This document shows, piece by piece, positions 1 through 64,000 of a stretch of DNA of 64,000 bases. This DNA is from Dokdonella fugitiva (GTDB taxonomy: Bacteria > Pseudomonadota > Gammaproteobacteria > Xanthomonadales > Rhodanobacteraceae), in the NCBI RefSeq assembly GCF_014138265.1, contig NZ_JACGXL010000002.1:186001-250000 (forward strand). The letters run 5' to 3'. Position numbers and translations under genes: made by a program. The notes under the pieces were generated by a model that was not told the DNA's origin, searched no databases, and was given only the letters and a program-made list of their open reading frames with translations. Position 1 is the first letter of the stretch. Each line of letters starts with the position of its first letter.

Positions 1-1
1 G

Positions 2-2425
2 CGCATCGCGAGCGCGGGGTACACCCACCTCGACGTGCTCGACGCGGCGAGCGGCGACGTCGTGTGGCAGCGCAGCCTGTCGCGCGTCGGCAACGGCGCG
101 GTCGGCGGCCTCGCCGTCGACGCCAAGGATCTTTACGTGTCGTCGACCCTCGGTGACGGCACCGTGCGCACGCGCAAGTACGGCGACGACGGTGACCTGC
201 AATGGGAGGCGGCGACGCCAGGCGATAGCGGCGGCGTGGTCGCGGCCGGCGCGGGCAAGGTCTATGTCCGCGCCGGGTCTCAGCTGCATGCCCTCGATGC
301 CGCCGATGGCCATGCGGCATGGAGCGACTTCGCCGGCAGCAGCATCGTCCGCCTCGGCGGCGCGGCAGCCGAACCGATCGTCGCCACGGCCTACACCGTT
401 TCGCGCCTTGCTGCTGGCGACGGCAGCACGCGCTGGAGCACGCCGCTCGCCGACATCCGCAGCGTCGACGTGATCGACGATGCACTGCTCGTCGCGACGT
501 CGTCGGTGCGCGCCCGGCTCGACATGGACAGCGGCGCGATCGTCTGGAGCGTCGCTTACGCGGATGGCCCTCGCCTGCCGTTCGGCTTCGGCCCAGGCGG
601 CGGCGCGCAGGCGCGCGTGCTCTCGCGCCCGATCGCGACCGCACCCGGTATCGCGCGTGCGATCGACGAACGCATCGACCTCGCGAGCGGCGCGGTCGCG
701 GCGTCGGTACAAGTAGCTGCGATCGAGCACGGCATCGATACCGCGAGCGTGCTCGACGACGATGGGCACGTGCTCGAGGCCGGCGCGAGCCAGCAGGTCG
801 ATGGGCCGCGCCTGCAACTGCGCGCGATCGACGGCGCGAGCGGCGCCGCGCTGTGGCAGATCGACGACGCCATTGCGTCGCCCGGCGGCGATTTCGCGGC
901 GTCAGTGCTGCGTGCGCGGCCGGCGATCGCGTCAGCGCCCGGCGTCCTCGCGGTCGCCCAGGTCATCGGCGACACCGGCCGATGCAGCAGCAACGCGGGC
1001 TGGGTCCGCGTCGCCGCGTACGCGAGCGCGAACGGCGAGCGACGCTGGGCGAGTTGGCTGCGCGATGCCGACGCGTCGTATTGCCCCTACGTATCCGAGC
1101 CCGTCGTCGACGACGCGGGCAACGCGTTCGTCTCCGTGGTGACGCTCGTCGCCTGCCAGACGCCGAGCCTCGGCTGCCAGCGGCGAACGCTCTACAAGCT
1201 CGGCGCGTCCGACGGAGCGGTGCTCTGGCGCCACGACGAAGGCCTCGACGCGGGCATGGAAGGCCTCGTGCTGTCGCCGCACGTACTCGCGTCGAGCGGC
1301 GGCGGCGACGTCGTCGTTCCAGGTGGCTTCCTCGACAACCAGGCGAGCGCCCTGCGCGTGTCCGGCGCCGACGGCTCGGTCGTGTGGAGTTCGCACGTGT
1401 TCGACGGGCTCGCACTCGGCGACGCGCTCGATCGCCTCGGCGACGGCTCGTTCATCGCCTACGCCGGCGCCGACTCGAGTTATTCCTGGGCGCGCCTCGA
1501 TGCCGCGACCGGCGCAGCTGCGTGGACGAGTACGGCGCCATGGGTGCCGTGCTACGGCGCGGGCTGCAGCGGCTACGGCACGGCGCTGTTCCTGCCCGGC
1601 GACGACAAGCTCGTGCCGTTCCAGCGCGACTACGCGCCATGGCTCAAGCGCCAGCACGACGACGGCAGCGGCCTCGTCGACGAATGGATGCTCGGCGATG
1701 CGTCGCCGATCCTTTCCTCGTGGGTGCGCCAGGTCCTGCGTGACCCAAGCGGGCAACTCCACGTCTACCTGCGACGCGGCCATCGCTTCACGGGCTCGGT
1801 GAGCTTCCTCGCTGCGCTCGATGCGCAGGGCAACCTGCTCGGCCAGCAGGCGTTCTATCCGTACGACGCCGATCCGCTTGATGCGTGGTCGTATCCCGAG
1901 CCGCTTGCGATGCCTGCGCCGGACCGCGTGCTCGCGCGCACGCTTGCGGCGCGGCCGCCACTGCCGACGACGTCCGGCGTCGCGTTGTTCGACACGAGCG
2001 TGACCGCTCGCGGCAACCTCGCGGTCGCGCTCGATACCGACCGCATGCGCGTGGGCGCGGACATGCCGCTCACGTTCCACCTGCGCGTGACCTACACGGG
2101 CGACGCGCCGGTCGCAGGCGCGCGCCTCGTCGCGAACCTGCCATGGGCGAGCGGCATCACCGGCGCGACCTGTGCGGTGCAGTCGGGCGGCGATTGCACG
2201 CTCGACACGCGAACCGGCAACGTGCGCGCGACGTTCGATCTCGCTCCGGGCGGCACGGTCGACGTGTCGGGTTCCGTGCGCGTGCTCGACGCCGACAGGG
2301 AAACGCCTGCGATCACCGCGACGACGTACGGCCCGACCGGGCTCGCCGAAGCCGACACGATCGACAATTTCGCGCGCATCGATGTGATCCAGAGCCTGTT
2401 CGTCGACGGCTTCGACGGCGACTAG
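2..2425 (+). CDS. Secreted PQQ-like beta-propeller protein, 5'-truncated by window edge
   Basis: The reading frame is already open at base 2 and continues upstream, so the true start lies outside the window; a GTG at 35 is internal. The protein is built from repeated blade-like units with D-G/A-x-G-x-x-x-W signatures (for example ASGDVVWQRS, DGHAAWSDF, DGAVLWRHD), typical of PQQ-type eight-bladed propellers. These are often used for binding or scaffolding rather than catalysis. After the propeller comes a DUF11-like beta-sandwich containing VARGNLAV, then the terminal LFVDGFDGD. Four or more Cys suggest an extracytoplasmic, disulfide-bonded protein. It is a tandem paralogue of the gene starting at 2567: the propeller, sandwich and C-terminal tag align throughout. 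No catalytic residues can be assigned and the role is unknown. Confidence 0.85.
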   Translation, partial: RIASAGYTHLDVLDAASGDVVWQRSLSRVGNGAVGGLAVDAKDLYVSSTLGDGTVRTRKYGDDGDLQWEAATPGDSGGVVAAGAGKVYVRAGSQLHALDAADGHAAWSDFAGSSIVRLGGAAAEPIVATAYTVSRLAAGDGSTRWSTPLADIRSVDVIDDALLVATSSVRARLDMDSGAIVWSVAYADGPRLPFGFGPGGGAQARVLSRPIATAPGIARAIDERIDLASGAVAASVQVAAIEHGIDTASVLDDDGHVLEAGASQQVDGPRLQLRAIDGASGAALWQIDDAIASPGGDFAASVLRARPAIASAPGVLAVAQVIGDTGRCSSNAGWVRVAAYASANGERRWASWLRDADASYCPYVSEPVVDDAGNAFVSVVTLVACQTPSLGCQRRTLYKLGASDGAVLWRHDEGLDAGMEGLVLSPHVLASSGGGDVVVPGGFLDNQASALRVSGADGSVVWSSHVFDGLALGDALDRLGDGSFIAYAGADSSYSWARLDAATGAAAWTSTAPWVPCYGAGCSGYGTALFLPGDDKLVPFQRDYAPWLKRQHDDGSGLVDEWMLGDASPILSSWVRQVLRDPSGQLHVYLRRGHRFTGSVSFLAALDAQGNLLGQQAFYPYDADPLDAWSYPEPLAMPAPDRVLARTLAARPPLPTTSGVALFDTSVTARGNLAVALDTDRMRVGADMPLTFHLRVTYTGDAPVAGARLVANLPWASGITGATCAVQSGGDCTLDTRTGNVRATFDLAPGGTVDVSGSVRVLDADRETPAITATTYGPTGLAEADTIDNFARIDVIQSLFVDGFDGD

Positions 2426-2430
2426 GTCCG

Positions 2431-2457
2431 GCGGCACGCGCGAAGGCGGCGTGCCGC
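2431..2457 (+). terminator. Hairpin after the first propeller gene
   Basis: Nine-base perfect arms GCGGCACGC (2431-2439) and GCGTGCCGC (2449-2457) enclose a 9-nt loop just 3' of the stop codon. No T-run follows, so it may be a Rho-independent-like pause site or a transcript-end stabiliser. Confidence 0.4.
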
Positions 2458-2566
2458 TGCTACGATTCCACATTGCGCCGTTCTTGGCGTGGTCCCCGTT
2501 CAGCGAACCCGCTCTCGCCGGGCGCTGCGCGCTTTCCAATCCGACATGCTGCAAGGATTTTCGAAC

Positions 2567-5500
2567 ATGCGGTCGACATCCCACTACCGCTGCTCGGCGC
2601 TCGCCTTCGTCGCTGCCTTCATCCTCGCAGGGGCGATCGACGCCCGCGCGGATGATGCATGGAGCAACCCGTGGCATGCGTCGGCGCCGCCGACGCTGTC
2701 CCCCACGCAGGCGCTCGGCAAGCCGCAAGTCACCGTCGGCTTCGCTGCCGACGGTGACGTGCTGCTGAGCGGCCACACCTTCACCGGCGTGGACGGCACG
2801 CTCACGCGCGTCGCGGGCGACGGCAGCCTGCGCTGGAGTTCCAACGTCCGTTCGACTGCATCGCTGTTCGCCTCCGCAGTGCAGGCCGACGACGGCGGCG
2901 CGATCGCCGCGTTCGGCTCGAGCGAGGGTGTGAGCCGGGACGATGGCAATTTCCTCGTGCGCTTCGACCCATCGGGCGCCCGCCGCTGGTCCCGCTTCAT
3001 TGCGACCGGATGGCTTGCACGCGTCGGTGCGACTCGGCTCGCGAATGCAGGATGCGCGACCCTGACGATGCTGGACGTGGATTCGGGCGACGTGCTCTGG
3101 CAGCGCCCTTACGGTGCGCCCGATTGGGATTGTCGCGGTGGCGGTCTCGTCGGTGACGGCGCGGGGAATCTGTATGCCGCATTCGAGATCCCGTCGGGAG
3201 TCGGCGCGATTTCCGGTTCGCGCCTGGTCCGCATCGACGCGGACGGCCGCGAAGCCTGGAACATCGCGGTCGCGGGCAGCGGCATCCGTTCCGTGCCGGG
3301 AACGGTCGGGTCCATCGTGCTCACGACGGATGCGACGACGATCCAGGGCCGCTCGATCGCGGACGGCCATGTCGTGTGGCAGGCCGCCATCGGCAACGGC
3401 GAGCGCGTCCTCGGCGTAGTGGGCGCGAGCGGCGATCCGGTGCTGGTGTCTTACGGCTCGATCCGCGTGCTCGCTGCAGCGAGTGGAGACGAGCGCTGGT
3501 CGCAGGCGGCCCACGTCACCGGCGCCGACATCGTCGGCGGCGCGCTGATCGTCGCCGGCGACTCCACGCTCGAACGGCTCGACGCCGCCACCGGCACGCA
3601 GGCATGGAGCACGGCGTTCACTGACCCGATCTGGTTCGGCGCAGGCGGCTACGACGGCACGACCTTCGCCATCGTGAGCACGAGCGCATGGCTGCAACCG
3701 CCCACGGTGTCGCGCTTCGATTTCGCGAGCGGCACCACGACGAGCACGCCGACGGCGCCGCCGATCGCGCAGCCGGTCGAGGGATCGACCGCGTTCATGG
3801 CCGACGGCCGCGCTCTCGGCATCGGTGTCACCGGGAAGGGCGGCGACTATGCGATCCACCTTCGCGCCCTCGACACGCCGACGGGCACGACCGATTGGGA
3901 AGCCGTCGACCCGGGCAACAGTTTCTCGTACCGCGACTGGACCGGTGTCGCCGAACCTGCCGTCGCGGCCGACGCCGGCGCGATCGCCGTCACGCTGCAA
4001 GCCTACTGGGGATTGGACGAATGCCCATACACGTTCACCCAGGCGTATCCCGTATCGCTGTATCGGGCATCGGACGGCGCGAGGACCTGGCAGGTCTCGC
4101 TCGCGGATCCGCAGGGGCTGTCCCGCTGCAGCCGCGTGTCGCGCCCGCGCCTGGACGGCGCCGGTGACGCTTTCGTCGCGGTCGACGAGTTCCGGCAATG
4201 CCCGCTTCCACTGGGCGGCTCGTGGGGCTGCGGCCGCAACACCGTGTACAAGCTCGCGCGCACCGATGGCCACGTGCTGTGGCGCGCGGACGACGACACG
4301 CGCACGGGAGATCCCGACCGCTGGTCGATGGTCGGCGACGACGTGCTGCGCTATGGGCCATTCGCGGGCTCGACCGACACGATCCGCCGGATATCCGGCA
4401 CGGACGGCCACGTGCTGTGGTCGTCGACCGTGTTTTCGGGCGATGGCATTTCCTCCGAAGTTCATCGCATCGACGACACCCACGTCGTGGTGTTTCCACT
4501 GTTCTACGGATCGGGACAATGGGCGCTGCTCGACACGTCGACCGGCGCGACGACCTGGCTCGCGGACGCCGGCCCGCAGAGCTGTCCGTATCCGGCCTGC
4601 TATGACGCCGCCGGCGTCGTGCTGCCGGGCGGCGACCTGCTCTATCCGGCCCAGCGCGACTACGGCATGGCGGTGAGGCGCCTGCACAACGACGGTTCGG
4701 GCACGATCGAGACGCGAATCGTCGGGCCGAACGATCCGTCGCTCATCTCCGGCCTGGGGCACTTCGTCGCCGATGCCGGGGGTCAGTGGCATGCATTCCT
4801 CTCCCGCAGGTTGCGGCGCGCCGCGCACGCGTCGCCGGCCGGCAGCGTGGAGTTCATAGCCCCGTTCGACCTCGCCACGGGCATCCTGGGTGCACAACAG
4901 GCCGTTAGCGCCTTCAACGGCGACGCGGACGACTGGTCTCTGTTGCAGTGGTTCGATTGGCAGGCGGACCCGCTCGACTCGCTGCGGATGCCGGACGGCG
5001 ACCACCTGCTCGGCAGCGCCATCGAGAAGCAGGCGCCTGCGCCAACCACGGCATCGACGCGCATGATCGACCTCACGGTGACCGCACGCGGCGATCTCGC
5101 CGTTCACGTCGACGTCGATCGCACCCAGGTCGCGCCAGGCGATCGCGTGTCGTTCGTGCTGCGCGCGACCTACACTGGCGACGCACCGATCGCAGGCGCG
5201 CACCTCGCGGCGATGCTGCCGTGGTCGAGCGGCGTCGCCGATGCGACCTGCGTCGTCCAGTCGGCGAGCCAGTGCGAGCTCGACGTCGCCTCGGGCAACG
5301 TCAATGCGACGTTCGACGTTGCGCCCGGCGGTTCGATAGAAGTGCACGGCAACGTGCGCGTGCTCGACATCCCGGCGATTCCGCTGCTGTCGGCGATGGC
5401 GTACGGCCCGACCGGCCTCGCCGAGCAGGATACGATCGACAACTTCGCCGGCGTCATGCTCGCCCAGAGCCTGTTCGTCGACGGTTTCGACGCGCCCTGA
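2567..5500 (+). CDS. Secreted PQQ-like beta-propeller protein with DUF11-like domain and LFVDGFD tail
   Basis: The ATG at 2567 is chosen because it is followed by a clean signal peptide (MRSTSHYRC, hydrophobic ALAFVAAFILAGA, then ARADD) and preceded by AAGGA about 10 bases upstream. The in-frame ATGs at 2489 and 2546 would bury the signal peptide. The mature part carries W-containing propeller blades (DGSLRWSSN, SGDVLWQRP, DGHVLWRAD, DGHVLWSST) followed by a DUF11-like sandwich and the C-terminal LFVDGFDAP. Cys pairs occur in the later blades. It is a tandem paralogue of the upstream truncated gene, about 140 bp apart and probably arising by duplication. Function unknown; an exported or surface-associated beta-propeller is the safest description. 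Confidence 0.85.
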   Translation: MRSTSHYRCSALAFVAAFILAGAIDARADDAWSNPWHASAPPTLSPTQALGKPQVTVGFAADGDVLLSGHTFTGVDGTLTRVAGDGSLRWSSNVRSTASLFASAVQADDGGAIAAFGSSEGVSRDDGNFLVRFDPSGARRWSRFIATGWLARVGATRLANAGCATLTMLDVDSGDVLWQRPYGAPDWDCRGGGLVGDGAGNLYAAFEIPSGVGAISGSRLVRIDADGREAWNIAVAGSGIRSVPGTVGSIVLTTDATTIQGRSIADGHVVWQAAIGNGERVLGVVGASGDPVLVSYGSIRVLAAASGDERWSQAAHVTGADIVGGALIVAGDSTLERLDAATGTQAWSTAFTDPIWFGAGGYDGTTFAIVSTSAWLQPPTVSRFDFASGTTTSTPTAPPIAQPVEGSTAFMADGRALGIGVTGKGGDYAIHLRALDTPTGTTDWEAVDPGNSFSYRDWTGVAEPAVAADAGAIAVTLQAYWGLDECPYTFTQAYPVSLYRASDGARTWQVSLADPQGLSRCSRVSRPRLDGAGDAFVAVDEFRQCPLPLGGSWGCGRNTVYKLARTDGHVLWRADDDTRTGDPDRWSMVGDDVLRYGPFAGSTDTIRRISGTDGHVLWSSTVFSGDGISSEVHRIDDTHVVVFPLFYGSGQWALLDTSTGATTWLADAGPQSCPYPACYDAAGVVLPGGDLLYPAQRDYGMAVRRLHNDGSGTIETRIVGPNDPSLISGLGHFVADAGGQWHAFLSRRLRRAAHASPAGSVEFIAPFDLATGILGAQQAVSAFNGDADDWSLLQWFDWQADPLDSLRMPDGDHLLGSAIEKQAPAPTTASTRMIDLTVTARGDLAVHVDVDRTQVAPGDRVSFVLRATYTGDAPIAGAHLAAMLPWSSGVADATCVVQSASQCELDVASGNVNATFDVAPGGSIEVHGNVRVLDIPAIPLLSAMAYGPTGLAEQDTIDNFAGVMLAQSLFVDGFDAP

Positions 5501-5564
5501 CGCCCCGTCGCGCAGGCGACCCTCCCGCCCTGCGCGCATCCGGACCGGCATGACTTCCGGCAGG

Positions 5565-5593
5565 TTGCATCGGCCGCATCGATCTACTACAAC
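5565..5593 (+). promoter_or_regulatory. Candidate promoter of the blaI-M56 operon
   Basis: TTGCAT (5565-5570), a 17-base spacer and TACAAC (5588-5593) form a plausible sigma-70 promoter. The -10 lies inside the palindromic operator, so bound repressor would block RNA polymerase. Confidence 0.45.
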
Positions 5594-5612
5594 TGTAGTA
5601 CTACGACTGTAG
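5585..5612 (+). promoter_or_regulatory. Tandem BlaI/MecI-type operator
   Basis: The first unit is the dyad TACTACA-AC-TGTAGTA (5585-5600), matching the TACA/TGTA half-site logic of BlaI/MecI/CopY repressors. The 14-mer tactacaactgtag (5585-5598) is repeated immediately as tactacgactgtag (5599-5612) with one mismatch, giving two adjacent sites. It ends 7 bases before the repressor's first ATG, so autorepression is the natural reading. Confidence 0.75.
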
Positions 5613-5619
5613 AGAGTGG

Positions 5620-6015
5620 ATGCCGATGGCGCGGACGAAGGACGTCAGCCTCAGCGAGCTGCAGATCGCGCTGATGCGCGTGCTGTGGCGGCGCGGCGAA
5701 GCGAGTACGGCCGACGTTGCCGCCGAGCTCGGCGATGCACGCGGCCTCAAGCACACGACCGTCGCGACGCTGCTCACGCGGCTCGAAAAGCGCGGCGTCG
5801 TCGAGCAGCGGCGCGACGGTCGCCAGCTGCTCTATCGCGCGCTCGTCGACGAAGCCGACGTGCGCCGCTCGATGGTCGACGACCTGCTCGGCGCGCTGTT
5901 CGGCGGCGACGCGCGCCAGCTCGTCGCGCATCTCGTGCAGGAATCGGAGATCGCACCCGGCGATCTCGCCAAGGCGCGGCGCAGGCTCGCCCGCGGAGGT
6001 CGCGATGAAGATTGA
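5620..6015 (+). CDS. BlaI/MecI/CopY family transcriptional repressor
   Basis: A 131-residue winged-helix protein of normal family length. The N-terminal half (about residues 8-75) has the family pattern: a LSELQIALMRVLW helix, DVAAEL, then KHTTVATLLTRLEKRGVV as recognition helix and wing. The C-terminal half is the helical dimerisation region. An in-frame ATG at 5626 is an alternative start and is better spaced from the weak GAGAG ribosome-binding sequence. Family members repress their own operon and are inactivated by proteolysis triggered by the partner M56 sensor protease. The gene overlaps that partner by 11 bases and sits directly behind a tandem operator of the expected type. Confidence 0.9.
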   Translation: MPMARTKDVSLSELQIALMRVLWRRGEASTADVAAELGDARGLKHTTVATLLTRLEKRGVVEQRRDGRQLLYRALVDEADVRRSMVDDLLGALFGGDARQLVAHLVQESEIAPGDLAKARRRLARGGRDED

Positions 6016-8350
6016 TCCGTTCGTCGCCTGGCTGCTCACGTTCGCGCTGCACGCGGGCGTGATGCTCTCGATCGCATGGACGCTCGATCGCACGATCCTG
6101 CGCCGGCTGCCGGCGTGGCGCGAACTGCTCTGGCGCGTCGCGCTGTTCGGCGGCGCGCTCAGCGCGAGCGCGCAGCTCGCATTGTCGTCGCCATTCGCGA
6201 CGCGACTCGCGTTCGAGCGCGGGGACGGTTCGCCCGCAGCGCAAGCCGCGGCTGCGCCGGTCGACGACGCGCGTGCGAGTACCGCACCGCGCACGGCGGT
6301 CGCGCCGGCCGACGCGCGCCCTGCATCCGCACCTGCGCACGCGCGCGCCGCCGGCGCCGCGCTCGCCGGCAACGACGCCCCGCACGACACGCTCGCGCGC
6401 CTCCGGCCGGGCTGGCCGCGCGTGCTCGTCGCGACGTGGCTCGCTGGCGCGCTGCTGCTGCTCGGACGGCTCGGCCTCGCCTGGCTCGGCCTCGTGCGCA
6501 CGCTGCGCGACGCGACGCCGCTCGAGGACGCGGCGCTCGCGCGCGACGCCGACGCGCTCGCGCGCGCTGCGCACATCGCCGCGCCGCGCCTTGCTGCACT
6601 CGCCACGCTGGCGAGCCCGATCGCCGCACACGGTCGCCGCATCGCCCTGCCATGCTGGGCACTGGAATTGCTCGACCGCACACAGCTGCGCGCGATGCTC
6701 GCGCACGAAACGGCGCACCTCGCGCGGCGCGATCCCGCGTGGAAGCTCGCGACCGCGGCGTGGTGCGCGCTGCTCTGGTTCCTGCCGCTCGCGCCGCTGG
6801 CACGGCGACGCCTCGACGAGATCGCCGAACTGTCCTGCGACGCGTGGGCCGCGCGCCACCTGGGCGACGGCCGCCCGCTCGCCGAATGCCTCGCCGAATG
6901 CGCGAGCCGCCACGTCGGGTGCGACGACCTCGCCCTCGCGCCGGCGATGGCGCAGCGCGAGTCCCCGCTCCTGCAACGCATCGAACACCTGATCGAAGGC
7001 CATCCGATGAACACGACTCCTTCGCGCCTGCGCGCGTTCGCGGCGACCGCCGCGCTGATCCTCGCCGCCGCGCTGCTGCCCGGTTTCACCGCGGTCGCGC
7101 AGACTTCGCCGCCGGCTCCGCCGGCCCCACCCGCGCCGCCTGCACCTCCGGCGCCGCCGGCGCCACCGAAGGAGGGCCCCTCGCGCATCCATATCTCGAA
7201 CGACGGCGGCGCACTCGGCCAGTCCACCTACGTCGAGGTCGGCGACGGCGATCGCGAGTACCGCGCGCGCATCAAGGGCAAGATCGTGTTCAGCGATCGC
7301 GACGACGACGTCGCCAGCCTCGTCGACGGCGGCAGCGCGATGTTCGAGGAGTCCGCGCCCGGCCTGGAACGGCGCGTCGAGTACCGCAGCAGCGGCGGCA
7401 AGCTCGTGCAGCGCTACTTCGTCAACGAGCGCGAGCAGCCGATCGACGACGCCGGCCGCACTTGGGTCGCCGGCGCGATCGCCGGCCTCGTGCGCGAGAG
7501 CGCGCTCGGCGCCGACGCCCGCGTGAAGCGGATCCATGCGGGCGGCGGAGCGGACGCCGTGCTCGACGAGATCGCCCGCATCCAGTCCGGCTACGCGCGT
7601 GGCGTCTACATCAAGCTGCTCGCCGGGCTCGGCCACCTCTCCGGCGCGCAGGTCACGCGTGCGATCGGGCTCGTCGACGGCATCGATTCCGACTACGAGA
7701 AGCGCAACGCGCTCGGTGCGCTCGGTTCGGCGCAGCCGTTCGACGCCGCACAGCAGAAGCTCGTCGTCGCGCAGGCGCGGAAGATCGGGTCCGACTTCGA
7801 GCGCGCCGAGCTGCTGACCGGGCTGTTGCCGTCGCTCGCGCCGGACCCGTCGCTGCGCGCGGCGTGGCTCGCCGCCGCGAACGGCATCGGCTCGGACTTC
7901 GAGCACCGGCGCACGCTGACCGCACTGCTCGCCTCGCACGAGGTCGACGACGCGACGCTCGCGACGGTGATCGACGCGTCGACGACGATCGGCTCCGACT
8001 TCGAGCGGCGCAGCCTGCTCGTCGACGCGGTCGGCCGCGTACGCGACGCCGAGCGCGTCGCCTCCGCGTACGCCGCGGCGAGCGCGCAGATCGGTTCCGA
8101 CTTCGAGCGACGCGAGGCGCTGCTCGCGCTCGTGCATGCACCGAAGTTCGGCGCTGGCGGCGCGCGCGCGGTGCTCGACGCCGCCGGCTCGATCGGCTCC
8201 GACCACGAGTGCGGCGAGGTGCTCGTCGCGCTCGCCGGCGTGATGCCGAACGACGCCGACCTGATCGCGCGCTATCGCAGCGTCGCGCGCAAGCTCGGCG
8301 ACGTCGAGCGCGGCGAAGCCGAGCGCGCACTCGACCGCTTCGCGGGCTGA
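6005..8350 (+). CDS. BlaR1-like M56 membrane metallopeptidase with six 34-residue repeats
   Basis: The start ATG at 6005 lies inside the repressor's end and is followed by a membrane helix (FVAWLLTFALHAGVML). The N-terminal half is an M56 domain with several membrane spans, the zinc motif HETAH at residues 234-238 and the third-ligand region EIAELSCD (272-279). A further hydrophobic helix near 340-360 leads to a proline linker of repeated APP (about 368-388). Instead of the penicillin-binding sensor of BlaR1, the C-terminus carries six repeats with the core I-[GD]-SD-[FY]-E, in exact 34-residue register. By family logic it senses an envelope signal and cleaves the repressor; the inducer is unknown. 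Confidence 0.85.
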   Translation: MKIDPFVAWLLTFALHAGVMLSIAWTLDRTILRRLPAWRELLWRVALFGGALSASAQLALSSPFATRLAFERGDGSPAAQAAAAPVDDARASTAPRTAVAPADARPASAPAHARAAGAALAGNDAPHDTLARLRPGWPRVLVATWLAGALLLLGRLGLAWLGLVRTLRDATPLEDAALARDADALARAAHIAAPRLAALATLASPIAAHGRRIALPCWALELLDRTQLRAMLAHETAHLARRDPAWKLATAAWCALLWFLPLAPLARRRLDEIAELSCDAWAARHLGDGRPLAECLAECASRHVGCDDLALAPAMAQRESPLLQRIEHLIEGHPMNTTPSRLRAFAATAALILAAALLPGFTAVAQTSPPAPPAPPAPPAPPAPPAPPKEGPSRIHISNDGGALGQSTYVEVGDGDREYRARIKGKIVFSDRDDDVASLVDGGSAMFEESAPGLERRVEYRSSGGKLVQRYFVNEREQPIDDAGRTWVAGAIAGLVRESALGADARVKRIHAGGGADAVLDEIARIQSGYARGVYIKLLAGLGHLSGAQVTRAIGLVDGIDSDYEKRNALGALGSAQPFDAAQQKLVVAQARKIGSDFERAELLTGLLPSLAPDPSLRAAWLAAANGIGSDFEHRRTLTALLASHEVDDATLATVIDASTTIGSDFERRSLLVDAVGRVRDAERVASAYAAASAQIGSDFERREALLALVHAPKFGAGGARAVLDAAGSIGSDHECGEVLVALAGVMPNDADLIARYRSVARKLGDVERGEAERALDRFAG

Positions 8351-8363
8351 ACCGGTGGCAACC

Positions 8364-8389
8364 ACGGCGGCGCGTACGCGTGCCGCCGT
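8364..8389 (+). terminator. Hairpin after the M56 gene
   Basis: ACGGCGGC (8364-8371) pairs perfectly with GCCGCCGT (8382-8389) across a 10-base loop, 13 bases beyond the stop. It lacks a T-run, so termination is only suggested. Confidence 0.35.
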
Positions 8390-8436
8390 CCGGCCGCGGG
8401 TGCATGCTTCACGGCGCACCCTCGCGGAGAATCCTG

Positions 8437-8841
8437 ATGAACCGCCTCCCGATCGCCTGCGTGCTCGCGGCGTGCTGCCTCGCCGCCGCCAGCGCGCACG
8501 CCGACACGCGCGAGACGCAGCGCGAGAACCTCGAACGCTACACGCCGTACCTGCAGGATCCGGTCGACGCATTCCCGTTCTGGAACCTGCACAAGTGGCA
8601 GCTCGTCGGCCCGCTCGAGGTGGTCGTCTGGTCGACGATCAAGGACGCCTACCTCGTGCAGGTGCGCGCGCCGTGCCCGCGCCTCGAATGGGCGCGCTCG
8701 ATCGCGGTCACCTCGAAGCAGTCGCACCGGGTGAGCGCGCGCTTCGACGAAGTGCGCGTCGGCGGCGCCCGCTGCCCGATCGAACGGATCCGGCCGATCG
8801 ATCTCGCCCGCATGGCCGCGGAGCGCGAGCGCGCGCCCTAG
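8437..8841 (+). CDS. DUF6491-like secreted protein
   Basis: The ATG at 8437 is preceded by GGAGA at 8426-8430 and opens a signal peptide (MNRLPIACVLAACCLAAASAHA), giving a 134-residue precursor. The mature part has W-x-L-V-G-x-LEVVVWST, AYLVQVRAPCPRLEWA and ARCPIERIRPID. These resemble the lysobacterales family annotated DUF6491, whose two Cys probably form a disulfide. The family is common in Xanthomonadales envelopes and has no established function. The gene stands alone between the M56 gene and the copper protein. Confidence 0.75.
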   Translation: MNRLPIACVLAACCLAAASAHADTRETQRENLERYTPYLQDPVDAFPFWNLHKWQLVGPLEVVVWSTIKDAYLVQVRAPCPRLEWARSIAVTSKQSHRVSARFDEVRVGGARCPIERIRPIDLARMAAERERAP

Positions 8842-8929
8842 CGCCACGATCGACCACGGCGACGCAACCTTCCGGCGCGCCGCCGGTACCCACGCATGAA
8901 TGCCCGCCGCCACCCGTACGGAGTCCATC

Positions 8930-10123
8930 ATGCGCATGCGCATCGCGTTTTCCATCCTCTGCCTGTTGTTCGCCGGCCTGGCGCAGGCGGAGAACCATAC
9001 CGTCACCGTCAGCAGCAATCGCTTCAGCCCGGCGCAGCTGACCATCCAGGTCGGTGACACGGTCACGTTCACGAATGCGGGCGGCTTCCACAACGCCTCC
9101 GCCGACGACGGCTCGTTCCGCTGCGCGCAGGGTTGCGACGGCGTCGGCAACGGCAACGGCAATCCGAGCAACACGGCATGGAGCGCGGTGGTGTCGTTCG
9201 ACGCGGCGGGCGTGCATCCGTACCGCTGCGAAGTGCATGGCGACATGGGCATGACCGGCACGATCACCGTCGAAGGCACCGCGCCGGCCGGCTTCAACAT
9301 GAACCAGCACGGCATCGCCGGCTCCTGGGCCAACACCGCCACCGAGTCGCAGGGCATCGTCATGGACGTGTTCCCCGACTTCTTCTCCGCCGGCACCGGC
9401 CTCCTCTTCGGCGGCTGGTTCACCTTCGACACCACCGCCGCCGGCGGCGTGCGCTGGTACACCGTCCAGGGCCAGGTCACCCACGACGACACCGCCACCA
9501 TGGCCGTCTTCCAGACCCTCGGCGGCAGCTTCGATTCGACCCAGGCCACCACCACCAACGCCGTCGGCCAGGTCACCTTCCACTTCGACGACTGCACCCA
9601 CGCCAGCCTCGACTACACCTTCTCCGACGGCTCCGGTCGCCACGGCACCATCCCGCTCACCCGCCTGCTCGACAACCTCGCCTGCACCCCGACCGGCACC
9701 ACCCCGGGCAACCCCGGCAACTACCTCCTCGGCGGCACCTGGTCCGATCCGGCCAACAGCGGCCAGGGCCTCGTCTTCGACGCCAATTCCGCCCAGGGCG
9801 TGCTGTTCGCCGCCTGGTACACCTACCTGCCCAACGCCGCCGCCGATGCCGGCGCACCCGCCCAGCACTGGTACACCCTCCAGGTCGCCGTCAGCCCCGG
9901 CTTCACCACCGTCAACGACGTCGGCATCTACGAGTCCACCGGCGGCGTCTTCGACCAGCACGCCACCACCACCACCACCCGCGTCGGCACCGCCACCCTC
10001 ACCTTCAACAGCTGCACCTCGCTGACGATGACCTACGCCTTCACCGCCGGACCCCACGCCGGACTCACCGGCACCCTCGACCTCGGCCGCCTCGCCCCCG
10101 TCCCCGCCGGCTGCTCGCTCTGA
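8930..10123 (+). CDS. Blue-copper (plastocyanin-like) protein fused to two copies of an unknown ~120-residue domain
   Basis: The ATG at 8930 follows GGAG at the right distance and precedes a signal peptide ending in LAQAEN. Residues about 20-115 are a cupredoxin fold with the type-1 copper ligands visible: His in GGFHNAS and the C-x3-H-x4-M cluster in YRCEVHGDMGM. Two related domains follow, each starting with a G-[ST]-W motif (GSWANTATESQGIV; GGTWSDPANSGQGLV) and continuing with a WYT-x-Q-x-x-V segment, a TTT run, and an F-x-x-C...Y-x-F-x-x-G pattern. Codons in the duplicated part end almost uniformly in C, unlike the GCG-rich neighbours. It is probably a periplasmic electron carrier or copper binder; the role of the domains is unknown. 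Confidence 0.8.
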   Translation: MRMRIAFSILCLLFAGLAQAENHTVTVSSNRFSPAQLTIQVGDTVTFTNAGGFHNASADDGSFRCAQGCDGVGNGNGNPSNTAWSAVVSFDAAGVHPYRCEVHGDMGMTGTITVEGTAPAGFNMNQHGIAGSWANTATESQGIVMDVFPDFFSAGTGLLFGGWFTFDTTAAGGVRWYTVQGQVTHDDTATMAVFQTLGGSFDSTQATTTNAVGQVTFHFDDCTHASLDYTFSDGSGRHGTIPLTRLLDNLACTPTGTTPGNPGNYLLGGTWSDPANSGQGLVFDANSAQGVLFAAWYTYLPNAAADAGAPAQHWYTLQVAVSPGFTTVNDVGIYESTGGVFDQHATTTTTRVGTATLTFNSCTSLTMTYAFTAGPHAGLTGTLDLGRLAPVPAGCSL

Positions 10124-10130
10124 ACGATTC

Positions 10131-10162
10131 CCACCGGCGCGCGATCACTCGCGCGCCGGTGG
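10131..10162. terminator. Shared hairpin between convergent genes
   Basis: The 13-base arms CCACCGGCGCGCG (10131-10143) and CGCGCGCCGGTGG (10150-10162) are perfect, with a 6-nt loop. The hairpin covers the stop codon of the minus-strand dehydratase and follows the plus-strand copper gene by 7 bases, so it can serve both. No T-run is present. Confidence 0.55.
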
Positions 10163-10606
10163 CTTCGCGATGACCGCGGCGCGCCCGCGCGCGAGCACGA
10201 CGCCGTCGTGCTCGACGCGGAACGCGTACTGCCAGCTGCCGCCGCCGCCGAGCAGGCACTCGGCATGCACGTCGAGGGGGCGCGGCAGGTCGTCGATGCG
10301 CTCGACCTCGAGTTCGACCCCGCGCAGCGAAACCAGGTAACCCGGAGCGGCAGCGCCCCCCGCGGCGCGGGCGACGAGCCCGCCGTGCACGGCCATCGCC
10401 TGGGCGCCGTACTCGCACAGATGCAATGCGCGCAGGCGGCCGTCGCTTCGCAAGGGATGGTCCACGCGCCGGTGCGACGACGTGCGCATGTGGATCAATG
10501 CCGCATCCCACGCCACGACGTCGTCGAGCAGGCACATCGCGCCTGCGTGCGGGATGAGCCGGCGCCAGTCGTCGTGCGCCGGCGCGGGGTTGTCCGGTTC
10601 CTGCAT
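10145..10606 (-). CDS. FabZ/ApeP-like 3-hydroxyacyl-ACP dehydratase (hotdog fold)
   Basis: The frame from the ATG at 10606 gives 153 residues. It begins with LIPHAGAMCLLDDVVAWDA, the usual opening of the hotdog dehydratases of aryl polyene and xanthomonadin clusters, in which the His is catalytic. It continues with EYGAQAMAVHGGL, the hotdog helix with its acidic catalytic-type residue, and ends in the beta-strand AYAFRVEHDGVVLARGRAAV-like region. By family it dehydrates ACP-bound 3-hydroxyacyl intermediates during polyene chain growth. Three unrelated genes separate it from the pigment locus at 14232-22106. Divergent from the regulator at 10676. Confidence 0.75.
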   Translation of the reverse strand: MQEPDNPAPAHDDWRRLIPHAGAMCLLDDVVAWDAALIHMRTSSHRRVDHPLRSDGRLRALHLCEYGAQAMAVHGGLVARAAGGAAAPGYLVSLRGVELEVERIDDLPRPLDVHAECLLGGGGSWQYAFRVEHDGVVLARGRAAVIAKPPARE

Positions 10607-10658
10607 GGTGCGCCTCGATCGGAGCCGCCGATTATGCCTGCGCGGTGCCGCCACGATC

Positions 10659-10675
10659 CGCGCTAACCTAGCGCG
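10659..10675 (+). promoter_or_regulatory. Palindrome and -10-like element abutting the regulator's start codon
   Basis: CGCGCTA-ACC-TAGCGCG is a perfect dyad whose last base directly precedes the ATG at 10676. TAACCT (10664-10669) sits where a -10 box would if transcription started at the A of the ATG. No ribosome-binding sequence is present, so a leaderless mRNA, possibly repressed through the dyad, is likely. Confidence 0.4.
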
Positions 10676-12985
10676 ATGGCAACACCGTTGATTCGCTTCG
10701 GCGCTTTCCGGCTCGATCCGCAGGCACGCGAGCTGTTCGAGAACGGGGAACGCGTCGATCTTCCGCTCAGCACGATCGAATGCCTCATCCACCTGATCCG
10801 CCATCGCGACCGCCCGGTCGGGCGCGACGAACTCGCATCCGCGGTCTGGGGACGCGTCGACGTCAGCGAGGTCTCGCTGAGCCACGCGATCGTGCGCCTG
10901 CGTCGCCGCCTCGGCGACGACGGCAATGCGCAGCGCGTGATCCGCACCGTGCCGCGACTCGGCTATCGCTGGGTCATGCCCGACACGGTCGAGGAGCCGG
11001 CGGGCGAAACGCCAGCGGTGGCGGCGGACGCCGTCGCCGTGGCCGCGCCGCCCGCGCGCGGCGGGCTCGCGATCGCCGTGTTCATCGTCGGCGCCACCGT
11101 CGCACTCGCCTTCGCCGTGTTCGCCTGGCGCATGCACGAACGCACGCCGGACACCGCGCCCCCGCCAGCGAACAGCGCGCTGGTGCTGCCGGTGCGCGTC
11201 GACGCGGGCGCGGAATGGGCCTGGCTGCGCCTCGGCCTCATGGATCTCGTCGCGACCGAGCTGCGCCGCGGCGGTCTCGCGACGACGCCGAGCGAAACCG
11301 TCGTCGCGCAGGTGCAGGCCCGCGGCGAAGACGGCGTCGACCTGCCCGCCGCCTGGCGCGTGACGCCGCACGTCGCGCACGAGCACGCGCAATGGCACGT
11401 GCGACTCGACGTGCACGGCGCTACGCGCGATCTCGCGATCGACGCGCGCGCGGCGGACCCGTTGCGGGCGACGCGCGACGCGACCGACGAGCTGCTGATC
11501 AAGCTCGGCCGCACGCCGCCCGCGGACGACGGCGACGACGACGCGCTCGCCGCGGCGACCCTGCGCCAACGCGCGCACGCCGCGCTGCTCGCGAACCAGT
11601 TCGACGTCGCGCGCCGGCTCGTGGAGCAGGCCGCGCCCGGCTTGCAGGCGAGTCCGGAGATCGCGCTGATCCGCGCCAAGCTCGCGTTCTACTCGGGCGA
11701 TTACGAGGGCAGCCGCCGGCAGGCCACCGAGTTGTTCGCGCAGTTGCCGCCGGGCGCGGACGCCGGCTTGCGCGCGCGCGTCGCCAACACGCTCGCGTCG
11801 GCGCATTTCAGGCTCGCCCGCCTCGACGACGCCGAGCGCGTCTACGCCGATGCGATCCGCATCGCGCAGGACGCGCACGAGCCGGACGTGCTCGCGCACG
11901 CGTACCTCGGCCGCGGTGGCGTGGCGAGCCAGCGCGTGCGGCTGGAGGCAGCCGCAGCCGATTTCGGGCGCGCGCGCACGCTGTTCGAAGCCGGCAACGA
12001 TCCGCTCGGCGTCGCCGCGATCGACCTCAACCTCGCGATCAACGCGATGCAGCGCGGCCAGCCGGCGACCGCGCTGCCGCTGCTCGAACGCGTGCGCACG
12101 CGCCTGCGCGCGCTCGCTGCGGTCGACGCGCTCGCCGCGACCGAGGTGACGATCGTCGAGGCGCAGCTCGTGCTGCTCGACCACGACGGCGCGCTCGCGA
12201 CGAGCGCGGCGTTCGTCGCGCCCGACAACGAGAACGGCAATCCGCGCCGGCGCTGGCAGTTCACCTTCGCACGCGCCGCGGCGCTCGCCGGCAGCGGCCG
12301 CCTCGACGAAGCCGACCTGCTGCTCGCGCGCCTGCGCGACGCGAGCGACCCGGACGCCGACGCGATCGCGCGCGCGCTCGCCGAATCGCTGTCCGGCGAG
12401 ATCGCCCTCGCGCGCGGCGAGCCTGCGCGCGCGGCCGAGTACGCCGCCGGCGCGCTCACGCCCGTGCTCGCCGCGTTCAACCGCGAGCAGTACGTGCAGG
12501 CCTGGTGTGCGCGCATCCGCGCCCTGCAACGCGCCGGCGCGGTCGCCGACGCCGCAGCCGAGATCGAGCGCCTGCGCGCGCAGGTCCTCGCGCCCGGTGA
12601 CGGCGCCATGGCCGACCCCGGCGCCGAGGTGCTGCTCGCGCTCGCGGGCGCGGAACAGGCGGAAGCGGAGCGGCGTCCCGAACTCGCGCTGCAGCATTAC
12701 GCGGACGCGATGGCGCGCGCGACCGCGCGCGCGGTCCCCGAGGAACTCGTGCGCGTCGGCGCGCCGTACGTGCGTGCGCTGGTCGCCGCGGGTCGGGTCG
12801 ACGAGGCCGCCTCCGTGCACGGTCGCATCGCCGCCTGGGCCGACCGCGACCTGCGCGCGGCGTGGAGCGCGGCGCTCGTCTACCACGCGCTCGGCCAGGC
12901 CGCCGCCGTCGACGCGTCGCTCGCGCGGGCGCGCGCGCTCGCCGGCCAACGCAGCATCGCCGCGCTCGAAACGGCCGTGCGCTGA
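10676..12985 (+). CDS. OmpR-type winged-helix membrane regulator with TPR region (CadC-like)
   Basis: A 769-residue protein. Residues about 5-100 are an OmpR/PhoB winged helix (FGAFRLDPQARELF, VSLSHAIVRLRRRLGDD, VIRTVPRLGYRWV). There is no receiver domain. One membrane helix (AIAVFIVGATVALAFAVFAW, about 130-150) follows, then a long Ala/Leu/Arg-rich helical region of TPR-like pairs (for example YADAIRIAQDAHEPDVLAHAYLGRG). This architecture matches CadC/ToxR-like one-component regulators that sense at the membrane and bind tandem DNA repeats. Three TACAT motifs spaced 11 bp just downstream are a candidate target. The start lacks a ribosome-binding sequence, suggesting a leaderless transcript. 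Confidence 0.85.
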   Translation: MATPLIRFGAFRLDPQARELFENGERVDLPLSTIECLIHLIRHRDRPVGRDELASAVWGRVDVSEVSLSHAIVRLRRRLGDDGNAQRVIRTVPRLGYRWVMPDTVEEPAGETPAVAADAVAVAAPPARGGLAIAVFIVGATVALAFAVFAWRMHERTPDTAPPPANSALVLPVRVDAGAEWAWLRLGLMDLVATELRRGGLATTPSETVVAQVQARGEDGVDLPAAWRVTPHVAHEHAQWHVRLDVHGATRDLAIDARAADPLRATRDATDELLIKLGRTPPADDGDDDALAAATLRQRAHAALLANQFDVARRLVEQAAPGLQASPEIALIRAKLAFYSGDYEGSRRQATELFAQLPPGADAGLRARVANTLASAHFRLARLDDAERVYADAIRIAQDAHEPDVLAHAYLGRGGVASQRVRLEAAAADFGRARTLFEAGNDPLGVAAIDLNLAINAMQRGQPATALPLLERVRTRLRALAAVDALAATEVTIVEAQLVLLDHDGALATSAAFVAPDNENGNPRRRWQFTFARAAALAGSGRLDEADLLLARLRDASDPDADAIARALAESLSGEIALARGEPARAAEYAAGALTPVLAAFNREQYVQAWCARIRALQRAGAVADAAAEIERLRAQVLAPGDGAMADPGAEVLLALAGAEQAEAERRPELALQHYADAMARATARAVPEELVRVGAPYVRALVAAGRVDEAASVHGRIAAWADRDLRAAWSAALVYHALGQAAAVDASLARARALAGQRSIAALETAVR

Positions 12986-13000
12986 GCCGAACCACGCGCA

Positions 13001-13027
13001 TACATATCCGATACATGGTTTTTACAT
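13001..13027 (+). promoter_or_regulatory. Three TACAT repeats with 11-bp spacing
   Basis: TACAT occurs at 13001-13005, 13012-13016 and 13023-13027, an exact 11-base period in an AT-rich patch of an otherwise GC-rich gap. OmpR-type winged helices bind direct repeats spaced by about one helical turn, and such a regulator is encoded immediately upstream. The downstream target would be the HAF-repeat gene. Confidence 0.45.
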
Positions 13028-13095
13028 GCCGTCCGCGCCGGCTTCGCGGATGGTCGGGACCGCGCGACCTGCCGCTCCCCGCTTCCGAGGTTCCG

Positions 13096-14226
13096 ATGAT
13101 CCTGCGTTCGACCCGTTCCGCCCCATGCCGGCTTCGCCTGCCGGCGGCCATCCTCACCGTGGTCGCGAGCGCACCCGCGCTCGCCGGCACCCCGGCGCCG
13201 CTGTACCACCTCGTCACGCTCGACGCCCCCGGCGGCAGCGCGATCGCCGCGCACGACATCAACGACGCCGGCCAGGTCGTCGGCCGCTACCTCGACGCCG
13301 GGTTCAACGGTCGCGCCGCGCTGTGGGACGCCGACGGCACCCTGCATGACCTCGCGCTGCCCGGCCTCGGCGACGGCGAGGCCGACGCGATCAACAACGC
13401 GGGGCAGATCGTCGGCGCGTTCAACGACTACCAGAACCCGCAAGCCGGCCTGCTGTGGGATCCGGGCGTATCGGCGCAGCCGCTCGTGCTCACCGCCGAC
13501 GCGGGTGCGTTCGTCGCGCCGCTCGACATCGGCGACGGCGGCGAAGTCGTCGGCGGCTACGGCCAGCCCGCGCAGGAGCGCGCGTTCGTCTGGACCGCGG
13601 CGACCGGCCTCGTCGACTACGGCCTGCAGGACGCGAACATGCAATTCCAGCAGGCGCGCTGGTCCGCGGTGAACGCGAGCGGCGTGCTGGTCGGCCATTG
13701 GAACCAGCATTCCTCGAACGTGCACGCGATCATCGGCCAGGTCGGCAGCGCGAGCGTGCAGTCGATGAGCAGCATGACCGAAGCGTTCGCGAGCATCGCG
13801 ACCGCGGTCAACGACGGCGGCGTCGCCGTCGGCCTCGGTCTCGCGGCCGCGGCGCCGGAGCTCGTACCGGTGGTGTTCGCCGCCGACGGCAGCTACAGCG
13901 AGATCGCCGGCGCGACGCTCGACCAGGACAACGGCTGCGCCGCGGCGATCAACGCCGCCGGCGTCATCGTCGGCAGCGCCGGCATCGGCACCGCGAGCGG
14001 CTGCGTGCCCGGCCTCAAGGCGTGGGTGCTGCGCGACGGCACGGTGTACGACCTCTACGACGTCGTCGACGACCACGGTCCGTTCGCGAGTTTCCAGATC
14101 GGGCGCGCGATCAACGCCGGCGGCGTCATCGTCGGCACCGGCCTCACCGCCGACCACGAGACGCTCAGTTTCAGGCTCGTGCCGATCGCCGGCGATCCGG
14201 TGTTCGCCGACGGCTTCGACGGCTGA
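13096..14226 (+). CDS. Secreted HAF-repeat protein with C-terminal VFADGFDG
   Basis: The ATG at 13096, preceded by CGAGG, gives 376 residues with a signal peptide (MILRSTRSAPCRLRLPAAI...APALA). The body repeats the HAF-type unit: DINDAGQVVGRY, AINNAGQIVGAF, AINAAGVIVGSA, AINAGGVIVGTG, about 45-50 residues apart, each with an associated W or L-W strand. Such repeats form extracellular beta-structures of unknown role. The last residues VFADGFDG match the LFVDGFD endings of the two propeller proteins at the start of the window. It is likely a secreted or surface protein, possibly controlled by the adjacent winged-helix regulator. Confidence 0.8.
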   Translation: MILRSTRSAPCRLRLPAAILTVVASAPALAGTPAPLYHLVTLDAPGGSAIAAHDINDAGQVVGRYLDAGFNGRAALWDADGTLHDLALPGLGDGEADAINNAGQIVGAFNDYQNPQAGLLWDPGVSAQPLVLTADAGAFVAPLDIGDGGEVVGGYGQPAQERAFVWTAATGLVDYGLQDANMQFQQARWSAVNASGVLVGHWNQHSSNVHAIIGQVGSASVQSMSSMTEAFASIATAVNDGGVAVGLGLAAAAPELVPVVFAADGSYSEIAGATLDQDNGCAAAINAAGVIVGSAGIGTASGCVPGLKAWVLRDGTVYDLYDVVDDHGPFASFQIGRAINAGGVIVGTGLTADHETLSFRLVPIAGDPVFADGFDG

Positions 14227-14231
14227 CGCGC

Positions 14232-16544
14232 TCAGCGGCGCGCGCGCGCCATGAGGATCGACAGGCAGAAGTGGAAGCCGACGCCGAGCGCGACGGTGAG
14301 GCCGATCGCGCGCAGCACCGGCAGCGACGACAACGCCTGCAGGCCGAACACGAGCAGGGCGGACGCGACGCAGACGAGCGTCGCGTGCAGCGTGCGGCGC
14401 GCTTCGGCGGGATCGGCGACGGGTCGTTCGAAGAACAGCGCGTAGTGCAGCCCGAGCCCGGCCGCGAGCGTGACCGCGACGAGGTGGAACAGCGACAGCG
14501 AGAGCCCGCTCGCGCGCTCGACCACGATCACGAGCAGGGTCGCGAGCGACATCGGCGCGAGCACGTGCCAGGCGCGCCGCGTGCTGCGCAGCGCGACGAC
14601 GACGGTCAGCGCGAGCAGCACCAGGGCGAGGCCGAGCGCGCGCAGGATGCGCTCGCGATAGGCGACGACGAGCGATTCCGACGCCGCCTTGAGGTCGAGC
14701 AGGCGCACCGCGCCGTGCGTCGACTCGGCGAACGCGGCGAGCGCGGCGGCGTCGTGCACGCCCGACAGCGTGGCGAGGCCGAGCCAGCCGTCCTCGCGCG
14801 CGACGAGCATCGTGGCGAGGCGCGTGCCGAGGGGCGACGCGGCGAACGCGGCCGGCGTCAGCGGTTCGAGCGTGCGCGCGGTCTCGACGTCGTCGACGAA
14901 CGGCGCGAACAGGCCGGTGCGGAACGGCAGGTCCGCACCGGCCTGCGCCTGTGCGAGTGCCTGCTCGAGCGTCGCGCGATCGGGCAGCTTCGCCTGGCGC
15001 GCGCGCTGCGTCGCGATGCTCGGCAGGTAGCGGCTCGGCAGCTCCGCCGCGTCGAGCACGTGCTGGCGCACGAGCGCATCGAGGCGCGGCTCGATCGACT
15101 CCGACGCCGCGAGCACGCCTTCGGCATCGGCTGCGTGCAGCACGAGCAGGTAGCGCACGTCGGGCGCGCCGAGTTCGCCGCGCAGCTTCGCGTCGCGCAG
15201 CAGCAGCTCCTGCGGTACCGGCGTCAGCGCGGCGAGGTCGTTCTCCCACATCGGCCCCGGCGCGCGCCAGAGCACGGCGAGGCCGAGCAGCGCGAGCAGC
15301 CATGGCAGCCAGCGCGGTCGCGGCAGCACGTCGAGTGCATGCACGGCGCGCGCGAGCCAGGCGTGATCGGCGACGTCGCGGAAGCGCGCCGGCAGCACGC
15401 GCGGCAGCAGGTAGCGCGTGCTCAGGCCCGCCGCTAGCAGGCCGGCGATCGTGAACACCGCGAGCTGCTGCAGGCCGGTCACGCCGGAGGCGAAGAAGGC
15501 GAGGTAGGCGATCGCCGCGGAGACGATCGCGGTCGCGAGCAACGGCCACAGCGCGCGCACGCTCGATAGCGCGTCCTCGCCCGCGCGGCGATGGCTGAGC
15601 AGGCGGATCGGATACTCCTGCGCGACGCCGAGCAGGGTGAAGCCGAATGCGAGCGTGATGCCGTGCGCGCTGCCGAACAGCAGCGCGAGCGCGGCGATGC
15701 CGGCGAGGCCTCCGCTGAGCACGGGCAGGCCGGCGAGCAGCAGCGACGGCAGGCTGCGATAGGCGAGCAGGAGCAGCAGCACGAAACCGAGCGTGCTGAC
15801 CAGGCCGATGCGGTCGGCCTCGCCGCGCGTGCGCTCGTTGACGAGCACGGTGAACCAGCCCGGGCCGCTGATCGTGAGTCGCGCCGCACCGGCGTCGGGC
15901 AGCGCGCGGAACGCCGCGTCGAGCGCATCGATCGCCGCGCCCTGCGCGGCCGGGTCGAAGCCCGCGCCGCGCGTCTGCGCGAGCAGCAGCGCCGCGCCGT
16001 CGGACGAGAACCAGACGCCGTCGCGCACGACCGGCGCCTTCGGCGGCGACCAGCGTTGCGCGAGCGCGAGCACCTCGAGCGTCGGATCACGCGGCAGCAG
16101 CGGCTTCAGCAGGGTCGCGGCGGGCGAGGCGAGATCCTCGACGCGTTGGCCGAGCTGGTCGGCGAGGTAGTCGGCATCGAGCGCGTGCGCGTCGAGCGTC
16201 GGCGACAGCAGCCAGCGGTACGGCAGCAGCTTCTCGTCCAGCGCGGAGGCGTCGAACGCGCCGTTGATCGCCTGCTCGAAACGCGCGTCGGCGCGGAGCT
16301 TCGCGACGAGGCCGCGACTGAGCCCGGCGAGCCGCGCCTCGGGCGGGCCGTCGATCGAGAGCAGCAGCAGGCGCGTGCCCGGGCCCTCGCCGATCTGTTC
16401 CATGAGCAGCTTCTGGTCGGGCGTGCGCGGCGGCGGCATGAAGCTGCGCAGGTCGGTGCCGATGCGCAGCGAATGCAGCGCGAACGCCGCGAGCACGGCG
16501 AGCGCGGCGAGCCACGCGGCGAGCAGCGCGACGCGCGCGCGCAT
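14232..16544 (-). CDS. MMPL/RND-type exporter of the aryl polyene pigment locus
   Basis: From the ATG at 16544 (MRARVALLAAWLAALAVLAAF) the protein has 770 residues in the two-fold MMPL layout: one membrane helix, a large periplasmic domain, five helices (LVSTLGFVLLLLLAYRSLPSLLLAG, GITLAFGFTLLGVAQEYPIRLLSH), then the same again (VLLALTVVVALRST, ALLVFGLQALSSLPVLRAIGLTVALGVGF). MMPL proteins of this type occur in xanthomonadin and aryl polyene clusters and are thought to move the lipid-linked pigment across the inner membrane. It is the last gene of a five-gene minus-strand unit. The longer open frame upstream overlaps the LolA-like gene and lacks a plausible start. Confidence 0.85.
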   Translation of the reverse strand: MRARVALLAAWLAALAVLAAFALHSLRIGTDLRSFMPPPRTPDQKLLMEQIGEGPGTRLLLLSIDGPPEARLAGLSRGLVAKLRADARFEQAINGAFDASALDEKLLPYRWLLSPTLDAHALDADYLADQLGQRVEDLASPAATLLKPLLPRDPTLEVLALAQRWSPPKAPVVRDGVWFSSDGAALLLAQTRGAGFDPAAQGAAIDALDAAFRALPDAGAARLTISGPGWFTVLVNERTRGEADRIGLVSTLGFVLLLLLAYRSLPSLLLAGLPVLSGGLAGIAALALLFGSAHGITLAFGFTLLGVAQEYPIRLLSHRRAGEDALSSVRALWPLLATAIVSAAIAYLAFFASGVTGLQQLAVFTIAGLLAAGLSTRYLLPRVLPARFRDVADHAWLARAVHALDVLPRPRWLPWLLALLGLAVLWRAPGPMWENDLAALTPVPQELLLRDAKLRGELGAPDVRYLLVLHAADAEGVLAASESIEPRLDALVRQHVLDAAELPSRYLPSIATQRARQAKLPDRATLEQALAQAQAGADLPFRTGLFAPFVDDVETARTLEPLTPAAFAASPLGTRLATMLVAREDGWLGLATLSGVHDAAALAAFAESTHGAVRLLDLKAASESLVVAYRERILRALGLALVLLALTVVVALRSTRRAWHVLAPMSLATLLVIVVERASGLSLSLFHLVAVTLAAGLGLHYALFFERPVADPAEARRTLHATLVCVASALLVFGLQALSSLPVLRAIGLTVALGVGFHFCLSILMARARR

Positions 16545-16569
16545 CAGGCGGCGGTCCGCGCGGCGGATG

Positions 16570-17250
16570 TCACGGCGTGGCGCCGTCGCGGCAGATCGCT
16601 TCGAGCTGCGGCTGCGACGGCCGTGCCGGCAGCTTCGCCGCGGCGAGGCGGTCGACCAGCAGCACGGCGACGTCACCGTCGCCTTCGCGCGTGACGAAGC
16701 AGAGCGGCGTGCGCTCGCTGCCGTCGACGCGGATCTCGCCGACGCGGCGGGCGAGGCGTTCGTCGCGCGGCTTGAGCACGAGCTGCCACGCGTGCGCGTC
16801 CCCGCTCGCCGACAGCGTGAAATCCGCGGCGAGCGTCGCGGCGTCGCCGCCGAGCAGCGCGGCGAACCCGCGCAGGAAACCTTCGAGCTCGGGTGCCTGG
16901 CCGAGCGAGAACGTGCGCGCGGGGCGATCGCCGCGCTGCACGCTCGCCGCGCCGTTCTCCACGCGCGTCTGCTCGCGGTACGGCGTGTCGACGCGCTTGC
17001 CGAGGCGGCCGGGGCCGAGGTACTCGAGCTCGCCGCGCAGGATCAACGGGCGTTCGAGCAGGCCCGAGAAGCGCACTTCGGTGTAAGGCGTGCGCGCCGG
17101 CACGTCGCGACGCAGTCGCGCCACGAGCGTCGCCGCGTCCGGCGCCTCAGCCGGCGCTGCGTACGACGGCGTCGCCGCGACGAGCGCCGCCAGCAGCGCG
17201 AGTCGTCGCGCCCGCTTCGACGCCGCGGCCTTCGGGATTCCAGAAGTCAT
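16570..17250 (-). CDS. LolA-related outer-membrane carrier protein of the pigment locus
   Basis: A 226-residue protein with signal peptide (MTSGIPKAAASKRARRLALL...TPSYA). It continues with YTEVRFSGLLERPLILRGELEYLGPGRL-type beta-strands like those of LolA, and later DFTLSASGDAHAWQLVLKPRD. Such LolA homologues accompany MMPL exporters in aryl polyene clusters and probably carry the pigment lipid through the periplasm. The start at 17250 lies 104 bases inside the 3' end of the acyltransferase gene. No later ATG, GTG or TTG would keep the signal peptide, so the overlap appears real. Confidence 0.8.
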   Translation of the reverse strand: MTSGIPKAAASKRARRLALLAALVAATPSYAAPAEAPDAATLVARLRRDVPARTPYTEVRFSGLLERPLILRGELEYLGPGRLGKRVDTPYREQTRVENGAASVQRGDRPARTFSLGQAPELEGFLRGFAALLGGDAATLAADFTLSASGDAHAWQLVLKPRDERLARRVGEIRVDGSERTPLCFVTREGDGDVAVLLVDRLAAAKLPARPSQPQLEAICRDGATP

Positions 17251-18127
17251 GCCAGTTGAACCAGTTGTAGGGATCCTGCCGCACGTGGTGTTCGAGACGC
17301 GTCGCGTAGCGCTGCACCACCTCGCGCAGCGCCGCCTCGCGTTCGCGCCGCGGCAGCGCGAGCTCGTCGGCGAGCGCCTCGAAGTGCAGATCGTAGCGGT
17401 TGCCGCCGCGGTACATGCCGAGGCAGAGCACGATCGGCACCTTGAGGATCGCGCCGAGCAGGAACGGCGCGGTCGGGAACGGCGCGGGCGCGCCGAAGAA
17501 ATCCGCGTCGACCGTCGCCTCGTGCTCGCGCGCGCGATCGGCGAGCAAGGTCGCGAGCGCGCCCTCGGCGAGCGCTTCGGACAACGCCAGCACGATCTCC
17601 GTGCCCGGCCGCGATGCGTCGATGACGTTGCGACCGATCTCCGGATTGAGCGCGTGCAGCAGCTCGGTCAGCGCCGGCGTCTTCTGCGTGTCGAGCACGA
17701 CGCGCACCTTGATGTCGGGCCGGCCGTCGGCGGCGACGCGCAGCACCTCGAAGCTGCCGACGTGCGCGCCGAGCAGCAGCACGCCGCGGTCGGGCCGCAT
17801 GCGCGACGTCAGCTCGTCGAGCCCGTGCATGCGCACGTCGAAGCGCGCGTAGCGTTCGGCGAGCAGGAACACGCGGTCGAGGATCGTGCCGGCGAAGCGG
17901 TGGATGTGCCGCAGCACCTGCCATGCGCTCGCGCGGCGACCGGTCGCGCGCTCGAGGAACGCGTACGAGACGCGTCGCTCGTACGGGCGACGGAAGAAGA
18001 AGTACAGCGTGATCGGCAGCAGGCACAGGCGCGCGACGCCGCGGCCGCCCTTGAGGCCGATCGTGCGGATCAGCCAGATCGCGAAGCGGCCGCCGCCTTC
18101 GGGTCGCGCGCTCCAGTGCTCGCTCAT
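17147..18127 (-). CDS. LpxL/HtrB-type lysophospholipid acyltransferase
   Basis: A 326-residue membrane-associated acyltransferase. It contains LYFFFRRPYERRVSYAFL, an active-site-like GAHVGSFEVLR (the H-x4-D/E motif, here with Glu), PEIGRNVIDASRPG, TLLADRAREH and DPYNWFNWHDFW. The last of these is the usual C-terminal signature of the LpxL-like enzymes in pigment clusters. In aryl polyene systems this enzyme is thought to attach the polyene acyl group to a glycerolipid head. ATGA overlap with the hotdog gene upstream indicates translational coupling. About 30 residues after the signature extend into the LolA-like gene. Confidence 0.85.
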   Translation of the reverse strand: MSEHWSARPEGGGRFAIWLIRTIGLKGGRGVARLCLLPITLYFFFRRPYERRVSYAFLERATGRRASAWQVLRHIHRFAGTILDRVFLLAERYARFDVRMHGLDELTSRMRPDRGVLLLGAHVGSFEVLRVAADGRPDIKVRVVLDTQKTPALTELLHALNPEIGRNVIDASRPGTEIVLALSEALAEGALATLLADRAREHEATVDADFFGAPAPFPTAPFLLGAILKVPIVLCLGMYRGGNRYDLHFEALADELALPRREREAALREVVQRYATRLEHHVRQDPYNWFNWHDFWNPEGRGVEAGATTRAAGGARRGDAVVRSAG

Positions 18128-18402
18128 GCGAGTTCGCCTTCGCCGCCGAGGATCGCGACGCCGTCGCGCTCGATGCGAAAGCGCACGCGCGCGCCGTCGC
18201 GCTGCAGCGTGAGCGCGGCCTGTTCGCCCGGACGCAGCGGCGCGAGGAACTTCACCGAGTGGATCCGCCGCAACGCACCGCCGTCGCGCTCGATCGCCGC
18301 GGCGACGCGGTCGAGCAGCACGACGCCAGGCACGACCGGTTCACCCGGGAAGTGGCCGGGCAGGCTCGGATGGTCGGCATCGATGCACACGGCGATCGTC
18401 AT
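18124..18402 (-). CDS. Small hotdog-fold thioester dehydratase (ApeI-like)
   Basis: A 92-residue protein (MTIAVCIDADHPSLPGHFPGEPV...). It shows the FabA/FabZ hallmark of an active-site His in GHFPG followed by PVVPGVVLLDRV and IHSVKFLAPLRPGE. By family it is a beta-hydroxyacyl-ACP dehydratase. Aryl polyene systems use two different dehydratases, and the second candidate here is the isolated gene at 10145-10606. Start and stop codons overlap its neighbours by ATGA at both ends, so it is firmly within the minus-strand operon. Confidence 0.85.
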   Translation of the reverse strand: MTIAVCIDADHPSLPGHFPGEPVVPGVVLLDRVAAAIERDGGALRRIHSVKFLAPLRPGEQAALTLQRDGARVRFRIERDGVAILGGEGELA

Positions 18403-19166
18403 CGCGTACTCCGCGCGGATGCGCCGCCGGCATCGGCAGCGAGGCTCTCGAGCAATGCCGGCCAGCGCTGCACGACGCGCGCGACGAACAGCGGCAGCGA
18501 CGCGTGCGGCTCGTCGCGCAGGTGCACGCGACGGTAAGCGTATTCGAGCACGAACACGACCGGCACGAGCGCATAGCCGCCGACGTGCAGGTAGAGGCGC
18601 CAGCCCGGCGCGGCGAACGCGGCCGGTGGCGCCGCACCGAACGCGGCGAGCACGCCGTCCGGCGCGAGGCAGAGGATCGCGCCGAGCACGCAGGCCTGCG
18701 CGCCGAGCAGCAGCGCCCACGCCCAGGTGAGCTGGCGCGCGTAGGCGGCGACGCGCGGCGAGGCGAGCCGCTCGCGGCTTTCGAGGATCGCGATGAAGCG
18801 CGCGATCAGCGGTTCGCGTCCGTGCCGCAGCGTGCTCGCGAACAGCGCGCCCAGCGCCGCATTCACGAGGACCGGCAGGGCATCGAGCGCGAGGCGGCCC
18901 TCGCCGTGCCCCGCGAGCAAGCCGAGCAGCACCGCGATCGCGAGCCAGGCGAACCCGGCGACGACGCTGCGCCGGCGCAGCGCCGGCGACAGCAGCGCGC
19001 TCGCGAGCACGAACACCGCGAGAGCGGCGAGCCACGCGCGCCCGCTGTACGACGCGGCGAGCGCGAGCGCGAAATAGATCGCGACGCCGACGAGCAGCAG
19101 GCGCGAACGGCGCACCGGCGCGACGGGCGAAGCGGCGGGAGCGGGCAGGGACACGGAAGCGGACAC
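18399..19166 (-). CDS. Integral membrane protein of the pigment cluster (COG4648-like)
   Basis: The protein has about seven hydrophobic segments (LLLVGVAIYFALALAASY, AWLAALAVFVLASALL, AGFAWLAIAVLLGLLAG, LTWAWALLLGAQACVLGAI, LHVGGYALVPVVFVLEYAY). It also has the loop RFIAILESRERLASP that is typical of the COG4648-type membrane proteins found in aryl polyene clusters; their function is not established. The start is uncertain: a GTG at 19166 gives 255 residues, while the only upstream ATG (19301) adds 45 low-complexity residues. The stop overlaps the hotdog start by four bases. It is the first gene of the minus-strand unit. Confidence 0.7.
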   Translation of the reverse strand: MSASVSLPAPAASPVAPVRRSRLLLVGVAIYFALALAASYSGRAWLAALAVFVLASALLSPALRRRSVVAGFAWLAIAVLLGLLAGHGEGRLALDALPVLVNAALGALFASTLRHGREPLIARFIAILESRERLASPRVAAYARQLTWAWALLLGAQACVLGAILCLAPDGVLAAFGAAPPAAFAAPGWRLYLHVGGYALVPVVFVLEYAYRRVHLRDEPHASLPLFVARVVQRWPALLESLAADAGGASARSTR

Positions 19167-19378
19167 GCGCGGCGACGAGGCAGGAAGTGCGGCCGGAATG
19201 TACCACGCGGCCGCGCCGCTTCGTGGCCGCCGCAGCGCACGGCGAGGTCCGTCCGGCGCGGACCGCCCGCATGCGCGAAGGCCGCGCGTCGTACCGTTCA
19301 CGCGCCGCGCCGCGCATGCGCCGCTGCCTCGCCCGTTCCGGATAGACTCTTCGGACCTTCGACGGAGGAATGCAGGCG

Positions 19379-20698
19379 ATGCCGAACACGATCGAATGCG
19401 ACGTGCTGGTGGTCGGCGGCGGGCCGGGTGGGTCGACCGCGGCCACCTTGCTGCGCAAGCAGGGCCGGCACGTCGTGCAGCTCGAGAAGGATCGCCACCC
19501 GCGCTTCCACATCGGCGAGTCGCTGCTGCCGTCGAACCTGCCGATCTTCGACGCGCTCGGCGTGATGGAGAAGGTGCGCGCCCTCGGCGTGCTCAAGCTC
19601 GGCGCCGATTTCCCCTCCAAGGAAGGCCACTACCAGACCTTCCATTTCCGTCGCGCGCTCGGCAACACGCCGCCGCACGCGTTCCAGGTCAAGCGCGAGG
19701 AATTCGACCGCATGCTGTTCGAGCACGCGCGCGAGAGCGGCGTCGACGCACGCGAGAACGTCAAGGTCGAGAAGGTCGAGCTCGACGGCATCGGCCAGGT
19801 CGTCGCGCACGCGAAGGACGCCGCCGGCGACGAGCTGACCGTGCGCGCGAAGTACCTCGTCGACGCGAGCGGGCGCGACACCCTGCTCGGCAACGCGCTC
19901 AAGCTCAAGCGCAAGAACGACGCGCACCAGAGCGCGGCGATCTTCGCCCATTTCACCGGCGTGGAGGCGCGCCCCGGCGACGACGCCGGCAACATCAGCA
20001 TCTACAACTTCGAGCACGGCTGGTGCTGGTTCATCCCGCTGCGCGAAGGCGTGATGAGCATCGGCTGCGTGTGCCGCCCCGAATACCTCAAGCAGCGGCG
20101 CGGCCGCAACGAGGAATTCCTGCTCGCGACGCTCGCGATGATGCCCGACGCGGTGCGGCGCATGCAGGGCGCGACGATGGTGTCCGACGTGCGCGTGACC
20201 GGCAACTACTCCTACACCTGCGAACGCATGCATGGGCCGGGCTGGGTCATGGTCGGCGACGCGTGGGCGTTCGTCGACCCGGTGTTCTCCTCCGGCGTCT
20301 ACCTGGCGATGCACAGCGGCAAGCAGGCGGCCGCGATGGTCGGCGCCGCGCTCGACGATCCGGCGCGCGAACGCGCGCTGCAGGCGGACTTCGAGAAGCG
20401 CATCCGCCGCGGCGTGCGCGTGTTCTCGTGGTTCATCTACCGCTTCAACTCGCCGATCATGCGCCGCCTGTTCGCGAGCCCGCGCAACACCTGGCGCGTC
20501 GAGGAAGGCGTGATCTCGATGCTCGCCGGCGACGTGTTCGACAGCCCGCCGGTGATGCGCCGGCTGCACCTGTTCAAGCTCATCTACGCGACCGTCGGCA
20601 TCGCCAACCTGCGACGCTGGCTGGGCGAGCTCGCCGAACGGCGGCGCCAGGCGAAGGTCGCGTTCACGGGCGGCAACACGCCGGTCGATCCGGCGTAA
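19379..20698 (+). CDS. Flavin-dependent halogenase-like enzyme of the pigment locus
   Basis: The ATG at 19379 is nine bases after GGAGGA; the ATG at 19370 directly abuts it and is less likely. The 439-residue protein has the FAD-binding GGGPGG at 13-18, the family segment RFHIGESLLPSNLP (42-55), K-x-G-A-x-F with a candidate catalytic Lys73, and WCWFIP at 215-220. The last matches the W-x-W-x-I-P motif of flavin-dependent halogenases. A VGDAWAFVDPVFSSGVYLA segment binds FAD. Xanthomonadins are brominated aryl polyenes, and such a gene sits in their cluster, so pigment halogenation is the likely role. A related non-halogenating monooxygenase cannot be excluded. Confidence 0.8.
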   Translation: MPNTIECDVLVVGGGPGGSTAATLLRKQGRHVVQLEKDRHPRFHIGESLLPSNLPIFDALGVMEKVRALGVLKLGADFPSKEGHYQTFHFRRALGNTPPHAFQVKREEFDRMLFEHARESGVDARENVKVEKVELDGIGQVVAHAKDAAGDELTVRAKYLVDASGRDTLLGNALKLKRKNDAHQSAAIFAHFTGVEARPGDDAGNISIYNFEHGWCWFIPLREGVMSIGCVCRPEYLKQRRGRNEEFLLATLAMMPDAVRRMQGATMVSDVRVTGNYSYTCERMHGPGWVMVGDAWAFVDPVFSSGVYLAMHSGKQAAAMVGAALDDPARERALQADFEKRIRRGVRVFSWFIYRFNSPIMRRLFASPRNTWRVEEGVISMLAGDVFDSPPVMRRLHLFKLIYATVGIANLRRWLGELAERRRQAKVAFTGGNTPVDPA

Positions 20699-20736
20699 GG
20701 GCGCCCTCGGACCGCGACGCGGCCGTGCCGACCCGG

Positions 20737-21021
20737 CTACGCGGCGCGATGCTGTTCGATGTGCGCCGCGAGCGCGCGCAGGCTGCCGAATATCTTCTTG
20801 TTGTCCGGGTTGTCCGAGCGCAGCTGGAAGCCGTAGCGCTTGGACACCGCGAGCGCGAGTTCGAGCGCGTCGATCGAATCGAGGCCGAGGTCGCCGCCGA
20901 ACAGCGCCGCGTCCGGATCGATCGCTTCCGCCTTGATCCAGTCGATGTTCAGGCTGTCGACGATGAGCCGGGCGAGTTCCTGTTCGGCGGGCGTCTGGCT
21001 GGCGGTGGCGAGGTCGGTCAT
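20737..21021 (-). CDS. Acyl carrier protein of the pigment locus
   Basis: A 94-residue protein from the ATG at 21021. The phosphopantetheine motif GGDLGLDSIDALEL has Ser49 as attachment site, followed by the recognition helix. The preceding IKAEAIDPDAALFG is typical of the ACPs in aryl polyene clusters rather than of FabC/AcpP. It would carry the growing polyene, probably started from a hydroxybenzoyl unit supplied through the divergent XanB2-type enzyme. The gene is convergent with the halogenase (38-bp gap) and divergent from xanB2 (89-bp gap). Confidence 0.9.
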   Translation of the reverse strand: MTDLATASQTPAEQELARLIVDSLNIDWIKAEAIDPDAALFGGDLGLDSIDALELALAVSKRYGFQLRSDNPDNKKIFGSLRALAAHIEQHRAA

Positions 21022-21068
21022 GGCGGGCGCTGGCTCGGGTATTGCAGGCAGTGGCGATCGGGCCAGTG

Positions 21069-21074
21069 TATCAT
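21069..21074 (+). promoter_or_regulatory. Weak -10 candidate between acp and xanB2
   Basis: TATCAT lies 37 bases before the xanB2 ATG. The nearest -35-like TTGCAG (21042-21047) is 21 bases away, longer than ideal, so confidence is low. The divergent gap must hold promoters for both genes. Confidence 0.25.
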
Positions 21075-21110
21075 CCGCGACCCTCTCCGACCCCTGAACG
21101 CGCGGCACCG

Positions 21111-22106
21111 ATGTCCACCCCGATGAGCCTGCCCGCAGCGCCCGTGGCGCCGCTCGCGATCCGCTACGAGCACGCCGCGCTCGACGCGCTGCTCGGCGCG
21201 GACGACGTGCTCGCCGTGATCGGTTTCGGTCGCGCGGCGCCCGCCTCGGACGATCCGCGCGTGCTGCGCGTCGGCCTCGAACCGCTCGCGCCCGCCGCGA
21301 CGCCCTTCGAGGTCTGGCGCGGCGTCGCGCCGGTACGCCATGGCCGCGCCGGCGAACTCGCCTGGAGCAGCGACGGCGAACACCTGTTCTTCTCGATCGA
21401 GGTCGACGAGGCCGCGCACGGCGGCGTCGGCGGCGCGGCCGAACACGCGTACGCGTGCCTCGGCCCGTTCGTCGCCGCGAGCGACGCGCCGCACATCCTG
21501 CGCCTGTGGAACTACCTCGACGCGATCAACCTCGGCGACGGCGACGACGAACGCTATCGGCGCTTCTGCGCCGGCCGCGCGCGCGGCATGGACGCGCACG
21601 TGCCTTCGCGCTACCCGGCCGCGACCGCGATCGGCCGCCACGACGGCGAGCGCCGCCTGCAGGTGTACGGCCTCGCCGCGCGCCACCCCGGCACGCCGGT
21701 GGAGAATCCGCGCCAGGTCAGCGCCTGGCGCTATCCGCGCGAATACGGCCCTACCGCACCGACGTTCGCGCGCGGCATGCGCACCGCGAGCGCGGAACTG
21801 CTGATCTCCGGCACCGCGGCGGTGGTCGGCCACGCCTCGCGACACGCGGGCGACATCGACGCCCAGCTCGACGAGACGATCGCCAACCTCGAAAGCCTCG
21901 CGATCGAGGCCGGCGCGCGCCCGCCCGGCCTCGACGGCCACAGCGTGATGAAGGCGTACGTGCGCCACGACGCCGATGCGCCGCACGTCGCCGCGATGCT
22001 GCGCGCGCGCCTGCCCGCGCTCGGCGGCCTGCTCCTGCTCGGCGGCGACATCTGCCGGCGCGAGCTGCTCGTCGAGGTCGATGGCGTGCACGTGCTCGTG
22101 GACTGA
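21111..22106 (+). CDS. xanB2: XanB2-type chorismatase (hydroxybenzoate-forming)
   Basis: A 331-residue protein. Its central and C-terminal blocks match the FkbO/Hyg5/XanB2 chorismatases: LFFSIEVDE, LRLWNYLDAINLG, RYRRFCAGRARGMD, YPAATAIG, VENPRQVSAWRYPREYGP, ELLISGTAAVVGHASRH and DGHSVMKAYVR. In Xanthomonas XanB2 cleaves chorismate to 3- and 4-hydroxybenzoate, feeding xanthomonadin and ubiquinone. Its place next to the ACP and halogenase fits supply of the aryl starter. The start at 21111 is the first ATG giving the family N-terminus; an ATG at 21123 is an alternative. The cytochrome gene follows after only 3 bases. Confidence 0.9.
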   Translation: MSTPMSLPAAPVAPLAIRYEHAALDALLGADDVLAVIGFGRAAPASDDPRVLRVGLEPLAPAATPFEVWRGVAPVRHGRAGELAWSSDGEHLFFSIEVDEAAHGGVGGAAEHAYACLGPFVAASDAPHILRLWNYLDAINLGDGDDERYRRFCAGRARGMDAHVPSRYPAATAIGRHDGERRLQVYGLAARHPGTPVENPRQVSAWRYPREYGPTAPTFARGMRTASAELLISGTAAVVGHASRHAGDIDAQLDETIANLESLAIEAGARPPGLDGHSVMKAYVRHDADAPHVAAMLRARLPALGGLLLLGGDICRRELLVEVDGVHVLVD

Positions 22107-22109
22107 GCC

Positions 22110-22607
22110 GTGAAGTTGCGCGTCGTCCGCGCGTGCCATGGCGTGTTGCCGGTCGCACTCGCGTCGCTGCTCGGCGCGTGCAGCGGCCCGTCCGGCGATT
22201 CCGCCGCGGTCAGCGACGCGGCGAAGGCGGGCGGCAGCAACGAACACGGGCTCACGCGCCTGCGCAACCCGCTCGAAGGCGACGCCGCAGCGATCGCCGC
22301 AGGCCGCGCGCTGTTCGCGAGCAAGGCCTGCGCGGGCTGCCACGGCGCCGAGGGCGGCGGTGGTATGTGTCCGCCGCTGGTCAACGACGCCTGGGTCTAC
22401 GGCAGCGACGACACCACGCTCTACCACCTCATCCGCGAAGGCAGCGCGGCGATGCGCGCACGCGGCTACCAGCGCGGCGACGCCGAGAAGGTCGCCGGCG
22501 ACATGCCGCCGCTCGGCGGCGCGGTGACCGAACAGGAAGCGTGGCAGCTGCTCGCGTGGATCCGCTCGCGCAACGCTCGCGCCGCCGCAGGCGCCGCGAC
22601 ACGGTGA
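22110..22607 (+). CDS. Class I cytochrome c lipoprotein
   Basis: The GTG at 22110 is three bases past the xanB2 stop. The 165-residue product has a lipoprotein signal peptide with lipobox L-L-G-A-C, a single heme motif CAGCH, a distal GDMPPLGG with the axial Met, and a C-terminal helix WQLLAWIRSR. It is probably a membrane-anchored periplasmic electron carrier. Given the formaldehyde genes downstream it may accept electrons from a PQQ alcohol dehydrogenase, but no such dehydrogenase is in the window. The tight spacing suggests co-transcription with xanB2. Confidence 0.85.
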   Translation: MKLRVVRACHGVLPVALASLLGACSGPSGDSAAVSDAAKAGGSNEHGLTRLRNPLEGDAAAIAAGRALFASKACAGCHGAEGGGGMCPPLVNDAWVYGSDDTTLYHLIREGSAAMRARGYQRGDAEKVAGDMPPLGGAVTEQEAWQLLAWIRSRNARAAAGAATR

Positions 22608-22663
22608 CGCCAGCGCGCGCGAGCGCGTATCGTGTCCGCCCCTGCCGTCGTACCGGAGTCGCG

Positions 22664-23623
22664 ATGTCGAATCCCCTTCCGCGCCTGCTCGCCGCCGCGC
22701 TGCTGTTCGCCACGGGCGTCGCCGGTGCCGCGCCGTTCGCCTACGTGCCGAACCAGAAGAGTGGTTCGATCTCGGTGATCGACACCGCGAGCGACACCGT
22801 TGTGCGCACCCTCACTGCAGGCGGCGCGCTCGGCGACCGCGTGCAGGCGATCGATGCCGACGCGCGCGGCACGACGTTGTACGTCGTCGACGCCGGCAAC
22901 GAGCAGCTCGTCGCACTCAATCCCGCGGGCGATCGCGTGCGCGGCAAGGTCGCGATCGGCGCCGACGCCGAAGGCGTGCGGTTGTCGCCGGACGGCAAGA
23001 CGCTCGCGGTGTGCGCGGAGGGCCAGCACCAGGTGCTGCTCGTCGACGCGACGACGCTGGCGATCGGCGCGCGCATCAAGGTGCGCGGGCGCAACCCCGA
23101 GCATTGCGAGTTCTCACCCGACGGCAAGTTCGTCGTCACGAGCAACGAAGGCTCCAACGACCTCGACGTGATCGACCTCGCCGCGCGGGCGTCGACCGGC
23201 ACGATCGCGACCGCGGGCCATCCGCGCGGCGCCGCGTTCCTGCCGCGCTCGTCGACGCTCTACGTCGCGCAGGAATCGGCGAACGGCGTCGACCTCGTCG
23301 ACTTCGCCGCGCGCGCGAAGGTCGCGACGATCGCCACCGCCGATCGCGCCGCGGGCGTCACCGCAGCGCCCGACGGCAAGCGCATCTACGTCGCCAACGG
23401 AAGCGGCAGCGTGACCGTGATCGACGTCGCGAGCAATATCGTGATCCGCGAGATCGCTGTCGGCAAGCGCCCGTGGAACATGGCGATCACGCGCGACGGC
23501 CGCAAACTCTACGTCGCCAACGGCCGCTCGAACTCGGTCAGCGTGATCGACACGCGAACGTTCGCGGTGACGAAGGAGATCGCGGTCGGCGAACTGCCGT
23601 GGGGCGTCGTGATCGCGCCCTGA
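22664..23623 (+). CDS. YVTN-type beta-propeller protein, periplasmic
   Basis: A 319-residue protein with signal peptide ([15 protein letters not shown]) and seven or so YVTN-like blades: [67 protein letters not shown]. The ATG at 22664 follows GGAG with 5-base spacing. Proteins of this kind are often encoded beside cytochrome c and PQQ alcohol-dehydrogenase genes; their role is not settled. It lies between the cytochrome and the formaldehyde dehydrogenase on the same strand. Confidence 0.85.
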
Positions 23624-23703
23624 GGCGCCTCCCCTTTCGCCGCACGTACGCGCGGCGCGACAATGTCGGTCCGCGCCGCCCGGCGCCGACCATTGCGAGG
23701 TGA

Positions 23704-24819
<1,116 letters not shown>

Positions 24820-24841
24820 AAGAACCGTCGGATGCAGCATC

Positions 24842-24941
24842 ATTCGCGCGAAGGCGCGAATCGTCCTGCGCCGATGCGTCGAAGCAAGAGCAGAATGGAT
24901 TCCCGCGGAATGGCGGGATTTCGGCATTGCTACCGAAAAGC
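24842..24941. repeat. Palindrome-rich intergenic patch
   Basis: Between adhC and gfa are ATTCGCGC-GAAG-GCGCGAAT (24842-24861, perfect 8-bp stem, tetraloop), an imperfect dyad around TGGATTCCCGC (24896-24906) and GCGGGATTTCGG (24913-24924), and TTTCGG...CCGAAAA (ending at 24939). The TGGATTCCCGC core is the reverse complement of the centre of the REP-like element at 31535-31581. The rest of the 298-bp gap shows nothing clear apart from the gfa ribosome-binding site. Confidence 0.5.
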
Positions 24942-25117
24942 GATCCAGCCGGGATCGCCGCGATCTGGACGGGGCGGATTCGCCAGGGATTGGGCAGCAG
25001 TAGTCCAGCGCGGCCATCCTGACCACGATGGATCGATGTGCGATCTGGAAGGCGATCGGCGCGCCAGGGGATCGGCTTCGCAACATTGGCGACACTGGAC
25101 TTCAACCGGAGGCAATC

Positions 25118-25690
25118 ATGGCCGTTGCAATCCATCCGTCGGTCGACCGCGGGATCGCTCCCGCCGCGCCCGGCTTCGCGGGCGGCACGCTCGCCTGCAA
25201 GTGCGCTTCGAATCCGGTCACCGTCACCCTGAAGGCGCAGACCGCGCACAACCACGTCTGCGGCTGCACGCAGTGCTGGAAGCCGGAGGGCGCGCTGTTC
25301 TCGATGGTCGCGGTGGTGCCGCGCGACAAGGTCGAAGTGACCGCGAACGCGGACAAGCTGCGCGTGGTCGATCCGTCGAAGACGATCCAGCGCCACGCCT
25401 GCATCGCCTGCGGCACGCATATGTACGGGCGCATCGAGAACGCGAAGCACCCGTTCCACGGCCTCGACTTCGTGCACACCGAACTGTCGCCGCAGAACGG
25501 CTGGTCGCCGCCGACGTTCGCCGCGTTCGTATCGTCGATCATCGAATCCGGCGCCGACCCGGCCGGCATGGGCGCGGTGCGCGCGCAGCTGAAGGCGCTC
25601 GGCCTCGAACCGTACGACTGCCTGTCGCCGCCGCTGATGGACGCGATCGCGACGCACGTCGCGAAGGCGTCGGGCGTGCTCAAGGCTTGA
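25118..25690 (+). CDS. gfa: S-(hydroxymethyl)glutathione synthase (glutathione-dependent formaldehyde-activating enzyme)
   Basis: A 190-residue protein, the normal length of Gfa. The ATG at 25118 follows GGAGG by five bases. Zinc-binding Cys are seen in [23 protein letters not shown] and [12 protein letters not shown]. The full-length match, including [21 protein letters not shown], favours Gfa over short CENP-V-like proteins. It is proposed to speed condensation of formaldehyde with glutathione, feeding adhC. Its stop overlaps the TTG start of the TonB receptor gene. Confidence 0.93.
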
Positions 25691-28011
25691 GCACGCGGAC
25701 CGCGCGGCGGCGGCGGCGCGGCGCCGCGCTCGTCCTCGCCGTGCTCGCGGTGCTGCGCAGCGCGCATGCGCAACAGCGCGGCGACGAGGACGTCGACGCG
25801 CTCGATCTCGTGCGCGTCGTCGGCGTCACCCCGGTCACGGGCACCGAGCTGCCGGCGGCGAAACTGCCGTACGACGTGCAGTCGGCCGACGACGTCGCGC
25901 TCGCGCGCGCGCACGTGTCCAGCATCGGCGACTACCTCGATCGCCACCTCGCCGGCGTCAGCGTCAACGCCGCGCAGAACAACCCGCTGCAGCCGGACCT
26001 GCAGTTCCGCGGCTACACCGCGACACCGCTGCTCGGCGGCTCGCAAGGCCTGTCGGTCTATCTCGACGGCGTGCGCGTCAACGAAGTGTTCGGCGACACG
26101 GTCAACTGGGACCTCGTGCCCGACGCCGCGATCGAGCGCATGAGCCTGCTCGCCGGCGCGAACCCGATCTTCGGCCTCAACACGCTCGGCGGTGCGATCT
26201 CGATCCGCACGAAGAGCGGCTTCAGCGATCCGGGCACGCGCTTCGAATTCCAGGGCGGCTCGTTCGGACGCAGCGACGCGACGTTCGAGACCGCCGGCAA
26301 CGCGGGCGCATGGGGCTGGTACCTCATGGGCCGCCGCTTCGACGAGGACGGCTGGCGCGATGCGTCGCCATCGAACGCGAAGAACCTCTACGGCACGCTG
26401 TCGTGGCGCGACGACGACGCTTCGCTCGACCTGCACCTCGGCCACGGCGACACCGAGCTGATCGGCAACGGGCCCGCCCCCGCGCAGCTGCTCGCAGAAC
26501 GCTGGCAAGGCGTCTTCACCGCGCCCGACCAGACCGCCAACCGCATGGACCTCGCGAGCGCGGAAGGCTCGCTCGCGCTCTCCGCGCACGCGAAACTTTC
26601 GTTCACGCTGTTCCGCCGCGACGTGGCGACCCGTTCGTACAACGGCGACGGCAGCGACTTCCAGGCGTGCGCCGGCGACGACGCGATCCTCTGCGACGAC
26701 GACGGCGAGGTCGTGCGCGACCAGCACGGCGATCCGCTGCCGTCGACGTTCGACGCGATCAACAACCTCAGCCGGCGTCGCCAGCGCAGCAACGGCGGCA
26801 CCGTGCAGTTCGCGTTCGACGCGCCGCTCGCCGGGCGCGACAACCAGCTCGTGGTCGGCCTCGACGTCGACGACGGCCGCCTGCGCTTCGATTCCGCGGT
26901 CGAAGCCGCCGTGCTCGACGCCGCGCGCCACACCTCGGCCGATTCGGGGCTCTTCATCCCGGTCGACGCGCTCGCGGTGCGCAGCCGCACGCGCAGCGTC
27001 GGCCTCTACGCGACCGACACGCTCTCGCTGACGGAGCGGCTCGCGCTGACCCTGTCCGCACGCGGCAACCGCACGCGCACGACGATTTACGACCCCACCG
27101 GCGAGAACCCCGACCTCGACGGTCGCCACGCGTTTTCGCGCGCGAATCCCGCCGCGGGTTTCACCTGGCGCTGGAACGACGCGTTGAACGCGTACGCGGG
27201 CTACAGCGAATCGACGCGCGCGCCGACGCCGGTCGAACTCACCTGCGCGGACGAGGACGCGCCGTGCAAGCTGCCGAATCAGTTCCTAAGCGATCCGCCG
27301 CTGAAGCAGGTCGTCGCGAAAGGCTGGGAAGCCGGCCTGCGCGGTGCGCTCGCGGAAGACGCGCGCGGCGACCGCATCGACTGGCGCGTCGGCCTGTTCC
27401 GCACGACCAATACCGACGACATCCTGTTCCAGTCGACCGGCGGCACGCAGTCGAACGAAGGCTTCTTCGCGAACGTCGGCGACACGCGCCGGCAGGGCCT
27501 GCAGGCGGGCCTGTCCGGCCGCTCGTTCGATCAGCGCCTCGACTGGTACGCGAACGCGACCTGGCTCGACGCGACCTATCGCAGCGGCTTCGCCGAGCAC
27601 AGCGCGAACCATCCTGACGCCGGCGCCGACGGCCTGATCGTCGTGCAGCGCGGCGACCGCATCCCCGGCCTGCCGCGCCGGAGCGTGAAGATCGGTGCCG
27701 ACGTCGCGCTGACGCGCGGGATTTCCGTCGGCGGCGACGTCGTCGCGAACGACGGCCAGACCCTGCGCGGCGACGAAGCGAACCTGCTGCCGCGGACCGG
27801 CGGCTGGGCGGTCGTGAACCTGCGCGCGAGCTGGAGCGTGAGCGCGCACGCGAGCGTGTTCGCGCGCGTCGACAACGTGTTCGACCGTCGTTACGCCACG
27901 TTCGGCACGCTCGGCGACGCCGGCGCGATCCTGCCCGGCTTCGACGATCCGCGCTTCCTCGGCCCGGCACCGCCGCGTGGAGCGTGGGTCGGTTTCCGGC
28001 TTTCAATGTGA
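25687..28011 (+). CDS. TonB-dependent outer-membrane receptor (TTG start)
   Basis: The TTG at 25687 overlaps the gfa stop (TTGA) and is the only start that yields a proper signal peptide: Arg-rich n-region, [17 protein letters not shown], cleavage before QQRGDE. This gives 774 residues. The plug domain is clear ([61 protein letters not shown]), and the barrel ends in [13 protein letters not shown] and a terminal aromatic-rich WVGFRLSM. The substrate cannot be read from sequence. Linkage to cytochrome c, adhC and gfa makes a metal or cofactor for alcohol oxidation (for example a lanthanide chelate or PQQ) a hypothesis only. Confidence 0.88.
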
Positions 28012-28046
28012 GCGCGATTGCAAGAGTCCTCGCGCGCGGACGCGCT

Positions 28047-28055
28047 TGCTAGAAT
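28047..28055 (+). promoter_or_regulatory. Extended -10 promoter of tex
   Basis: TTGCTAGAAT contains the extended -10 TGC-TAGAAT, placing transcription start near 28062. The same TGCTAGAAT occurs ahead of tRNA-Thr (33310-33318, minus strand). No good -35 is visible. Confidence 0.5.
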
Positions 28056-28064
28056 CGAACGCGA

Positions 28065-28089
28065 GGCCGCCGCGGCGGCCTTTTCGTTT
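28065..28089 (+). terminator. GC hairpin with T-run between the TonB gene and tex
   Basis: GGCCGCCG-CGGCGGCC (28065-28080) is a perfect palindrome followed by TTTTCGTTT. It is the best intrinsic-terminator-like structure in the window. It lies downstream of the predicted tex promoter, so it either ends the C1 operon or also attenuates tex. Confidence 0.6.
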
Positions 28090-28110
28090 CGACACGGAAT
28101 CGACATCGCA

Positions 28111-30435
<2,325 letters not shown>

Positions 30436-30459
30436 TTCCGGGGGCCTGAAGAGCCGAGA

Positions 30460-30540
30460 TTGAAACACGAAGCACACAGAGCACACGAAGGAAAAGCTCT
30501 CTCGGATTTCCTGCGTTCTCCGTGTGCTCCGTGTTTCAAG
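30460..30540. repeat. 81-bp imperfect inverted repeat (TTGAAACACG family), copy 1
   Basis: The left arm begins TTGAAACACGAAGCACAC and the right arm ends GTGTGCTCCGTGTTTCAA. The arms match over about 35 bases with few differences and could form one long hairpin. A related, more degraded copy is at 43744-43807. The rest of this 248-bp gap contains the downstream gene's promoter and no coding signal. Confidence 0.7.
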
Positions 30541-30647
30541 CGTCGATCGCGCAGAGCGGATCGCGGTGACTCCCTTCGCTGAACGCGTTACCTGAGCGCA
30601 AGCCGAACGGAAATCCGCGACTTCGCTAAGCACGCCGGTCCGCGCCG

Positions 30648-30653
30648 TAGACT
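30648..30653 (+). promoter_or_regulatory. -10 candidate TAGACT for the glycine-zipper lipoprotein
   Basis: TAGACT precedes the ATG at 30684 by 30 bases, with GGGGAG as ribosome-binding sequence between. No convincing -35 is present. Confidence 0.3.
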
Positions 30654-30683
30654 GCGGCGGGGAGTTACCGTCCGGATGACGCC

Positions 30684-31484
30684 ATGAACACGTACACGAT
30701 GCTCAGCAAGATCACGCTCGCCGCGGCGCTCGCCAGCGCGCTCGCCGGATGCGGCGACAAGCCGCCCGCCGCGAACGCGGATGCGAACGCACCCGCCGAC
30801 GCCGCAGCCGCACCAGCGCAGCAACCGTCCGCGCCCGCATCCGGCCAGGGCCTCACTGCGCGCGAGATGATTTCGGCGCCGCGCGGCAGCGTTCCCGCCG
30901 CGCAGGACGCGCGTGGCGATGCCGCGCCGGAAGCCGAAGCGCCGCCGCCCGAGACCGCGCGCGCGAACATGGATGCCGAATCGCCCGCGCCGCGTACGCG
31001 GATCGCCGGTCGCGCCGAGCCGTCCGCACCGCCCGACGACGCCTCGCGCGACGCCGGTGCGCGCTACGCGAACGTGATCAGCGTGCAGCCGGTCAAGCAG
31101 AAGGCGACGCGCGAACGCGAGGAATGCCGCGACGAACGCATCGTGCACAAGCATCGCCCGAAGGACGACCACCAGATCGCCGGCACGGTGATCGGCGCGG
31201 TCGCCGGCGGCGTGATCGGACACCAGGTCGGCGGCGGGCGCGGGCGCGATCTTGCGACGGTCGCCGGCGCGGTCGGCGGCGGCTACGCGGGCAAGAAGAT
31301 CCAGCAGGGCCAGCAGGATCGCGACACGTACACGACGACCGAGCGTCGCTGCCGCACGGTGAAGGAGCCGGTCGCGGACGTCGCCTACGACGTCGTCTAC
31401 GAATACCTCGGCCAGACGCACCAGGTGCGCCTCGACCACGATCCGGGCGAGCGCGTCGAACTTCCGGTGCGCGGCATCGAATAG
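30684..31484 (+). CDS. Glycine-zipper 2TM lipoprotein (SlyB/17-kDa antigen type)
   Basis: A 266-residue lipoprotein with lipobox L-A-G-C and a long Ala/Pro-rich disordered linker (about 25-125). Its C-terminal domain has GTVIGAVAGGVIGHQVGGGRGRDLATVAGAVGGGYAG-like glycine zippers (about 170-205) flanked by paired Cys (REECRDERI; ERRCRTVKEP). The final YDVVYEYLGQTHQVRLDHDPG strand matches envelope-anchoring members of the family. It is probably an outer-membrane lipoprotein that stabilises the envelope. The linker is unusually long for the family. Confidence 0.85.
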   Translation: MNTYTMLSKITLAAALASALAGCGDKPPAANADANAPADAAAAPAQQPSAPASGQGLTAREMISAPRGSVPAAQDARGDAAPEAEAPPPETARANMDAESPAPRTRIAGRAEPSAPPDDASRDAGARYANVISVQPVKQKATREREECRDERIVHKHRPKDDHQIAGTVIGAVAGGVIGHQVGGGRGRDLATVAGAVGGGYAGKKIQQGQQDRDTYTTTERRCRTVKEPVADVAYDVVYEYLGQTHQVRLDHDPGERVELPVRGIE

Positions 31485-31497
31485 CCGATGCGCGCCG

Positions 31498-31513
31498 CCC
31501 GCGTTTTCGCGGG
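31498..31513. terminator. Small tetraloop hairpin between convergent genes
   Basis: CCCGCG-TTTT-CGCGGG is a perfect six-base stem 13 bases after the lipoprotein stop. Together with the REP-like dyad just beyond, it could end transcription from both sides. Confidence 0.4.
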
Positions 31514-31534
31514 AGCGACGGACCCGTCAGATGC

Positions 31535-31581
31535 CGTCATTTCCGCGCAAGCGGGAATCCATCGCTTGCGCGGGAATGACG
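31535..31581. repeat. REP-like palindromic element
   Basis: Two 18-base arms (31535-31552, CGTCATTTCCGCGCAAGC; 31564-31581, GCTTGCGCGGGAATGACG) pair with one mismatch around an 11-base loop. The GCGCAAGCGGGAATCC core resembles dispersed extragenic palindromes of Xanthomonadales. It sits between two convergent genes, the classic REP location. Confidence 0.75.
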
Positions 31582-31621
31582 TGCTCGAGGCGCGCCGTAC
31601 GCGTCGCGGCTGAGCGGTCCG

Positions 31622-32227
31622 TCAGGGCGCGCCGTACTTGACCGAGCAGCCGTACGGCTCCGACGTCGGCGCGCTGACCGCCTTGCCCGCGGCGAGTTCG
31701 GCGAGCGCCTGCGGCACGTACTGCGTCGCCTTCTCGATGTCGTCGGGGTCGGCGCTCTGGATCGAGTCGATGCCGCCCATGTAACGCAGCACGCCGCCAC
31801 CATCGATCACGTAGAGGTGCGGCGTCGTCTTCGCGTCGTACGCGTGGCCGACCCTGCCGTCGCCGTCGATGAGGTACGCGCTCGCCTTGCTGCCGACCTT
31901 GGCGATCCACGCGTTCGCGCCGGCCGCGTCGAAATGGCCCTGCTTGCCCGGCGCGCCGGAATTGACCGTGAGCCAGACCACGCCGTGCGCGGTCGCATCG
32001 CCCTGCTGCTTCTGCAGGTTGCCCGCGCCGTAGTGCTTGCGCACGAACGGGCATTCCGGATTCGACCATTCGAGCACGACCGTCTTGCCGGCATAGTCGG
32101 CGAGCGCGTGCGTCTTGCCGTGACTGTCGATCGCGCTGAACGCGGGCGCGGGTTCGCCGACGACGGGCTTGGCGGACAACGGCGTGGCGACGGTGCAAAG
32201 CAATGCGAACAGGAACATCGGTTTCAT
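31622..32227 (-). CDS. Periplasmic thioredoxin-fold (redoxin) protein
   Basis: A 201-residue protein with signal peptide (MKPMFLFALLCTVATPLSA). The thioredoxin-like fold includes VGEPAPAFSAIDSHGKTHAL, VLEWSNPECPFVRKHYG and the cis-Pro segment KTTPHLYVIDGGG. Only one Cys occupies the active-site turn (E-C-P-F), as in the redoxin subfamily with the CPFVRKHY signature rather than CxxC thioredoxins. A second Cys lies near the C-terminus (YGCSVKYG). It probably has a peroxiredoxin-like or thiol role in the periplasm. Next to the DsbD-N-like gene on the same strand (40-bp gap), so a shared redox function is likely. Confidence 0.85.
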   Translation of the reverse strand: MKPMFLFALLCTVATPLSAKPVVGEPAPAFSAIDSHGKTHALADYAGKTVVLEWSNPECPFVRKHYGAGNLQKQQGDATAHGVVWLTVNSGAPGKQGHFDAAGANAWIAKVGSKASAYLIDGDGRVGHAYDAKTTPHLYVIDGGGVLRYMGGIDSIQSADPDDIEKATQYVPQALAELAAGKAVSAPTSEPYGCSVKYGAP

Positions 32228-32267
32228 CGCGGACTCCCGTGCGGTGGCAGGACAGGGTTTTCGGACC

Positions 32268-33134
32268 TCAGTTCGCGTGCGCGGTTCCGGCGGCCGCGTA
32301 CGGCACGCGCACGTGCCAGCCGCGCGTCGCGACGCCGTCGGTCGTGGTCACGACGAGATCGATCTGCGGCGGCGCTTGCGTGAAGTACTCGCTGCGTGCC
32401 GCCTCGATCACCAGCGCGTCGCCGTCGCGGCGGATCGCCGGCGGCCGATTGTCGACCACCTTGCGCTGCACGACGAACGCATCCAGCGCGACCGACGCCG
32501 GTGGCAGGCCCGCGCCGGCCAGGCGCACGACGATGCGCGCACCGTCGTCGTGCACGCCGCCGCTCCATGCGCTCGCCTGCGGCTGCGCGAGGCGCGCCCG
32601 GGTGAACGCCGCGGTCCAGCGCGCATCCGGACGCGGCAGTTCGCGCGCGACCGGCAGGTCGAGCGCGAGCGTCGCCTTGCCCGGAAGGCATTCCTCGCGG
32701 CAAACGAGCCATTTCACGGTCAGCGCGACGTGCGCGTTCGATCCGACCGTCCCATCGGACGGCACCGTGAGTGCGACCGGGAGCAGCACGTCGCCGTCGT
32801 AGCCGATGTTGTAGAGGCCGCCGACGTCGAAGCGCTTCGGTACCGGCCATGCGACGTCGCCCGCCGCATACCCCGACGGCAGCGACCATGCGAGCTTCGT
32901 CGGCAGGCCCGAGTCACCGGGATTGATCCAGTAGCTGTGCCAGTGCGGCGCATGGCGCAGGCGCACGCCGAGCGAGAGCGAGCGCCCCGGCACGAGCGCC
33001 GCGTGTTCGGCGACGAGCTCGGCCTGCAACGGTTCGGGCGAGGTCTCGGCTGCGGACGCCGCATGCGCAAGCGCGACGAACGCGAGCGCGGTGCCGCAAT
33101 GGAGCGAAAAGGGGAACGCGCACGGATGGCGCAT
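32268..33134 (-). CDS. DsbD alpha-domain-like periplasmic protein
   Basis: From the ATG at 33134, preceded by GAGGAG and followed by a signal peptide (FSLHCGTALAFVALAHAASA), the product is 288 residues. The ATG at 33161 would include the ribosome-binding site in the coding region. It has the beta-sandwich pattern of the DsbD N-terminal or disulfide-bond-corrector domain: HWHSYWINPGDSGLPTKLAW, YNIGYDGDVLLPVALTVPSD, and the paired Cys in KWLVCREECLPG. The membrane and thioredoxin parts of DsbD are absent. It probably exchanges thiols with the neighbouring redoxin; the donor is unknown. Confidence 0.82.
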   Translation of the reverse strand: MRHPCAFPFSLHCGTALAFVALAHAASAAETSPEPLQAELVAEHAALVPGRSLSLGVRLRHAPHWHSYWINPGDSGLPTKLAWSLPSGYAAGDVAWPVPKRFDVGGLYNIGYDGDVLLPVALTVPSDGTVGSNAHVALTVKWLVCREECLPGKATLALDLPVARELPRPDARWTAAFTRARLAQPQASAWSGGVHDDGARIVVRLAGAGLPPASVALDAFVVQRKVVDNRPPAIRRDGDALVIEAARSEYFTQAPPQIDLVVTTTDGVATRGWHVRVPYAAAGTAHAN

Positions 33135-33223
33135 CGGCGTCGGCTCCTCGAATCCGCGCACGGTAGACGATCGCGTGTTAGCGATGCGTAACGTCGCGCG
33201 AAGGTCGCGCCGAAACGAAGGAA

Positions 33224-33299
33224 TGGTGCCGCTTATCCGACTCGAACGGATGACCTACCGCTTACAAGGCGGTTGCTCTACCAACTGAGCTAAAGCGGC
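33224..33299 (-). tRNA. tRNA-Thr (anticodon TGT)
   Basis: Full cloverleaf on the minus strand: acceptor GCCGCTT/AAGCGGC, D-arm GCTC...GAGC, anticodon stem ACCGC/GCGGT with loop CTTGTAA (anticodon TGT, reading ACA), T-arm ATCCG-TTCGAGT-CGGAT, discriminator A and encoded CCA. TGCTAGAAT at 33310-33318 (minus) is a likely extended -10. Confidence 0.97.
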
Positions 33300-33309
33300 A
33301 CGCCGGCGG

Positions 33310-33318
33310 ATTCTAGCA
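33310..33318 (-). promoter_or_regulatory. Extended -10 promoter of tRNA-Thr
   Basis: On the minus strand TGC-TAGAAT ends 11 bases before the mature tRNA 5' end. It is identical to the element ahead of tex. No -35 consensus is visible. Confidence 0.5.
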
Positions 33319-33366
33319 GCATCACCCGGGGCGACCCGGCGGCGCGCCGGAGGCCGCGGCACGCGG

Positions 33367-34026
33367 CTACAGGCAGCGCGTCGGCTCGATGTGCGCCTCG
33401 TGCGCGCCGGCGACGCGGCTCGCGAGGTCGGCCGGTTCGGCGCCGGCGAGCGCGAAGTCGAGCCAGTAGACGGGCAGATCCTCGGTGCGCGTGTTCACCT
33501 TCGGCACGAAACCGAGTGCGGCGATTTCGGCGCGGCGCCGATCGGCATTGCCCTGGTCGCGGAACAGGCCGAGCGAGATCGTGTTCTGCTGGTCGCCCGC
33601 GGTGACGACGTAGTAGTCGTGCACACCCTTGCCGGCGAGCGCGCGCGCGGTCGACAGCGCCTGCTCGCGCGTCGGCATCGCGGGCAGGTAGACCCAGTAG
33701 CCGCGCGTCTGCGTCGCATGCTCCTCGCGCATGCGGATGCGCTTGGTCAGCGGGGTCAGGGTGTTCATCGCGGAGCGCGCGTCGGCCTGGGTCGGGAACG
33801 GGCCGAAGCGGCGGCACTGGTCGTTGGCGAGATCGGCCGGGCTCTCCGGCGCGCTCGCGAGTTCGGCGTGGTCGTCACCGTCGCGCTCGGCGAGCAGTTC
33901 GAGCCGCGGCACGCCGGGATCGGTCGCCGGCGCCGCGTCCACGGCCGGCCGGTTCGCGAACGCGAGCCAGCACGCGCCACCGAGGTTCAGCGCGAGCAGG
34001 AGCATGAACAGGGCGCGGACGAACAT
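33367..34026 (-). CDS. Membrane-anchored SPOR-domain protein
   Basis: A 219-residue protein with an N-terminal membrane helix (FVRALFMLLLALNLGGACWLAF) and a periplasmic part. Its pattern C-R-R-F-GPF...RGYWVYLPAMPTREQA...YYVVTAGDQQNTISLGLFRDQGNADRR fits a SPOR peptidoglycan-binding domain (about 75-175). Two Cys, in NDQCRRFG and at the C-terminal RCL, may pair. It follows birA and coaX in the order usual for Xanthomonadales. Role inferred: cell-wall association, possibly at the septum. Confidence 0.85.
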   Translation of the reverse strand: MFVRALFMLLLALNLGGACWLAFANRPAVDAAPATDPGVPRLELLAERDGDDHAELASAPESPADLANDQCRRFGPFPTQADARSAMNTLTPLTKRIRMREEHATQTRGYWVYLPAMPTREQALSTARALAGKGVHDYYVVTAGDQQNTISLGLFRDQGNADRRRAEIAALGFVPKVNTRTEDLPVYWLDFALAGAEPADLASRVAGAHEAHIEPTRCL

Positions 34027-34141
34027 GGGCAGCGTTCGGGAGGCGGTGATCGACGGATGGATCGACCGATTCTAGTGGACGCATTCCGAATGGGCACGCC
34101 CCGCGTGCCCGCGATCGACGCGTCGCGATCGGCGAAGCCGG

Positions 34142-34903
34142 CTAGCCGTCCGGCGTAGCGCCCGCGGCGGCCTCGCGCGCCCACAGCGCGAGGCCGTGCA
34201 GCACGAGGTCGTGCACGCGCTCGACCGGCGCGAGCAGCGGTTCGAGTTCGTCGGCGCCGCCGCCACCGAGCAGCAGCGGCGGCGACGCCTCGCCCGCGCG
34301 CACGAGGCTCGCGCGGAAGCGCTCGATCGCGCCGGCCGCGGCGTACAGCGAGCCGGTCACGACGGCGTCGGCGGTCGAGCGCGGATACGCCTGCAGCTGG
34401 CCGCCGCGCGCGTCGACGCGTGCGGTGCCCGCGACGATCGCCTGGCGCATCGCCTGCGGGCTCGCGACGATGAGGCCGCCGAGATGGCTGCCGTCCGCGT
34501 CGAGCGCATCGACGGTGAGCGCGGTGCCGGCGCTGACCAGCACCTGCAACCGCGCATCGCGCGCATGCGCGGCAGCGAGCGCGAGGAAGCGGTCGACGCC
34601 GAGGCGCTCCGGCTGGGCGTACGCGTTGCGCACGCCGAGCGCGGCCGCCGGGCTGCGCACGAACTGCGCGCGCAGGCCGAAGCGCTCGCGTACGAACATG
34701 GCGAGCTCCTCCTCGCGCGCGGCCGACACGACGCTCGCGATCCACGCGGCCTCCACCCGCGCGAGGCCGCCCCATTCGCGACGCAGCTCGCCGACGAGCG
34801 AGCCGCCTGCATGCGCGAACACGCCTCCCGGACGCAGGCGTGCGTCGTCGGCGATGCTCGCCCACTTCAGGCGCGTGTTGCCGACGTCGACGAGCAGCTT
34901 CAT
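34142..34903 (-). CDS. coaX: Type III pantothenate kinase
   Basis: A 253-residue protein. It has the N-terminal phosphate-binding motif VDVGNTRLKWA, the PPxR-region equivalent with Asp (RLGVDRFLALAAA), the catalytic-type segment SAGTALTVDALDADGSHLGGLIVAS and VTGSLYAAAGAI. CoaX phosphorylates pantothenate in the first step of coenzyme A synthesis. The ATG at 34903 overlaps the birA stop (ATGA), so the two are translationally coupled. Confidence 0.95.
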   Translation of the reverse strand: MKLLVDVGNTRLKWASIADDARLRPGGVFAHAGGSLVGELRREWGGLARVEAAWIASVVSAAREEELAMFVRERFGLRAQFVRSPAAALGVRNAYAQPERLGVDRFLALAAAHARDARLQVLVSAGTALTVDALDADGSHLGGLIVASPQAMRQAIVAGTARVDARGGQLQAYPRSTADAVVTGSLYAAAGAIERFRASLVRAGEASPPLLLGGGGADELEPLLAPVERVHDLVLHGLALWAREAAAGATPDG

Positions 34904-35904
34904 GCGCGCACCCGCAAGCTCACTTCGCCGGCATCGACGGTCTCCTCGCGACCGCCGAACGCGACGCGCAGCGCACCGCGCGCGTCGATGCCGCGCGCGA
35001 CGCCGTGGCGCCGCTCGGCACCGCGCACGACGTCGACGTCGCGCCCGTGCAATGCATCGTGGCGCGCGTAGGCGTCGGCGAACGCGGCGAAGCCGTGCGT
35101 GGCGAAGCGGTCGAGCGCGGCGACGAGATGGTCGAGCAGGCCCGCGACGACGCGCGTGCGCGACGGCTCGGGCGCGAGCGCGGCGAGGTCGATCGCCGCC
35201 TGGTCGATCATGTCCGCCGCGGCGCCGAGGCGCAGGTTGATGCCGAGACCGATCACCGCATGGCACGGGCCGAGCGCGTCGCCGCCGAGTTCGACGAGGA
35301 TGCCGCCGAGCTTGGCGCCACGCGCGACGAGATCGTTCGGCCACTTGAGCGCGACGCCGTCGATGCCGCACGCGGCGAGCGCGTCGACCGCAGCGACACC
35401 GACCGCGAGGCTGAGTCCGGCGAGCGAGGCCATGCCGGCGTCGAAGCGCTTGAGCAAGGACAACGCGATGCCGCCGCCGGGCGGCGTGTGCCAGCGCCGA
35501 CCGCGGCGACCGCGGCCGGCGGTCTGGATCTCGGCGAGGCAGGCGAGCAGGTCGCGCGGATCGTGCTCGGCGCGGCGCAGCAACTCGCTGCTGGTCGAGT
35601 CGAGCTGCCAGTGCACGGCGAGATCGCCGAGCCGTGTCGCTGGCGCGAGCGTATGGCGCAACGCCGCCTCGTCGAGCAATTCGAGCGGCGCGCCGAGGCG
35701 ATAGCCGCTGCCGGCCTGCGCCTGGATCTCGACGCCGGCTTCGCGCAGGCGCTCGACCTGCTTCCAGACCGCCGCGCGCGATACGCCGAGGCGCTCGGCC
35801 AGCGCACTGCCGGACATCGCACGGTGCGCACCCAGCTCGGCAAGGACCGCGCGGGCACTCGGCTCGGCGGCGGCGGTCGATCGGCTGGGGCGGGGTTCGG
35901 CCAC
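34900..35904 (-). CDS. birA: Bifunctional biotin-[acetyl-CoA-carboxylase] ligase / repressor
   Basis: The GTG at 35904 gives 334 residues and keeps the winged helix (SGSALAERLGVSRAAVWKQVERLREAGVEI); the ATG at 35817 would truncate it. The ligase domain has EIQTAGRGRRGRRW (biotinyl-AMP loop), SLLKRFDAG, KWPNDLVARGAKLGGILVE and a C-terminal SH3-like domain (GRDVDVVRGAERRHGVARGID). It biotinylates the carboxyl carrier protein and may repress biotin genes. First gene of birA-coaX. Confidence 0.94.
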   Translation of the reverse strand: MAEPRPSRSTAAAEPSARAVLAELGAHRAMSGSALAERLGVSRAAVWKQVERLREAGVEIQAQAGSGYRLGAPLELLDEAALRHTLAPATRLGDLAVHWQLDSTSSELLRRAEHDPRDLLACLAEIQTAGRGRRGRRWHTPPGGGIALSLLKRFDAGMASLAGLSLAVGVAAVDALAACGIDGVALKWPNDLVARGAKLGGILVELGGDALGPCHAVIGLGINLRLGAAADMIDQAAIDLAALAPEPSRTRVVAGLLDHLVAALDRFATHGFAAFADAYARHDALHGRDVDVVRGAERRHGVARGIDARGALRVAFGGREETVDAGEVSLRVRA

Positions 35905-35960
35905 GCGAAATGGTCGGAAGCGGGGTGGACCCGCAGTGTAGCCGCGGCCGACGCCGGCGC

Positions 35961-35997
35961 GGACAGCCGGCCGGCGGCGGCGTCCGGCCGGCTGTCC
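35961..35997. promoter_or_regulatory. Perfect 14-bp inverted repeat upstream of the sigma-54 promoter
   Basis: GGACAGCCGGCCGG (35961-35974) and CCGGCCGGCTGTCC (35984-35997) are exact inverted copies separated by 9 bases. The outer GGACA/TGTCC half-sites match the downstream repeats, suggesting one regulator binds all of them. It lies roughly 100-136 bases upstream of the predicted start, the usual zone for sigma-54 enhancer sites. Confidence 0.6.
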
Positions 35998-36026
35998 GCG
36001 GGTGTCCGCCAGTGTCCGACGGACAC
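35993..36026. promoter_or_regulatory. 10-bp phased TGTCCG repeats ending in a palindrome
   Basis: TGTCCG occurs at 35993-35998, 36003-36008 and 36013-36018, exactly 10 bases apart. The last forms the palindrome GTGTCCG-A-CGGACAC (36012-36026). Same-face helical phasing upstream of a -24/-12 promoter is typical of activator binding sites. Confidence 0.6.
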
Positions 36027-36070
36027 CGTCAGCGGCGCTGCGGCCTTGGCGGAGCCGTGCCGAAAGACAC

Positions 36071-36086
36071 TGGCACGGCTCGTGCT
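36071..36086 (+). promoter_or_regulatory. Sigma-54 (-24/-12) promoter
   Basis: TGGCACG-GCTC-GTGCT matches the RpoN consensus TGGCACR-N4-TTGCW at all fixed positions except one, with the invariant GG and GC correctly spaced. Predicted start is near 36097, giving a leader of about 75 bases to the ATG at 36172. The -24 half overlaps a perfect 9-base inverted repeat (AGCCGTGCC at 36053-36061, GGCACGGCT at 36072-36080). Confidence 0.7.
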
Positions 36087-36171
36087 TTCCTGTGGGCAGG
36101 CCGACTGGAGTCGGGATCGGGATCGTGCGAGCATTGCGGCTTCCTCGGCCGCGCCGCCAGGGAACCCTGCC

Positions 36172-36546
36172 ATGAACAAGACCGCCATCCTCTTCATCGT
36201 CCTCGGCTGCTCGATGAGCGCCGCGGGCGCGCACGCGCAGAGCGCCCCGCTTCGCGGCGCGAGCCTGCTCGCGCTCAACACGACCGATGCGAGGGCCGGT
36301 GCCACCGTGGTCGAGCGCATCGACAGTGGCGGCGGCTCCGGCGGTTCGACCGGCGCGCGCGCGCTGCGCGGCAGCGACATCACGCCGCGCGCGACGCAGA
36401 GCGAGTCCGAAGAGGACGCGACGGCGCCGCTGCCCGATCCGCTGCCGAAGCCGATCGCCGGCGGCGATCCGTCGGCACCCGCCGCGGCGACGCCCAAACG
36501 CCCGAGCTATCGCTGGCAGTCGCTGGTGCCCGGCGCGATCAAGTGA
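36172..36546 (+). CDS. Small secreted protein of unknown function, sigma-54 controlled
   Basis: A 124-residue protein with signal peptide (MNKTAILFIVLGCSMSAAGAHA). The mature part is low complexity, rich in Gly, Ser, Ala and Pro (DSGGGSGGSTGAR; PLPDPLPKPIAGG), and ends in a basic-aromatic tail RPSYRWQSLVPGAIK. AGGGAA lies seven bases before the ATG. There is no Cys in the mature part and no recognisable domain. It is the only gene behind the sigma-54 promoter and phased repeats, so it should be conditionally expressed. I do not recognise the family. Confidence 0.75.
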   Translation: MNKTAILFIVLGCSMSAAGAHAQSAPLRGASLLALNTTDARAGATVVERIDSGGGSGGSTGARALRGSDITPRATQSESEEDATAPLPDPLPKPIAGGDPSAPAAATPKRPSYRWQSLVPGAIK

Positions 36547-36618
36547 CCGACGGATGCATCGCGCGCATGCGCTGACCGGCGCATCCGCGTCGCTACCGCC
36601 GCGCACGCTCGAGCACGC

Positions 36619-37380
36619 ATGGCGCGCTGGCTGACCCGGCTGCGCGATGCGCTGCAACCCCCTGCGCGCATCACCGACGCCGCCTGGGACGCGCTGCTGG
36701 CCTCGTCCGCGCTGTTCGCGCGCGTGTCCGGCGCCGATCGCATCGCGCTGCGTGCGCTCGCCGAGCGCTTCCTTGCCCGCAAGTCGTTCAGTGCCGCCGG
36801 CGGCCACGTACTCGAACCCGCGCACGCGCTGGCGATCGCGACGCTCGCAAGCCTGCCGGTGCTGCACCTCGGCCGCGACGCGCTCGCCGGCTGGCGCGAA
36901 GTGATCGTGTATCCGGGCGAGTTCCGCGTGAAGCGCGAGCACCACGACGAACACAGCGGCGTCGTCACCGAAGGCGAGGACGTGCTGATCGGCGAGGCGT
37001 GGGAACGCGGGCCGCTGATCCTGTCGTGGGCCGACGTCGCCACCGACCTCGCGCATCCGTTCGACGGCTTCAACGTCGTCGCGCACGAGATCGCGCACAA
37101 GCTCGACCTGCTCGACGGCGCGATGAACGGCGTGCCGGCGCTGCCGCCCTCGATCGCGCGACGCGAGTGGATCGCGGCGATGCAGGCCGGCTACGACCGC
37201 CTCGTGCGCGCGGCCGGGCGCGGCCGCGACACCTTCATCGACCCGTACGCGACGGAGAGCGCGGACGAGTACTTCGCGGTCGTCAGCGAACTGCATTTCT
37301 CCGATCCCGCCGGCCTCGCGCGCGCCGAGCCGGCCGTGGCCGCGCTGCTCGCGCGCTATTACGGCGGGTCGGGCGCGTGA
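36619..37380 (+). CDS. mtfA: MtfA-type zinc-dependent peptidase
   Basis: A 253-residue cytosolic protein with the gluzincin-type motif VVAHEIAHKLDLLDG (His156, Glu157, His160). It also has upstream VIVYPGEF, GEAWERGPLILSWAD and the third-ligand-like SADEYFAVVSELHF, all matching MtfA. In E. coli MtfA binds the repressor Mlc and has aminopeptidase activity; no sugar-PTS genes are nearby, so its partner here is unknown. It lies 72 bases after the small secreted protein and might share its transcript. Confidence 0.92.
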   Translation: MARWLTRLRDALQPPARITDAAWDALLASSALFARVSGADRIALRALAERFLARKSFSAAGGHVLEPAHALAIATLASLPVLHLGRDALAGWREVIVYPGEFRVKREHHDEHSGVVTEGEDVLIGEAWERGPLILSWADVATDLAHPFDGFNVVAHEIAHKLDLLDGAMNGVPALPPSIARREWIAAMQAGYDRLVRAAGRGRDTFIDPYATESADEYFAVVSELHFSDPAGLARAEPAVAALLARYYGGSGA

Positions 37381-37464
37381 ACTCGGTTGCGTCGCCGCGG
37401 TCCGACCGGTAGCCTGCTTCGTTTCGGTCGTACACGCGGGCCTCTTTCGCGGACCCGCCTTTCC

Positions 37465-40146
37465 ATGCCCATCCGACACCTCCTGCGCGCGCTCGCGCCC
37501 GTCCTCATGCTCGTCCCGCTGTCCGCCTTCGCCTGCGAAGGCGAACTGCATGTCGAACTCGAGCAGGTGGGCGTCTACGCGCTCGACCATGCCGCGATCG
37601 TCGCGACCCAGCCTGGCCTGGCCGACTGCGCCGTGGACGACCTGTGGCTGAGCCAGGCCGGCAAGGAGGTGCCGCTGCACGTCGTCGCGCGCAGCGCGCG
37701 CTTCGCCGATGGCGACCGCATCGAGTGGATCGGCGCGCGCCTGCACGGACCCGAGAGCTGGAACGACCCCTACACCGTGAACAATGTCTACGTGCTCGGC
37801 GCGAGCGCCGGTGCACACGCGCGCATGCGCGTCGCCGAGGCGGCGGGCGAAGGGCATGCCGCGCTCGAGCGGCAGGTCCACCTCGAGCAGGAAAACCTCA
37901 TGATCCGGCTCGACCAGAACCAGCAGAAGCCGGGCGAGGAGCCCGACGTCTGGCAATGGGCGAAGCTGACCCACGTCGATCCGCAACCGTTCGAGCTGCG
38001 TTTCGACCTCGCCGACCTCGATCCGCACGGCGGCAACGCACGGCTCGCGCTCGCGTTCCGCGGCCTGTCCGAACTGCAGCGCCCGCGCAAGGGCGTGGTC
38101 GAAGCGATCGACGACCATGTCGTCGAACTCACGCTCAACGGCGCGCCGCTCGCGGCGCAGGGCTGGAGCGGTCGCGACGAGGTCCGGCGCGAGATCGAGT
38201 TGCCCGTCGCGCGGCTGAAGGCGCACGACAACCTGCTCGTCATGCGCGTGCCCAAACGCGCGCTGCCGTGGGCGGCGAAACAGGTCGCCGTCGACGTCGT
38301 GATGTTCAACTACCTCGATGCCCGCTATCCGGCCGGTGGCGATATCGACGCGAACGCAGGCCCGCTGTCGGTGCGCGCCGACGCCGCGGCGACGGTGCAG
38401 TTGAGCGCGGGCGAGGCGCCGGCACTGTACGGCGAAGACGGCGTGCTGCGCCTGCCGCGCGCGATCGGCGCGCGTCGCCACGCATACGCGCCGGCGGCGA
38501 GCGGCGTCGAACTGTTGCCGGCGACCGCGCGCACGCTCGCGAAGCCGGTGTTCCTGCGCGCCGTGCGTGGCGAGGAGTGGCGCGCGCCGGCGCAGGGCTA
38601 CGACTATCTCATCGTCGCGCACCCGCGCCTGCTCGAGGCGATCGAGCCGCTTGCCGAATTCCACCGCAAGCGCGGGCTGTCAGTCGCCGTGCTCGACATC
38701 GACAGCGTGTACGACCAGTACAACCACGGCATCGCCCACCCGCAGGCGATCCGCAACCTCGTCGACGCGGCGTGGCACCGCTGGCCGTCGAAGCCGCGTT
38801 TCCTGCTGCTCGTCGGCGATTCGAGTTTCGACATCCGCCACGAGACGTACGACGACCTCGCCTACGCGAAGTGGACCGATCGCGAACTGCTGTTCCCCGG
38901 CCACTTCGGCGCGGTGTCCGGCGGCACGTACGCGAACGCGCCGAAGAAGCTCGCCGACCGCAACCTCATCCCGACCTGGCAGTACCCGTCGCCGGAAGGC
39001 CAGTCGGCGAGCGACAACTGGTTCGGCGCGGTCGACGGCGACGACTGGCATCCGGTGGTCGCGGTCGGCCGCTTCCCGGTGGTCGAGCCGGAAGAGGTGG
39101 CCGCGATCGTCGACAAGACGATCGCCTACATCGCCAAGCCCCAGCTCGGCGCCTGGCGGCGCGACGTGATGTTCATCGCCGACGAGATCGACACGTTCCA
39201 GCGCGCGTCGGACGAGATCGCCGGCGCGCTCGGCAAGGAAGGCTTCCTCACCGACAAGGTCTACGCCAAGCCCGACGTCACCGAGAACGCAGTGCACCAG
39301 CGCGCGATCCACGACGGCATCGACGCCGGCCGCCTGCTCGTGCACTTCATCGGCCACGGCGGCCGCTACATCTGGCGCACCGGGCCACCGGACCTGCGCA
39401 AGAACAACGACCTGTTCACCCTCGACGACGTGTCGAAGCTCGGCAACGGTGCACGCCTGCCGATGGTGCTGTCGATGACCTGCTATTCGGCGCCGTTCGA
39501 CAACCCCACCGAGGATTCGATCGGCGAGCGCTTCCTGCGCGAGAAGGACAAGGGTGCGATCGCGGTGTTCGCCGCGTCGTGGCGCAATTCACCGTCGCCC
39601 GCGTTCAGCAAGGACGTGATCACGCAGCTGCTCGAGCCCGGCGCGACGATCGGCGAAGCGATCGTGCGCGCGAAGAAGAAGTCGCAGGACCGCGTGCTCG
39701 TCGAGATGTACAACCTGCTCGGCGACCCCGCGGTCGTGCTCGAGCGGCCGCACGACGACCTCGTCGCCGCATTCGACGACGATCGCTGGAACCCGGGTCT
39801 GCTGGTCGATCTCCGGCAGGCCGGGTTCGACGGCGAAGTCGCGGTCGATTGGCTCGGCGCGGACGGCAGCAAGCTTGCGACATCGAGCTACGTCGCGCAT
39901 ACCGAGCGCTTCCGCCTGCCACTGCCGGCCGGCGCCGCGATGAAGGTGATCCAGGCGCGCATCTACGCCGCCTCGCCGACGAGCGGGCGCGACGCGGTCG
40001 GCGGCGCCGAACTGGGGCGCACATCGCCGCCCTCGATCGGCGCGCGCTTCGCCGCCGCATGGAAGCACTGGTGGCATCCGTCGAAGCCGTCGCAGCGCCG
40101 CGACGACACGATCGCGATCCTCGACTTCGACGGACCCGCGCGCTGA
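37465..40146 (+). CDS. Secreted gingipain-like (C25) cysteine protease
   Basis: The ATG at 37465 precedes a signal peptide (LLRALAPVLMLVPLSAFA), giving 893 residues. The C25 domain occupies about 390-760: YDYLIVAHPRLLEAIEPLAEFHRKRGLSV, FLLLVGDSSFDIRH, VGRFPVVEPEEVAAIVDK, catalytic His631 in HFIGHGGRYIW and catalytic Cys673 in SMTCYSAPFDNP. An N-terminal beta-rich region precedes it and a beta-sandwich follows, ending in ILDFDGPAR. No type IX sorting domain is seen. It is likely a secreted endopeptidase; substrate unknown. Confidence 0.85.
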   Translation: MPIRHLLRALAPVLMLVPLSAFACEGELHVELEQVGVYALDHAAIVATQPGLADCAVDDLWLSQAGKEVPLHVVARSARFADGDRIEWIGARLHGPESWNDPYTVNNVYVLGASAGAHARMRVAEAAGEGHAALERQVHLEQENLMIRLDQNQQKPGEEPDVWQWAKLTHVDPQPFELRFDLADLDPHGGNARLALAFRGLSELQRPRKGVVEAIDDHVVELTLNGAPLAAQGWSGRDEVRREIELPVARLKAHDNLLVMRVPKRALPWAAKQVAVDVVMFNYLDARYPAGGDIDANAGPLSVRADAAATVQLSAGEAPALYGEDGVLRLPRAIGARRHAYAPAASGVELLPATARTLAKPVFLRAVRGEEWRAPAQGYDYLIVAHPRLLEAIEPLAEFHRKRGLSVAVLDIDSVYDQYNHGIAHPQAIRNLVDAAWHRWPSKPRFLLLVGDSSFDIRHETYDDLAYAKWTDRELLFPGHFGAVSGGTYANAPKKLADRNLIPTWQYPSPEGQSASDNWFGAVDGDDWHPVVAVGRFPVVEPEEVAAIVDKTIAYIAKPQLGAWRRDVMFIADEIDTFQRASDEIAGALGKEGFLTDKVYAKPDVTENAVHQRAIHDGIDAGRLLVHFIGHGGRYIWRTGPPDLRKNNDLFTLDDVSKLGNGARLPMVLSMTCYSAPFDNPTEDSIGERFLREKDKGAIAVFAASWRNSPSPAFSKDVITQLLEPGATIGEAIVRAKKKSQDRVLVEMYNLLGDPAVVLERPHDDLVAAFDDDRWNPGLLVDLRQAGFDGEVAVDWLGADGSKLATSSYVAHTERFRLPLPAGAAMKVIQARIYAASPTSGRDAVGGAELGRTSPPSIGARFAAAWKHWWHPSKPSQRRDDTIAILDFDGPAR

Positions 40147-40170
40147 CCGCGGCGCGCACGCACGAGCGCC

Positions 40171-41151
40171 TCAGTCGGACATCATCATCGCCGCGGCATC
40201 GTCGCCGGCAGGCTCTTCGCTGCGCGCCGCGTCGAGGCGCGCCTTCAGGGTCGCCGCACCGTCGAAGAACGCCGCCGGTGCGCGTGCGGGTGCGAGCCGC
40301 AGCCATGGCGGCGCGAGCCGCTGCAGCACGATCGGCTGGCCCCAGTCCGCGCGACGGTCGGCGATCGTGAGCGCCTGCGTCGCGATCGCGAGCGTCGCGA
40401 GCGCGCCGACGACGACCGCCTTGAGGCGCAGCCGCTTGCTCGAGACGACGCGCAGGTGCGCGAAGCAGGTCGCGGCGAGCGCGATCCACGCGCCGGCCCA
40501 CGCGTACAGCTCGAGCCGCGGCCACGACAGCGCGAACGCGATCAGTTCGCACAGCGGATCGTACAGGCTGTAGGCGAGCACGCCCGCGGCGGCGACGAGC
40601 AGGTGCGCGCCGAAGCGCGCGTGGCCGGCGAACAGCCGCGAGACGAGCGCCCACGCGGCCGTCCACAACGCGAGCAGGGTCGCCAGTGCGAGCGCACCGG
40701 TGACGTAGCGGATGAACTTCGGTTCGCCGGTTTCGCCACGCCACAATTCGAGCAGCGCGACGAGCACGACGAGCGCGACGAGCACGAGCGCGGCGGGCCA
40801 TGGCGAACGCCGCTGCAACGGCACTTCCGCCGCGACTTCCTCGTCGCCGCGATGCAGGCGCACGAGGCAATGGCCGACCTGCAGGGTCAGGTGCGGCGCG
40901 AGCACGACGCGATCGCGCCGGCCGCGCTCGCCTTCGACGTGCAGGCCGTTGACGCTGCCGAGGTCGTGCGCGGTCCAGCCGCCGCCTTCGTCGCGCTCGA
41001 GGCGCAGGTGGTGCGCGGCGACGTGCGGATCGTCGAGCACGATGTCGTTGTCCCACGCGCGGCCGAGCGTGAGCGAATCGGTGATCACGCGCTGGCGCAA
41101 CGCGTGTTCGCGATGGCGCGGCAGCACCTCGATCCAGGTCACTTCGTCCAT
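40171..41151 (-). CDS. FHA-domain membrane protein
   Basis: A 326-residue protein. Residues about 25-105 form an FHA phosphothreonine-binding domain (TDSLTLGRAWDNDIVLDDPHVAAHHLRLE, then DLGSVNGLHVEG, the conserved GR...S/H...N-G pattern). About five membrane helices follow (ALVLVALVVLVALLELW, ALALATLLALWTAAWAL, FGAHLLVAAAGVLAYSLY, AGAWIALAATCFAHL, AVVVGALATLAIATQ). FHA domains dock onto phosphorylated partners; no Ser/Thr kinase gene is in the window. The start overlaps the end of the upstream protease gene by 13 bases, so the two proteins probably act together. Confidence 0.85.
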   Translation of the reverse strand: MDEVTWIEVLPRHREHALRQRVITDSLTLGRAWDNDIVLDDPHVAAHHLRLERDEGGGWTAHDLGSVNGLHVEGERGRRDRVVLAPHLTLQVGHCLVRLHRGDEEVAAEVPLQRRSPWPAALVLVALVVLVALLELWRGETGEPKFIRYVTGALALATLLALWTAAWALVSRLFAGHARFGAHLLVAAAGVLAYSLYDPLCELIAFALSWPRLELYAWAGAWIALAATCFAHLRVVSSKRLRLKAVVVGALATLAIATQALTIADRRADWGQPIVLQRLAPPWLRLAPARAPAAFFDGAATLKARLDAARSEEPAGDDAAAMMMSD

Positions 41152-42533
41152 GCGACGCCCTCCAGGAAGCGGCGACCGAGCGCGAGCGCGTTGTCGTAGG
41201 CGATGCCCTGCACGACCAGGCGCGAGACGAGCGCCTCGTGGTCGCGGTCCTGCGTGACGAGGGTCAGCGCGACGTCGTAGAGGTCGGCGAAGTCGCGATA
41301 GGCGCGCGCGCACCAGATCGCGTGCAGCGCCGGCGCGGTCGGCGACGCGGCGACGAAGCGTTCCTCGCATTCGGGCCGCGTCAGCCGCTTGCGCTGCCAC
41401 GCGCCGGTCGTGCCGGCGGAGCGATAGATCGGCAGCTGCGAGACGAACGTCGCGAACTGGAACGCGTTGAGCTCGCTGCTGCGCACGTAGGCGTGGCTGA
41501 ACTGCGCGCTGCCGCTCTGGATGTCCTCGGCGACGAACAGCGCGCTCGACGTGCTGCAGGTCGAGCCGTCGATCTGCGCGCGCGGCTTCGGCGTCTTCTC
41601 CGCGTTCGTCTGCGCCCAGCAGTTGAACCACGGCGCCTCGCTCTCGGGCGCGAGGTACGGTCCGAACGTGGTCGAGCGCCAGCCCTTGGCGACGAGCGCG
41701 CCGTAGAAACCCGCCTGCCACTCGAGCAGCTGGCGGTCGATCTCCTCGCGCACCGCGTCGATGCCGATCGGCGGGCCGCTGCGCGCGTGCTCGACCAGCG
41801 CGGCGGCCTTGCGCGCGGGCACGAGGAAGCTCACGAGTTCGCCGTCGAGGCGCTTGGCGACGTTCACGCCGACGACGCGACCCGTCGTGTCGACGGCCGG
41901 GCCGCCGCTCATGCCCGGATTGATCGCACCGGTGAAATGCACGCGCTCGTTGTAGCTGCGCTCGACCAGGCCGTTCCAGGTGCCTTCGACGATCGTGAAG
42001 CCGAGGTCGAGCGGATTGCCCATCGCGTACGCGCGCTCGCCGCGCGGCAGCTCGCCGTCGACCGCGCGCGGATCGAACGCGAGGTGCGGCAGGTCCTTGC
42101 CGTCGACGCGCACGACCGCGAGGTCGTTGGCGATGTCGATCGCGAGCAGCTCGAGAGCGCCCTCGCCACCGTCCGGCCGCTTGAACTCGAGCCGGTAGGT
42201 CTTCGGCTCGAGCGCGTACTGCGAGACGACGTGGTAGTTCGTCACCGCCAGGCCGTCGGCGCCGACGAGGAAGCCCGAGCCGATCGACGACTGCCGCCCG
42301 GCGGCGGCGACCAGCGTGCGGATCTGCAGCAGGCTCGGCCGCACCTGGGCATAGACGCGTTCGGCGGCGGCCGATACCGGCGCGTCGGCCGGCGTCGCGG
42401 CGGCCGCAGCCTGCGTAGGCGGTTGCGGTTGCGGTTGCAGCCGTGGCGCCGGCTCCTGTTGCGCCGACGCGATTCCGATCTGGAACGCGCACAGCAGCGG
42501 GACGAGCAGGCGCCGGCGAATGGCACGATCCAT
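41139..42533 (-). CDS. Trypsin-like (HtrA-type) serine protease, periplasmic
   Basis: The ATG at 42533 follows GGAG by six bases and opens a signal peptide (LLVPLLCAFQIGIASAQ); 464 residues. The S1C-like catalytic triad is visible: His101 in TNYHVV, Asp137 in ANDLAVV and Ser209 in NPGMSGGP. There is no PDZ domain. Instead a C-terminal region of about 220 residues contains several Cys (NCWAQTN, GSTCSTSSA, RPECEERF, IWCARAYRDF). It is coupled by overlap to the FHA membrane protein. Substrate unknown. Confidence 0.87.
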   Translation of the reverse strand: MDRAIRRRLLVPLLCAFQIGIASAQQEPAPRLQPQPQPPTQAAAAATPADAPVSAAAERVYAQVRPSLLQIRTLVAAAGRQSSIGSGFLVGADGLAVTNYHVVSQYALEPKTYRLEFKRPDGGEGALELLAIDIANDLAVVRVDGKDLPHLAFDPRAVDGELPRGERAYAMGNPLDLGFTIVEGTWNGLVERSYNERVHFTGAINPGMSGGPAVDTTGRVVGVNVAKRLDGELVSFLVPARKAAALVEHARSGPPIGIDAVREEIDRQLLEWQAGFYGALVAKGWRSTTFGPYLAPESEAPWFNCWAQTNAEKTPKPRAQIDGSTCSTSSALFVAEDIQSGSAQFSHAYVRSSELNAFQFATFVSQLPIYRSAGTTGAWQRKRLTRPECEERFVAASPTAPALHAIWCARAYRDFADLYDVALTLVTQDRDHEALVSRLVVQGIAYDNALALGRRFLEGVAWTK

Positions 42534-42561
42534 CGGCGACTCCAGCAATGATGGTCGCAGC

Positions 42562-43710
42562 CTATAGCACCTCGCGATAGACCGCGACCGTTTCGTCGAC
42601 GCAGCGCGACCAGCTGTAGCCGCCCGCGCGCGCGACGCCGGCGTCGACGACGCGTGTGCGCCACGCGTCGTCCTCGAGCACGCGCGCGAGGCCGTCGCGC
42701 AGTGCTGCTTCGTCGAGCGGGTCGACGCAGAGCGCGACGTCGCCGTCGTCGCCGCGCACGATCTCCGCCAGCGACGAACCGGCCGAGGTCAGCACGGGCA
42801 CGCCGCTCGCGAGCGCTTCGAGCACGGGCAGGCCGAAGCCTTCGTACAATGACGGAAACGCGAACGCGTGCGCGGCTGCATACAGCAGCGGCAATTCGGC
42901 TTCGTCGACGTAGCCGAGCCGGCGTGCTTCGCCCGCGGCCTCGAGCGACGCCAGCGCGCGCTCGAGGTCCGCATTGAGCCAACCACGCGCGCCGACGACG
43001 ACGAGCGGGTGACGCCGGCGCAGCGTCGTCGGCAACGCCGCATACGCGCGCGCGAGGCGCGCGAGGTTCTTGCGCGGCTCCTGCGTCGCGACGACCAGCA
43101 GGTAGTCGAGTCCGTCGAGGCCGTGGCGCGCGAGCGCGGCCGCGCATTGCACCCGCGCGCGCGGCCGGTAGGCGGCATCGACGCCGAGCGGCACGACGCG
43201 CAGCTTCGCGCGCGGAACGCCGAGCTTGGCGACGATCTCGTCGGCGATGAAGCGCGAGTCGGTGAACACCACGGCGGCCTGGTCGAGCGAACGCGGCAGG
43301 TGCCGCTCGAGGAAGCGCACGCGCTCGGGCGGATGCGTCTCGGGATGATTGAGCCAGGACAGGTCGTGCACGGTCGTCAGCGACACGCCGTCGAACGGCA
43401 TCAGCACGTAGTTCGGCGTGTGCAGCAACCAGTCGCGCATGCCGCGCGTGTGCAGGCGGAACAGCGACGAGCGCATGCGCGTGTACAGCTCGAGCGCCGC
43501 ACCCTTGAACGGCACGTGGCGGCGCACCGCGGCGATCGTGCGGTTCGCGCCGAGCGCGTGCTCGGGATCGTCGACCCACTGGTAGGCCGAGTACAGGCGC
43601 AGCGCGTCGACGTCCGCGTGGCGACCGAGCCCGCGCGCGAGCTCGAGCGCGTAGCGGCCTATCCCGGTCAGCGGTGCGGTGATCGCATCGACGTTGAAGA
43701 TCACCCGCAT
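42562..43710 (-). CDS. GT4-family glycosyltransferase
   Basis: A 382-residue GT-B enzyme from the ATG at 43710 (MRVIFNVDAITAPLTGIGRYALEL). The N-terminal half has the acceptor-side motif LTTVHDLSWLNHPETHP. The C-terminal half has VVATQEPRKNLARL, YVDEAELPLLYAAAHAFAFPSLYEGFGLPVLEALASGVPV (the E-x7-E nucleotide-sugar motif) and CVDPLDEAALRDGL. It resembles WbaZ/mannosyltransferase-like GT4 enzymes, fitting the adjacent GDP-mannose pathway gene. A longer frame to 43761 would translate the inverted repeat at 43744-43807 and is rejected. Confidence 0.9.
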   Translation of the reverse strand: MRVIFNVDAITAPLTGIGRYALELARGLGRHADVDALRLYSAYQWVDDPEHALGANRTIAAVRRHVPFKGAALELYTRMRSSLFRLHTRGMRDWLLHTPNYVLMPFDGVSLTTVHDLSWLNHPETHPPERVRFLERHLPRSLDQAAVVFTDSRFIADEIVAKLGVPRAKLRVVPLGVDAAYRPRARVQCAAALARHGLDGLDYLLVVATQEPRKNLARLARAYAALPTTLRRRHPLVVVGARGWLNADLERALASLEAAGEARRLGYVDEAELPLLYAAAHAFAFPSLYEGFGLPVLEALASGVPVLTSAGSSLAEIVRGDDGDVALCVDPLDEAALRDGLARVLEDDAWRTRVVDAGVARAGGYSWSRCVDETVAVYREVL

Positions 43711-43743
43711 GCGTTCGCCGCTTTTCGAAGGAAGCGCGAAAGA

Positions 43744-43807
43744 TTGGAACGCGGAGCGCACGGAGGAAGAACTGAAGGAGTGTCTCTCCGTGTGTTCCGT
43801 GTTTCAA
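43744..43807. repeat. TTGAAACACG-family inverted repeat, copy 2
   Basis: The left arm TTGGAACGCGGAGCGCACGG pairs imperfectly with the right arm CCGTGTGTTCCGTGTTTCAA. Right-arm sequence closely matches that of copy 1 at 30460-30540, while the left arm is more diverged. It lies between gmd and the GT4 gene and may form a hairpin in the shared transcript. Confidence 0.6.
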
Positions 43808-43816
43808 GCTCTTGAT

Positions 43817-44857
43817 TCATATCGAAGCCACACGCTCGCGGGCGAGATCGGCTTCGACCATGCGGCGCGCGAGGCCGGCAAGGTCGACGCTCGGCGTGAA
43901 GCCGAGTTCGCGGCGCGCCTTGGCGGCGTCGCCGACCAGCAATGGCGCGTCGACGGGGCGGAAGAACGCGGCGTCGACGCGCACGCGCACCTGTCCGCTG
44001 CCGCGCTCGACGCCGACCTCGTCGAGGCCGTCGCCGGACCAGTCCAGCGCGATGCCTGCGGCGGCGAACGCCGCGCCGGCGAAATCGCGGATGCTCGCGG
44101 CCTGGCCGGTCGCGAGCACGAAGTCGGCGCCATCCGCGCGTGCGGCGATCGCGGCCATCGCCGCGACGTAGTCGGGCGCGTAGCCGAAGTCGCGGCGCGC
44201 ATCGAGGTTGCCGAGCGCGACGTCGCGCTCGCGGCCGAGCGCGATGCGCGCGACCGCGCGACTCAGCTTGCGCGTGACGAATGCCTCGTCGCGCAGCTCC
44301 GATTCGTGGTTGAACAGGATCGCGCTCGACGCGCGCAGACCGTAGCTCGCACGCCACGCGCCGACCGCGGCATGCGCGTACAGCTTCGACAACCCGTACG
44401 GCGAGCGGGCCGCGAGCGGCGTCGATTCGTCCTGCGGTGCGGCCTGGGGCGCACCGAAGATCTCCGCGCTCGCGGCGAGCACGAAGTGCGCGGCCGGCGC
44501 GCGCGTACGCACCGCTTCGAGCAGATGCAGCGTGCTCGTGCCGTTCGCCTCCGCGCTCTCGCGCGGGTCGCGGAACGAATCGGCGACGCGCGACTGCCCC
44601 GCGCAATGGAACAGCGCGTCCGGCTGCACGTCGGCGACGAGCCGCGCGCAGGCGTCGCCGTCGCGCGGGTCGAGTGCGACCGCGCGCAAGCGCGCGTCGC
44701 CATCGATGCCGAGCTCGCGCAGGCGCCAGCCGCGCGCGTCGCTGCCGGGGCGATGCGTGCCGACGACGTCGACGCCCGCGCCGAGCAGGCGCGCGGCGAG
44801 CAGTGCGCCATCCTGGCCGCTGAGGCCGGTGACGAGGGCGCGTCGGATCGGGTTCAT
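43817..44857 (-). CDS. gmd: GDP-mannose 4,6-dehydratase
   Basis: A 346-residue short-chain dehydratase. The NAD(P) motif is TGLSGQDGALLA (10-21) and the active-site Y154-x3-K158 is in SPYGLSKLYAH. The GMD-specific blocks are ILFNHESELRDEAFVTRKLSRAVARIALG and LGNLDARRDFGYAPDYVAAM. It converts GDP-mannose to GDP-4-keto-6-deoxymannose, precursor of GDP-rhamnose, fucose or perosamine. No matching reductase, epimerase or aminotransferase is seen in the window. ATGA overlap with the GT2 gene. Confidence 0.92.
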   Translation of the reverse strand: MNPIRRALVTGLSGQDGALLAARLLGAGVDVVGTHRPGSDARGWRLRELGIDGDARLRAVALDPRDGDACARLVADVQPDALFHCAGQSRVADSFRDPRESAEANGTSTLHLLEAVRTRAPAAHFVLAASAEIFGAPQAAPQDESTPLAARSPYGLSKLYAHAAVGAWRASYGLRASSAILFNHESELRDEAFVTRKLSRAVARIALGRERDVALGNLDARRDFGYAPDYVAAMAAIAARADGADFVLATGQAASIRDFAGAAFAAAGIALDWSGDGLDEVGVERGSGQVRVRVDAAFFRPVDAPLLVGDAAKARRELGFTPSVDLAGLARRMVEADLARERVASI

Positions 44858-46431
44858 CGGGAATCGCTCGGCAGGCGCGCGGGAGGCAGCCATTCTGCCG
44901 TGCGCAGCGCCGCCGCGGCACTCTCGCCGAACGGCGCGGCGATGCGCAGCCGCGGAACGCCGAGCAGGCCACAGAGGATCTCGGCGACGGAGTCGCGCGC
45001 TTCGGTGACGAGCAGCGCCTCGATCGCGTGCAGCTGCAGCCAGTCCCACAACGCGCGGTACGAGGGCTCCGGGTCGTGCGCGATCCACGCGCTCGCGGCG
45101 ACCACCTTGCCGGCATGCAGGAGCTCGTTGCGCGCGCGGTTCGCGCGCAGGTTCCATACCTCGGCGTCGCGCCATGCCGGTGCACCCGCGCCGACCCAGA
45201 GCAGGCGCCGCAGCGGCGCGGCTTCGGTGCGCGCGTCGGCATGGATGCGCCTGACGCGCCAGTCGAGCACGCGGCGTTCGTACGAGTACAGCGTCCGCGC
45301 GACGTCGTCTTCGTAGCGCGGCCAGCGTTCGCGCAGTACCGCCATGCCGGCGCGGCCGAGCGTCGCGCGCCGCTCGTCGCCGAAGCTCGCGCTGCGCGCA
45401 TGGCGCACGAACACGTTGCCGGCGACCACGTGGCGCAGGCCGCGCTGCGCGGCGCGCTGGCTCCAGTCGTTCTCTTCGCCGTAGCCCTGCGGGAACGCGG
45501 CCTCGTCGAGCACGCCGACCGCGTCGAGCACGTCGCGGCGCAGGTACATGCAGAAGCCGTTGCCGGTCGGCAGCTCCGGATAGGCGAGGCCGGCGTCGTG
45601 CCATGCCGCGCGCGCCGCGTGTTCGGTCGTCCAGCCGTCGGGCAGCGCGTTGTAGCGTTCGAGTTCGGGCACAGAGAACGCGCCCGCGTTGTCGGACACC
45701 GCGGTCGCGCTGGCGACGTCGTCGGCCGCGTACGCGGCGCGGCGCAGGCCGGCGAGCCAGTTGGGGCCGACTTCCGTGTCCGCGTTGAGCAGCACGACGT
45801 CGGCGCGGTCGGCCTCGGCGATGCCGCGGTTAGCGGTCGCGGTGAAACCGCGATTGACCTCGTTGCGCAGCACGCGCGCGAAGCCCGCCGCGCGCTCGAG
45901 CAGCGGCGCGATCGCCGGATCGCGGCTTGCGTCGTCGATGACGATCACGCGCGTCGCGGCGTCGACGTGCCCGCGCAGCGCCGCGAGGCAGCGTTCGACG
46001 AGTGCGGGCGCATCGTGCACCGGCACGACCACGGCGACTTCGCGCGCGGCGACGTCGCGGCCGAACGGCACGAGGCGCGACGCCGCCAGCGGCGCGAGCG
46101 GCGAGCGGCGCCATCCGGCGGACACCGCGACGAGGCCGGCCTTGCCGAACTCGAGGCGCAAGGGGCCCGCGGCGAGCGCGGCGCCGTCGCGCCCGGCACG
46201 CGGCAGCAGTTCGAGCGTATCCGTGCCGGACGGCGCGAATGCGAACGTGCAGCGCGCGACGCCCTGCGCGTCGGGGACCAGGCTCGTGAAATGGCAGCCG
46301 TCGAGTTCGAGCGCGACCTCGACGAGCGCGCCGGGCGTGCACGCGAGGCGCAGCTCGCGACCATCCCAGTGCAGGTCGAGCAGCGGCGCGAGCGGCACCG
46401 GTTTCGCGCGTCGCAGCAGGCCGAACATCAT
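44854..46431 (-). CDS. GT2-family glycosyltransferase with extra N- and C-terminal regions
   Basis: A 525-residue protein. A beta-rich N-terminal region (about 1-120) of unknown role precedes a GT2 domain: VAVVVPVHDAPALVERCLAAL, VIVIDDASRD, NRGFTATANRGIAEA, VVLLNADTEV (DxD-type), TGNGFCMYLRRDVLDAVG and ENDWSQRAAQRGLRHV. The C-terminal about 150 residues (ARNELLHAGKVVAASAWIAHDPEP, LLVTEARDSVAEILCGLLGVP) look like a partial GT-B fold. Likely a rhamnosyl-type transferase for surface polysaccharide. Either of two adjacent ATGs (46431, 46428) can start it. Confidence 0.87.
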   Translation of the reverse strand: MMFGLLRRAKPVPLAPLLDLHWDGRELRLACTPGALVEVALELDGCHFTSLVPDAQGVARCTFAFAPSGTDTLELLPRAGRDGAALAAGPLRLEFGKAGLVAVSAGWRRSPLAPLAASRLVPFGRDVAAREVAVVVPVHDAPALVERCLAALRGHVDAATRVIVIDDASRDPAIAPLLERAAGFARVLRNEVNRGFTATANRGIAEADRADVVLLNADTEVGPNWLAGLRRAAYAADDVASATAVSDNAGAFSVPELERYNALPDGWTTEHAARAAWHDAGLAYPELPTGNGFCMYLRRDVLDAVGVLDEAAFPQGYGEENDWSQRAAQRGLRHVVAGNVFVRHARSASFGDERRATLGRAGMAVLRERWPRYEDDVARTLYSYERRVLDWRVRRIHADARTEAAPLRRLLWVGAGAPAWRDAEVWNLRANRARNELLHAGKVVAASAWIAHDPEPSYRALWDWLQLHAIEALLVTEARDSVAEILCGLLGVPRLRIAAPFGESAAAALRTAEWLPPARLPSDSR

Positions 46432-46444
46432 GCGCCCTCCGGCA

Positions 46445-49069
46445 TCAGGCGCTCCGCGGCACGACTATGCGTGCCTCGACCGACGCGGCATCGAGGATGC
46501 TGCGGTCGGCGATCGCGGCCTGCAGCGCGCGCTGCGCCGCGCTCGGCACGGCGCCCGGCGCGCGCACGCGTTGCGTGTTCGGCTCGATCCAGTCGCGCAG
46601 CACGTCGACCGACGGCATCGCGACGCCGGCGATGCCGGCCGCGCGCAGCGCGTCGAACAACCGGCGCGCTTCCACCTCGGGGGCGACGCACAACGCGTCG
46701 TAGTCGACGACGATGCGCGGCCAGCCGCGGCTCGATTCGAACGCGTCGCGCGTGTAGCGCTCCCACAACGCGAGGGCCGCGGAAGGTGTGAAACCGTCGC
46801 GCGCGGCGAGCGAGTCGGCGACCGCGACGGGATCGCGCACCACGTGCACGAACAGCGGCCGTGTCAGCAACGGCAGCAGCTCGCGCGCGACGAGGCACAG
46901 GCGCGGCTCCTTCAACAGCCACGGCCGCTGCGCATCGAACTCCTCGACGAGCGCGCCGACCTCGCGGCGGAATGCGTCGATCGCGGCCGGCGGCGCCGCG
47001 TCGGGTGGATCGCGCCAGTCGCCTCCCGCGGCCGCGAGGCGACGCACGCAGGCCATGTGCAGGCGCGCGGATTCGTAGTGTCCTTTCGGGTTGTCCGGTC
47101 CCTGCAGCAGGTCGTCCGCGGGACCTGCCGCGACACCCATGCGCGCGAGCAGACCGGCGACGCTCGACGTGCCCGAGCGATGCATGCCGAGCACGACGAT
47201 CTGCCCGCTCGCCGCGCGCGCGAGGTCGATCGGCCGATGCGGCCGCGGAACCGGAGCGGGTGCGGGCAGGCCCGCGAGTTCGCCGATGCGCGCGGCGAGC
47301 CGGTCCGCACTCGCCTCGACGTCGTGCGCACGCGCGAACGCGTCGGCCTCGCGCCGCGCGCGCGCGAGTCGCTCCTCGTGCTGGTCGTGCACGTCGCGCA
47401 ATGCCGCGACGAACGCATCGTGATCGGGCTCGGCCCACGGCGATCCGCTCGCGGAGTCGGTGACGCGCCCGCTGGCGACCGCGCGACCATGCGTGCGCGC
47501 GAGTTGTGCCTGGCTTCCGAAGTCGGCGGCGACGAGCAGCTTGCCGCAGGCGAGCGCTTCCGCCGCGTACGGATCCCAACCGCCACCGCGGCGCACGGAT
47601 ACATAGACGTCGGCGCCCGCAAGCAGTTGCGCGCGCTGGTACCACGGGTGCATCCAGTCGACGATCAGGCGGATGCGCGCGTCGCCGGCGCAAAGCGGCG
47701 CGAGTGCGTCGGCGATCGCGAACGCTTCGGCGCCGGGGCGCACGTGGATGAGCAGTGCGACCGCTTCGTCGCGATCGAACGCGGCGCGGAACGCGCGCAC
47801 GAGACGGTCCGGCGCGTCGCGTCCGTACGCGTCGACGACGGCGAGGAACACCAGCCGTCCGGCCGGGTCGCGCGGCGCAGGCACGCGCGGATGGCAGTAG
47901 TCGCGATCGACGCCGGGCGGCAGGATCTCGATCGGCGCGTCGACGCCGGCGGCGCGGAACGCGTCGCGCTGGAACGCGTCGGGCACGAGCAGCAGGTCGA
48001 GCGAGCGCGCTGCTGCAGCCCAGCCGTCGGGCACGCGCTCCCATTCGCCGCAGCGCAGGCCGACGCGCACGCGCGCGTACGCCGGTGCGGCGGCGCCGCC
48101 GCAGACGACCGCCGCATCGATCGGCGGACGCGCGCGCCGCCGGGCAGCGAGGTCGAGCCTGAAATCGTCGCCGGGAGCGATCTCCGCGGCCGACGTCGGC
48201 CGCGTCATGCGCAGGCCGCGCGCGTCGAGGCGCCGCACGAACGCGTGCGCGAGATGGGCATCGGCGTACGGCAGGCGCGCGGCGCCATGCCAGGCGACGT
48301 CGCCGCGATACGACGCACGCAGCCGCTCCTGCCAGCGCCCGGCGAACGACGCGCGACTCGCATCCCACAGGCGGCGGCGGAAGCCGCCGTCGTCGCGCGT
48401 CGAACCGTGCTGGTGGTGGTGCAGCGTGACCGCGCCGGCGACGATCGTCGCGATGCCCGCGTCGGCGGCGCGCAGGCAGTAATCGGTGTCCTCGAAATAG
48501 CTGTGGAAGATCGGGTCGAGCGCGCCGATGCGGTCGAGGCAGTCGCGGCGCAGGTAGGCGAGCGCGAACGCGACGCCCTGCACGCGCCGCGTCCTGTCGA
48601 ACTGGGCGACGTCGCGCTCGAACGGACCGGTCTCGACCTGATGGCCGCGCAGCTCGTCGGCTTCGATGAAGCCGCCCGCGTGATAGAGGCGTCCCTCCGC
48701 TTCGGGGCCGAGCTGGCGGCAGCCGACGACGCCGTACTCCGGCGCCGCATAGGCCGCATCGCGCAGGCGTTCGAGCCAGTCCGCCTGGATGAACACGAGG
48801 TCGTTGTTGAGCAGGACGACGTCGTCGTCCGCGCGTGCAGCGGCGATGCCGGCATTCATGCCGCGCACGAAACCGAGGTTGTCCGGCAGCGTGACGATGC
48901 GCACGCGCCCCGCATAGGCGGCGAGCGCGGCGGGCGTCTCGTCGCTGCTGCCGTTGTCGACGACGATGACTTCGGCTGCATGCGGCGCGGTCGCGAGCAG
49001 CGAGTCGAGGCAGCGGCGCGTGGTCGTCCACTGGTTCCAGGCGAGCACGATCAGGGCCGCGCCGCGCAC
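46445..49069 (-). CDS. Three-domain protein: GT2 glycosyltransferase, GT-B glycosyltransferase, sulfotransferase
   Basis: An 874-residue protein with three separable domains. Residues 1-260: GT2 (LIVLAWNQWTTTRRCLDSLL, VIVVDNGSSDET, NLGFVRGMNAG, LLNNDLVFI, YFEDTDYCLRA). About 315-600: GT-B type (LPPGVDRDYCHPR, LVFLAVVDAYGRDAPDRLV, YVSVRRGGGWDPYAAEALACGK). About 622-874: P-loop sulfotransferase with 5'-phosphosulfate loop GMHRSGTSS (628-636) and 3'-phosphate region VVRDPVAVADSLAARD. Such fusion suggests two sugar additions plus sulfation of the same glycan. It is two bases after the 92-residue gene. Confidence 0.88.
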   Translation of the reverse strand: MRGAALIVLAWNQWTTTRRCLDSLLATAPHAAEVIVVDNGSSDETPAALAAYAGRVRIVTLPDNLGFVRGMNAGIAAARADDDVVLLNNDLVFIQADWLERLRDAAYAAPEYGVVGCRQLGPEAEGRLYHAGGFIEADELRGHQVETGPFERDVAQFDRTRRVQGVAFALAYLRRDCLDRIGALDPIFHSYFEDTDYCLRAADAGIATIVAGAVTLHHHQHGSTRDDGGFRRRLWDASRASFAGRWQERLRASYRGDVAWHGAARLPYADAHLAHAFVRRLDARGLRMTRPTSAAEIAPGDDFRLDLAARRRARPPIDAAVVCGGAAAPAYARVRVGLRCGEWERVPDGWAAAARSLDLLLVPDAFQRDAFRAAGVDAPIEILPPGVDRDYCHPRVPAPRDPAGRLVFLAVVDAYGRDAPDRLVRAFRAAFDRDEAVALLIHVRPGAEAFAIADALAPLCAGDARIRLIVDWMHPWYQRAQLLAGADVYVSVRRGGGWDPYAAEALACGKLLVAADFGSQAQLARTHGRAVASGRVTDSASGSPWAEPDHDAFVAALRDVHDQHEERLARARREADAFARAHDVEASADRLAARIGELAGLPAPAPVPRPHRPIDLARAASGQIVVLGMHRSGTSSVAGLLARMGVAAGPADDLLQGPDNPKGHYESARLHMACVRRLAAAGGDWRDPPDAAPPAAIDAFRREVGALVEEFDAQRPWLLKEPRLCLVARELLPLLTRPLFVHVVRDPVAVADSLAARDGFTPSAALALWERYTRDAFESSRGWPRIVVDYDALCVAPEVEARRLFDALRAAGIAGVAMPSVDVLRDWIEPNTQRVRAPGAVPSAAQRALQAAIADRSILDAASVEARIVVPRSA

Positions 49070-49070
49070 G

Positions 49071-49349
49071 TCAACGCTCCGCCACGTCCGCCCAGATCAT
49101 GCCGAGCGCGTTGTCGATGTCGTCGAGCGCGTACGCGCCAGGACCGAGCCGGGCGAGCGCAGCAGCGGCTTGCATCGCGGCCGGCGCGTCACGCAGGCGC
49201 TCGATCTCGAGCTGCAACCGCTCGCGGTCGAACGGCTGCCCTGCTTGCGCCGCGCGCCGCGCGAACAGGACCAACAGCGCGTGCGGCTCGAGGCCAAGGC
49301 GGGCGGCGAGTGCCTCGAGGCGCGCCGCCTCGGGCGCCGCGGCATTCAC
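49071..49349 (-). CDS. Small hypothetical protein between the ABC ATPase and the trifunctional transferase
   Basis: The GTG at 49349 overlaps the ATPase stop (GTGA) and is preceded by GGAGG with four-base spacing. The 92 residues are Ala/Leu/Arg-rich and predicted helical (APEAARLEALAARLG, FDRERLQLEIERLRDAP), ending ALDDIDNALGMIWADVAER. No Cys, no signal peptide and no domain I recognise. Its coupling on both sides (overlap upstream, 2-bp gap downstream) argues it is real and works with the polysaccharide machinery. Confidence 0.7.
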   Translation of the reverse strand: MNAAAPEAARLEALAARLGLEPHALLVLFARRAAQAGQPFDRERLQLEIERLRDAPAAMQAAAALARLGPGAYALDDIDNALGMIWADVAER

Positions 49350-50068
49350 GCCGCCTCCGGCGGATGGTGCAGGTCGCGATGATAGGCCTCGAACACTTCG
49401 TCGCGCGGCCCCTCGAGCACGCTGCGCCCGTGTTCGATCCACAGCACGCGATCGCAGCGATCGGCGATCTGCTTCTCGTCGTGGCTGACCAGCACGACGG
49501 TGTGGCCTTCGCCCATGCGCGCGCGCAGCGCGGCGCCGGACTTCTCCTGGAACTCGGCGTCGCCGACCGACAGCACCTCGTCGATGAGCAGCACGTCGGG
49601 CTCCACCTGGATCGCGACCGAGAACGCGAGGCGCAGGTTCATGCCGGCGGAATAGGTCGCGATCGGCTGCTCGAAGAAGTCGCCGAGTTCGGAGAAATCG
49701 CGGATCGCCGGCAGCCGCGAGACGATGTCGCGCCGGCGCAGGCCGAGCAGCAGACCCGACAGGATCGCATTGTCGCGGCCGGACAGGTGCGGTACGAAAC
49801 CGAGTGCGAGCGACATGAGCTGGCACGATACACCGCCGCGCCGGATCGCGCCGCGATCGGGCACGAGGATGCCCGCGAGCACGCGCAACAGCGTGCTCTT
49901 GCCGGCACCGTTGCGGCCGATCACGCCGAGGCGTTCGCCACGACGCAACCGCAAGCTGACGTCTTCGAGTGCCCAGTAGCGCGATCCGCCGATGCTGCGT
50001 TGCGAACTGAAGGCGACGCCGACGCGGTCGAGTTCGATCACGACGTCGTTCACGCGGGCCTCGCGCAT
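49346..50068 (-). CDS. wzt: ABC transporter ATPase for polysaccharide export (Wzt/TagH type)
   Basis: A 240-residue ATPase: Walker A GRNGAGKST (51-59), the polysaccharide-export pattern GRDNAILSGLLLG, signature TYSAGMNLRLAFSVA, Walker B DVLLIDEVLSVGD and switch VLVSHDE. It lacks the C-terminal carbohydrate-binding domain of long Wzt proteins, so it resembles short KpsT/TagH-type exporters. Partner permease is 22 bases upstream on the same strand. Confidence 0.92.
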   Translation of the reverse strand: MREARVNDVVIELDRVGVAFSSQRSIGGSRYWALEDVSLRLRRGERLGVIGRNGAGKSTLLRVLAGILVPDRGAIRRGGVSCQLMSLALGFVPHLSGRDNAILSGLLLGLRRRDIVSRLPAIRDFSELGDFFEQPIATYSAGMNLRLAFSVAIQVEPDVLLIDEVLSVGDAEFQEKSGAALRARMGEGHTVVLVSHDEKQIADRCDRVLWIEHGRSVLEGPRDEVFEAYHRDLHHPPEAA

Positions 50069-50090
50069 GCGGGGGCATTCTTCGGCATCG

Positions 50091-50852
50091 TCAACTCGCG
50101 AGCTTCGGGAAACGCGGCGCGAGGCGCTGCACGAACAGCAAGCCGACCACGCACAGCACGACGGAAATGAGCGCGACCTTCGACAGGCCGGTCCAGTTCG
50201 GCAGCTGCCCGTGCAGCAGGATGCCGCGCGCGTCGTCCATGACCACCGCGACCGGATTGAGCGCCATGACCCAGCGCAGGTGCTCGGGCACCTTGTCGAG
50301 CGGGAAGATCACGCCGGACAGGAACATCACGACCATGAGCACCTGCTCGATCACGAAACGCAGGTCGGGGACGAGCGGGACCAGCGCCGAGATCACGAAA
50401 CCGGCGCCGGCGGCGGCGAGGAAGATCGCGGCGAACACGATCGGCAATGCCCAGTACGCCGCGTTCGGCGGATAGCCGAGCGCCCACAGGATCGCCACCA
50501 GCAACACGAAGATGCAGGCGAACTTGACCGTGTCCGAGAGCATCGCGATGAGCGGGAACACGAGTGGCGGCAGTCGCACCTGGCGCACCATCGGCAGGCT
50601 GCCCCAGATCGCGTAGCCGCCGTGCGTGATGCACGACTTCATCCACTGCCACAGCGTCATGCCGATGAGCAGGAACGGCACGTAGTCGGGGCCGCCGGTC
50701 TTGAGGATCACGTCGAACACGAGCCAGAACGCGCCCATCATCATCGCCGGCTCGAGCACCCACCAGATCAAGCCGAGGTAGCTGCGCGCGGCTTCGGCGC
50801 GCAACTCGGCATAGGTGCTGAACAGGACGAGTTCGACGAGGTGGAGACGCAT
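50091..50852 (-). CDS. wzm: ABC-2 type polysaccharide export permease (Wzm type)
   Basis: A 253-residue protein with six membrane segments. The N-terminal RAEAARSYLGLIWWVLEPAMMM is the amphipathic entry of Wzm/KpsM permeases. It is followed by PFLLIGMTLWQWMKSCI, ACIFVLLVAILWALGY, IFLAAAGAGFVISALVPLVPDLRFV and IFPLDKVPEHLRWVMALNPVAVVMDDARGILLHG. It pairs with the ATPase immediately downstream. The ATG at 50852 is the natural start although no ribosome-binding sequence is seen. Confidence 0.92.
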   Translation of the reverse strand: MRLHLVELVLFSTYAELRAEAARSYLGLIWWVLEPAMMMGAFWLVFDVILKTGGPDYVPFLLIGMTLWQWMKSCITHGGYAIWGSLPMVRQVRLPPLVFPLIAMLSDTVKFACIFVLLVAILWALGYPPNAAYWALPIVFAAIFLAAAGAGFVISALVPLVPDLRFVIEQVLMVVMFLSGVIFPLDKVPEHLRWVMALNPVAVVMDDARGILLHGQLPNWTGLSKVALISVVLCVVGLLFVQRLAPRFPKLAS

Positions 50853-50901
50853 CGGAGGCACGGGCAGGGGGCGGGCGCGAGGATACCGGATTCGCCGCGG
50901 C

Positions 50902-52251
50902 TCAGCCCGCGCAGAGGCGATCGAGCGCGGGTCCGGCGAACGCGAGGAACAGCAGCAGCGCGGCAAGCGCGCCACCGACGGCGAGGCGCACGGGCGTCAT
51001 CGCGATCGCGTCGTCGACGCGACGGCGGTGCAGCGCGGCGAGGAAGCTGCCGGCGAAACCGCACAGGAAGGGCAGCAACGGCAGCAGGAAACGCGCCTTC
51101 ACGTGGATCAGCGCGAACAGCGCGAGCTGGTAGCCCGCGAACAGCGCGAGCACGAGCAGGAGGCGATCCGGCCGGCGCCGCCAGGCGGCAATGCCGAACG
51201 CGGCCGCGACGAGGATCAGGGCATGGAACGCGTCATTGCCCCGGCGCAGCGCGCTCGCGAGCGCCGGCGACGTCGCGTACGCCGACAGATGGCCCGCGCA
51301 CGCGGGACCGGGCAGCTGCGACACGAGCGGCGTCTTCGCGCTGAACAAGCGGAAGTACTGCCGGCCGAACTGCGCGGCCGCGACGTCGACGACGCCACGC
51401 TCGGCGACGAGCGCGCGCACCTTGTCGAGGTAGATCGCGTTGCGCGCCTGCGGCGTGTCCGCACTGGCGAGGAACTCCGGCAGCGTGCGGCCGCCCATGT
51501 CCGCGACGTAGTCGCTGCGCCAGCGGTCGCCGAGGCCGACCCACAGGTTGTAGATCGAACTGTCGGCGATCATCGGCTTGCCGTACTCGCGCCAGCCGTG
51601 CAGCAGCGCGGGCGCGGTGACCAGGCCGATGCCGAGCGTGAACGTCGCGACGAGGCGCACGCCCGCGAGCGGCCGCGCGCGCGGCACGAGCAGCACCGCG
51701 AGCACCGGCCAGAACAGCGACAGCAGGCTCTTGGCGAGCAGCGCGAGGCCGATGCACAGGCCGGCCGCGAACGCGCGCGCGCGCAGCAGCAGGGCGAGTG
51801 CAGCGAGCAGCAGGAACAGGTGCGGCACCTCCGGCCACAACCAGTGCGCGTACGCGGCGATGCCCGGATCGAGCAGGAACAGTGCGGCGGCGGTGTTCGC
51901 CGCGGCGACGCTGGCGCCGAAGCGGCGCCAGATGTCGCGCAGCAGCGCGCCGCAGGCGACGAACAACAGCGTCTGCGCAACCTGCGCGACGAGCACGTGC
52001 GCGCCGAACAGCGCGTACAGCGCGGCGAGCAGCAGCGGCTGCAGCGGCGGCCAGATCGTGCTGGGCATCCACGCGCCGCCGCCGAGGATCGACAGCGCGG
52101 TCTGCTGGTAGGTCAGCTCGTCGCCGATCAGCGCCTTCGCGCCGTGGCCGTAGTAGGCGTACCAGAGCAGCCCTTGCGACAGCGCGAACGCGGCGATGAA
52201 TAGCGCGGCAAGCGCGCGGCGACGCCGCGCGATCGCCGCGTCGGCCTTCAT
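50902..52251 (-). CDS. GT39/ArnT-like membrane glycosyltransferase
   Basis: A 449-residue protein from the ATG at 52251 with about ten membrane helices. The first periplasmic loop has the catalytic acidic pair in GDELTYQQTALSILGG, typical of PMT/ArnT-like GT-C enzymes that use polyprenyl-phosphate sugars. A later loop WPPLQPLLLAALYALFG and a long periplasmic segment (about 235-320) follow. It probably modifies the exported glycan or lipid A on the periplasmic side. Upstream residues to 52341 are Arg-rich shadow sequence and are excluded. Confidence 0.85.
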   Translation of the reverse strand: MKADAAIARRRRALAALFIAAFALSQGLLWYAYYGHGAKALIGDELTYQQTALSILGGGAWMPSTIWPPLQPLLLAALYALFGAHVLVAQVAQTLLFVACGALLRDIWRRFGASVAAANTAAALFLLDPGIAAYAHWLWPEVPHLFLLLAALALLLRARAFAAGLCIGLALLAKSLLSLFWPVLAVLLVPRARPLAGVRLVATFTLGIGLVTAPALLHGWREYGKPMIADSSIYNLWVGLGDRWRSDYVADMGGRTLPEFLASADTPQARNAIYLDKVRALVAERGVVDVAAAQFGRQYFRLFSAKTPLVSQLPGPACAGHLSAYATSPALASALRRGNDAFHALILVAAAFGIAAWRRRPDRLLLVLALFAGYQLALFALIHVKARFLLPLLPFLCGFAGSFLAALHRRRVDDAIAMTPVRLAVGGALAALLLFLAFAGPALDRLCAG

Positions 52252-52273
52252 CGCGGCGCGTGCCGGCGCGGCA

Positions 52274-52801
52274 TCAACCGTTCTTCGCCGGTTCCGGCGT
52301 CGCCGCGGCCGCCGCGCGTGCGCGCACTTTCGGCGGCGCACGGAAGGTCGGCGTGAACTTCTCGTGCGAACCGGTCGTCGTGATGCCTTCGACGTAGTAC
52401 CAGTATTCCTTGCACGGATCGATCGTGTCGTCGCGGTACTCGTACTTGTGCGTTTCGTCCGAGGTACCCGCGCCGAGGATCGGTTCCTTGGTCAGCTTGG
52501 TGAATTCGCCCTTCTCGCTGTCGCCGCGGAACACGTCGAAGCCGAAGTTGTTCTGCTCGCTCGCGGTGGTCCAGCGCGCCGTGTTGGCGATGCGTTGCTC
52601 GGGCGGCAGTTTCGACTGGTCGCCGCAGTCGCCCTCGGGGATTTCCTTCGCCGGTGCCGCAGCGGGCGCAGCCGCCGTCGGTTCGGCTGGTTTCGGCGCG
52701 GCGGCGGGCGCCGCGGGGGCAGCCGACGGTGCGGCGGGCTGCGGGGACGGGCTGCAGGCGCACAACGCGGCGGCGAGGACGGTGAGGGCGAGCGGACGCA
52801 T
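52274..52801 (-). CDS. Lipoprotein with a fibronectin III-like domain
   Basis: From the ATG at 52801 the product is 175 residues with lipobox L-C-A-C and an Ala/Pro-rich linker (about 20-65). A single domain NFGFDVFRGDSEKGEFTKLTK...YEYRDDTIDPCKEYWYYVEGI follows, with the FN3-like beta pattern. A Cys pair (GDCGDQS; DPCKEY) may be disulfide-linked. It is 22 bases upstream of the GT39 gene on the same strand and divergent from the transglutaminase-like gene (59-bp gap). Confidence 0.8.
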   Translation of the reverse strand: MRPLALTVLAAALCACSPSPQPAAPSAAPAAPAAAPKPAEPTAAAPAAAPAKEIPEGDCGDQSKLPPEQRIANTARWTTASEQNNFGFDVFRGDSEKGEFTKLTKEPILGAGTSDETHKYEYRDDTIDPCKEYWYYVEGITTTGSHEKFTPTFRAPPKVRARAAAAATPEPAKNG

Positions 52802-52860
52802 GCGGAACTCCCTGGATTCGTGGCTGGACAACGGCCGGCGCCGGCAACGATAGTCGGCGG

Positions 52861-54015
52861 ATGCGTCCACTGGCAACCGCACCGTATCGACGCCCACTCC
52901 GCACGCTGGTCGGCGCCAGCGCGCTCGCGCTCGCGTTCGCTGCGTTTCCGGCGCGCGCGTTCGACTGGCAGATCGATGTGACGCCCGCGGGCGAGCTGTT
53001 CCCGGCGCTGCAGCTGTCGCAGTCGCCGCGCCCGCGCGCGGGCGGTTTCGGCGACGGCGACGGCCTGGTCAGCGTGAGCGTGCGTGGCGACGACCTGCCG
53101 CGCCACCTGCGCCTGCGCATCGACACGCCCGGCCTGCGCCGGCCGGCCGTGCTCGAGGCCGACGTCGAGGCGGGAACGCACCGCGTCGACCTGCACCCGC
53201 GGCTCGAATGGGACACGACCTGGCTGCGCGCCCTCGACGGCACGCGCGAGCAGGCGCTGCGCCTGGGCCTCGAGGCCGACGGCGTCACCCGCACGCACCG
53301 CGTCGACGTGCGCGTGCACGCGCTCGACGACGCGCCGTACTACGTGCGCGAAGGCCGCGATCGCGTCGATCTCGGCTGGGCGTTCGCCGGTTACGTCGAC
53401 CCGCACGATGCGGTCGTCGACGAGATCCTCGCCGACGCGCGTGCGTCCGACGCGGGCTTCGACCGCGGCAGCGACCTGCATCGCGTCGGCGCGGTCTGGG
53501 CCGCACTGGAGCGGCGCGGCCTGCGTTACGACGCGGGCGATCCCGCGCTGAGTCGCGGGCCGGTCGTCTGGAGCCAGCGCGTGCGGCTGCCCGCGGCCGT
53601 GTGGCGCGACCGCCGCGCGAACTGCATCGACAGCAGCGTACTCATCGCGGCGGTGCTCGAACGGCTCGGCATGCGTGCGCTCATCGTGCTGGTGCCGGGC
53701 CATGCGTTCGTCGGCTATCGCGACGGCGAGCGCGCCGAGTATTTCGAGACGACCCTGCTCGGCGCCGCCGGGGGCCGCGCCGACAGCGCGGCCGCGAACC
53801 ATTTCGCCGCCGCGCGCGCCGCCGGGCACGCACGCTGGCGGCGCGTCGCGGCACGCCTCGACGGCCGCCACGGGCCGGACTATGCGCTCATCGACATCGG
53901 CACCGCGCGCGCGTATGGCATCATTCCGCTCGGCGCCGGGGAGCGCGCCAGCCGACATCCATCCGAGGCCCCACCGGCACCCGCCGGATCCTCCCGACAG
54001 CGCGGGTTGCCGTGA
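52861..54015 (+). CDS. Secreted transglutaminase-like protein
   Basis: A 384-residue protein with signal peptide (LRTLVGASALALAFAAFPARA). A beta-sandwich-like N-terminal half is followed by a papain/transglutaminase-like core: Cys255 in RRANCIDSSVLIAAVLERLGM, His281 in VPGHAFVGYRDG and Asp345 in ALIDIGTARAYG. The Cys-His spacing is shorter and the His-Asp spacing longer than in canonical transglutaminases, so the triad is tentative. The gene overlaps the DUF4214 gene by GTGA and heads the plus-strand glycosyltransferase operon. Confidence 0.75.
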   Translation: MRPLATAPYRRPLRTLVGASALALAFAAFPARAFDWQIDVTPAGELFPALQLSQSPRPRAGGFGDGDGLVSVSVRGDDLPRHLRLRIDTPGLRRPAVLEADVEAGTHRVDLHPRLEWDTTWLRALDGTREQALRLGLEADGVTRTHRVDVRVHALDDAPYYVREGRDRVDLGWAFAGYVDPHDAVVDEILADARASDAGFDRGSDLHRVGAVWAALERRGLRYDAGDPALSRGPVVWSQRVRLPAAVWRDRRANCIDSSVLIAAVLERLGMRALIVLVPGHAFVGYRDGERAEYFETTLLGAAGGRADSAAANHFAAARAAGHARWRRVAARLDGRHGPDYALIDIGTARAYGIIPLGAGERASRHPSEAPPAPAGSSRQRGLP

Positions 54016-55373
54016 ATTCCGATCGCAACGACGAACAGCTCGAGCAGGTCCGGGGCGAGATCCGCGCCGCTGCGGCGACCCTGCGCGATCGTCCACGGCT
54101 CGCGCCGTCGGCACCCGCGCCGGCTGCGGGCGCCGACGGCATCGAAGCGGCGCGCCGCAGCTACCGCATCGCCGAACTCACCGATCCGCCGTATCACGCG
54201 TTCGTCGAACACGCGTTCCGCGCCCTGCTCAAGCGCGCGCCGACGCCCGTCGAAGCCTCCGCACAGCTGGATCTGCTCGGACGTGGAGCGAGCAAGACCG
54301 AAGTGCTCGGCAACCTGCGCTGGTCGGCCGAAGGCCGCCGCGTCGGCGTCGGCGTCGCCGGCCTGCTGCCGCGCTACCTGCTCGCCAAGCTCGGCCGCGT
54401 GCCGCTGCTCGGCTACCTCGTCGAAGGGGCCGTCGCCTTCGCCGCGCTGCCGCTGCTCGCGCGCCAGCTGCGTGCGGCCGATGCGGCGATATCCGCCGGC
54501 GACAGCGCGCTTGGCGCCGGGCAAAAGGCGCTTGCCGCGCGCGCCGACGTGCTGAACCAGCGCATCGACGACCTGCGTGGCCTCGCGCACGAACTCGGCC
54601 TCGCGCGCGACGAACTGATCCGCACCCTCAACATGATCGACGAGGGCTTGCGCGCACGCGCGTCCGCGACCGAAGTCGCGCTCGACGACCTCGCCCGGCG
54701 CCAGCACGACCTCGAAGGCGTGCGCCGCGACGAACTCGAGTTCGTGCGCCGGCGCGTGTACGTGATGGATCGCTGGTTCGAGGCGCTGCGAGGCGCGCTG
54801 GACGAAGTGGAGTTGGCGGCCGGGCGCCGCGACGCGCGCGTGCGCGAGTTCGAGGCACGCACGCGCGACGCGATCACTGCCGCCGACGGCGGAGCGAGCG
54901 CGGCGCGTCTCGATCGCTGGCTCGACGCGCTCCAGCCCGCGTGCGCCGCAGGCGCGCGCGTGGTCACGATCGGCGACGACGACTGGAACGAACGGCTCGC
55001 CGCGCGCGGCGCGATCGCGACTTCGTTCGCGGGTACGCGTGCCGGCGATGGCCCCGGGCTGCGCGACGCGCTCGCGCACGTCGAGGACAGCTGCCTCGGC
55101 GCGCTGGTCGCACCCGCGTTTCCCGCGCTGCTGCGCGCGATTCCCGCCGACGAGTTCGTCGATGCGGCGACGCGCGTGCTGCAACCGGGTGGACTGCTGC
55201 TGCTCGGCTTCGCCCACGAACCCGTGCTCGCCGCCGCGCTCGCCGGCGACATCGTGCCTGCGGTGCAACCGGGCGTGCTCGCGACGACGCTCTCCGTGGC
55301 CGGGTATTCGACCCGCCGCATCGACGCCGCCGACGGCACGCCGGCCCTGCTCGCGTGGAGGGAGTCGCACTGA
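54012..55373 (+). CDS. DUF4214 plus coiled coil plus methyltransferase-like protein
   Basis: The GTG at 54012 overlaps the previous stop. The 453 residues contain a DUF4214-type helical module (about 55-105: YHAFVEHAFRALLKRAPTPVEASAQLDLLGRGASKTEVLGNL), then a hydrophobic hairpin. A long coiled coil (about 150-285, many E/R/L heptads) follows. The C-terminal fold has VVTIGDDDWNERLAARG and AATRVLQPGGLLLLGF, resembling the end of a SAM methyltransferase, but the SAM-binding G-x-G is not evident. DUF4214 proteins are common in polysaccharide clusters. Role probably in glycan chain modification or length control; unproven. Confidence 0.75.
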   Translation: MNSDRNDEQLEQVRGEIRAAAATLRDRPRLAPSAPAPAAGADGIEAARRSYRIAELTDPPYHAFVEHAFRALLKRAPTPVEASAQLDLLGRGASKTEVLGNLRWSAEGRRVGVGVAGLLPRYLLAKLGRVPLLGYLVEGAVAFAALPLLARQLRAADAAISAGDSALGAGQKALAARADVLNQRIDDLRGLAHELGLARDELIRTLNMIDEGLRARASATEVALDDLARRQHDLEGVRRDELEFVRRRVYVMDRWFEALRGALDEVELAAGRRDARVREFEARTRDAITAADGGASAARLDRWLDALQPACAAGARVVTIGDDDWNERLAARGAIATSFAGTRAGDGPGLRDALAHVEDSCLGALVAPAFPALLRAIPADEFVDAATRVLQPGGLLLLGFAHEPVLAAALAGDIVPAVQPGVLATTLSVAGYSTRRIDAADGTPALLAWRESH

Positions 55374-55949
55374 ATGGACGCACTCGCTTCCCTCGCCGAG
55401 GCATCCGGCCGGCTGCGCACACAGGCAGCGGACGACGCGTTGCTGCGCCGCTGGCAGACCCGTGCGACCGTGTGGGCGGCCAGCTGCGACGCTGCCGGCT
55501 CGCCGGTCCTGCTCGACGCGTTCCATGCCTGTCTTTCCCATTGCGATGCCGCCGCACGCCTGCTCGTCCTCGACCCCGGCGCCGAAGCGGCGGTAGCCGC
55601 CGCCTCGAGCCGCGGCATCGACGCGCACGTCGAGTGCGTGGGCGACGCCGCCGACGCTCGCAAGGCGGCGCTGCTCGCCGCGGACGCGCTCGTCGTCTGC
55701 GGCGGCGGCGCCGCGTTCGTGCTCGACGCCCTCGCCGTCGGCACGCCGGTCACCGGCGTCGAATGCGCCGCCACCATGGACGCCGCCGGCGACGCGGCGC
55801 TGCTGTGGCGCGCGGGCGACCCCGCCGCCGAGCTGATCGCGGCGACCGTGGAGCGCTTGCGCGCGGACGCGCCGCTGCGCGCACGGCTGCGCGCGCGCGG
55901 CCACGCACGCATATCCCGCATCGCTGCGCCATCGGAGTCGCCCGCATGA
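55374..55949 (+). CDS. Short GT-B-like protein (C-terminal half only)
   Basis: A 191-residue protein beginning directly after the previous stop. It resembles only the nucleotide-sugar half of a GT4 enzyme: VLLDAFHACLSHCDAAARLLVLDPGAE, ADALVVCGGGAAFVLDALAVGTPVTGVE, then AELIAATVERLRADAPLRARL. The E-x7-E motif is missing and no acceptor half is present. It may be a remnant, or act with the neighbouring GT4 enzymes. The next gene starts inside its stop (ATGA). Confidence 0.6.
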   Translation: MDALASLAEASGRLRTQAADDALLRRWQTRATVWAASCDAAGSPVLLDAFHACLSHCDAAARLLVLDPGAEAAVAAASSRGIDAHVECVGDAADARKAALLAADALVVCGGGAAFVLDALAVGTPVTGVECAATMDAAGDAALLWRAGDPAAELIAATVERLRADAPLRARLRARGHARISRIAAPSESPA

Positions 55950-57139
55950 CGCGCATCGCGATCGTCGTGCAGCGGTGCGACGAATCGGTGGTCGGTGGTT
56001 CCGAAGCCCTCGCCTGGCAGTACGCACGCCTGCTTTCGGATCGCTTCGACGTCGAGGTGCTGAGTTCGACCGCGATCGACTACGTGAGCTGGCGCGACGA
56101 GCTGCCTTCGGGCGTGCGCCTGCGCGACGGCATTCCCGTGCGCCGTTTCCCCACGCTGTTCGAACGCGGCCCTTACTGGTACGGCCTGCACCAGCGCATG
56201 ATGCTCGAGGTGCAACCGTTCGCAGCGCCGCGCGACGGCGCGCCCCTCGCATGGCGCGAGGCGCTGCAGGACGAGTACGTGCGGTTCCAGGGGCCGTGCT
56301 GTCCCGGCCTCGACGACTGGCTGCGCGACCACCACCCCGATTACGCCGCCGTGCTGTTCTGCACCTATCTCTATCCGACCACCTACTTCGGCATCGCCGA
56401 AGTGCCTGCGCACAAGACGCTGTTCGTGCCGACGCTGCACGACGAGCCGACCGCCTACCTGCCCGCATTCGCGCAACGCTACGCCGCGCACCGCAACCGC
56501 ATCTGGCTCACCGCCGCCGAGCAGCGCACGGCGGCACGCATCTGGGGCTATGACGAGGGCGACGTGATCGGCATGGCCGTCGAACACAGCGAATCGGCGA
56601 TGCCGGAGTCGCGTGCGCGGCCGTACCTCCTGTACTGCGGCCGCATCGAGGCCGGCAAGGGTTGCGACGAACTCGTGCGCGCGATGGAGCGCGTCGCCGA
56701 TCGCGGCCTCACCCTCGTGCTGACCGGCGTGGACAACATGGGCCTGCCGCGCCAGCCGTGGATCGAGTACCTCGGCTTCGTCGACGAGCGGCGCAAGTTC
56801 GAACTCATGGCCGGTGCCACCGCGTTCGTGCTGCCCTCGCAGTACGAGAGCTTCAGCATCGTCACGCTGGAGGCGATGGCGCAGCGCGTACCCGTACTCG
56901 TCAACGGCCGTTGCGACGTCATGCGCGAGCACATCGAGCGTTCCGGCGCGGGATTCCACTACGACGGCCTCGACGACATGGTCGCGAAGATCGGCCGGAT
57001 CGCCACGCTGGATTCAGGCGAGCGCGCCCGCATCGGCGCCGCGGGCCGCGAGTATGTGCTGGCGAACTACCGCGAGGAGCGCGTGCGAGCGCGCCTGGTC
57101 GAGCAGGTCGAACGCGTCATCGGCGCAGCTGCAGGCTGA
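55946..57139 (+). CDS. GT4-family glycosyltransferase
   Basis: A 397-residue GT-B protein: N-terminal IAIVVQRCDESVVGGSEALAWQYARLL, acceptor-side FVPTLHDEPTAYLP, C-terminal YLLYCGRIEAGKGCDELVRAM and GATAFVLPSQYESFSIVTLEAMAQRVPVLVNG (E-x7-E). DVMREHIERSGAGFHYDG binds the sugar nucleotide phosphate. Coupled to its upstream neighbour by ATGA and followed after four bases by another GT4. Sugar specificity cannot be read. Confidence 0.9.
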   Translation: MTRIAIVVQRCDESVVGGSEALAWQYARLLSDRFDVEVLSSTAIDYVSWRDELPSGVRLRDGIPVRRFPTLFERGPYWYGLHQRMMLEVQPFAAPRDGAPLAWREALQDEYVRFQGPCCPGLDDWLRDHHPDYAAVLFCTYLYPTTYFGIAEVPAHKTLFVPTLHDEPTAYLPAFAQRYAAHRNRIWLTAAEQRTAARIWGYDEGDVIGMAVEHSESAMPESRARPYLLYCGRIEAGKGCDELVRAMERVADRGLTLVLTGVDNMGLPRQPWIEYLGFVDERRKFELMAGATAFVLPSQYESFSIVTLEAMAQRVPVLVNGRCDVMREHIERSGAGFHYDGLDDMVAKIGRIATLDSGERARIGAAGREYVLANYREERVRARLVEQVERVIGAAAG

Positions 57140-57143
57140 AATC

Positions 57144-58544
57144 ATGGCGCATATCTACATCGACCTGACCACGAGCATCCGCTGGCGCCGTCCGCCGGTC
57201 GGCATCGTGCGCGTCGAGCGCGAATTCGCCCTGCACTGCCTCCGGCACGAGCCGGGAACGGTGTTCTGCGAGATCGATGCGGCGGGCGAGTATCGCGCGA
57301 TCGAACCGGCCCAGGCATCCCTGATCCTCGACGACGCCTGGTGCCGAGCCGAGCCGGTCGCGGCGATCGGCGCGCACGTCGCCGCCGCGACTTTGGCGCC
57401 CGTGCGCGGGCGCGTACAGCGCCTGTTCGACTGGCTCGCCGCGCGCGGGCCGAAGCTCGTGCCGACCGCGGCGTACCCGCTGTTGCGCGATCTCGGCCGC
57501 GTACTCGTCGACCACCACGCGGCGTTCGTGCGCCATCGCGCCGCGAGGAAGGCCTTGCGCGAGGCAGCGGCGCCCGCCACGACCTCGGTGCCGCAAGCCG
57601 TCGCGCCGCGCATCGAGCCGACGCCGCAGGACCTGTTCTTCTCGATCGGCCTGCAGTGGCACCACGGCGCGATCCACGCCTGGCGCCTCAAGCAACGCAC
57701 CGGCATGCGCGTGATCGAAGCGTGCTACGACACGATCCCGATCGACTATCCCGAATACGCCGGCAGCGCGAAGCAGCCGTTTTCCGAGCATTTCACCACG
57801 ATCGCGCACACTGCCGACGTCGTCTTCGCGATCTCCGACACGTCCAACGCCGATCTCGCCGCGTTCTACCGCCGTGTCGGCCTGTTCGAGGTGCCGCCGA
57901 TCCGCACCGTGCACCTCGCCACGCCGGAAGTGCATCGCGACGCCGACGTCGACGCGCTCGCCGAGGACGAGCGGGCGGCGCTGGACGCGCTCGCCGCGCG
58001 CGACTACGTGCTCTACGTGAGCACGTTCGAGACGCGCAAGAACCATCGCGTGCTGTTGCAGGTGTGGAAGGAGCTGTACCGCCGCCGCGGCGAGGCCTGC
58101 CCGACGCTCGTCGTCGTCGGCATGTTCGGCTGGGGCGTCAACGACCTGTGGGCCGAGATGCAGGCGAGCGAGGTGTGGGAAGCCGGACGCATCGTCCTGC
58201 TACACCACGTCTCCGACGCGCTGCTCGCGCACCTGTACCGCGGCTGCGCATTCACCGTGTTCCCGTCGATCTACGAGGGCTGGGGACTGGCCGCGACCGA
58301 GAGCCTCGCCTACGGCAAGCTCGCGATCGTGTCCGATGCGCCGGCGTTGCGCGAGGCGACGCAGGGCCTGTGTCCGACGATCCATCCCTTCGATTTCCCG
58401 CGCTGGCACGAGGCGATCGCGCATTATCTCGACGATGCGGGCGCGCGCGCCGAGGCCGAAGCGCGCATCCGCGCGACGTACGTGCCGCGCCACTGGAGCG
58501 ACTTCGCGGTCGACCTGCTCGCCGCGGCGAGGACGCGGCCATGA
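57144..58544 (+). CDS. GT4-family glycosyltransferase
   Basis: A 466-residue enzyme. The N-terminus IYIDLTTSIRWRRPPVGIVRVEREFA is typical of mannosyltransferase-like GT4 enzymes from O-antigen clusters. It continues with RVIEACYDTIPIDYPEYAG, YVLYVSTFETRKNHRVLLQVW, VVVGMFGWGVNDL and GCAFTVFPSIYEGWGLAATESLAYGKLAIVSDA (E-x7-E). The insertion around residues 95-150 is Ala/Arg-rich. The stop overlaps the next start by ATGA. Confidence 0.9.
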   Translation: MAHIYIDLTTSIRWRRPPVGIVRVEREFALHCLRHEPGTVFCEIDAAGEYRAIEPAQASLILDDAWCRAEPVAAIGAHVAAATLAPVRGRVQRLFDWLAARGPKLVPTAAYPLLRDLGRVLVDHHAAFVRHRAARKALREAAAPATTSVPQAVAPRIEPTPQDLFFSIGLQWHHGAIHAWRLKQRTGMRVIEACYDTIPIDYPEYAGSAKQPFSEHFTTIAHTADVVFAISDTSNADLAAFYRRVGLFEVPPIRTVHLATPEVHRDADVDALAEDERAALDALAARDYVLYVSTFETRKNHRVLLQVWKELYRRRGEACPTLVVVGMFGWGVNDLWAEMQASEVWEAGRIVLLHHVSDALLAHLYRGCAFTVFPSIYEGWGLAATESLAYGKLAIVSDAPALREATQGLCPTIHPFDFPRWHEAIAHYLDDAGARAEAEARIRATYVPRHWSDFAVDLLAAARTRP

Positions 58545-59767
58545 AGCGCATCGTCCAGCTCACGACCTATCCGCTGAAGTCGCCCCGCCACGGTGGCCAA
58601 CTGCGCTGCGCGGCGATCCGCGCCTGCTATCGCGAACTCGGCTTCGAGGTCGCGACGATCGCCGCGATCCACGGTACCGACTACCGCCCGTCCGACCTCG
58701 AGGGCGACGACCTCGTCCTGCCGGCGGACCACGCCGCGTTCGACCCGCGCCTCGCGCGCTTCATCGACCTGCAGAGCGGCGAGCTGATCGCCGCCGACGA
58801 CGGTGCGACCTGGCGCGCGTTCGCGCGCACGCTCGACCGGCTCGCCCCGGACGTGATCGCGCTCGAACAACCGTGGCTGTACCCCGCCGCGCGCCGCTGG
58901 ATCGACGCGCGCATCGCTTCGGGTGCCGCGGTGCCGCGCCTCGTCTATTCTTCGCAGAACGTCGAGGGAAAGCTCAAGCGCGACGAGCGTCCCGAAGGCG
59001 CGCGCGACGCGCTGCAGGACGACGCGGTCGCGCGCGTGGAACGACTCGAACGCGAAGCGGTGTGCCACGCCGACCTCGTCGTCGCGTGCACCGACGAGGA
59101 GCTGGCGGAGCTGCGCGCGATGGACGACGCGCCGCAGTCGCGCGCGTGGATCGTCGCGCACAATGCGATCGCGCCGTTCGAGGCGGATCCGCAGCGCGTC
59201 GCCGACGTTCGTCGCCGCCTCGGACTCGACCGCTACGCGTTGTTCGTCGGCAGTGCGCACCCGCCGAACGCCGACGGTTTCTGGCGCATGCTCGCGCCCT
59301 CGCTGGCGTTCCTGCGGCCGGACGAACGCATCGTCGTCGTCGGTGGCGTCGTCAACTACCTGCGCCAGCACCGCGTCTATCGCGCGTGGCCCGCGATCGA
59401 CGAACCGCGCCTCGTCACGCCGGGCGAGCTCGATCGCGACGATCTCGTCGCGCTGCTCGGCGGCGCACACGTGGTACTGCTGCCGATCACCACCGGCGGC
59501 GGTTCCAATCTGAAGACCGCCGAAGCGATCTACAGCGGTCGGCCCGTGCTGGCGACGCCGCACGCGCTGCGCGGCTATGGCGACGCCGCACATTGGCCGA
59601 CGGTGACGGTCGCGGCGAGCACCGATGTGTACCGGCGATCGCTGCGCGCGATGCTCGATCGCGATACGCCGCCGCTCCCGGCGGACTACGCATCGATCCG
59701 CGAGGAAGTCACCTGGCAGCGCAGCCTGGCACCGCTCGCACACGCGGTTAGCGCGCTCGCGCCGTAG
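58541..59767 (+). CDS. GT4-family glycosyltransferase
   Basis: A 408-residue GT-B protein (MKRIVQLTTYPLKSPRHGGQLRCAAIRACYREL). It has VYSSQNVEGKLKRDE, YALFVGSAHPPNADGFWRML, LGGAHVVLLPITTGGGSNLKTAEAIYSGRPVLATPHALRG and a C-terminal helix. The GGGSNLK segment replaces the usual S-x-x-E-G-F, as in the glycosyltransferase subfamily 4 with the TGxGsk motif. Last transferase of the plus-strand series, two bases before the acyltransferase. Confidence 0.88.
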   Translation: MKRIVQLTTYPLKSPRHGGQLRCAAIRACYRELGFEVATIAAIHGTDYRPSDLEGDDLVLPADHAAFDPRLARFIDLQSGELIAADDGATWRAFARTLDRLAPDVIALEQPWLYPAARRWIDARIASGAAVPRLVYSSQNVEGKLKRDERPEGARDALQDDAVARVERLEREAVCHADLVVACTDEELAELRAMDDAPQSRAWIVAHNAIAPFEADPQRVADVRRRLGLDRYALFVGSAHPPNADGFWRMLAPSLAFLRPDERIVVVGGVVNYLRQHRVYRAWPAIDEPRLVTPGELDRDDLVALLGGAHVVLLPITTGGGSNLKTAEAIYSGRPVLATPHALRGYGDAAHWPTVTVAASTDVYRRSLRAMLDRDTPPLPADYASIREEVTWQRSLAPLAHAVSALAP

Positions 59768-59769
59768 CC

Positions 59770-60960
59770 GTGGTGCGCCAACCCGATCGCTTGCGCGACG
59801 CGATGGACGGCTCGTCCACGCAACCGCTCGAATTCGTGCAGGCGTTGCGCGGAATCGCGGCGCTGCTCGTCGTCCTCTGGCACGCGAGCATCTACCTGGG
59901 CCCATATGGCACGGGCATCGGCGGCAGGCTGTTCGGGTCGGGGGGGTCGATGGGCGTCGACCTGTTCTTCCTGATCAGTGGCTTCATCATGGTGCACACG
60001 ACGCGCGCCAGCGACGGTTCGTGGAAGGATGCGGCCGTGTTCGCCATCAAGCGCGCCAGCCGCATTTGGCCGGTATGGGTCGTCGCGCTCGTGTTGTGCG
60101 TGCTATCCCGCTCGGATGCCCATGCATTCTTGGTCGATCCCGGAAAGCGTTCGTGGCTGCTGCATTCCCTGGTGTTCGTGCCCGCACCGGGTGCGCCGTC
60201 GGACTTCGCGCCCATCTACGGTTTCCCCGTGCTCGGCGTCGGCTGGACGCTCAACTACGAGATGTACTTCTACGCGATCTTCGCCGCGTCGATGCTGTTC
60301 GCCCGCTGGCGCTGGCATGCGTTCTTCGCCTGGATCGTCGCGACCATCCTGTTGCTGCCGTATTGCGCCGGACATCTCGTGACGACCGCGGACTGGGGGG
60401 GACTCGCCGCTTCCGGCAACGCGCATCGATTCCAGGTGCACTATCTCGACCTGGCGACCAACCCGCTGGTCCTGCTGTTCGTCGCCGGCGTGCTCATCGG
60501 CTTGCTCCATGGTTCGCGCCATGCCGTCGGCAATGCGCGCGTGCTGAAGATCCTGTGCCTGGCAGTGACTGTCGGCGCGGTGCTGCAGTACGCGATGCAG
60601 TGGCGCGTCGGCCACGGAGTCGGTCGGTGTGGCGTTTCGCTGGGCCCGCTGCTGCTGGTGTACTGCATGGCGAGCAAGCGCATCGCCATGCCCGTGCCGC
60701 GCTGGCTCGTCGGCCTCGGCAACATGTCGTTTTCCCTGTACCTGCTGCATCCGATCGCGCTGGGCATCCTGCAATCCCTCGCGATCCGGCCCGGCCCGAA
60801 TCATGGATGGGCCGCGATACTCCTCATGATGGCCTTGTCCGTCGCCCTCGCTGCGCTGTCGTACTTCGTGATCGAACGGGGCCTGTGCGAGTGGCTCAAG
60901 GAAAAGATGTTGCGCTGGCTCCCTTCGCGGCCCGCGGCGAGCTGCGCCAGCACGGGCTGA
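59770..60960 (+). CDS. Membrane acyltransferase 3 family (OafA-like)
   Basis: Up to 396 residues from a GTG at 59770; an ATG at 59803 is an equally plausible start and still includes the conserved entry EFVQALRGIAALLVVLWHA with the catalytic His. About ten membrane helices follow (MGVDLFFLISGFIMVHTT, VGWTLNYEMYFYAIFAASMLF, LVGLGNMSFSLYLLHPIALGIL, the family's C-terminal signature). It likely O-acetylates surface glycan. Codon use is a little less GC3-biased than its neighbours. Its stop abuts the stop of the convergent phoQ-like gene with no gap. Confidence 0.9.
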   Translation: MVRQPDRLRDAMDGSSTQPLEFVQALRGIAALLVVLWHASIYLGPYGTGIGGRLFGSGGSMGVDLFFLISGFIMVHTTRASDGSWKDAAVFAIKRASRIWPVWVVALVLCVLSRSDAHAFLVDPGKRSWLLHSLVFVPAPGAPSDFAPIYGFPVLGVGWTLNYEMYFYAIFAASMLFARWRWHAFFAWIVATILLLPYCAGHLVTTADWGGLAASGNAHRFQVHYLDLATNPLVLLFVAGVLIGLLHGSRHAVGNARVLKILCLAVTVGAVLQYAMQWRVGHGVGRCGVSLGPLLLVYCMASKRIAMPVPRWLVGLGNMSFSLYLLHPIALGILQSLAIRPGPNHGWAAILLMMALSVALAALSYFVIERGLCEWLKEKMLRWLPSRPAASCASTG

Positions 60961-62352
60961 TCAGCGCACGCCGAGGCGCGTGACGAAGCGCGCGCCGCCG
61001 AGCGTCGGCGAACGGTCGACGACGAGTTCGCCGCGGTACGCGCGCACGATGTCCTGCACGATCGCCAGGCCGATGCCGTGGCCCTGCACGCGCTCGTCGC
61101 CGCGCACGCCGCGCTGCAGGAGATGCTCGACCTTGTCGTCGGGAATGCCCGGTCCGTCGTCCTCGACCGAGAACTCGAGGCCCGCGCGCCGCCCGCCGGC
61201 AGTCGCGAGCGGGCGGGCGTCGAGCAATACGCGCCGGCGCGCCCACTTGAATGCGTTCTCGAGCAGGTTGCCGAACAGCTCCATGAGGTCGCCCTGGTCG
61301 CCGTGGAAGCGCGCCGCGGGATCGATCTCGAACTCGCACAGCACGGACTTGCCCGCATAGACCTTCTCGAGGCTGCGCACGATCTCTTCCGCGTACGGTT
61401 CGATGAGCAGCGGCGCGGCGAACGTCTGGTGGCCCGAGGTCGCCGCGCGCGAGAGCTGGTAGGCGACGATCTCGTCCATGCGCCCGACCTGCTCGAGCAC
61501 GGTCCAGCGCAGCGATTCGCCGTCGCTGCCGGTTTCGAGCTGGCTGCGCATGACCGCGAGCGGCGTCTTCAGGCTGTGCGCGAGGTCGGACAGCGTGTTG
61601 CGGTAGCGCTTGACGCGGTCGCGCTCCGCTTCGATGAAGCTGTCGAGGCTGGTCGTGAGGCCGGACAGTTCGACCGGGTACTGGTTGCCGAGGTGCTCCT
61701 GCATGCCGCGCTCGACGCGCACGAGGTCGGTGGAGACACGGCGCAGCGGCGCGAGGCTCCAGCGCAGCACGGCGAGCAGCAACAGCAACAACGCCACGCC
61801 GAGCACCCCGAGCCAGGTCAGCAGGGTGCGCCGGAACACGTCGATCTGCGCACGCAGCGCGTCGCCGTCCTCGCCGACATAGAACGTCAGGTGCAGTGCG
61901 TCGCTCTTGCCGCCGCTGTTCCAGTCGACGCCTTGGGCGAGCACGAACAGGTCGCCCGCGGGGGTCTCGACCGGCCCGCGGAATTGCGCCGGCCCTCGCG
62001 GCAGGGGTTCGGTGAACGGCAGTTCGCGCCCGACCGCCGACGGCGAGCGCCAGCTGCCGTCCTTCGAGCCGAGGATCTTCGCGCCGACGATGCCGGCGTA
62101 GAGGCCACTCTGCGAAGGGCGGTCGAAACGCGGGTCCGGGCCGACCTCGGGCGGGATCAGCGCGCCCGCACGGGTCGTGTCGGACCCGGCGAGGTAGGCG
62201 TACATGTAGCCCTGCAGGCGCTCGCGCAACGAGCTCTCGGCCGCTTCGTAGAACGCGCGGTCGAGTGCGATGAAGGCGAGCGCGAGGAACGCGGCGAGCA
62301 CGAAGCCGGCCGCCGCGAGGGAGCGCGCTTGCAGCGACAGCGGGCGCGCCAC
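60961..62352 (-). CDS. phoQ: PhoQ-like sensor histidine kinase
   Basis: A 463-residue protein with two membrane helices (15-31; about 177-197) around a periplasmic sensor of about 140 residues. HAMP (LAPLRRVSTDLVRVERG), H-box His259 in LSDLAHSLKTPLAV, N-box ELFGNLLENAFKWA, and G-boxes VEDDGPGIPDD and GHGIGLAIVQDIV follow. The motif LAHSLKTPLAV is characteristic of the PhoQ group of Xanthomonadales and pseudomonads. It should phosphorylate the regulator encoded 10 bases upstream. The signal is probably divalent cations or membrane-active peptides, by homology. Confidence 0.88.
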   Translation of the reverse strand: MARPLSLQARSLAAAGFVLAAFLALAFIALDRAFYEAAESSLRERLQGYMYAYLAGSDTTRAGALIPPEVGPDPRFDRPSQSGLYAGIVGAKILGSKDGSWRSPSAVGRELPFTEPLPRGPAQFRGPVETPAGDLFVLAQGVDWNSGGKSDALHLTFYVGEDGDALRAQIDVFRRTLLTWLGVLGVALLLLLLAVLRWSLAPLRRVSTDLVRVERGMQEHLGNQYPVELSGLTTSLDSFIEAERDRVKRYRNTLSDLAHSLKTPLAVMRSQLETGSDGESLRWTVLEQVGRMDEIVAYQLSRAATSGHQTFAAPLLIEPYAEEIVRSLEKVYAGKSVLCEFEIDPAARFHGDQGDLMELFGNLLENAFKWARRRVLLDARPLATAGGRRAGLEFSVEDDGPGIPDDKVEHLLQRGVRGDERVQGHGIGLAIVQDIVRAYRGELVVDRSPTLGGARFVTRLGVR

Positions 62353-62362
62353 GTGCGCGGTC

Positions 62363-63079
62363 TCAGGCGTTTTCTGCCTGCGCGTTGTCGTCGACCGGGT
62401 TGTCGCTGCGCTCGAGCGCGAAGCGGTAGCCGCGGCCGCGCACCGTCTCGATCGGCTTGATCGCGTTGTCAGGGTCGAGCTTGCGGCGCAGGCGGCCGAT
62501 GAACACCTCGAGCACGTTCGAATCGCGGTCGAAGTCCTGCTGGTAGATGTGCTCGGTCAGGTCGGCCTTCGAGACGAGCTCACCGGCATGCAGCATGAGG
62601 TACTCGAGCACCTTGTATTCGTAGCTGGTCAGGTCGACCGTGCTGCCGTTGACCGCGACCGTCTGCGCGGTCGTGTCGAGCACGACCGGCCCGCACTCGA
62701 GCGTCGGTCGCGACCACCCGCTCGCGCGCCGCACGAGCGCATTGAGCCGGGCGAGCAGTTCCTCGACGTGGAACGGCTTGACCAGATAGTCGTCGGCGCC
62801 GTTCTTCAGCCCCTGCACCTTGTCCTGCCACGACGAGCGCGCGGTGAGGATCAGGATCGGATAGCGCTGCCCGGCCTCGCGCAGCTGCTTGACCAGATCC
62901 ATGCCGGACAGTTTCGGCAGGCCGAGATCGATGATCGCCACGTCGAACGGCACTTCGCGCCCGAGATAGAGGCCTTCCTCGCCGTCACCGGCCGCATCGA
63001 CCGCGAAGCCGTCGCGCTTGAGGCGCGCCGCGAGCGTTTCGCGCAGGGGTGCCTCGTCTTCCACCAAAAGTACGCGCAT
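62363..63079 (-). CDS. phoP: PhoP-like OmpR-family response regulator
   Basis: The ATG at 63079 follows GGAGG. The 238-residue protein has a receiver domain with Asp51 (VAIIDLGLP) and Lys101 (YLVKPF), and an OmpR winged helix (LTSYEYKVLEYLMLHAGELVSKADLTEHIY, NVLEVFIGRLRRKLD, IETVRGRGYRF). It is paired with the histidine kinase downstream and with a small PepSY protein 43 bases upstream. Confidence 0.92.
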   Translation of the reverse strand: MRVLLVEDEAPLRETLAARLKRDGFAVDAAGDGEEGLYLGREVPFDVAIIDLGLPKLSGMDLVKQLREAGQRYPILILTARSSWQDKVQGLKNGADDYLVKPFHVEELLARLNALVRRASGWSRPTLECGPVVLDTTAQTVAVNGSTVDLTSYEYKVLEYLMLHAGELVSKADLTEHIYQQDFDRDSNVLEVFIGRLRRKLDPDNAIKPIETVRGRGYRFALERSDNPVDDNAQAENA

Positions 63080-63122
63080 GTGTCCTCCGTCAGTCTCGTC
63101 CGTGCCCGCGCCGATGTGCCGC

Positions 63123-63356
63123 CTACTGCTCGGCCTGCACCTGCACGATGCGCACCTGGCCATCGCGGGTCAGGATCTTGATGCGATACACCTTGCGCTT
63201 GCCGACATTGAGCGCCTGCACCGACAGCACCTTGCCGCCCACTTCCTGCTGCGCCTGCGCCACCGCTTCCTGCACGCTGATCTCGCGCGCGTGCGCTACC
63301 GTCGCGGCGAGGACAGCGCAGAACAGGAGCAGCCGGCGATTTCGATTGGTTCGCAT
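63123..63356 (-). CDS. Small periplasmic PepSY-like protein
   Basis: From the ATG at 63356 the product is 77 residues; a GTG at 63359 is an alternative. A signal peptide (NRRLLLFCAVLAATVAHA) is followed by a single PepSY-like fold: ISVQEAVAQAQQEVGGKVLSVQALNVGKRKVYRIKILT. PepSY domains are often encoded next to two-component systems and may modulate the sensor. First gene of PepSY-phoP-phoQ. A good -10 (TATGAT, minus strand at 63369-63374) puts transcription start only about six bases from the ATG. Confidence 0.85.
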   Translation of the reverse strand: MRTNRNRRLLLFCAVLAATVAHAREISVQEAVAQAQQEVGGKVLSVQALNVGKRKVYRIKILTRDGQVRIVQVQAEQ

Positions 63357-63368
63357 CACTCCGTCCGC

Positions 63369-63452
63369 ATCATAGCGACCGCGGCTCTAACCGCGGAAGC
63401 CACGATCGCCGTTGGCCGGAGTCTCGGCAGCGGGGATTGAATTTCGGCTGAA
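63369..63452 (-). promoter_or_regulatory. Promoter region of the PepSY-phoPQ unit with direct repeats
   Basis: On the minus strand, TATGAT (63374 to 63369) is a near-perfect -10. CCGCGG occurs at 63379-63384 and 63391-63396. Two TTCA half-sites (plus-strand TGAA at 63438-63441 and 63449-63452) are exactly 11 bases apart, as expected for an OmpR/PhoP-type tandem site. Autoregulation by PhoP is a reasonable inference. Confidence 0.35.
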
Positions 63453-63540
63453 CCCGCTGCAAGGCCCTGCCCGCGCGAACAAAATTCCGCGCACCGGGAG
63501 CGCGGTGAAGCAGCCGTCCGCTGCGTCCGGCGAGGGCGGC

Positions 63541-64000
63541 TCAGAAGATCTCGGCGACGCAGCAGCGCAGGCTGCCGCCCGCCTTTTCGATTTCGTCGAG
63601 GTCGACCGCGCCGAGGGAGAAGCCGCCGCGCTCGAGCAGTGCGCGCTGCGACGGTTCGAGCACGGCCGCCGCCGCCGCGCTCATCCAGACGCGGTCGGGC
63701 GCGAGCGCGATCGCGTTGCCGGCGAACGCGCGCTTCTGCGCCGGGCTCAGGCGGACCGCCTGGCCGCCGTACGCGCGCGCGATCGCGTCCGGCACGGCCG
63801 GGTCGGCGAAGCCGTCGCCGGCGAGGATCACCGCGCGGCCGGCGAGCACCGCGAGCACGACGTTGGTGTGGTACTCGCCCGCGGCGAGTTCGAACGCGAA
63901 CGTGAGGCGCAGGCCGAATGCCTCGTGCATCGCGCGCGCGCCGGCCATGTCGCAGCGTTCGGACAGGCCGCAGTAGCCGATCCCGCGCGCGCGATCGATG
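63541..64000 (-). CDS. ctlX: CtlX-type citrulline/arginine-deiminase-like amidinotransferase, N-terminus beyond window
   Basis: The frame is open to the window edge, so only the C-terminal about 152 residues are seen; an internal ATG at 63948 is not the start. Visible blocks are GIGYCGLSERCD, AAGEYHTNVVLAVLAGRAVILAGDG with the catalytic-type His, and the C-terminal GGSLRCCVAEIF with the catalytic Cys. These match the guanidino-group-modifying CtlX family, which hydrolyses citrulline. Substrate cannot be settled from the fragment. Confidence 0.82.
   Translation of the reverse strand, partial: IDRARGIGYCGLSERCDMAGARAMHEAFGLRLTFAFELAAGEYHTNVVLAVLAGRAVILAGDGFADPAVPDAIARAYGGQAVRLSPAQKRAFAGNAIALAPDRVWMSAAAAAVLEPSQRALLERGGFSLGAVDLDEIEKAGGSLRCCVAEIF

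Follow-up and report, generated by a model that had tools for sequence, protein, structure and literature searches.

A short C-terminal tag on about a hundred exported proteins of Dokdonella fugitiva, a putative sorting signal for a second type II secretion system in Lysobacterales

Described C-terminal signals and recognition elements

Several described systems mark exported proteins at their C-terminus, including GlyGly-CTERM/rhombosortase (e.g., VesB of V. cholerae), with a signal on many unrelated exported proteins, MYXO-CTERM/myxosortase, with a clade-wide tag on dozens of proteins per genome, and PEP-CTERM/IPTL-CTERM with exosortase. The tag described here from Dokdonella fugitiva resembles the first two in these respects and alternates with the ends of the third after the choice_anch_Q domain. 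Unlike the tripartite GlyGly-CTERM, it has neither membrane helix nor basic tail, and rhombosortase above cut-off is missing from the 25 tag-rich genomes of our panel. One MYXO-CTERM-anchored family has a tagged member (1 among 92 tagged proteins), but the invariant Cys, membrane helix and Arg-rich end of MYXO-CTERM are not conserved features of the tag, and PEP-CTERM/IPTL-CTERM differs both in its helix and basic tail and in its exosortase, which is matched in none of the four panel genomes of the tag's own genus.

Published work connects two of these systems with the type II secretion system (T2SS), describing GlyGly-CTERM carriers as travelling by it (PMC12369372, PMC11980579) and MYXO-CTERM proteins as displayed on the surface in a T2SS-dependent manner (PMC11980579). 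On the side of recognition, a short exposed or flexible element, loop 3 of PelI or the Ig fold of VesB, is described as guiding the folded protein in the periplasm to GspC/GspD (PMC7949064, PMC12369372), with the nine-residue loop of PelI contacting both GspC and GspD (PMC7949064) and the recognition of VesB depending on the PDZ domain of GspC (PMC12369372). A linear 'universal secretion signal' is stated to be lacking for the T2SS (PMC12369372). The tag is likewise short, but the PelI and VesB elements are protein-specific and described as structural, whereas the tag is one linear motif on about 100 proteins. The signal of the T9SS is a folded C-terminal domain that goes with Por/Spr machinery; the motif here spans about nine residues.

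Three endings in the window and the tag across the genome

The window, i.e. the whole 64,000-nucleotide stretch analysed, carries three plus-strand genes whose C-terminal endings, LFVDGFDGD, LFVDGFDAP and VFADGFDG, were singled out in the initial annotation and are confirmed here, each directly before the stop codon. The first gene (1–2425) encodes a PQQ-type beta-propeller protein with a DUF11-like C-terminal part; its 5' end lies before the window, with a signal-peptide-like start at C2:185543, and its tag LFVDGFD is followed by GD (2396–2422) and the stop (2423–2425). A related PQQ-type propeller protein (2567–5500), with a signal-peptide-like start at 2567, ends in LFVDGFD followed by AP (5471–5497; stop 5498–5500). 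Both proteins match PQQ_2 (Pfam) and share the TIDNFA lead-in that the annotation had reported. The third, a HAF-repeat protein (13096–14226) with VFADGFD followed by G (14200–14223; stop 14224–14226), matches HAF_rpt TIGR02913 (E 2e-12). It scored 'no' in the signal-peptide heuristic with the gene caller's start at 13159; by eye, an ATG near 13096 opens a reading with a signal peptide, MILRSTRSAPCRLRLPAAILTVVASAPALA. Its best orthologues in seven other genomes (46–82% identity) have all kept the tag, and a search of relatives with the second propeller protein found no related locus.

Across the 4.77-Mb genome, FxDGF[DE] is matched 122 times at the DNA level, compared with 2 matches for the reversed pattern, and on contig C2, with 788 predicted proteins, 19 of the 22 F.DGF[DE] matches start in the last 31 residues, a portion that makes up 8.4% of C2 residues (binomial p 5e-18); this count and this terminal clustering rule out chance. 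The 92 tags are encoded by 76 distinct 21-mers of coding DNA, which rules out a DNA repeat and identifies a protein motif. Its consensus, D-x-[ILV]-F-x-[DN]-G-F-[DE], usually followed by 0–6 residues (82/92 tagged proteins), was derived from 92 of 93 proteins, after omission of one C2 protein truncated by a tile boundary, and includes two positions outside the search pattern, namely D at -3 (77/92) and I/L/V at -1 (91/92). The nine-residue full form is weak outside Dokdonella and genome G002, with 3, 4 and 7 matches in G050, G082 and G004 and none in G187, counts obtained with a search pattern that omits some codons.

The 100 genome places listed comprise 83 C-terminal tags, 5 that directly follow a signal peptide, 10 inside proteins that look exported, 1 in a cytoplasmic protein (a NUDIX protein, by eye) and 1 in a doubtful frame; tandem tags occur in genome G035 (L174, L179). 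The extreme C-terminal position claimed for the motif holds for the large majority, though not strictly, and the suggested counter-case of a tag equally common in cytoplasmic proteins does not arise. The anticipated enrichment of signal peptides is found on C2, where the heuristic detects them in 17/19 tagged and 212/769 untagged proteins (Fisher p 5e-8). The 92 tagged proteins form 53 blastp clusters. In all, roughly a hundred proteins from many unrelated groups, nearly all of them exported, carry a near-identical short tag. None of the NCBIfam models run against ten C-terminal tails, with E up to 10, matched the tag itself, which is apparently unnamed in NCBIfam, and the open PMC literature yielded no paper naming such a tag, including six-letter tag spellings anywhere in the text.

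Known domains that bear the tag include choice_anch_Q (15/92) and M36 peptidase models whose names refer to rhombosortase- and to myxosortase-dependent proteins (two matches each among the 92). In relatives, the C-terminus of choice_anch_Q proteins is either the tag or a hydrophobic stretch followed by Arg (IPTL/PEP-like C-termini), and in the PC-phospholipase C (PC-PLC) of the two tag-bearing genomes G000 and G011 the tag is placed after the conserved end of a complete domain, while none of 27 other PC-PLCs read bears it (C-termini of both families were read in motif-anchored frames). Judged from these protein sequences, the tag and other C-terminal anchors replace one another on shared domains.

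Co-distribution with a second type II secretion system

The co-occurrence with a single transporter family that the initial annotation had proposed to look for was found with one type, a second T2SS (T2SS-A), comprising gspC-D-E-F and often located beside trxA-rhlB and ftsEX. Among 397 Lysobacterales genomes, T2SS-A GspD is present in 75/82 tag-rich compared with 25/315 tag-poor genomes, as called from a best E of at most 1e-219 (94 genomes) or from a fragment at a contig edge with a high score (six genomes: G143, G332, G119, G105, G129, G139), with 43 genomes of intermediate GspD score counted as lacking it. Fragments are the sole evidence in 5 of the 75 tag-rich genomes, and without fragments the figures become 70/82 and 24/315. 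The same association is seen by genus (28/31 tag-rich, 4/64 tag-poor) and within family f1 (4/4 and 0/21) and family f2 (3/3 and 0/30). In a panel of 50 genomes hand-picked from the 397 and spread over families, 25 with at least 21 hits and 25 with at most 9, two GspD above cut-off occur in 25/25 tag-rich genomes, and one GspD clade unites one sequence from each of these with four from tag-poor genomes. On the tree of the other GspD, 4/5 changes in tag status coincide with changes in T2SS-A, in a comparison that left out four rows (L429, L461, L462, L470) and counted G057, a genome with a long-branch clade-A row, as lacking T2SS-A. The tag thus co-distributes with T2SS-A across these genome sequences, and the link is correlative.

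Several observations count against a role of T2SS-A in sorting tagged proteins. In family f10, the 15 genomes of genus g34 have T2SS-A with 0–8 tag hits, and seven genomes with at least 10 hits have no T2SS-A GspD match, of which G047, G109 and G114 are fragmented MAGs, G058, G088 and G133 belong to family f8, and the last is G395. In the T2SS-A windows of tag-rich genomes only gspC-F are seen, with no pseudopilin genes beside them, so these windows contain only part of a T2SS. PDZ-like ends are found in GspC of tag-poor genomes too, the N-terminal and internal placements (5/100 and 10/100) and the weakness of the nine-residue full form outside Dokdonella and G002 fit poorly, exosortase (PF09721) is also commoner in tag-rich panel genomes (13/25 vs 4/25 tag-poor), and, as few families were compared, other genes may share the distribution profile of T2SS-A.

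On balance, we assign a probability of roughly 0.6 to the reading that in Lysobacterales the motif D-x-[ILV]-F-x-[DN]-G-F-[DE] acts as a short linear signal that sorts proteins to the second T2SS, and infer T2SS-A to be the exporter of tagged proteins. A client would reach the periplasm via its signal peptide and fold, with the tag, usually at the very C-terminus, exposed and flexible; periplasmic parts of the ancient T2SS-A, putatively GspC/GspD and perhaps the PDZ domain of GspC, would bind the tag; and the T2SS-A GspD would then deliver the client to the cell surface or into the medium. In this way the tag would distinguish T2SS-A clients from the proteins that the cell's ordinary Xps-type T2SS handles. 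Among the sorting, retention or processing roles originally suggested for the motif, a sorting role is supported by the outcome of the annotation's own test, and nothing points to processing. More tentatively, and with somewhat less than even confidence, the tag could represent a general, portable, linear T2SS signal, i.e. one nine-residue motif that routes about 100 proteins with unrelated folds to a second T2SS dedicated to them, is read by GspC/GspD, was probably ancestral to Lysobacterales and was lost with that T2SS several times.

Client recognition by the T2SS is an open question, to which a tag read by T2SS-A, if confirmed, would contribute a peptide that is both short and portable, some hundred natural clients within one genome and, through the Xps-type T2SS of the same cells, a built-in control. 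It would also allow the surface or secreted proteome to be predicted in Dokdonella, Marinicella and their relatives, and might supply a short tag with which to export folded proteins. Should the exporter prove to be another, a helix-less sorting tag that each genome carries on dozens of its proteins, across many families of the order, is still apparently new.

Alternative readings and gene neighbourhoods

A rather unlikely alternative is a surface-retention or docking peptide, whereby proteins exported by any route (e.g. Xps) would bind a cell-surface partner through the tag, with T2SS-A belonging to the same surface programme. Tags after signal peptides, between domains and in tandem are placed as a binding peptide could be, and the tag occupies the place of the surface anchors of other clades; however, no partner was found, and the parallel changes with T2SS-A would require another reason. 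Still less probable is a structural cap or first beta-sandwich strand that persists as a remnant or has spread through domain shuffling and has no sorting role. The tag may resemble a beta-sandwich start, 'FxDxFESGD..W', and some internal tags directly precede beta-sandwich-like domains (L131, C2:644740), but it ends many unrelated kinds of protein, follows complete domains such as PC-PLC, persists in orthologues despite variation in the residues that follow, and tracks a transporter.

Recognition by an exosortase or rhombosortase, both intramembrane sortases, as for PEP-CTERM or GlyGly-CTERM, is suggested by host domains identical to those of CTERM proteins and by the exosortase counts given above, and is nevertheless largely refuted. 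A hydrophobic stretch within the last 60 residues occurs in only 2/92 tagged proteins, none of the 92 has a transmembrane helix and basic tail in motif-helix-basic tail order, and no conserved Cys is found at positions -8 to +5 across the 92 tags. An exosortase match is seen in 0/4 own-genus panel genomes, the source genome included, which have 89–151 tag hits, and rhombosortase (TIGR03902) is above cut-off in 0/25 tag-rich and 3/25 tag-poor genomes; as a variant of the peptidase reading, a soluble peptidase of another kind is conceivable. That the tag marks proteins to be processed or degraded by a protease in the periplasm, a role for which short terminal peptides offer a general precedent, is very improbable given the internal and N-terminal copies of the tag.

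In 20-kb windows around T2SS-A, the only pattern among tagged genes is the neighbour of gspC in Dokdonella-type genomes, which encodes a tagged protein in G229, G282 and G101 and bears a decayed form of the tag in G000; one GspE end also flagged by the tag filter was discounted. Elsewhere, neighbour clustering of tagged genes consisted mostly of antisense artefacts, together with a recurring pair of ECF sigma factor and Ser-Thr kinase genes.

The tag and the proteins that carry it

The initial annotation had proposed three C-terminal endings in the window as a shared sorting, retention or processing signal, and all three are present, at 2396-2422 (LFVDGFDGD) and 5471-5497 (LFVDGFDAP) in the two propellers and at 14200-14223 (VFADGFDG) in the HAF-repeat protein. 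Both propellers match the Pfam model PQQ_2 and the third protein matches HAF_rpt, with no Pfam or NCBIfam match covering the ends themselves. Read by eye, the surroundings include genes for a regulator resembling BlaI/MecI (5620-6015) and, next to it, an M56-type membrane peptidase with a Pro-Ala run (6005-8350). Immediately 5' of the tagged HAF gene, at 10688-12985, lies by eye an OmpR-type winged-helix regulator containing repeats and a membrane segment.

Searched as a DNA pattern, F-x-D-G-F-[DE] is found 122 times across the 4,770,069-base genome, versus 2 for the reversed control. Position classes rest on 100 of these matches, each read: 79 are C-terminal by automatic test and 4 more by eye (L048, L119, L120 and one on contig C2), 5 follow a signal peptide (L039, L047, L116, L138 and, less certainly, L033), 10 are internal or precede a longer tail, in proteins that look exported (L031, L032, L057, L060, L121, L125, L131 and three on C2), one falls in an apparent NUDIX protein (L115), and one lies in a doubtful frame (L054). 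On C2 (971,959 bases; 788 genes called for this analysis), the strict tag ends 19 proteins, and 33 of the 788 count as tagged when variants such as FANGFD, FADGYD and YANGFD are included. The signal-peptide enrichment expected of a sorting tag is evident, a heuristic being positive in 17 of the 19 versus 212 of 769 others on C2 (p 5e-8); for the two misses, the window's HAF protein and C2:389750, inspection by eye shows a start resembling a signal peptide.

The consensus was drawn from 92 tagged proteins, comprising 60 with the strict tag encoded outside C2 and 32 with a strict or relaxed tag on C2. The motif core was selected by the search, and its residues are, in order, F (90), a variable position (A in 41), D (81) or N (11), G (92), F (87) and D (63) or E (29); positions -3 and -1, which were not selected for, hold D in 77 and I/L/V in 91 proteins, respectively. 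Only 0-6 residues follow the motif in 82 of the proteins. Outside the tag, the proteins group into 53 blastp clusters of up to 15 members and span Pfam and NCBIfam families including beta-helices, FG-GAP, delta-60, HAF, DUF11, subtilase, GSDH, PC-PLC and M36-like proteins.

Among 397 Lysobacterales genomes, hits to the core range from 0 to 151 per genome, and the highest count in a sample of 276 genomes from the class, of which 272 lie outside the order, is 11. In GTDB, the full tag plus stop codon matches at least 80 loci, the listed ones mostly under the labels Dokdonella, Marinicella, Tahibacter, Pseudofulvimonas or Lysobacterales, or as unspecific MAGs. Among the matches listed, one each lies in MAG contigs labelled Bacillota and Alcanivoracaceae (L266, L275), reflecting either misassignment or genuine spread. 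The endings are alike at fifty loci of other families, where tags can likewise follow signal peptides (L185, L188); D at -3 is often absent in family f4. Two Marinicella litoralis loci (L174, L179) carry a tandem pair of tags at a single C-terminus (..IFLDGFEGDVIFKNGYD, ..IFEDGFDPFIDLIFIDGFE).

Co-distribution with a second type II secretion system

Five families were tested as partners, four of them on a hand-picked panel of 25 tag-rich (at least 21 hits) and 25 tag-poor (at most 9 hits) genomes and PC-phospholipase C (PC-PLC) separately. On the panel, choice_anch_Q occurs in 25/25 tag-rich versus 7/25 tag-poor genomes, exosortase in 13/25 versus 4/25 (and in none of four genomes of the own genus), and rhombosortase over cut-off in 0/25 versus 3/25. 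Two GspD over cut-off are found in all 25 tag-rich genomes, and two or more in 5 of the 25 tag-poor ones. In a tree of 80 GspD sequences, a clade of 29 rows (SH-aLRT 99) takes one member from every tag-rich genome (25) and also includes G028, G080 and the long branches G057 and G180, whereas the other GspD is present in both groups; every tag-rich genome thus has two because this clade, from which T2SS-A is named here, supplies one besides the other GspD.

A profile (A2) built from the clade's 25 sequences of tag-rich genomes split the 397 genomes sharply: 94 reach E 1e-219 or better, 6 match through fragments at contig edges, 43 score in between (1e-186 to 1e-127), and the remaining 254 match more weakly or not at all. 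T2SS-A is present in 75 of 82 genomes with at least 10 hits versus 25 of 315 with fewer. Counted by genus, the figures are 28/31 versus 4/64 (Fisher p 1.5e-16, uncorrected for kinship), and within families 4/4 versus 0/21 (f1), 3/3 versus 0/30 (f2), 1/3 versus 1/9 (f8) and 5/5 versus 2/2 (f10). On a 47-row tree of the other GspD, tag status requires 5 changes and T2SS-A 4, with four changes coinciding (G051, the tag-poor f1 clade, G078 and the tag-poor f2 clade); in G028 and G080, tags were lost and T2SS-A kept. Genus g34 of f10, with the usual T2SS-A locus and few tags, is a genuine exception.

The T2SS-A locus and its neighbours

In this genome, the T2SS-A locus (L397, contig C7:78000-97999) comprises trxA, rhlB, a Ser/Thr kinase, an ECF sigma factor, a 503-aa protein, gspC, gspD, gspE, an unknown gene, gspF, ftsE and ftsX, and its GspC has T2SSC and PDZ domains. 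The second T2SS locus (L424) is Xps-type by gene order (E-F-G-H-I-J-K-L-M-N-D), its XpsN having no Pfam match. Among 23 T2SS-A windows read, rhlB and/or trxA occur in 15, one of which, from G010, lacks a called gsp gene; ftsE and/or ftsX occur in 12. Next to gspC, G229 (two genes), G282 and G101 encode tagged proteins, and in this genome the neighbour carries a decayed form of the tag: the 503-aa delta-60-like protein (L397:7091-8602) ends DDTIFRYGAE, versus DDTIFRDGFD in another Dokdonella fugitiva locus (L472), so that its tag seems to be undergoing decay in this genome. In Dokdonella-type and Marinicella genomes, tagged genes and T2SS-A are repeatedly accompanied by an ECF sigma factor (TIGR02999 in L397) and a repeat-containing Ser/Thr kinase (L397:3884-7013; L469:13603-16990; L471-L473; L237, L273, L278, L294), a pair that perhaps regulates them.

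In two T2SS-A-positive, tag-poor genomes, G207 (L488) and G285 (L489), the cluster is instead complete and includes pseudopilins; the same holds for G180 (L406), where the cluster is flanked by two rhomboid-like genes and a rhombosortase over cut-off adjoins gspC. The GspD of these three loci group with or score like T2SS-A, in genomes nearly free of tags; the clusters look like a different T2SS, possibly acquired.

Exchange of C-terminal ends and a possible role in secretion

The NCBIfam choice-of-anchor Q domain is present in 15 of the 92 tagged proteins. Of 30 such loci fetched from panel genomes, 27 contained the domain in frame; 13 of these proteins terminate with the tag or a near variant (e.g., FKNGFE, FADGYE, FADGFQ), one with a decayed tag (IFKNSFE) and five with a hydrophobic segment followed by Arg (G170, G050, G060, G028, L363). 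The remaining eight show neither ending, are truncated or are unclear; among them, the proteins of the tag-poor G031 and G092 stop directly after the domain. Tagged proteins are also matched by M36 models named rhombosortase- and myxosortase-dependent, and by a MYXO-CTERM-anchored family.

These patterns, together with the tag's position and company, its gain by PC-PLC and the parallel losses, fit a reading from sequence in which the short linear tag would mark exported proteins for T2SS-A. Recognition specificity would have to reside in the PDZ groove or elsewhere; since PDZ domains also occur in GspC of tag-poor genomes, their presence by itself explains nothing. Precedents for recognition involving GspC or GspD are VesB, which depends on the EpsC PDZ domain (PMC12369372), and PelI, in which a 9-residue loop touches GspC and GspD (PMC7949064).

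PC-PLC (TIGR03396) is found in both tag-rich and tag-poor genomes. The search covered 200 genomes; 30 loci were fetched and 29 C-termini read, no tag being seen in the thirtieth, from G051. Untagged enzymes, 27 in number, end at or beyond the same conserved site, and the two tagged ones, in this genome (..SDPAYGEQPQQRIFADGFEPAMR) and G011 (..SDPAFGAREEMLFTDGFEQAA), both occur together with T2SS-A.
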